A stretch of DNA of 20,655 bases from positions 1-20,655 of the IMG/VR virus record IMGVR_UViG_3300037070_003632; one strand, written 5' to 3'. Below are positions 1-20,655 of the stretch, in pieces; within the stretch, counting starts at the first letter, position 1; each line of letters starts with the position of its first letter. The notes under the pieces are model-generated. The model saw only the letters and a program-made list of their open reading frames with translations. It did not search any database and had not been told where the DNA came from. This stretch comes from a virus. A program made the position numbers and the translations under genes.

Positions 1-2
1 AG

Positions 3-1409
3 ACGTTCTACGACCCCCATCCGGGGGCGCAGTTGTCCCTAGTGCAGCAAGTCGCCCGTCGGGTGCTGACGGGGGAGGGGCCGAGCAAGTTCTTCCTGCG
101 GGGGAACCGTGGGGGCGGGAAGAGCCTGACGGTGCGGAGGGGGTTGTGTCACGCGCTGGCGATGGCGATCCCGGGGTTTCGGTATGTGGTGGTGAGACGG
201 AACTACCCGGACCTCGAGAGCAACCATTTGCAGTTTGTCGGCTCGGAGATGCGGAAGTTGGGTGGGGAGTGGAACGAGACGAAACGGCAGGCGCGGTACG
301 AGAACGGGTCGGTGGGGTTTTATCGGCAGTGTGAGGACTTTGGGGACGTGGAGAAGATCGTCGGTGCTGAAGCCGCGCTGTTGTTCGTGGACGAGGCCCC
401 GCAGATCGAGTGGGACAACATCTCCCTCATGATGCCCTCGTTGCGCGTGGCGAAGGTGAACGGGGTCCAGCCGTATTTCGTGGCGTCGGTGTTGAGCGGG
501 AATCCGACCGGCACCTCTATTGACGACTTGGATGCCCGGTTTGTCGAGAAGGGGTTAGACGACCCTCGGTACGACCCAGCGGACTGGTGCCATGTGCCGA
601 TCTTTTTGAAGGACAACCCGTCAGTGGACCCCGATGAATATCTGAAGCAGCTCGGCCAGATTCCGGAAGCGTATAGGGCGGCGTGGATTGACGGCGTGCG
701 GATGGACGCGCGGACGCTCTTTGACATTCACAAAACCAAGGACGGGAAGCCGTACCACTACATCTCGGAACTGCCGCGCGTGGGGGACGTGCCGCTGTTG
801 CGGGTGCCGTGGATCCAGGTCTATCGCGCCTTCGACATGGGCTATTTCCCCGACCCGGCGGTCTGTGTGTGGTTCGCGGTGATGGGGAAGCGCGTGTTTG
901 CCGTCCACGAGGAAACCTGGTTCAAGACCGAAGCGCATGAACTGGCCGCGAAAATACGCCAGGTGACGAAAGAGTTGATCGGGACGGAGGACTGCGCCGG
1001 CACCTTCGTGGACCCCCAGATCGCGGTACGGGAAGGCGTGGTCACGGTGATGGATACGCTGGAGATGAACGGCGTCCCGTGCGAGCCGTCTGTCAACGAT
1101 CGGGTGCTCTACGCCGATGCCATTCATCAACTGCTGGGGCAGGAGGTGGCTCCGGGGGTTCCGCTGTTCCAGATTCACGAAACCGGGTGCCCGATGTTGG
1201 CGAAATACTTGCCGAAATATCGGTGGGACGAGAAGAACACCCGGAAGATGGCGGATCACAAGTTCGACCACTACGGGGTGGTGTTGGCGTATTTTGCCAT
1301 TAGTAGCGGGGTCTTGAGTGTGACGCAGGAAGAACCCCGTCAGCAACAGGAAGCGATCGGTTTGGCGTGGCTCCGGGAGGACCGGGGGACACGCAGGAGA
1401 GTGCATTAA
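3..1409 (+). CDS. terL: Terminase large subunit (ATPase-nuclease), 5' end cut by window edge
   Basis: This is the DNA-packaging motor that cuts concatemeric phage DNA and pumps it through the portal into the prohead. Numbered from the TTG at 33, the Walker A loop GNRGGGKS lies at 24-31 and Walker B LLFVDEA with D120-E121 follows at 116-122. The coupling motif SGNPTG is near 155-160. The C-terminal RNase H-like nuclease probably uses D268 (in FDMG), D327 (in FVDP) and D412 (in KFDHYG). The frame is open upstream of the TTG to the window edge and encodes FYDPHPGAQL, a string typical of terminase N-termini. The true start is therefore probably outside the window and the TTG is internal. At about 470 visible residues it is near full length. 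The next ORF begins at the base after the stop. The terminase family is secure; the nuclease residue assignment is inferred from spacing. Confidence 0.95.
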   Translation, partial: TFYDPHPGAQLSLVQQVARRVLTGEGPSKFFLRGNRGGGKSLTVRRGLCHALAMAIPGFRYVVVRRNYPDLESNHLQFVGSEMRKLGGEWNETKRQARYENGSVGFYRQCEDFGDVEKIVGAEAALLFVDEAPQIEWDNISLMMPSLRVAKVNGVQPYFVASVLSGNPTGTSIDDLDARFVEKGLDDPRYDPADWCHVPIFLKDNPSVDPDEYLKQLGQIPEAYRAAWIDGVRMDARTLFDIHKTKDGKPYHYISELPRVGDVPLLRVPWIQVYRAFDMGYFPDPAVCVWFAVMGKRVFAVHEETWFKTEAHELAAKIRQVTKELIGTEDCAGTFVDPQIAVREGVVTVMDTLEMNGVPCEPSVNDRVLYADAIHQLLGQEVAPGVPLFQIHETGCPMLAKYLPKYRWDEKNTRKMADHKFDHYGVVLAYFAISSGVLSVTQEEPRQQQEAIGLAWLREDRGTRRRVH

Positions 1410-1574
1410 ATGGAGAACAAGGTGGAGTTAGTTCGCCAGACGATGGACGCCGCCCTGCGTGAGCATGAGCGGAGGCTGGAGGAGGGCGTGAAGGCATTCC
1501 AGCGGTTGTCGCCACAGGATCAGGCGACGCACCAACTGCGCGCGTGGGAACGAATACTAAGGGAGACCGTATGA
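1410..1574 (+). CDS. Small helical protein, unknown function
   Basis: A 54-residue ORF whose ATG immediately follows the terminase stop and whose TGA overlaps the scaffold ATG (ATGA, 4 nt). It is charged and predicted fully helical, starting MENKVELVRQTMDAAL and continuing with an Arg/Glu-rich stretch. It has no Cys, no signal peptide and no membrane segment. The exact fit between two essential genes, without wasted bases, argues that it is translated, if only to couple scaffold synthesis to terminase. It could be a small packaging or assembly cofactor, but nothing in the sequence shows that. I do not recognise a family. Confidence 0.7.
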   Translation: MENKVELVRQTMDAALREHERRLEEGVKAFQRLSPQDQATHQLRAWERILRETV

Positions 1575-2605
1575 GCGAGATGGACGCCGCCCCCGTAGAA
1601 TCAGCCCCGCAGAGTACGACAGAGATCGCCGCGTCGGTGGTGGAGTCGGCGGAGCAGGAAGCCGCCAGCACGCCGGAAGGCTCACCACGGCTGGAGACCC
1701 AGACTCTCGAACCGGAGACGCCGGCCGAGACGAAAGCCGCCAAGTCGGACGCCTCCAAGGCCGCCGAATTTCTCCGCAAGATGGGCCATCAGCTTGTCCG
1801 CAGTGACGGGCGCAAAGCCTTCATGCCGTTGCCCACGGTCGCCAAGATGCTGGACGACTACGTCGCCGAACACACCGACGGGTGGACGACGGAAAAAACC
1901 ACCTACGAGCAGAAGGTGCAGCAGTACGAAGCCGAACGGGCGGAGATGTACCGCGATATTCAGGGCGATCCTCGTGCGTTGTTGGAGAAGCTGGCGCAGT
2001 TCAATCCCGGCCTCCAGACGTTCCTGACCCCGCAGCAGGCGACACAGCTCGCGCAGACCGCGCAGGCCATGTCGGACCAGATGCCGCAGCCGGACCTCCC
2101 CCTGGCGGACGGCTCGCGCACGTATTCCCTGGAAGGGATTCAGAAGCTCCTCGATTGGAAGACGGCGCAGGTCGAAGCCCGGCTCGACAGCAAACTCAAG
2201 CCGTTCACTGAGCGGGAACAGCAGGCGGCGCAGCGGGAGAAAGCGCAGCAGGCCCAGGCGCAGGCCCGAGAGAAAGCCCAGTCCCAGATGACCGAGGCGC
2301 AGACGTGGCCGCTGTTTGGGCCGATTGCGTCGGATGGGAAGCTCTCGGAGTTTCAGAACGAAGTCATGCAGGCGTATCTCGCGGACAAGTCGCTCGACCT
2401 CCGAGGCGCGTACATGAAAGTTGCCCTGCCCCGGTTGACCGAGGACGATAACGCCAAGCGGGCGCGGCTGCTGAAGGAACAGGCGACCGCCCCCAAGGCG
2501 CCGGCGCTCTCCCGGTCGGGGGGGGAGTCGATGCGGAAGGCTGGACCTCGGACGACGGTGGAGATTGCGCGGGAAGCCATCGCCAAGCTCGAAGCGGGCG
2601 CTTGA
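1571..2605 (+). CDS. Capsid scaffolding protein (putative)
   Basis: A 344-residue hydrophilic, strongly helical protein placed just upstream of the capsid gene, as expected for the scaffold that shapes the prohead and leaves before or during packaging. Residues 1-60 are acidic, Ala/Glu/Thr-rich and low complexity. Residues 105-165 are helical and Gln-rich. Residues about 190-247 form a coiled-coil candidate rich in Gln, Ala, Glu and Lys. The last 50 residues are basic (KRARLLKEQ, RKAGPR), matching the capsid-binding basic tail of known scaffolds. The ATG at 1571 is chosen over an in-frame GTG at 1544 because AAGGGAGA sits 5-12 nt upstream and the ATG overlaps the preceding stop. The assignment rests on composition and position, not on a conserved motif. 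Confidence 0.75.
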   Translation: MSEMDAAPVESAPQSTTEIAASVVESAEQEAASTPEGSPRLETQTLEPETPAETKAAKSDASKAAEFLRKMGHQLVRSDGRKAFMPLPTVAKMLDDYVAEHTDGWTTEKTTYEQKVQQYEAERAEMYRDIQGDPRALLEKLAQFNPGLQTFLTPQQATQLAQTAQAMSDQMPQPDLPLADGSRTYSLEGIQKLLDWKTAQVEARLDSKLKPFTEREQQAAQREKAQQAQAQAREKAQSQMTEAQTWPLFGPIASDGKLSEFQNEVMQAYLADKSLDLRGAYMKVALPRLTEDDNAKRARLLKEQATAPKAPALSRSGGESMRKAGPRTTVEIAREAIAKLEAGA

Positions 2606-2606
2606 G

Positions 2607-2813
2607 ATGTTTACGCTGAAGCCTCCGCTGCTCTGGTTCGATGTGAACCGCATTAGTTGCCGTGACGCCGCGCGCCTGCGCGATGAGTACGAGCGCCGGG
2701 GCGTTGTCGTGATTCCGACACACGGCGATGGAAGTCGCGTGATTGGGACGGTTCAACCCGAGCGGTATCCGACGCCGAATGAACTCTTTCGCTGGACGCC
2801 CAAACGTGCTTGA
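2607..2813 (+). CDS. Small hypothetical phage protein
   Basis: A 68-residue ORF starting MFTLKPPLLWFDVN, one base after the scaffold stop. It contains an RDAARLRDEYERRG helix followed by VVVIPTHGDGSRVIGTV, giving an alpha-beta pattern with no Cys and no membrane segment. The start is the ATG at 2607. A longer in-frame reading from 2565 would run inside the scaffold gene and is unlikely. Its stop codon lies inside the TTGACA element of the capsid promoter candidate, so this gene marks the end of the first transcription unit. The family is not recognised. It could be a head-assembly accessory protein by position only. Confidence 0.7.
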   Translation: MFTLKPPLLWFDVNRISCRDAARLRDEYERRGVVVIPTHGDGSRVIGTVQPERYPTPNELFRWTPKRA

Positions 2814-2839
2814 CACTTAGCCGTAAATAGGCGTAACCT
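2810..2839 (+). promoter_or_regulatory. Candidate sigma70-type promoter for the capsid operon
   Basis: A perfect TTGACA at 2810-2815 is followed after 18 bp by TAACCT (2834-2839), a weak -10 matching 3 of 6 consensus bases. It lies at the end of one gene, before the only gap over 100 bp in the structural block and upstream of the most highly expressed class of phage gene. The -10 is weak, and host promoter rules are unknown. CCGTAAA, also found at the regulator locus near 19.57 kb, falls in the spacer. Confidence 0.45.
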
Positions 2840-2975
2840 CAGCACACGGCACGCTGCGGCCGTATTCGCAGCATCGGTTACGGAAGCCTGCATCCCGTCA
2901 GAAGCAGGGTCGTTTCGGCTCTGGGCCGTCAATCCAGAACTCGGACAACCCTTTTTCTGAACAGGAGTACAGGCG
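2832..2975 (+). promoter_or_regulatory. Potentially structured 5' leader of the capsid gene
   Basis: This gap holds no ORF that I trust. CGTAACC (2832-2838) pairs with GGTTACG (2876-2882), enclosing GCTGCG (2853-2858) with CGCAGC (2867-2872). ACGGC (2846-2850) with GCCGT (2859-2863) would be an alternative stem that competes with the inner one. A further hairpin TCTGG/CCAGA lies at 2920-2938. A clear Shine-Dalgarno AGGAG (2963-2967) sits 8 nt before the capsid ATG. Such leaders can stabilise capsid mRNA. No known riboswitch is recognised. Confidence 0.4.
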
Positions 2976-3923
2976 ATGGCCGTACCATTCACGCAGCTCG
3001 TTGCGTCCACCTACGACGCGGTGGTCAACGAGAAGAACAAGGCGGCGGACCAGTGGTCCGATACCTCCGCCCTCAACTTCCTCGAAAAAATGGGCGGGGT
3101 GAAACGCATCACCCCCGGAGCGACCCTCCAGCTCACCCTCGACTACCGGGCGAACGCCGGGGCGGATTTCCTCGCCACCGACACCACGGCCACCTCCACC
3201 TCCAAGACGGACGTGCTCACGGCGACCGGCCCCTCGTGGGCGACCCTCGTGGTCCCGACCAACTGGAGCTTCACCGATGAAGCCCTGAACAACGGGGACA
3301 GCAAGGTCGATCTCATCGCGGCGCTGGTGGACAACGCGCTCACCACGCACGACTACACCATCGAAACCGCGATGTTCGCGGCCACGGGTGGGACGGACGG
3401 CTTCAACACCTTCACCGACCTCTTCGCGGAAGACGGCGGCGGGACGGTGCAGGGGATCGTGGCGACCACGGAGACGTGGTGGAAGAACCAGTTCAAGGAC
3501 TGGGGCACCGCGACGGGTGCGACCCTCTTGGGCCACTACAACACGCTGTACTTCTCGTGTTCGAAGGGCTCCAGCGGTCGGCAGCCGAACGTGATCATCG
3601 GGGATGCCTCGATGTACGGCGCGTATGTCGCCGCTCTCACGCCGCAGCAGCGGTTCATGAGCGCGCAGAGTGCCACGTCGGGTTTCGGTGAGGTGAAGCA
3701 CATCAACGCGAGCTATATCTACACCGCCGCCCTGACCTCGACGCAGGAAGCCGCGTTCTTCTTCAACACGAATGACACGGCGCTCTTCGTCGCGAAGACG
3801 GCGTTTCGGAAGCGGCGTTCACCCATCGACTACGCGGCGGCGGCGATGGTCAACCAGAAAATCTTCACGGTGTGCCAGCTCGCGACGAGAAATCGGTCGC
3901 GCGGCGGCATCCTGTTCAGCTAA
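2976..3923 (+). CDS. Major capsid protein (HK97-fold type, putative)
   Basis: A 315-residue protein that would form the icosahedral shell. Position (after scaffold, with its own promoter and strong AGGAG site), size, and composition rich in Thr, Ala, Asn and Phe with few Cys fit a phage major capsid protein. It has an N-terminal helical part (residues 1-40), a beta-rich Thr/Ser segment near 50-95, a central helical part with acidic residues, and a C-terminal beta segment ending NRSRGGILFS. No Ser protease or maturation site is visible and there is no N-terminal delta domain, consistent with the separate scaffold gene. The next gene looks like a decoration protein, which supports the call. The fold is inferred, not shown by a diagnostic motif. 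Confidence 0.88.
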   Translation: MAVPFTQLVASTYDAVVNEKNKAADQWSDTSALNFLEKMGGVKRITPGATLQLTLDYRANAGADFLATDTTATSTSKTDVLTATGPSWATLVVPTNWSFTDEALNNGDSKVDLIAALVDNALTTHDYTIETAMFAATGGTDGFNTFTDLFAEDGGGTVQGIVATTETWWKNQFKDWGTATGATLLGHYNTLYFSCSKGSSGRQPNVIIGDASMYGAYVAALTPQQRFMSAQSATSGFGEVKHINASYIYTAALTSTQEAAFFFNTNDTALFVAKTAFRKRRSPIDYAAAAMVNQKIFTVCQLATRNRSRGGILFS

Positions 3924-3935
3924 GGGGAGGGTCAC

Positions 3936-4418
3936 ATGGCATATAGCATCGACAGCTCTCCTGCAGCCGGCGCGCACAACGAAGTCCACGCCACGCAGCT
4001 CAACCCCCTTGGGGCGGTGCGGGAGTTCTCGGATGGGAACTTCTACATCTACCTCAAGGGTGTCACCTCGTGCGCGGACGGCTCGATGGTGGTCTTTCAG
4101 CCCGGGGTCTGGACGGCCATCCTCATCGCCACGGGCGTGAAGGGCAGTGTCGCCATCGCCAATGCGGTGGTGGATGCCTCCACGAAGTACGGGTGGTTCA
4201 CCTACGTCGGGCAGGACGTGGGCATCTCGCGGTCGGCCATCGCATCGAACGTGCCGCTCTACGCCGGGGGCGTGGCGGGATCACCGGATGACGCGGCGGT
4301 CAAGGGCGACCAGATCATGAACTGCATCGCTCGCAATGCGGCGGCAGCGGATGGCGGGTCGGTCATTCTCCAGTTGGACCGGGCGTTCATCGGCATGAAC
4401 AACGAATCGGTGGGCTAG
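3936..4418 (+). CDS. Capsid decoration (cement) protein, putative
   Basis: A 160-residue, beta-rich, weakly charged protein encoded 12 bp after the capsid stop, with a strong GGGGAGG site at 3924-3930. It starts MAYSIDSSPAAGAHNE and contains GNFYIYLKGV near 34-43 and STKYGWFTYVGQ near 82-93. The pattern of small Ala/Gly/Val-rich strands ending in a VILQLDRAF strand is one I associate with small structural proteins found beside capsid genes in environmental phages. Such proteins bind the outside of the shell and stiffen it. An alternative is a minor head protein. Expression level should be comparable to the capsid, as the two are adjacent and both have strong ribosome sites. Confidence 0.7.
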   Translation: MAYSIDSSPAAGAHNEVHATQLNPLGAVREFSDGNFYIYLKGVTSCADGSMVVFQPGVWTAILIATGVKGSVAIANAVVDASTKYGWFTYVGQDVGISRSAIASNVPLYAGGVAGSPDDAAVKGDQIMNCIARNAAAADGGSVILQLDRAFIGMNNESVG

Positions 4419-4681
4419 TGACGGAGAGGTGGGGTGGGGCGGCTTACGCCTCACTCCCACCGATCCATCTGCCGTGTCGGTGGCCGCTGTGGCACCGGCT
4501 CTTACGACGACTGGATCTGATTGTGTGGATCTGGTGGGCGGACGGGGAACACGCGCAAGCAAGTTTTCTCTGGTTTGAGTTCGTGACCCGCAATGGGCAT
4601 TGGTTCTGCGGCTGTGGGAACGACGAACGGGTGCGGCGAAAGCGAGCGTTAAGAGCACGGATGCGCGAACGCAAACGATGA
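4418..4681 (+). CDS. Small Trp- and Arg-rich hypothetical protein
   Basis: An 87-residue ORF starting with GTG that shares one base with the preceding TAG stop. The middle is aromatic (LDLIVWIWWADG around residues 33-44), followed by HWFCGCGND and a very basic tail ending RARMRERKR. A single hydrophobic stretch of about 10-12 residues is too short and too Trp-rich for a confident membrane span. Its stop overlaps the ATG of the next gene (ATGA). Third-position G/C is less uniform than in its neighbours, so I am less sure it is a conserved protein, but the coupling on both sides favours translation. No family recognised. Confidence 0.6.
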   Translation: MTERWGGAAYASLPPIHLPCRWPLWHRLLRRLDLIVWIWWADGEHAQASFLWFEFVTRNGHWFCGCGNDERVRRKRALRARMRERKR

Positions 4682-5355
4682 AGGCCGTGATCATGGGCGG
4701 GTATCGGCACACGGTCGAGTCCCCGCGCTATCACTTCGCCAACGCGGAACTCTGGCTCCAGTCCACGAGTGCGCGGGCGTGGGATTGGGTCATTTACGAC
4801 TGGAGCCGGTGGTTCGACATTCACGACGTCGGACCTAATTCGTTCTATCCCGGCATTCGGATCATGCGGCCGGATGTCTTGGCCTGGTACCACAAGCAGG
4901 GGAGCGAGCGGCCGATCTACATGATCAGCCACTACCCCCAGATCATCGGCAGCAAGGCGTATCCGATCGAGGCGATCACGAACGAGTTCGGCACCGGGTA
5001 TTTCGGCTGTCAGTTGGACTACATGGGCGCGTTGGCGCTCCACGAAGGATTCGACCACTGGATTCTCTACGGCCTCGGACAGCCCTATACGAAAGACCGC
5101 GAGGGCGCACGAGCGCAGCACTGGTTCAAGCATCACGGCACGTTTCTCTACTGGCTCCGGCTGGCGCAATCGCGGGGCGTGAAGATCACGTTGGATACGC
5201 CGGAGTCGAACATGCTCACGCTGGACGTGATTGCGGACGAAGCGCGGTATCCCACGCCTCCGCCGAATCCCTTGCGCTACGGCTACGACATGGGCGTCGA
5301 GCAGGCGATGGCGGCGCGGATGGACGGCTATCCGTTTGGAGCGGCGGCGGGCTGA
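4678..5355 (+). CDS. Rossmann-like conserved phage protein, possibly glycan-related
   Basis: A 225-residue protein. The ATG at 4678 is chosen because it overlaps the preceding stop; a longer reading from 4600 lies inside the previous gene. It opens MKAVIMGGYRHT, a beta strand with Gly-turn typical of nucleotide-binding Rossmann folds. It has IYMISHYPQIIG (80-91), GYFGCQLDYMGALALHEG (107-124), WILYGLG (128-134) and SRGVKITLDTPESNML (165-180). The order 'strand, small-residue helix of an Ala-Leu-Ala type, LYG loop, RG-turn, strand, SxxL' is one I know from phage proteins of unknown enzymatic function that sit near sugar or surface-modifying genes. An FkbM-type methyltransferase follows with a one-base overlap. 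A sugar-transfer or nucleotide-sugar role is an inference, not a demonstrated activity. Confidence 0.65.
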   Translation: MKAVIMGGYRHTVESPRYHFANAELWLQSTSARAWDWVIYDWSRWFDIHDVGPNSFYPGIRIMRPDVLAWYHKQGSERPIYMISHYPQIIGSKAYPIEAITNEFGTGYFGCQLDYMGALALHEGFDHWILYGLGQPYTKDREGARAQHWFKHHGTFLYWLRLAQSRGVKITLDTPESNMLTLDVIADEARYPTPPPNPLRYGYDMGVEQAMAARMDGYPFGAAAG

Positions 5356-5936
5356 TGGTGTTTCCCCCGGACTTCACCTTCCCGGTGGAGAAGTGGGAGA
5401 CGGCGCAGTATGCCGCGCAGTCGATTGCGGGCCTCTCGGCGGAGCGGCGGGTGGTGGTACAGGCCGGGGGGTGTGCGGGGTTGTGGCCGGTGGCGTTGTC
5501 GAAATATTTCGCGCACGTCTACACCTTTGAGCCGGCGTTGGTGAATTTCGAGTGCTTGCAGGCCAACGTAGCCGCGTGCGCCAACATCACGGCGGTACAG
5601 GCGGCGCTGGGCGACACCTATCGGTCGGTGGGGTTGACGCGACCGAAACCCAAGGCGGGCCTCTGGCGCGTGGAGGGGGAGGGCTATATCGAAATGCTGC
5701 CCCTTGATGACCTTCTGGGCGATGTGGCGCTGGATGCCCTCGTGCTGGACGTGGAAGGGTCGGAGTTGCAGGCGTTGCGGGGGGCGGAGCGGTTGATTAC
5801 CACCCACAAGCCCTTGCTCTGGTTTGAGCATCGCACGGCGGAGGTGGACGGCTTCCTGACCGCGCACGGCTACACACCTCCCCTGCACGGACTGGGTGGT
5901 GATTGTTACAGCGTCCACACGTCACGGGCGCACTGA
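5355..5936 (+). CDS. FkbM-family SAM-dependent methyltransferase
   Basis: A 193-residue class I methyltransferase. Motif I is VVVQAGGCAGLWP (33-45), the counterpart of the Asp/Glu-x-Gly-x-Gly SAM loop, though the usual acidic residue is Gln36. The acidic residue at the end of strand 2 is E59 in TFEP. LPLDDLL (116-122) precedes VLDVEGSELQALRGAE (130-145), the signature seen across FkbM proteins, with D132, E134 and G135. FkbM enzymes usually O-methylate sugars or small molecules. The protein lies at the short end of the family, with no extra domains. Placement inside the capsid operon, one base overlapping the Rossmann-like gene, suggests modification of a glycan on the particle or the cell surface. 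The target is unknown. Confidence 0.85.
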   Translation: MVFPPDFTFPVEKWETAQYAAQSIAGLSAERRVVVQAGGCAGLWPVALSKYFAHVYTFEPALVNFECLQANVAACANITAVQAALGDTYRSVGLTRPKPKAGLWRVEGEGYIEMLPLDDLLGDVALDALVLDVEGSELQALRGAERLITTHKPLLWFEHRTAEVDGFLTAHGYTPPLHGLGGDCYSVHTSRAH

Positions 5937-5944
5937 AAGGCAGC

Positions 5945-6361
5945 ATGGCGAAGGTCGAGAGTGAGCAGACGATCGATGTGAATGTCCTCGCGGCGGCGAT
6001 TGCGGCCGGTGTGTCGGGGTTGGTCCCGAAACCGCCGATGACGGAAGGCGACCCGGAGTACATCAAGCACCTCCGCGAAGAGGGGTTCTATGACGACTTC
6101 TTCGGCGTGACGGTGTTGCAGAACGCGTACGAAGCGATTGCGCGCGGCGAGTCGGAGCAGACCCGCAAGCGGGCGTCACAGTTGAAGGCGGGTCGGTATC
6201 TCAATGGGCGTGTGTCGGTGAGTGTGGAGAACAACGGCGGGATCGTGCGGATCTCGTATCCCATCTCCGGCGACAACATGATGAAGAACATGACCCACTG
6301 GGCGTCGTTCAAAGACTTGATCGACAAGATTTGGGCGGAGCAAGAAGTCAAAGTTTCGTAA
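5945..6361 (+). CDS. Hypothetical phage protein before the terminator
   Basis: A 138-residue protein starting MAKVESEQTIDVN with an AAAGG site ending 6 nt before the ATG. Residues 12-27 are Ala/Val-rich but short. The middle has FYDDFFGVTVLQNAYEAIAR, and the last third has short strands (RVSVSVENNGGIVRISYPI) followed by a helix that ends at the stop. It is the last gene before the intrinsic terminator and therefore the end of the capsid operon. A head-completion role is possible from position, but I recognise no domain. No Cys and no membrane segment are present. Confidence 0.75.
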   Translation: MAKVESEQTIDVNVLAAAIAAGVSGLVPKPPMTEGDPEYIKHLREEGFYDDFFGVTVLQNAYEAIARGESEQTRKRASQLKAGRYLNGRVSVSVENNGGIVRISYPISGDNMMKNMTHWASFKDLIDKIWAEQEVKVS

Positions 6362-6391
6362 GCGCGCACAACTGACCCACTCCAGGGTAAC

Positions 6392-6430
6392 GGGGCGACT
6401 GGCCGAGAGCCAGCTCGCCCCTTTTTGTTT
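6392..6430 (+). terminator. Rho-independent terminator
   Basis: GGGGCGA (6392-6398) pairs with TCGCCCC (6415-6421), and CTGGC (6399-6403) pairs with GCCAG (6409-6413), around a CGAGA loop with one bulged base. A TTTTTGTTT tract follows at 6422-6430. A 12-bp GC-rich stem with a U-tract is a textbook intrinsic terminator. It ends the capsid operon and stops only two bases before the portal ribosome site. Confidence 0.9.
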
Positions 6431-6432
6431 GT

Positions 6433-6444
6433 AGGAGCGCATTG
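6433..6444 (+). promoter_or_regulatory. Strong ribosome site with TTG start for portal
   Basis: AGGAG at 6433-6437 is followed four bases later by TTG (6442-6444). There is no in-frame ATG nearby that would give a plausible N-terminus, so this pair fixes the portal start. Because it abuts the terminator U-tract, no promoter can lie between the two. Portal mRNA must come from read-through or from a start upstream of the hairpin. Confidence 0.75.
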
Positions 6445-8361
6445 GACGACGCGAACGATCCGTGGGGGGCGTGGCGAGGCCGCATCAAAGCCTCCCGAGC
6501 ACGCCGGGACGAACGCCTGCCGGAATGGCAGACGAACGTAGACGCACGCAAAGGCGCGCGGAGCGGCACGGACGCCGTGGATCGCCTCACCACGAACGAC
6601 CGGCGCATCATCGTCAACCAAGACTGGCCGATCACCAAGGCCAAGATTGCGCAGCTGTATTCGCAGACGCCCGAAGTCCGCCTGACGCCCCGCGATGACG
6701 CCTTCCGGCCCGCGGTGCCGGTGTTTGGCCGTGAGCTGAACGACACGATTGCGGCGGCGAGTGTCGGCACGACGATCGAAGAAGTCCTCGCGGATGTGGT
6801 CAACGCCTCCGGGATTGGCGCGGCGCTGGTGTCGTGCGAAGCGCGCACCGAAATGCGCGACGTGCCGATGGTGGACCCCGCGATGGTCCCACCGGAGTTA
6901 CAGGCGGAGATTCCGACGCAATCCGTGGAGCACACGGTGGATCGCCGGTTCCTCGCCCAGCGCATCTCGCCGGCCGACCTGCTGACCCCGGACGATTTCA
7001 CCGGCAGCGACTACGACCAGGCCCGCTGGTTGGGAGAAGACGGCCGCATGACGTGGCCGCAGTCGATGGCGGCGCTGGGGTTGACGGAAGAGCAGAAGGA
7101 GAAGGTCTGCGGCAAGGACAAGCGGGCCGGCAACAGCAGCACGTTGAACACGAGTACCGCGACGTTCAGCGATACCGATGTCGTCAACTACACCCAACTG
7201 TTCTACTGGCGGCATTACTACCACGCGGACGAAACGAACTTCAAAGCCCTCCAGCGGTTGGTGTTTGTCGAAGGCCTCGAAGAGCCCGTCATCAACGAAC
7301 CGTATCAGGCCCAGAAAAAACTCGAGGACGGGCGATTAGTCGGGGTCACGAAGAACCCGATTCGCGTCCTCACGCTGACGTACGTCTCCGACGACAGCCT
7401 GCCCCCGTCCGATTGCTCGATTGCCCGCGCCGCGATTAGTGAGCTCGAGCAGTCGCGCGATGCGATGGTGCAGCAGCGGAAGCACTCGATTCCCTTCCGG
7501 TGGGGCGACACCAACCGCATCAGCTCCAACATGCGGGCGAAGATCGACCAAGGCGAATATCAGGGGTTCATCTGGACGAACGGCCCCGGTGATCGCGCCA
7601 TTGGCGAAGTCGCCAGAGCCTCCTTCCCGCAAGAGAAGTTTGAGTTCGACAAGATCATCAAAGGCGACATCACCGAGCAGACGCAGGTCGGGACCAACCA
7701 GAACGGCGATTTTGCCTCCGGCGAACGCTCCGCCCGCGAAGCCGGGATCATCGAGAAGAACTTCCAGCGGCGAGTCGGGCAAGAACAAGACAAGGTCACG
7801 AAGTTCTTCATCGGGATTGCGGAAGTGCTGGCGGGGCATCTCGCGCTCTACGGCACCTTCGACCTCCCCGACATGCTGGGCGAGCAGCGGGAAGTCATCG
7901 CCAACGCCTTCACCTATTCGGTTAAAGCCGATTCGACGGTGCGGAAGGATGTGCAGCAGCGCATCGAAGAACTGAAAGAGTTCTACAACTTCACCGCGCA
8001 GACCGGCTATCTCAATCCCGAACCGCTGTTGCAGGAGTGGGCGGAACTGATTGATGCCCCGGATGGGGTGATCGTCCCGCCGCAACCGAAACCTCCCGAG
8101 CCCGTGAAGATTTCGGTGAGCAAGGCGGAAGACCTCCAAGACCAACTGTTTGTCGCGTTGTTGGTCCGCACCAACCAAGCCCCCAGCCCGGAAGACATGG
8201 CGGCAGCGGCGCAGATTATGGCGTCGCGGTTGGTGATTCCTGACGTGACGGCCCCCGCGCCGGAAGTGGAAGGTGGCGACGTGGAGACACCAGGCATCGC
8301 GCACCCGGAACGGGTGGAAGCGCCCAGAGTCAATAAACGCGACGAGGATGGCGGCGCATGA
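6442..8361 (+). CDS. Portal protein
   Basis: A 639-residue protein expected to form the dodecameric ring at one capsid vertex, through which DNA enters and leaves and to which the tail attaches. The N-terminal region has RLTTNDRRIIVNQDWPITKA and IAQLYSQTPEVRLTPRD (about 49-85). This is the 'native loop then helix then Tyr-x-Pro-x-Val' pattern of podoviral-type portals that bind a run of conserved helices before the wing domain. The middle includes LFYWRHYYHADE and a long helical stem, IIEKNFQRRVGQEQDKVTKF, near 437-456. The C-terminus is Pro/Glu-rich and probably disordered. Size is typical. It is downstream of the capsid rather than next to the terminase, which is unusual. Confidence 0.85.
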   Translation: MDDANDPWGAWRGRIKASRARRDERLPEWQTNVDARKGARSGTDAVDRLTTNDRRIIVNQDWPITKAKIAQLYSQTPEVRLTPRDDAFRPAVPVFGRELNDTIAAASVGTTIEEVLADVVNASGIGAALVSCEARTEMRDVPMVDPAMVPPELQAEIPTQSVEHTVDRRFLAQRISPADLLTPDDFTGSDYDQARWLGEDGRMTWPQSMAALGLTEEQKEKVCGKDKRAGNSSTLNTSTATFSDTDVVNYTQLFYWRHYYHADETNFKALQRLVFVEGLEEPVINEPYQAQKKLEDGRLVGVTKNPIRVLTLTYVSDDSLPPSDCSIARAAISELEQSRDAMVQQRKHSIPFRWGDTNRISSNMRAKIDQGEYQGFIWTNGPGDRAIGEVARASFPQEKFEFDKIIKGDITEQTQVGTNQNGDFASGERSAREAGIIEKNFQRRVGQEQDKVTKFFIGIAEVLAGHLALYGTFDLPDMLGEQREVIANAFTYSVKADSTVRKDVQQRIEELKEFYNFTAQTGYLNPEPLLQEWAELIDAPDGVIVPPQPKPPEPVKISVSKAEDLQDQLFVALLVRTNQAPSPEDMAAAAQIMASRLVIPDVTAPAPEVEGGDVETPGIAHPERVEAPRVNKRDEDGGA

Positions 8362-8699
8362 GATGTAACCGCTGTTTCAAATCGAAGGATGTCGGGGAGC
8401 ACGGGCACAACCTGTGCCCCTACGAACCACGCCGCTTCGCCCCTGTCGTCCGGCCGGATTCCATCCCGGGCGGGTTAGTGATTGAACACGGCCTCTGCAA
8501 CGCGGACGGCTCACCGCGCCGGTTTGACTCGCACTCGGAGATTCGGCAGGCGTGTGCGGTCAAAGGCCTCGTGCCGTGGGGGCACGTTTACGAAGAGTCC
8601 CGCACCAAGGATGCGCGGGTCAGAGCCGACTGGATGCAGAGCGGTGAAGCGCAGCGGGCCAAGGCGGATCGTGACGAACAGCGGCGGGCGCGTCGATGA
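8358..8699 (+). CDS. Small Cys/His protein, conserved phage type
   Basis: A 113-residue ORF beginning at an ATG that overlaps the portal stop (ATGA). The N-terminus MRCNRCF, with C3, C6, H15, H17 and C20, is a likely single zinc site. It continues DSIPGGLVIEHGLCN (about 39-53) and a SHSEIRQACAVKGLV helix, then a Lys/Arg/Asp-rich tail (KADRDEQRRARR). I associate this layout with small phage proteins encoded between portal and adaptor in environmental phages. Their function is not established. Its stop overlaps the next ATG by four bases, so it is tightly coupled within the head-tail operon. Confidence 0.75.
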   Translation: MRCNRCFKSKDVGEHGHNLCPYEPRRFAPVVRPDSIPGGLVIEHGLCNADGSPRRFDSHSEIRQACAVKGLVPWGHVYEESRTKDARVRADWMQSGEAQRAKADRDEQRRARR

Positions 8700-9940
8700 C
8701 CTTCGACCAGATTAAGACGGCGATCAAAGACTACGTGACGCTCTCCAGCACGGAGGCGGATACCCGTGTGGGGAAGGCGGTCAACCGCCACTATCGGCGG
8801 CTGACGTCCCAGTTAGGCCTTAACGCGGCGCGGTTCGTCACGCGCTCCGTGACGATGACCGAGGGCCAGCAGTACGTCATCTTCACGGAGATTGAGAAGA
8901 TCGATCGCATTCTCGACACGTCGGAGTCGGCGTCGATTCGCCAGCTGACCGAAGTCAACCTGCACGAGATTCGCACCACCCAGCCATCGACGGGTGCGCC
9001 GACGAAATGGGCACTCCGCAACACCGATGCGGATTCGGTGACGGTGCTGACGGATACCGTCCCAGCCACGGGTTCTTCGTGGGACTTGCAGGCGGACGGG
9101 TGGACGACCCTCAGCGATCTCTCTGGGAGTGACGAGCCGGTGTTCCCGGAATCGTTCCACGACATTCTCGTGTGGTCGGTGATTGCGGAAGAACTGCTGA
9201 AGAAGGAAAAGGACAAGCTCGCGCGCACCTACGAGCAGAAAGCGGCCGGGCTGCTCAGCGAACTCAAATTCCATCTGGCAGATTCCCCGACGCTCACGAC
9301 ACGACAAGCCAGTGCCCACAGCGGCATGGGGTCTGGGGGCGCGGGGAGCGGAGGCGGGACGTTAGGGGGGACCGCCTTTACGCAAACCGCGCTCCAGACG
9401 TTCGACCGGGGAGCGGGGATCGCCCCGTTTGCGGTGCAGCAGAGTGACGCCGCGAAGGTCACGAACCTCGACGCGGACAAACTGGATGGGTATAACGAAT
9501 CCGCGTTCGCCAAGCTCGCGGACAACGAGACGGTGGCCGGCACCTGGACATTCTCGGCGGATGTCTACACCGTGGCCTGGACGGACTATTCGGCCACTTC
9601 CACGGTGACGGGATGGGCGGCCACCCCCACGGTTGGGATTTTCTATAAGCGCCTCGGTCGCCTGGTCTACGTCAATTTTTCCATCTCGGGGACCAGTAAC
9701 GACACCGTGGTCACCTTCACCCTGCCCTACACCTCGGTCAACGTCTCGCCTACCAACGTCTTCGGTGGGGCGCTGACCAACGCCGCCGACAACGGCGCGA
9801 CCCTGACGGTGGCGAGCAAGGTGCGGCTCAGCGGCAACGCTTCGACCGTTTCGTGCTTTGCCAACATGGGGACAGGGGGATGGACGGGCTCAGGGACCAA
9901 GACGGTACAGGGGTCGTTCTGGTATGAGGCCGCGAGTTAG
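8696..9940 (+). CDS. Head-tail adaptor-like protein fused to a fibre-like C-terminal domain
   Basis: A 414-residue two-part protein. Residues 1-200 begin MTFDQIKTAIKDYVTLSS with KAVNRHYRRL, have a beta-rich middle, and end in helical DILVWSVIAEELLKKEKDKLARTYEQKA. This is the helix-strand-helix plan of ring proteins that dock on the portal. Residues 205-225 are a Gly/Ser linker (SGMGSGGAGSGGG at 209-221). Residues 256-286 carry NLDADKLDGYNESAFAKLADN and TVAGTWTF, a motif seen in phage tail fibres. Residues 300-414 are a Thr/Asn/Gly-rich beta domain with RLGRLVYVNFSISGTSN. The fusion would place fibre-like knobs directly on the connector. Domain boundaries are estimated by eye. The adaptor call is inferred from position and pattern. 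Confidence 0.7.
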   Translation: MTFDQIKTAIKDYVTLSSTEADTRVGKAVNRHYRRLTSQLGLNAARFVTRSVTMTEGQQYVIFTEIEKIDRILDTSESASIRQLTEVNLHEIRTTQPSTGAPTKWALRNTDADSVTVLTDTVPATGSSWDLQADGWTTLSDLSGSDEPVFPESFHDILVWSVIAEELLKKEKDKLARTYEQKAAGLLSELKFHLADSPTLTTRQASAHSGMGSGGAGSGGGTLGGTAFTQTALQTFDRGAGIAPFAVQQSDAAKVTNLDADKLDGYNESAFAKLADNETVAGTWTFSADVYTVAWTDYSATSTVTGWAATPTVGIFYKRLGRLVYVNFSISGTSNDTVVTFTLPYTSVNVSPTNVFGGALTNAADNGATLTVASKVRLSGNASTVSCFANMGTGGWTGSGTKTVQGSFWYEAAS

Positions 9941-11898
9941 TGGCGGACTTCATCCTCAACAGCTTGCGGGGTGGGATGAATAACACCGACCCGCCCCTCA
10001 GCCTGACGGACGACCAGTGCGTCTCGGCGGTCAACGTCGAGTGGGTGGATTCCATGCTGGCGGAACGCCGCAGAGGGATGGCGGCCATTGACCTCTCCGC
10101 CGCACTGGAAGCCGAGAGCGAGATTGCGTTTCTCACCAGGCATCTCCCGTCCAACACCGAAGCGGACGCGGAGCTGTGGGTGTACGCGATCACTGGTACC
10201 GCCACCGACACGCTCGCCCGCAAGACGACCAGTTGGTCTGAAATCACGATGACCGACGCGAACACGCTGACCAATGGGGCCGCCTACCGGATGCAGGCAG
10301 TGACGCTGCATGGGAAGCTCTTCGTCGCCTACCAGGACAACGTGACGTTTCGGCTGCATGTGTGGGACGGCACGTCCTTTCGTCGCGTGGGATTGATTGC
10401 GCCCTCGGCCGCCCCCACGGGGGCGAACACGGGCACGCCCGGCGTGGCGTTCACTGGGACGCGGTATTACCGCACCCGTGACGTGGTGCTGTCAGGCTCA
10501 ATCATCCTGCTTCGATCGGAACCCACCGCCGTCCTGACGTTTGCGCCGAGCGGAACGGGGACCGGCGTGGTCGTGACTAAACCATTGAACATGGGCGAAG
10601 GCGCGACCCACTGGGAACTCGAAGCGAGCACCGATAACGCGGACTTCTACCGCATCGCCCGCACGGTCGTCGGCACCACCACCGTGACGGATAGCGTGGT
10701 GTATGCGACGGGCTACGCCACCACAGGCACCCTCTCAGAGCAGATTGGTGATTACGAACTCCCGCACAGCGCGAAGTTCCTGCTGGTCGATGAGGACCGA
10801 CTGATTCTGCTCGGGCATCACAGCCTGTTGCACAACGGTGTGGCGATGGGCTCACGGATGGCGTGGACCCCCGTATTCAACGATCCCGGTGTCGGGAACG
10901 ATGAGCGGATTCCGTTGGACCCCGTGAGTTACCGCGACCTCGATACCTACGAGGGCGGGGACATCACCGGAGGCGTTGGGCCGGTCAACGGAGAGATTTG
11001 GATCTTCAAACGGTCGCACATCTACAAGGCGGTCCGGACGAACGTCCGCACGAATGCCTACGACGTGACCAACATCTCCAAGAAGCGCGGGGCCATCGAA
11101 GGCAGCATCGTGGAAGCCGTCGATCAGTTGGGTAGCCCCTGCGTCTACTTCCTCGATCCGAAGGTGGGGCCGTGCCGCGTCGGGTCCGATGGGGTGGTGC
11201 AACGCTGCGGCCGCGACATCTGGACGACGTGGAAAACGGTCAACCTGAACGCGACCAAGGTGGTCAGTCGGGTGTTGTTCTACGACAACGTGGGTCAGGT
11301 GCAGTGGCACGTCGCCACGGGGAGTTCCAACGTCCCCAATAAAGTCCTCGTGTTGCATGTCGAGCAGACCCGCGACACCCGCAAAGGCGTCCGTGGGGGC
11401 TGGGCGATTTGGGACGGGGACCGGGCCGGTGTCCTCTCGGCCTGTCTCTACTCGACGAACATCGACGCGAATGCGGCGCGCAATCTGACGCTCGTGCCGT
11501 TCGTCGGCTTAGCCGCCTCGGCCACGGTCTGTCAGACGGACACGGGGACCACGGATAACGGCACGGAGTTTACCGCGTCGATTCAGACGAAGCCGTACGC
11601 CCCCGCGACGATTCTGAACAAATTCGGGGTGATGAACGGGGCATTGTTGGCGGCGGCGGAAGCCGATGCCGTGGTGGATGTGGTCGCCACGCGGGACTTC
11701 GGGTTGGAGACGCTGACGGCCATTGAAGTGCCACTCGATGCCACCGCCTCGGAAACCTCGGTGATCAAGGCATTGGATGCGTTGACGTTCAGCGAGTTGA
11801 CCACGGTGGACTTCACCATTTCAGACAACGCCGACAACGCGGGGCGGTGGGAGATTAACCAGTTGGCCTTGCGGGAACGCCCGGAGCAGAGCAGCTAA
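9940..11898 (+). CDS. Tail nozzle / tail-tube-like structural protein (beta-rich)
   Basis: A 652-residue beta-rich protein starting with GTG that overlaps the preceding TAG by one base. The N-terminus GGMNNTDPPLSL (11-22), followed by ERRRGMAAID (42-51), matches the 'Gly-Gly-x-Asn ... native Pro ... Arg-Arg-Gly' pattern of nozzle or stabilisation proteins such as T7 gp12 and P22 gp10. Long runs of alternating strands (for example TGTGVVVTKPLN and GATHWELEAS) fit a beta-propeller or tube fold. It lies after the adaptor and before the collar protein, as expected for the distal part of a short tail. No enzymatic motif is visible. The exact name is uncertain, since only the order and N-terminal pattern support it. 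Confidence 0.7.
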   Translation: MADFILNSLRGGMNNTDPPLSLTDDQCVSAVNVEWVDSMLAERRRGMAAIDLSAALEAESEIAFLTRHLPSNTEADAELWVYAITGTATDTLARKTTSWSEITMTDANTLTNGAAYRMQAVTLHGKLFVAYQDNVTFRLHVWDGTSFRRVGLIAPSAAPTGANTGTPGVAFTGTRYYRTRDVVLSGSIILLRSEPTAVLTFAPSGTGTGVVVTKPLNMGEGATHWELEASTDNADFYRIARTVVGTTTVTDSVVYATGYATTGTLSEQIGDYELPHSAKFLLVDEDRLILLGHHSLLHNGVAMGSRMAWTPVFNDPGVGNDERIPLDPVSYRDLDTYEGGDITGGVGPVNGEIWIFKRSHIYKAVRTNVRTNAYDVTNISKKRGAIEGSIVEAVDQLGSPCVYFLDPKVGPCRVGSDGVVQRCGRDIWTTWKTVNLNATKVVSRVLFYDNVGQVQWHVATGSSNVPNKVLVLHVEQTRDTRKGVRGGWAIWDGDRAGVLSACLYSTNIDANAARNLTLVPFVGLAASATVCQTDTGTTDNGTEFTASIQTKPYAPATILNKFGVMNGALLAAAEADAVVDVVATRDFGLETLTAIEVPLDATASETSVIKALDALTFSELTTVDFTISDNADNAGRWEINQLALRERPEQSS

Positions 11899-12242
11899 TG
11901 CTGTCCCTCCGCAACCGCAACAGTCTCCCGCCAGCCGTGGCGCGTGAGTTCGACCAGTTGGTCGGACGGCTGAATGCGCTGCTGTCCGTGACGTTGGATG
12001 GGCAAGGGAACGCCCCGAGCCAACCGCCAGTGGGGTCGGTGGTGGCGTTTGGCCGCGCGGCGTCTCCGTCGTCTCGTTGGTTGGTCTGTGACGGCCGCGA
12101 AGTCGAGCGCCTGAAATACCCGCAACTCTTTGCGGTGATCGGCACCACGTTTGGGCCGGGGAACGGATCGACGACCTTCAATCTCCCCGATGGCACACCG
12201 GACGCCGCGTTAGCGGTCGTCTATCTCATTTTGGCGCAGTAG
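11898..12242 (+). CDS. Phage tail-collar domain protein
   Basis: A 114-residue protein whose ATG shares one base with the preceding TAA. Residues 1-40 are a helical lead, and residues 44-103 match the tail-collar domain. PPVGSVVAFG starts it, WLVCDGREV (61-69) is the usual 'W-x-x-C-D-G' turn, YPQLFAVIGTTFG (74-86) follows, and FNLPDGT (94-100) closes it. Collar domains occur at fibre tips and tail hubs where they help attachment. This is a minimal single-domain version, without a repetitive fibre shaft. It may be an adhesin-like tip mounted on the nozzle protein encoded just upstream. Confidence 0.88.
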   Translation: MLSLRNRNSLPPAVAREFDQLVGRLNALLSVTLDGQGNAPSQPPVGSVVAFGRAASPSSRWLVCDGREVERLKYPQLFAVIGTTFGPGNGSTTFNLPDGTPDAALAVVYLILAQ

Positions 12243-12249
12243 GACACAC

Positions 12250-13236
12250 ATGCCTGATTTTGATGGGTGGTTGGACGAACTCTCGAAACGCACCGGGGCT
12301 TCCGTCGAAGAGTCCGATCGGGAGCGGTTGAGAAACACCAACCCAGACGATCCGAACAACCCGGACAACAACGACACCACGCGGCTGATGCAGGCGTACG
12401 AAAGCCAGTATGCGGAGCGTGGACGGTCGGGGCAGACCGGCTCTGGAACGGATTCGTCGGAGCGGACGGCGCAGGGCTACGGCTCGGGGCGTGGAGAAAC
12501 CGCCGATGACCGCGCCCCAGCGGCGTCCGTGGCGAAGTCGTGGCTCTCACCCGGTATGCCGGGATCGGGTGGGGGGCAGGCGTCGTATGGGCAGGGCTCA
12601 CCTGTCAACAGCCTGTTTCCCGACTGGTACCGCGAACTCCTGACCCGGCAACAGCAGCAGATGGAGACGCAGCAGGCGGAAACCAAAGCGCGCGGGGATG
12701 CGCTCTACGGCCAGTTGAATCAGCGGGCCACGCAGGGCTTAGCGGTGGACCGCAATGATCCCATCATTCGCCAGCAGGCGGATGCGTTCTCCGCGAATGC
12801 GGAGCGGTCGAAGCGGGAGTACCTCGCGGACACGGCGGAGCGGGCAGGGCCGTTGGGGAACATTCTCGGAGAGCAGCGACTGGCGTCCGAGAAGTACGGC
12901 CAGATGACGGGCGAGTTTGAAGCGCAGCTCGTGGGCCGGGAACTGACGGCACGGCGAGAGGAAATCTCGGACGCCCTGCATATGTCCGCAGGCCTGTTGA
13001 GCGGCGAGCAGACGCGCAACCTGCAACAGCAACTCGCCATGCTCGATCAGGCCATTGCGGAGGCGGGGGTTGGGTTGTCGGCACGCGGGCAGGATCTCGA
13101 CTTCCAGCTTGGGAATCGCGGGCTGGACGTGAGTATGCGCGGGCAGGACATGGGCATGGATCAGTTCCTCCGCGATCTCGCCTTGCGGGAATGGGATCGC
13201 GGGCAGTACTGGGACTACAACTGGGCGGGGCTCTAA
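12250..13236 (+). CDS. Probable internal virion / structural protein with RGQD repeats
   Basis: A 328-residue hydrophilic protein with AGGACA (12241-12246) as ribosome site. Residues 28-42 are Asn/Asp/Pro-rich, and 60-115 are Gly/Ser-rich and probably disordered. Residues 125-235 are long charged helices rich in Gln, Ala, Glu and Arg. The C-terminus has a quasi-repeat, ARGQDLDFQLGNRGLD then MRGQDMGMDQFL, ending WDRGQYWDYNWAGL. That Gly-x-Asp/Gln-Asp repeat with an aromatic end is a pattern I know from virion-associated proteins of environmental short-tailed phages. There is no lytic or protease motif. It starts a block of four proteins likely to be packaged in the head and ejected with DNA. 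Confidence 0.65.
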   Translation: MPDFDGWLDELSKRTGASVEESDRERLRNTNPDDPNNPDNNDTTRLMQAYESQYAERGRSGQTGSGTDSSERTAQGYGSGRGETADDRAPAASVAKSWLSPGMPGSGGGQASYGQGSPVNSLFPDWYRELLTRQQQQMETQQAETKARGDALYGQLNQRATQGLAVDRNDPIIRQQADAFSANAERSKREYLADTAERAGPLGNILGEQRLASEKYGQMTGEFEAQLVGRELTARREEISDALHMSAGLLSGEQTRNLQQQLAMLDQAIAEAGVGLSARGQDLDFQLGNRGLDVSMRGQDMGMDQFLRDLALREWDRGQYWDYNWAGL

Positions 13237-13248
13237 GGAGTTAGACGA

Positions 13249-14430
13249 ATGTCGATGCGGCCAATGAACCTCTCGCGGGAAGAAATGATCCGCATGGGTT
13301 ACAACATGGGGCAAATCTCGCAAGAGGAGATTGATCGCCAGCGCGCCGAGCGCGAGGCGCTTCCGCCACTGCCGCCTCCGCCAGTGCTGCAACACAGCAC
13401 GTCGTCTCCGAGCGGCGGCGGTGGGCCTGTCCCGACACGCAAGACGGACCAGTCGCAGGTGGATCAGTGGAATGCCCAGATGCGGCAGTCCCCGGTCTAT
13501 CTCCAGTACATGCAGTCACAGGGGCTCCCGACGGATGGCCGCGTGAAGCTCTCCAAGTCGCAGCAGGAAGGGCTAGAGAAAGCCTTGGCGGCGGCGGGGA
13601 TGCCCGTCCCGGGTGGGATGCACATCGATCAGGGCGGGAACCTGAATCAGAAAAACCGATTGGTGCGGAACACCGCCATTGCGGCTGGCATCGCGGCCGG
13701 CGGCTACTTCGCGGCTCCGGCGATTGCGGGCGCGTTAGGCGCTGGTGGGGCAGCCAGTGGCGCGGGCGCAGCGGCGCTGCCAACAAGCCTTGCTGGTGAA
13801 ATGACAGGACTAGTCAGTGGCACTACTGCCATGGCTGGCACTGGAGGCGCGGCGGGTGGGGCCGGGTGGCTGGCGTCGCTCGGAGGCGCAAAGGGTGTGA
13901 TGGGACTCGCCGGCACGGGACTCAGCGCCTACGCCAACAGCCAAGCACAGAACCGCGATGCCACGCTCGGCGCGCAGTCGGATATGGAGCGGGCCATCAT
14001 TGCGCGGGAAGGTCTGGAAACCGTCCGCGATCGGGACCAGTTCGATCAAGGGATTGCGCGTGAGCAGGAAGGGCGCGTCGGCCGCGATGATGCGTGGAAG
14101 AAGCTGCTCTCGGCACAGCGCACACTGAGCCCCGGCCCCCGTCCGCAGCTCTCGCCGTATTCCGTGGCGCCACGGCAGGCCACTGACATGGAACGCAGCG
14201 GGGCGGAGGCGATGACACAGGAAGTCATGGGTCGGTTGCAGGGTGGGAATCCGATTCAGGCACCGGCCCGCCGCGCACCATTGGGTGCGCCTGCGATGGA
14301 CCCGTCCCTGATGAAGCCCGGTGGACTGGAATCCACGCTGGGCTGGTTGTCACCGCTGCTCCAAGCCGGAAGCCGCATCCCGATGCGGGGCTCGCCCCCG
14401 ATCTCATCGAAGATGCCGATTAGGTATTAG
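13249..14430 (+). CDS. Probable ejection protein with Gly/Ala hydrophobic segment
   Basis: A 393-residue protein with an AAGGAG site (13235-13240) that overlaps the previous stop. Residues 1-35 are charged helix, 38-66 a Pro/Ser/Gly linker, and 67-127 helical. Residues 141-227 are a long Ala/Gly/Ile-rich hydrophobic run, starting NTAIAAGIAAGGYFAAPAIAG, that could span a membrane several times or pack as a bundle. The C-terminal third is charged then Pro-rich. A mostly soluble protein with one Gly/Ala-rich hydrophobic core is typical of pore-forming ejection proteins that carry phage DNA across the envelope. No lysozyme or transglycosylase residues are visible. The assignment is by composition and neighbours. 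Confidence 0.6.
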   Translation: MSMRPMNLSREEMIRMGYNMGQISQEEIDRQRAEREALPPLPPPPVLQHSTSSPSGGGGPVPTRKTDQSQVDQWNAQMRQSPVYLQYMQSQGLPTDGRVKLSKSQQEGLEKALAAAGMPVPGGMHIDQGGNLNQKNRLVRNTAIAAGIAAGGYFAAPAIAGALGAGGAASGAGAAALPTSLAGEMTGLVSGTTAMAGTGGAAGGAGWLASLGGAKGVMGLAGTGLSAYANSQAQNRDATLGAQSDMERAIIAREGLETVRDRDQFDQGIAREQEGRVGRDDAWKKLLSAQRTLSPGPRPQLSPYSVAPRQATDMERSGAEAMTQEVMGRLQGGNPIQAPARRAPLGAPAMDPSLMKPGGLESTLGWLSPLLQAGSRIPMRGSPPISSKMPIRY

Positions 14431-14432
14431 CC

Positions 14433-15515
14433 ATGCCATACGGATTCACGAGTCCCGGCGCGAACGCGGGCAACGCCATTTTGCAAGAGTTGATGCAGCG
14501 CGAGGAACTGAAGCGCCAGCAGATGCTCGACCAGATGGCGCAGCAGCAGCGCACGTCCCAGCAGGACCAGCAGCAGCAAGAGCTGATGTTGCGGGCGGAG
14601 GAACAGCGGCAGCAGCAGGAACGCCTCGCCGCACAGGACGCCGCACGCGCAGAGGCACAGCAAGCCGCCACGCGCAAAGAGCAGAACACCATCGGCGTAC
14701 GCGGAATGATGGCGGATGCGATGACGCAGGGGCCGTTGACCCCGGACTCGGCCAAGACCATCGGCATCATGGCGTTCCGTGAGGGCATGGACGCGCCACC
14801 CGAAGTGCAGGCGATGCAGACGCAGGAGGCGGAGGCCCAGAAGCGCGGTGCCTCACTCGCGGACTACGAAGCGCGGCAGATGATCGACGCGAGCGTGGAC
14901 CCACGCGAGTCAGAGCGGTATCGCACGGTCGGTGGGTCGATCTTCGACACCGAGACGCGCGGCTTCATGTCACCACCGGAGCAGGGCGGACGCAACGCGG
15001 GCGGCGGGCGGAGCGGCGAGTCACCGGCTGAGGACTACACGGCGCGCTCACAGGGGCGGTTGTTCAAAGCGATTACCGACCTTGAGCCGCAGATCGGCCC
15101 AAACACTGTCGGGACGTGGCGCGCGAAGGGTTCGCGGGCGGTGCAGGCACTCACGCCTGGCGAAGCCAACCCAACGGTGAACTTCGATGCGGCGCTTGGG
15201 CAAATCAAGGCGCTGATCGGGTTCAACGAATTGAACCAGATGCGGCGGGCGTCCCCCACGGGTGGCGCGCTCGGACAGGTGAGCGAACGCGAGCTGGCCT
15301 ATTTACAGTCGGTAGTCGGCGCGCTCGATCCGAATCAAGAAGAATCCCAGTTCCGCGCGCAACTCCAGAAGGTCAAGGACGAGGTTCAGCACGTCGTGGA
15401 TTACGGGCTCGGCGGGGCACCAGGTGGGCGGGCATCTGGCGCGGGGCCGGGGCCAACTGCGAAGCCGACAGCGGCGGACCTGATCCGAAAGTATGGCGGT
15501 GGCAATGCCCGGTGA
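14433..15515 (+). CDS. Q-rich coiled-coil internal virion protein
   Basis: A 360-residue protein, ATG three bases after the preceding stop. Residues 19-83 are a Gln/Glu/Arg/Ala-rich coiled coil with Gln runs (QQDQQQQ). Residues 85-200 are mixed and end in a Gly-rich linker. Residues about 203-323 form a conserved helical domain, with VNFDAALGQIKALIGFNELN (249-268), MRRASPTGGALGQVSERELA (270-289) and LQSVVGALDPNQ (291-302). The 'ASPTGGALGQVS' turn with a following helix recurs in virion proteins of many tailed phages, including DNA-transfer-type proteins. Role: probably part of the ejected inner-head complex. Certainty about the domain family is good; the specific job is inferred. Confidence 0.7.
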   Translation: MPYGFTSPGANAGNAILQELMQREELKRQQMLDQMAQQQRTSQQDQQQQELMLRAEEQRQQQERLAAQDAARAEAQQAATRKEQNTIGVRGMMADAMTQGPLTPDSAKTIGIMAFREGMDAPPEVQAMQTQEAEAQKRGASLADYEARQMIDASVDPRESERYRTVGGSIFDTETRGFMSPPEQGGRNAGGGRSGESPAEDYTARSQGRLFKAITDLEPQIGPNTVGTWRAKGSRAVQALTPGEANPTVNFDAALGQIKALIGFNELNQMRRASPTGGALGQVSERELAYLQSVVGALDPNQEESQFRAQLQKVKDEVQHVVDYGLGGAPGGRASGAGPGPTAKPTAADLIRKYGGGNAR

Positions 15516-16392
15516 GTTGGACGGTATTGTCCAGCGGATGATCGACGCGGGGGAGCCCGAAGAGAACATCGCGCTCGTGATTCAAGAATATGGAACGTCA
15601 GCCCCACGGACGCCGCAGCCGCCGCAATCCACCATTGGGATGATGCAGCCCAGCACGACACAGGGCGACCCCAAGCGCACGGAGCCCTATCTGGCCGAGG
15701 AATGGTCAGCGATGCCCACCGGGGAGAAGATCCGCAACGTCGCGCAGTGGGGCGCGAAGGCAATCTTGGGCGGGATTGCGGGGCCAGAGGGCATCGACGC
15801 GGCGGAACATCCCAAGACCACGCTCGCCACGGCGGCGATCCCACTGGTGGCGCAGAAGGTGCCGGGGATTCTCGCCAAAGCGGCTGGCATCAGCAAGGCG
15901 CGTGGCGGCCAGAACATGCAGACGGCGCTGGAGGCGGGTGAAGGTCTGCGCGTCCCGATGTCATCGAAGGCGCAAGATGCCACGTTGCGAGCGAGAGAGT
16001 TGACGGGTTCCCGCAACGCCGAACTCAATGGACTCTTGGATCGGCTCACCAATCCCAAGGTGACGAAGTATCGCGGGGATGACCTGGTGGTCCGCGAGGC
16101 GCAGGACTTCATTACCAAGTTTGGCGCGATGTCGGCGGAGGACGCCTCACGGCTCCCACCCGTCGCACAGCGAGAGCTGACGACGATTGCGCGGGAGTTG
16201 CGCGCCACGCTCACGGAGACGTTAGACACCGTGGGCAAGGGCGACCAGTACGCGAAGGGCGTCCGCGAGTTCCGGCGTGCGTCACGGGCCGCAGAGTTGT
16301 TGGAGAAGGCCGCGCCGTACCTGAAGAAGCTCGGGTACTACACAGCGGCAGGCGCGGGGTACAGGGGGCTTACTTCAGAGCCCACGCGATGA
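15493..16392 (+). CDS. Probable internal virion protein, IVQRMIDAGE-type N-terminus
   Basis: A 299-residue protein that overlaps the previous gene by 23 bases. An internal ATG at 15505 (MPGELDG) would shorten the overlap to 11 and is equally likely. Residues 8-33 (LDGIVQRMIDAGEPEENIAL) form a short helical motif also seen at the N-termini of other phage structural proteins, perhaps a peptide that targets cargo into the head. Residues 35-60 are Pro/Thr/Gln-rich. Residues 86-134 are Ala/Ile/Gly-rich and hydrophobic (KAILGGIAG, LATAAIPLVAQKVPGIL). The remainder is charged helix ending KAAPYLKKLGYYTAAGAGY. It is the fourth of the ejection-type block. Function is inferred from composition and position. 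Confidence 0.6.
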   Translation: MAVAMPGELDGIVQRMIDAGEPEENIALVIQEYGTSAPRTPQPPQSTIGMMQPSTTQGDPKRTEPYLAEEWSAMPTGEKIRNVAQWGAKAILGGIAGPEGIDAAEHPKTTLATAAIPLVAQKVPGILAKAAGISKARGGQNMQTALEAGEGLRVPMSSKAQDATLRARELTGSRNAELNGLLDRLTNPKVTKYRGDDLVVREAQDFITKFGAMSAEDASRLPPVAQRELTTIARELRATLTETLDTVGKGDQYAKGVREFRRASRAAELLEKAAPYLKKLGYYTAAGAGYRGLTSEPTR

Positions 16393-16465
16393 TCGCGCCG
16401 ATGGCAAAGCAGACCAGTAATTGCACGAGGAACGCCGTGGTGTTCACGAGCCAATCATCGTCCAC
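16370..16465 (-). CDS. Possible 31-residue single-span membrane peptide
   Basis: A GTG-started minus-strand ORF in the 107-bp gap after 16392, overlapping the end of the plus-strand gene by 23 bp. It encodes an acidic N-terminus (MDDDWLVN), a hydrophobic stretch of roughly 20 residues (FLVQLLVCFAIGAIIAW) and a Lys end, so it looks like a small inner-membrane peptide with N-out topology. Third positions are G/C in 25 of 31 codons, as in real genes here. Against it: no ribosome site, a non-ATG start, and antisense orientation in a plus-strand operon. It could be a holin regulator or a chance ORF. Confidence 0.4.
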   Translation of the reverse strand: MDDDWLVNTTAFLVQLLVCFAIGAIIAWALK

Positions 16466-16499
16466 AGGTAAACGCTAGCACAGGGCGGGAGTCGTAGTC

Positions 16500-16712
16500 A
16501 TGGGGGAGACGCCGGAATCAAATGGCCGCATCAAGCTGACATGGCCGCAAATCGTGGCTTTTATCGGCTGGTTCGCTGTGGCCTTGCTCGCCTATGGGGC
16601 GATGGATTCCCGCGTCAACGTGATCGACAGCCGGGAACAGCAGCATTACGAAGAAATCCAGCGCACCCTCCAGCGCATCGAGCGCGGGGTGGAACGGCTC
16701 CAGGGCCAGTGA
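16500..16712 (+). CDS. Small membrane protein with helical tail (holin or spanin-like candidate)
   Basis: A 70-residue protein with GCGGGAG (16484-16490) before the ATG. Residues 1-15 are polar, 16-33 a single hydrophobic span (PQIVAFIGWFAVALLAY), and 44-68 an amphipathic Glu/Arg/Gln helix that could be a coiled coil. That plan fits an inner-membrane spanin component or a class III-like holin as well as a general membrane anchor. It heads a cassette of three tiny coupled ORFs directly after the virion genes, where lysis genes often lie. No endolysin is visible nearby, so the lysis role remains an inference. Confidence 0.65.
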   Translation: MGETPESNGRIKLTWPQIVAFIGWFAVALLAYGAMDSRVNVIDSREQQHYEEIQRTLQRIERGVERLQGQ

Positions 16713-16915
16713 CCGTGGTCCGTCCGGAAGACCTCGTGCCCCAAGGCGATCCTGAAACCGTCGTGACCCTCCCCGATGGCGGGTGCATTGTCGGGTTGCA
16801 CATCAAAGGCGTGCTGTTCGGCTCGCTCCTCGGCATTCGGGAAGATGAACTCGGCCGCCCGGTGAGTTGTTCGATTGGCATGGCGGTGAACACGCAAGAG
16901 GACGACGCCGCATGA
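16709..16915 (+). CDS. Small beta-rich hypothetical protein
   Basis: A 68-residue GTG-started ORF that overlaps the preceding stop by four bases (GTGA). Residues 17-45 (TVVTLPDGGCIVGLHIKGVL and on) look like two or three beta strands, and 46-60 another. It has two Cys (26 and 54) and an acidic end (QEDDAA). It is not a membrane protein by eye. Its stop overlaps the next ATG. I do not recognise a family. Placement between two membrane ORFs suggests a partner in the same process, but nothing more can be said. Confidence 0.6.
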   Translation: MTVVRPEDLVPQGDPETVVTLPDGGCIVGLHIKGVLFGSLLGIREDELGRPVSCSIGMAVNTQEDDAA

Positions 16916-17043
16916 AGCACTGGTATATCAGCCGGCGCTATCAGCTGGAGCAGCGGATCGCGATGGGGATTGGGCTGCTGCTCGGCCTGCTGGCGGGGAT
17001 TCCGATCGGCATGACCTACGCGGCGTGGCTGCTCGATAAATGA
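16912..17043 (+). CDS. 43-residue single-span membrane protein
   Basis: An ATG-started ORF that overlaps the previous stop (ATGA) and encodes KHWYISRRYQLEQR, then a hydrophobic stretch at about 16-41 (AMGIGLLLGLLAGIPIGM), and ends LLDK. The basic N-terminus predicts N-in topology. The Gly/Leu-rich span with several Gly-x-x-x-Gly spacings could oligomerise. Size and composition are compatible with a small holin or antiholin. It was too short to appear among longer ORFs but is supported by overlap with its neighbour and by a high G/C third-position pattern. Confidence 0.6.
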   Translation: MKHWYISRRYQLEQRIAMGIGLLLGLLAGIPIGMTYAAWLLDK

Positions 17044-17048
17044 CCGTA

Positions 17049-17073
17049 GCCATTACGGTCACTCGGTAATGGC
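17049..17073 (+). repeat. Inverted repeat covering the start codon of the HTH-phosphoesterase gene
   Basis: GCCATTAC (17049-17056) and GTAATGGC (17066-17073) are perfect 8-bp arms around a 9-nt loop (GGTCACTCG). The ATG start of the next gene (17069-17071) lies inside the right arm, and no good Shine-Dalgarno precedes it. In RNA the hairpin would hide the start codon. In DNA it would be an 8+8 palindromic operator. It sits in the only 25-bp gap in this gene cluster. Confidence 0.7.
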
Positions 17074-18154
17074 GCAGAAGCCGCTCTCCCCACAGGACGC
17101 ACGGGCCGCCCTTGTTGCGGTCCGGGAGCACCACGGCAACATCACCCATGCGGCGCAGGCACTAAATATCGCCAGAGGCACGCTGCAAGCACGGATTGCC
17201 ACGGCGGCGCGGATCGGGGTGGTGCTCGACCCTGTGGCCGATGTCGTGGCCGATCCACTCAACGAGGATGGACCGCCGCATTCCACGCTGTTTGACAATC
17301 GCTGGGACATGTTCACGGCGTGGATTGGCCGATCCCAATCGGTGACACAGCCCGCCCCGTCCACGGGACGGCGCCGGGTGATCGACCACTACGCCGACCT
17401 GCACATCCCGCACCTCAACGAAGCCGCGTTCTACAACGCGCTGGCATATAACAACGGCGGTCATATCGGGATGTTAGGCGGGGACAGCCTCAACGCCGGA
17501 TCGGCCTCGCGGTTCATTGAGTCGGAGATTGTGCATCCGAAAGACGAGTTCGCACAGTTGACACTTGTACTGCAGGCGATGGCGGCGCAATATGAGGAAG
17601 TCCACGTCAACATCGGGAACCACGTCAATCGCTACAAGAAGTATTTCGGGGCACGCCTCCCGCCCTACATGATGTTTCTCTGCAACGTGAACCCGTTGCA
17701 GTTTCTCGTGAACGGCCTCCGGTTGGAGCACGGCATTACCAATATCCAGGTGGCGACTCCGGTGATTGACGACTTGGATTCGTCGAACTGGATGACGCTG
17801 ATTGGGGATTGTGCGTTCGCGCACGGGGAAGCGCACAGCAAAATGCACCTTCGGCCTGTGGAGAACGTGGCGCGGTGGATTCGGCGGTGGCAGCGGCACA
17901 TGCCGATCCAACCAAGGGTCGTGGTGAACGAGCACAACCATCGGGGCGGGATGGCCTATGACGATGAGGCTGGGGCGTTGCTGATTCAAGCACCCTGCTT
18001 CTCCAACAACGTGGCGTATCAGGCGGGGCCGGATTTGAAGTACGGCCCCAATCAGCTTGGGTATGTCCGCATCGTGCAGGAGGACGGCAAGACCCTCATC
18101 AACGAGTCGCGGTTCTATCTGCTCGATGAGCACGGGAAGGAACGGGCTGCGTGA
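17069..18154 (+). CDS. Fis-like HTH fused to calcineurin-type metallophosphoesterase
   Basis: A 361-residue protein. Residues 22-45 (HGNITHAAQALNIARGTLQARI) are a helix-turn-helix of the Fis/NtrC C-terminal type. Residues 101-360 carry phosphoesterase motifs in order: ADLH (D110, H112), GGDSLN (D139), GNHVNR (N184, H185), H252 or H256 in AHGEAH, and NEHNH (H289, H291). All the metal-binding residues of calcineurin-like enzymes are present. The Asp/Glu that normally follows GNH is Val186, and the Gly of Gly-His-x-His is Glu288. Such enzymes hydrolyse phosphodiesters or phosphomonoesters with two metal ions. The HTH suggests a DNA-bound nuclease, phosphatase or regulator. Four bases overlap the next gene. 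Activity is inferred. Confidence 0.8.
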   Translation: MAQKPLSPQDARAALVAVREHHGNITHAAQALNIARGTLQARIATAARIGVVLDPVADVVADPLNEDGPPHSTLFDNRWDMFTAWIGRSQSVTQPAPSTGRRRVIDHYADLHIPHLNEAAFYNALAYNNGGHIGMLGGDSLNAGSASRFIESEIVHPKDEFAQLTLVLQAMAAQYEEVHVNIGNHVNRYKKYFGARLPPYMMFLCNVNPLQFLVNGLRLEHGITNIQVATPVIDDLDSSNWMTLIGDCAFAHGEAHSKMHLRPVENVARWIRRWQRHMPIQPRVVVNEHNHRGGMAYDDEAGALLIQAPCFSNNVAYQAGPDLKYGPNQLGYVRIVQEDGKTLINESRFYLLDEHGKERAA

Positions 18155-18462
18155 GCAAAGACCTTGCGCCGGTCCCGTTCGTCTGTGTGGTCTGGAATGA
18201 CGCGCACGGCAGCGCCACAGGGGAATACACCACGGAGGAAATCATCCGGTCGCATCATGACCCGATGGCGATTCGCACGTTTGGCCTCTTGGTGCATGAC
18301 GATGATCGCGGCCTCACCATCGCCTCTGAGATTACCAATCCAGACTCCGGGGACGAGCCGGTGTTTCGGGGCATCGGGTTTATTCCACGCGGGATGTTGC
18401 GGGAAGTGATCATGCTCGGCACCCCCAAACGGCCGGCGCAGAAACGGAAGGCGAAGGAGTGA
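18151..18462 (+). CDS. Conserved small phage protein, unknown function
   Basis: A 103-residue GTG-started ORF (GTGA overlap with the upstream stop). FVCVVWNDAHGSATGEYTTEE (10-30) is followed by FGLLVHDDDRGLTIASEI (44-61), then FIPRGMLREVIML (77-89) and a basic tail (KRPAQKRKAKE). The 'V-x-W-x-D-A-H ... G-x-L-x-x-D-D-x-x-G ... I-P-x-x-x-x' pattern is one I recognise from a widespread family of small phage proteins with no assigned function. It probably forms a small alpha-beta fold. Its stop overlaps the zinc-ribbon gene start by four bases. No enzymatic residues can be named. Confidence 0.8.
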   Translation: MSKDLAPVPFVCVVWNDAHGSATGEYTTEEIIRSHHDPMAIRTFGLLVHDDDRGLTIASEITNPDSGDEPVFRGIGFIPRGMLREVIMLGTPKRPAQKRKAKE

Positions 18463-18644
18463 ATCAGCTCTCGATGTTTCGGGAAGCCGTGCGGGCGACG
18501 AATGACCGGCTGAATGCGGGCGAGAAGGCCACCGATGTGCCGTGTCCGAAATGTCAGCAGGAGCGCGGGATTGTCTTAGAGCCCTTGGGGCAGTTCAAGT
18601 CGGCGGTGTGCGGGATTTGCGCGTTTCACTGGGTGGTGAATTGA
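18459..18644 (+). CDS. Zinc-ribbon protein, 61 residues
   Basis: A GTG-started ORF sharing GTGA with the previous stop. An in-frame ATG at 18474 is an alternative start. Residues 29-54 hold CPKC (29-32) and CGIC (51-54), the four-Cys pattern of a zinc ribbon, separated by 18 residues with beta-rich sequence. The N-terminal 24 residues are an Arg/Ala/Asn helix. Zinc ribbons in small phage proteins usually bind nucleic acid or a host RNA polymerase or translation component. The partner here is not known. Its TGA overlaps the TTG of the next zinc-ribbon ORF. Confidence 0.7.
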   Translation: MNQLSMFREAVRATNDRLNAGEKATDVPCPKCQQERGIVLEPLGQFKSAVCGICAFHWVVN

Positions 18645-18823
18645 GCTACGACGAGAACCAGCTCACGCCGCTCCAGACGTGCGCCTGTGGGCATCAAGGG
18701 TTCAGACGGACGGTGACGTGCTTTGGATGTCGGTCAGCGGTCGTGGATGCGATTCCACCCCGTGTTGTCGAGCCGCCAGATACCGTCAGACTTCAGGGCG
18801 TACATGGCGTTGTCGCACGTTGA
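18641..18823 (+). CDS. Second small zinc-ribbon ORF
   Basis: A 60-residue ORF started by TTG at 18641, which overlaps the preceding TGA (TTGA). C14-x-C16 and C27-x2-C30 (CAC...CFGC) would make one zinc site. Third positions are mostly G/C up to about residue 27 and become mixed afterwards. The mixed part is exactly where the ORF overlaps the minus-strand gene at 18734-18961. The first half is therefore likely to be real; the true end or the last 30 residues may be constrained only by the other strand. It may belong to the same nucleic-acid-binding set as its neighbour. Confidence 0.5.
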   Translation: MSYDENQLTPLQTCACGHQGFRRTVTCFGCRSAVVDAIPPRVVEPPDTVRLQGVHGVVAR

Positions 18824-18961
18824 CTCGACGGGCTTGAAGCCGATGGTGCCGTTCTCGCGCAGGCCGTACGCCACATGCGAGTACTGCACTGGCTTAGCCG
18901 CGACCGGGACCACGGCGAGTGCCGCGAGCGCGCCGAAGAATCCGCGTCGATCCATTTCCAT
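18734..18961 (-). CDS. Small exported protein with Tat-like signal
   Basis: A 75-residue minus-strand protein starting MEMDRRGFFGALAALAVVPV. R5-R6-G-F-F followed by an Ala/Leu/Val stretch of about 13 residues and AAKP looks like a twin-arginine signal. Residues 24-75 (QYSHVAYGLRENGTIGF...) are a small beta-type domain with C49 and several Trp. Almost every codon ends in G or C, more than the plus-strand frame over the same bases, so I believe this strand is coding. It starts 11 bp from the TTG of the divergent plus-strand gene, leaving no promoter between. Whether it is secreted, periplasmic or a virion protein with a leader-like start is open. Confidence 0.65.
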   Translation of the reverse strand: MEMDRRGFFGALAALAVVPVAAKPVQYSHVAYGLRENGTIGFKPVESTCDNAMYALKSDGIWRLDNTGWNRIHDR

Positions 18962-18972
18962 AGGGTAACACT

Positions 18973-19341
18973 TTGAGCTGGCTGCGCGCGTGTCCACTGG
19001 TGATCCTCGTGGCGGCGCTGTACTTCGCCCTCTGGGCCTCCGTCGAGCACGCCAAGCTCACCATCAAGGTGGAAAGCGCCCAGATTTCATTCGAGCCCGG
19101 CTTCGTCCGTCTGAAGGTGCGCGTCGAACCTGACGCGGACAACCGCGCCTTAGCGGTGGGGATTGTCGGGCCGGACTTTGAAACGAACAGCCTGGAGCAG
19201 CTCGACGCACAGTCCCCCATCACCCGCTGGCGGGAGTTCAAGGATGTCCCGGCCGGGGAGTACCAAGCGGTAGCCGAAGTGGTGCGGGCGGATGGCACGA
19301 GCTCCCTGGCGTCCGCCCGGCTGGTGATTCTCCCGCGCTAA
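18973..19341 (+). CDS. Membrane-anchored beta-sandwich-like protein
   Basis: A 122-residue ORF with a TTG start, the only start codon in frame after a TAG at 18961, and AGGG 7 nt upstream. Residues 1-26 are a signal or single membrane anchor (CPLVILVAALYFALWAS). Residues 30-120 are a beta-rich domain with VRLKVRVEPDADNRALAV and RWREFKDVPAGEYQAVAEVV, like a small Ig or fibronectin-type fold. It would sit on the periplasmic or outer face of the cytoplasmic membrane. Similar small proteins appear beside regulator genes in environmental phages, and a superinfection or envelope role is possible. The 3' end overlaps the convergent repressor ORF by 104 bp. Confidence 0.7.
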   Translation: MSWLRACPLVILVAALYFALWASVEHAKLTIKVESAQISFEPGFVRLKVRVEPDADNRALAVGIVGPDFETNSLEQLDAQSPITRWREFKDVPAGEYQAVAEVVRADGTSSLASARLVILPR

Positions 19342-19561
19342 GGGGCGTAATCCCCGGCTGAAAGAGCTGGTAGGTCGCAATCCCGAAGAAGCTGGCGATG
19401 CGGTCCAAGTATTTCAGCGGCATGTTGCGTTCTTCAGATGTGAAGATTTGCGACAGCCACGACTCTGACCGGCGACACCACGAGGCCAATTCCTTGCGTT
19501 TCTGGCCGCGCGCGGTCAGGAGCGCATCGATGTTGTGCTTCAGTAAATAGTGGGCTTTCAT
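19238..19561 (-). CDS. HTH (XRE-type) repressor-like protein
   Basis: A 107-residue minus-strand protein from the ATG at 19559-19561 (MKAHYLLKHNID). A longer start at 19579 would put the first codon in the palindrome. Residues about 20-65 carry a helix-turn-helix (RKELASWCRRSESWLSQIF, then LKYLDRIASFFGI), typical of small phage repressors. From about residue 71 the sequence becomes Pro-rich and third-position G/C falls, in the part shared with the plus-strand gene. The functional protein may be the first 70 residues plus an unconserved tail. With the divergent Cro-like gene it forms a likely genetic switch. No cleavage-type C-terminal domain is present, so RecA-driven inactivation is unlikely. 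Confidence 0.75.
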   Translation of the reverse strand: MKAHYLLKHNIDALLTARGQKRKELASWCRRSESWLSQIFTSEERNMPLKYLDRIASFFGIATYQLFQPGITPLSAGESPAGRTPGSSCHPPAPLRLPLGTPRPGHP

Positions 19562-19569
19562 GCGTCCCG

Positions 19570-19583
19570 CCGTAAACATTTAC
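19570..19583. promoter_or_regulatory. Candidate operator, palindrome GTAAA-CA-TTTAC
   Basis: CCGTAAAC begins at 19570, and GTAAACATTTAC (19572-19583) is a palindrome with five-base arms and a two-base centre. It lies directly upstream of the repressor's ATG at 19561 and covers the alternative ATG at 19579. CCGTAAAC recurs at 19913-19920. The repressor or Cro-like protein could bind here and autoregulate. No third clear copy of the full palindrome was seen. Confidence 0.5.
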
Positions 19584-19638
19584 TACGGAAGGGCTTACCG
19601 CACCGTGAAGAATTTCTGAAAAAGACACGCCGATTCAC

Positions 19639-19667
19639 TTGACAAGATGTTACCTGCATGAGAGTAT
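19639..19667 (+). promoter_or_regulatory. Candidate promoter for the Cro-like gene
   Basis: TTGACA at 19639-19644 with a 17-bp spacer to GAGTAT (19662-19667), a weak -10. The expected transcription start would be about 19674, only a few bases before the ATG at 19677. The mRNA would then be nearly leaderless, consistent with the lack of a Shine-Dalgarno. The opposite strand reads TTGTCA over the same bases, but a matching -10 for the repressor is not clear. Confidence 0.4.
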
Positions 19668-19676
19668 CCCTCCATC

Positions 19677-19937
19677 ATGCAGTCCGGGTCAGAGTTACTG
19701 AAACAGTGGATCGAGCGCAGCGGCTACAAGCGGCAGGCTGATGTGGCTGAGTTTTTCCAGTTCAAAGAGTCGTTTCTGTCAATGCTCGTCAACGGCAAGC
19801 GGGTTCCCAGCCTCGACAACGCCGTAAAGATCGAGTCCCTGACAGGCATCCCAGTACAAGCGTGGACGTCAAGTGCCGATGACAAAGCCGTGGTGCTCGT
19901 CAGCGGTGACGGCCGTAAACGTAAGTTTAACAAGTAG
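19677..19937 (+). CDS. Cro-like HTH regulator
   Basis: An 86-residue protein divergent from the repressor. Residues 8-60 form an HTH of XRE type (KQWIERSGYKRQADVAEFFQ, then FKESFLSMLVNGKRVPSLDN, then AVKIESLTGIPVQAW). The C-terminus is short and basic (GDGRKRKFNK), as in Cro proteins. There is no Shine-Dalgarno in front of the ATG. The head-to-head layout with a 115-bp gap to the repressor's chosen ATG (98 bp from its upstream ATG) is the classical lysis-lysogeny switch arrangement. An alternative is a regulator of late genes or a toxin-antitoxin antitoxin, but no toxin partner is seen. Confidence 0.75.
   Translation: MQSGSELLKQWIERSGYKRQADVAEFFQFKESFLSMLVNGKRVPSLDNAVKIESLTGIPVQAWTSSADDKAVVLVSGDGRKRKFNK
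19913..19929. promoter_or_regulatory. Second CCGTAAAC site with inverted repeat
   Basis: CCGTAAAC (19913-19920) overlaps the perfect repeat TAAAC-GTAA-GTTTA (19916-19929) at the end of the Cro-like gene. It repeats the eight bases found at 19570. It may be a second operator half, or a coincidence, since it is in coding sequence. Confidence 0.3.
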
Positions 19938-20079
19938 TAATCCAGATGCGCGCAGGTTTACATAACGTGCAACCAGCGTCTCTGGTTGCCTTCACACTTA
20001 GGAAAGCTGGCTGGGGGCGACTGATAGGTCGCGGGCTGGCATCTGGCTCCCCGATTATACCCCAACTGGCGAGGACCGT
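19938..20079. other. Intergenic region with hairpin 19969-19989
   Basis: This 142-bp gap has no trusted ORF. GCAACCAG (19969-19976) and CTGGTTGC (19982-19989) form a perfect 8-bp hairpin with a 5-nt loop but no T-tract, so it is not a classical terminator. GCGAC/GTCGC around TGATAG follows near 20020, and GCTGGC appears as a direct repeat on both sides of it. GTTTACATAAC (19956-19966) resembles the operator. Roles as terminator, RNA element or operator cannot be separated by eye. Confidence 0.45.
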
Positions 20080-20487
20080 ATGACGCTCGGGGCCATCCTC
20101 GCCATCCAGGAACACCGCGTGCGCTACCAGTTGGCGCGCTACTACGCCAAGCCCCTGCCGGAAACCCCCGAGACGGCCATCGCCTACGGCGGGGACGAAA
20201 CCTTCCACGGCACGGTCTACGGCTACGACAAGAAGAAGTGCCACTGCGCGGCCTGCCGGGAAGCCAAGCGCGTCTACTGGCAGAAGCGCCGAGCGCGGCT
20301 CCGGGTGCCGAAGGGTCATCCGCACAGCCTGTGGGGGTACCTCCAGCATCGCTGCCGGTGCGAAATCTGTGTGCAGGCCTATCGGGAGGCGGGGTATGGC
20401 CGGCGCAAACGGGAGCGGGAGGCGAAGCAGGCGATGGCCTCGGCGCAGATGACGCTCAGGCTGCAGGAGGCTACTCATGGGGCATAG
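20080..20487 (+). CDS. Protein with two tandem HG/GY/CxCxxC zinc motifs
   Basis: A 135-residue protein with GAGGA (20071-20075) four bases before the ATG. Residues 43-59 read H43-G...G48-Y49...C54-x-C56-x2-C59, and 82-97 repeat the plan as H82...G86-Y87...C92-x-C94-x2-C97, each followed by an Arg/Lys/Tyr helix (EAKRVYWQKRRARLR; QAYREAGYGRRKRER). The spacing His to first Cys is 11 and 10. Single copies of this motif are common in small phage proteins, usually presumed to bind DNA. Two in tandem with basic helices suggest nucleic-acid binding by a dimer-like chain. The remaining C-terminus is Gln/Ala-rich. Function is not demonstrated. Confidence 0.75.
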   Translation: MTLGAILAIQEHRVRYQLARYYAKPLPETPETAIAYGGDETFHGTVYGYDKKKCHCAACREAKRVYWQKRRARLRVPKGHPHSLWGYLQHRCRCEICVQAYREAGYGRRKREREAKQAMASAQMTLRLQEATHGA

Positions 20488-20655
20488 CCCGTTGCCGTGG
20501 CACGCCAATGAGCAGTGGGTCATCTCCCGCGATCTCAGTGTTGCGGCGGACTGTGGCCGCTACGTGGGCGATCAGGACGAAGCCGTGATGGACGCCAACG
20601 CCCAGTTCATCGTCACAGCCGTGAACGCGCACCACGAGCTGCTGGCGGCGCTGAT
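20477..20655 (+). CDS. Conserved small phage protein, 3' end beyond the window
   Basis: An ATG at 20477 is preceded by a perfect AGGAGG (20465-20470) six bases upstream, and the frame is open to the window end (59 codons, no stop). It begins MGHSPLPWHANEQWVISR, and near the right edge reads DANAQFIVTAVNAHHELLAAL. That Asn-Ala-x-Phe-Ile-Val-x-Ala-x-Asn-Ala-His motif is the hallmark of a very common family of small phage proteins of unknown function. It overlaps the preceding gene by 11 bases. The remaining length cannot be given. Confidence 0.75.
   Translation, partial: MGHSPLPWHANEQWVISRDLSVAADCGRYVGDQDEAVMDANAQFIVTAVNAHHELLAAL

Follow-up and report, generated by a model that had tools for sequence, protein, structure and literature searches.

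A single gene in a 20,655-base stretch of DNA from an uncultured virus (hereafter, the window) encodes, with a probability that we put at roughly three in four, a podophage head-to-tail adaptor fused to a fibre, providing arms for receptor binding or surface adhesion. The gene (8696-9940, plus strand) runs from ATG to TAG as a single open frame of 414 aa and both of its neighbours overlap it, with the upstream ORF ending at 8699 and the nozzle ORF starting at 9940. This reading is carried by an adaptor fold, a linker, a fibre module and a predicted knob-like fold within one gene, and by relatives in which the extension is missing (distant relatives), its tip is swapped or, in a sister lineage, the two parts are neighbouring separate genes. 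The original prediction had placed an adaptor-like N-terminus, a Gly/Ser linker and a fibre-type C-terminus in this ORF; the layout was confirmed, with around 14 fused homologues, and the main points of that interpretation were largely supported.

The fusion gene and its neighbourhood

The features of the gene and its surroundings, with their basis, are:

6442..8361, plus strand: putative portal gene (size, position and conserved order; up to 45-65% identical at the same place in relatives)
8358..8699, plus strand: 113-aa gene between portal and adaptor (order conserved in relatives)
8696..9289, plus strand: predicted adaptor domain, residues 1-198 (AF2 model; Foldseek and VIA matches to podophage adaptors; PF24175 in relatives)
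9290..9376, plus strand: linker, residues 199-227, comprising the start of the C-terminal arm (TTRQ) and then a Gly/Ser/Ala/Thr linker (composition; pLDDT <50)
9377..9493, plus strand: conserved fibre module, residues 228-266, FTQTALQTFDRGAGIAPFAV...NLDADKLDGY (homologue alignment; stand-alone fibre proteins)
9494..9550, plus strand: short shaft-like stretch, residues 267-285 (sequence; low pLDDT in the full-length model)
9551..9937, plus strand: predicted fibre-head (knob-like) tip, residues 286-414 (profile match to fibre tips; AF2; fold comparison)
9940..11898, plus strand: nozzle-like gene, 652 aa (conserved in relatives; profile E 3e-7 to a sister nozzle-like family)
11898..12242, plus strand: 114-aa collar gene after the nozzle, with a Phage Tail Collar domain (PF07484, E 2e-18)

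The order portal, 113-aa gene, adaptor, nozzle was kept in relatives, the portal being called by position and size only. The portal gene (6442..8361) had no profile match, and nozzle and portal profiles compared with the PDB by sequence gave no match. The whole fusion protein was likewise without a match by sequence in Pfam, PHROG and the PDB. Among 50,697 phage records, its only match covered 51 residues and was to a Thermus phage distal tail fibre, and the portal, adaptor and nozzle of the window lineage had 0 matches in these records. The structural cluster also held a 251-aa ORF (4600-5355; 46-79% identical in relatives) and, between the capsid and portal genes, a 193-aa ORF (5355-5936) that was conserved in relatives and by eye resembled FkbM-type methyltransferases.

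A predicted SU10-type adaptor domain at the N-terminus

Residues 1-198 were modelled by AF2 mostly at pLDDT >90. The model has helices at residues 3-14, 19-40, 156-169 and 173-196, with a beta domain (~45-138) separating helices 2 and 3. The top solved matches of this domain were the podophage adaptors of A4, VP1, KHP30, Pa223, GP4, crAss001 and SU10. This included Foldseek matches to cyanophage A4 (E 8.7e-8), VP1 (2.9e-7) and SU10 (4.4e-5). The best seven rows of the VIA comparison had Z values of 13.2 to 12.1 over 179-197 aligned residues at an rmsd of 6.8-9.9 (SU10 7z47_A: Z 12.5, 194 residues, rmsd 9.9), and T7 gp11 was matched at Z 10.4 with an rmsd of 2.9 over 103 residues. The expectation that residues 1-200 would be adaptor-like was thereby borne out, and when monomer models of the two halves were compared separately with known folds, the N-terminal half matched adaptors and the tip matched fibre heads.

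Using the N-terminal alignment as the query, 24 related loci were retrieved. The Pfam family SU10_adaptor (PF24175) was detected in 9/18 full-length homologues (best 5.4e-17), with L031-L035 exceeding its curated cut-off. The window protein itself had no PF24175 hit, yet it aligned along the whole domain with PF24175-matching relatives. One adaptor gene per record was found in the 13 records searched, window included (in G012 as two pieces, one ORF). Judged on its model, the domain formed by residues 1-198 is an SU10-type podophage adaptor. In two relatives (L005:6001 and L014:8001), the adaptor start placed by homology was an ATC codon, with no in-frame ATG, GTG or TTG upstream.

A linker of steady length and a conserved module precede swapped tips

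The linker (residues 199-227) comprised 29 aa, of which 79% were Gly, Ser, Ala or Thr, and had an AF2 pLDDT <50. Its Gly/Ser character was as predicted and its extent slightly wider than the 205-225 first assigned. Homologue linkers (n = 12) were 25-31 aa long and 58-81% Gly/Ser/Ala/Thr. The module that follows had 19 invariant columns in an alignment of eight homologues and the consensus [YFW]TQT.L.TFDR..APFAV...NLDADKLDG. NLDADKLDGY, at residues 257-266 inside the module, is the fibre-type sequence that had been predicted within residues 256-414, and the tip at 286-414 matched fibre heads. Across the ~14 distinct fused homologues, the module kept a constant place and the tips differed.

Four more distant relatives (L031, L032, L033 and L035) had adaptors without the extension, ending 21-29 residues past the aligned domain. 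The C-terminal half is therefore not part of the adaptor fold, nor is it common to all adaptors. In other relatives, the linker led into the module and then into varied C-termini, with total lengths of 335-888 aa. This included DUF5907 repeats, which five homologues carried in their extensions, and a tip (L025) with matches to proteins annotated as tail fibres in cyanophages and pelagiphages (best 2e-7). It also included a homologue (L029/L030) with a C-terminal Peptidase_S74 and matches to tail-fibre PHROGs, the Peptidase_S74 match in L029 (E 2.3e-4) falling slightly short of the curated cut-off. This 888-aa adaptor fusion (L029:8001-10664) had two copies of the fibre module and a DUF5907 match as well as its C-terminal Peptidase_S74. 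Two adaptor fusions (L020:6920-7924 and L028:8001-9890) carried other, unrelated sequence past a Gly-rich linker, and their extensions are possibly independent acquisitions. Taken together, the extension-free relatives and the differing C-termini demonstrate that the second domain comes and goes, as had been suspected, and that it is also swapped. An estimate of 3-4 extension gain/loss changes, taken from a poorly resolved adaptor-domain phylogeny, was not used since L023, whose contig ends inside the linker, had been scored as extension-free.

The tip is predicted to resemble the heads of trimeric viral fibres

Searches with the window tip alone retrieved no relatives, and the assignment of the tip therefore depends on comparisons of profile and fold. 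Against a fibre-tip profile the window tip scored 33.0, compared to maxima of 18.6 among 200 shuffles and 18.4 among 45 slices of other window proteins. Residues 200-414 were unmodelled in the first AF2 full-length model. With an alignment of 59 rows, which were remote (14-26% identity), AF2 gave an all-beta domain for the tip, at moderate confidence only (mean pLDDT 75, pTM 0.69). Among the best solved matches of the tip model was avian reovirus sigmaC (Z 10.4, with an rmsd of 2.7 across 116 residues). The others included reovirus sigma1 (Z 9.3), adenovirus knobs (Z about 7-8), the bIL170 receptor-binding head (Z 7.6) and the Pa223 tail needle. On the tool's scale several of the scores are middling, and their weight comes from the consistent fibre-head theme. 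Lactococcal phage RBP trimers have been described as resembling both sigma1 and the head of the adenovirus fibre (PMC3893620). We predict that the window tip adopts the knob-like head fold of trimeric viral fibres. Peptidase_S74 was absent from the window protein in Pfam, which places it outside the S74 fibre/spike class. A grouping of the window tip with the post-nozzle tips of L016 and L028 aligned poorly and was dropped.

Separate adaptor and fibre genes in a sister lineage

A 44-residue module query returned 80 loci, and those examined comprised 17 adaptor fusions (14 distinct sequences) and 60 unfused proteins. In the fusions, the ORF started as an adaptor and the module lay at about residues 222-236, whilst in the unfused proteins it was mostly found at residue 24-26, preceded by a short leading stretch, e.g. 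MADIQVxNTDADLSGNTL. Stand-alone fibres with the module in the form TFxR..APFAV..NLDADKLDG were found at L150, L158, L160, L164, L192 and other loci. At many sister loci, a 221-225-aa gene was followed by either an ~115-aa gene or several small genes and then by the stand-alone fibre, with a 669-682-aa gene coming directly afterwards or a few genes on. All six of the 221-225-aa proteins tested matched SU10_adaptor (PF24175, E 4e-10 to 4e-8). The 669-682-aa family matched the window nozzle family in a profile comparison (probability 93, E 3e-7), and one of its members matched 'phage stabilization protein'. Direct profile comparison of the sister-lineage and window adaptor families was not significant (probability 1.6), so this adaptor-family link rests on both families matching PF24175.

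The sister-lineage fibres share both the module and the gene neighbourhood of the fusion (SU10-family adaptor upstream, nozzle-like gene downstream), but they are separate genes and have a start segment of ~24 aa where the window fusion has adaptor and linker. The presence of the same module in stand-alone fibres near SU10-family adaptors points to the window gene being a fusion of neighbouring tail genes. Two tail genes that elsewhere lie close together were thus joined, with the linker replacing the first 24 residues of the fibre. The original prediction had named separate genes in close relatives as evidence against it. Within the window's own clade every complete ORF was fused, and the halves were separate near-neighbour genes in the distant sister lineage. 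As fused ORFs turned up on many independent contigs, these separate genes show how the fusion came about and do not refute it.

Other receptor-binding candidates and alternative explanations

A second variable position is the gene that follows the nozzle. Most relatives share a similar N-terminal segment there (like MFGLxxRGEL..EFExLNSRLK..EHNxDGTH), and the modules of this gene are swapped between collar, knob-like tip and pectate-lyase tailspike (window 11898-12242; L032:7410-10202; L033:13660-14415). Such modules would be expected to do the work of host recognition if the extension were instead a fused neck or head decoration, akin to a collar whisker, with a role in stabilising the head-tail joint or in weak binding to surfaces, whilst other proteins recognise the host. 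We consider this unlikely. The extension does sit at the portal-proximal C-terminus, and one genome, G003, carries both the fusion and, upstream of the structural cluster, a 586-aa endosialidase-barrel-like (tailspike-like) ORF (L118:10322-12082). However, the tips turn over like receptor-binding modules and match tail-fibre tips. Furthermore, the fusion was the only large fibre-like ORF of G002 in an ORF survey, whereas the non-fused G010 had large fibre-like ORFs of 1122, 269 (laminin-G-like) and 1026 aa directly upstream of its adaptor. G002 and G003 have terminal exact direct repeats (127 and 35 bases, respectively) and are therefore probably complete genomes. The idea that the fusion works without separate fibre genes thus held for G002 and failed for G003, with its additional tailspike-like ORF. 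The window record is a fragment, and fibre genes may sit outside its 20,655 bases.

It is less probable still that the virion contains separate adaptor and fibre chains, through cleavage of the fusion after assembly or through additional internal initiation of the fibre. The linker composition is protease-accessible and L029/L030 end in Peptidase_S74, a domain that cleaves itself off; however, S74 removes itself alone, at the C-terminus, and is not seen in the window protein. The sole internal start codon near the linker is the ATG at residue 211, and no Shine-Dalgarno-like sequence lies ahead of it. The existence of both parts as separate genes in the sister lineage could also suggest that two genes were joined by a missed stop in assembly or annotation. 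The chance of this is negligible, as ~14 distinct fusions recovered from other metagenomes share this junction within a single open frame, with a linker of 25-31 aa. A sequencing-error fusion was ruled out by this recurrence in independent contigs. A genuine fusion of adaptor and receptor-binding or adhesive fibre remains our preferred reading.

Proposed working and comparison with known systems

In the adaptor-fibre fusion, the N-terminal domain would form a ring, dodecameric by analogy, that attaches beneath the portal and accepts the nozzle. Past its last helix, each subunit would continue through the flexible Gly/Ser linker into the fibre module and the knob-like head. The linker would bridge the symmetry of the ring to that of the fibre, in the simplest case with one fibre for every three adjacent subunits. 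These fibres would then act as covalently tethered arms, facing outwards from the virion at the level of the neck and adaptor, for receptor binding or surface adhesion. The fibre would emerge from the end of the adaptor C-terminal arm and, because this arm threads between portal subunits in known adaptors, it would have to exit near the portal. In SU10, the ring consists of twelve adaptor subunits whose C-terminal loop passes between those of the portal, and it is the docking site for six trimeric fibres from other genes (PMC9509320). In Pseudomonas phage DEV (Schitoviridae), the adaptor arm likewise enters between portal protomers, and five appendages are built from fifteen fibre chains (PMC10925440). 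Given the resemblance of the modelled tip to trimeric knobs, the 'up to twelve arms' originally envisaged may be four trimers. We offer only tentatively, at rather less than even odds, the fuller arrangement in which a 12-subunit ring carries four covalent trimeric fibres, linkers absorb the mismatch, stoichiometry is fixed by the ring and docked fibres are replaced.

No adaptor-fibre fusion was described in the open-licence literature searched. The SU10 gp11/PF24175 family, together with T7 gp11, P22 gp4 and the A4, VP1, KHP30 and GP4 adaptors, has the helix bundle and beta (fibre-dock-like) domain in common with the window protein, and the SU10 family also shares its position between portal and nozzle genes. 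However, the matched solved adaptor chains are about 180-260 residues long, whereas the window chain also contains a fibre. SU10 fibres are separate gp12/gp13 trimers docked on the ring (PMC9509320), in contrast to the window fibre, which is part of the adaptor chain. DEV gp83 is an adaptor with an extra surface domain, reported as a 101-aa lectin-binding-like insertion, but this insertion sits within the helix bundle, at the place where the window protein carries a beta domain of its own; the DEV adaptor has no described C-terminal linker or fibre, and its fibres are made of a separate protein, gp53 (PMC10925440). The heads of reovirus sigmaC/sigma1, adenovirus knobs and lactococcal RBPs resemble the predicted all-beta window tip (Z 10.4 to about 7) at a sequence identity of about 6-15%, but they end free-standing trimeric fibres or RBPs and not adaptors.

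The fusion yields concrete predictions of fibre number and symmetry, and the sister lineage, with its neighbouring separate genes, provides a before-and-after comparison. An annotated 'adaptor' gene could thus contain the host-range determinant, and searches for RBP genes would miss such genes. In the podophage structures compared, separate fibres dock on the ring of the adaptor or nozzle, often with mismatched symmetries. A fibre inside the ring protein, with a steady linker length and freely swapped tips, would be another route for attaching receptor-binding modules.
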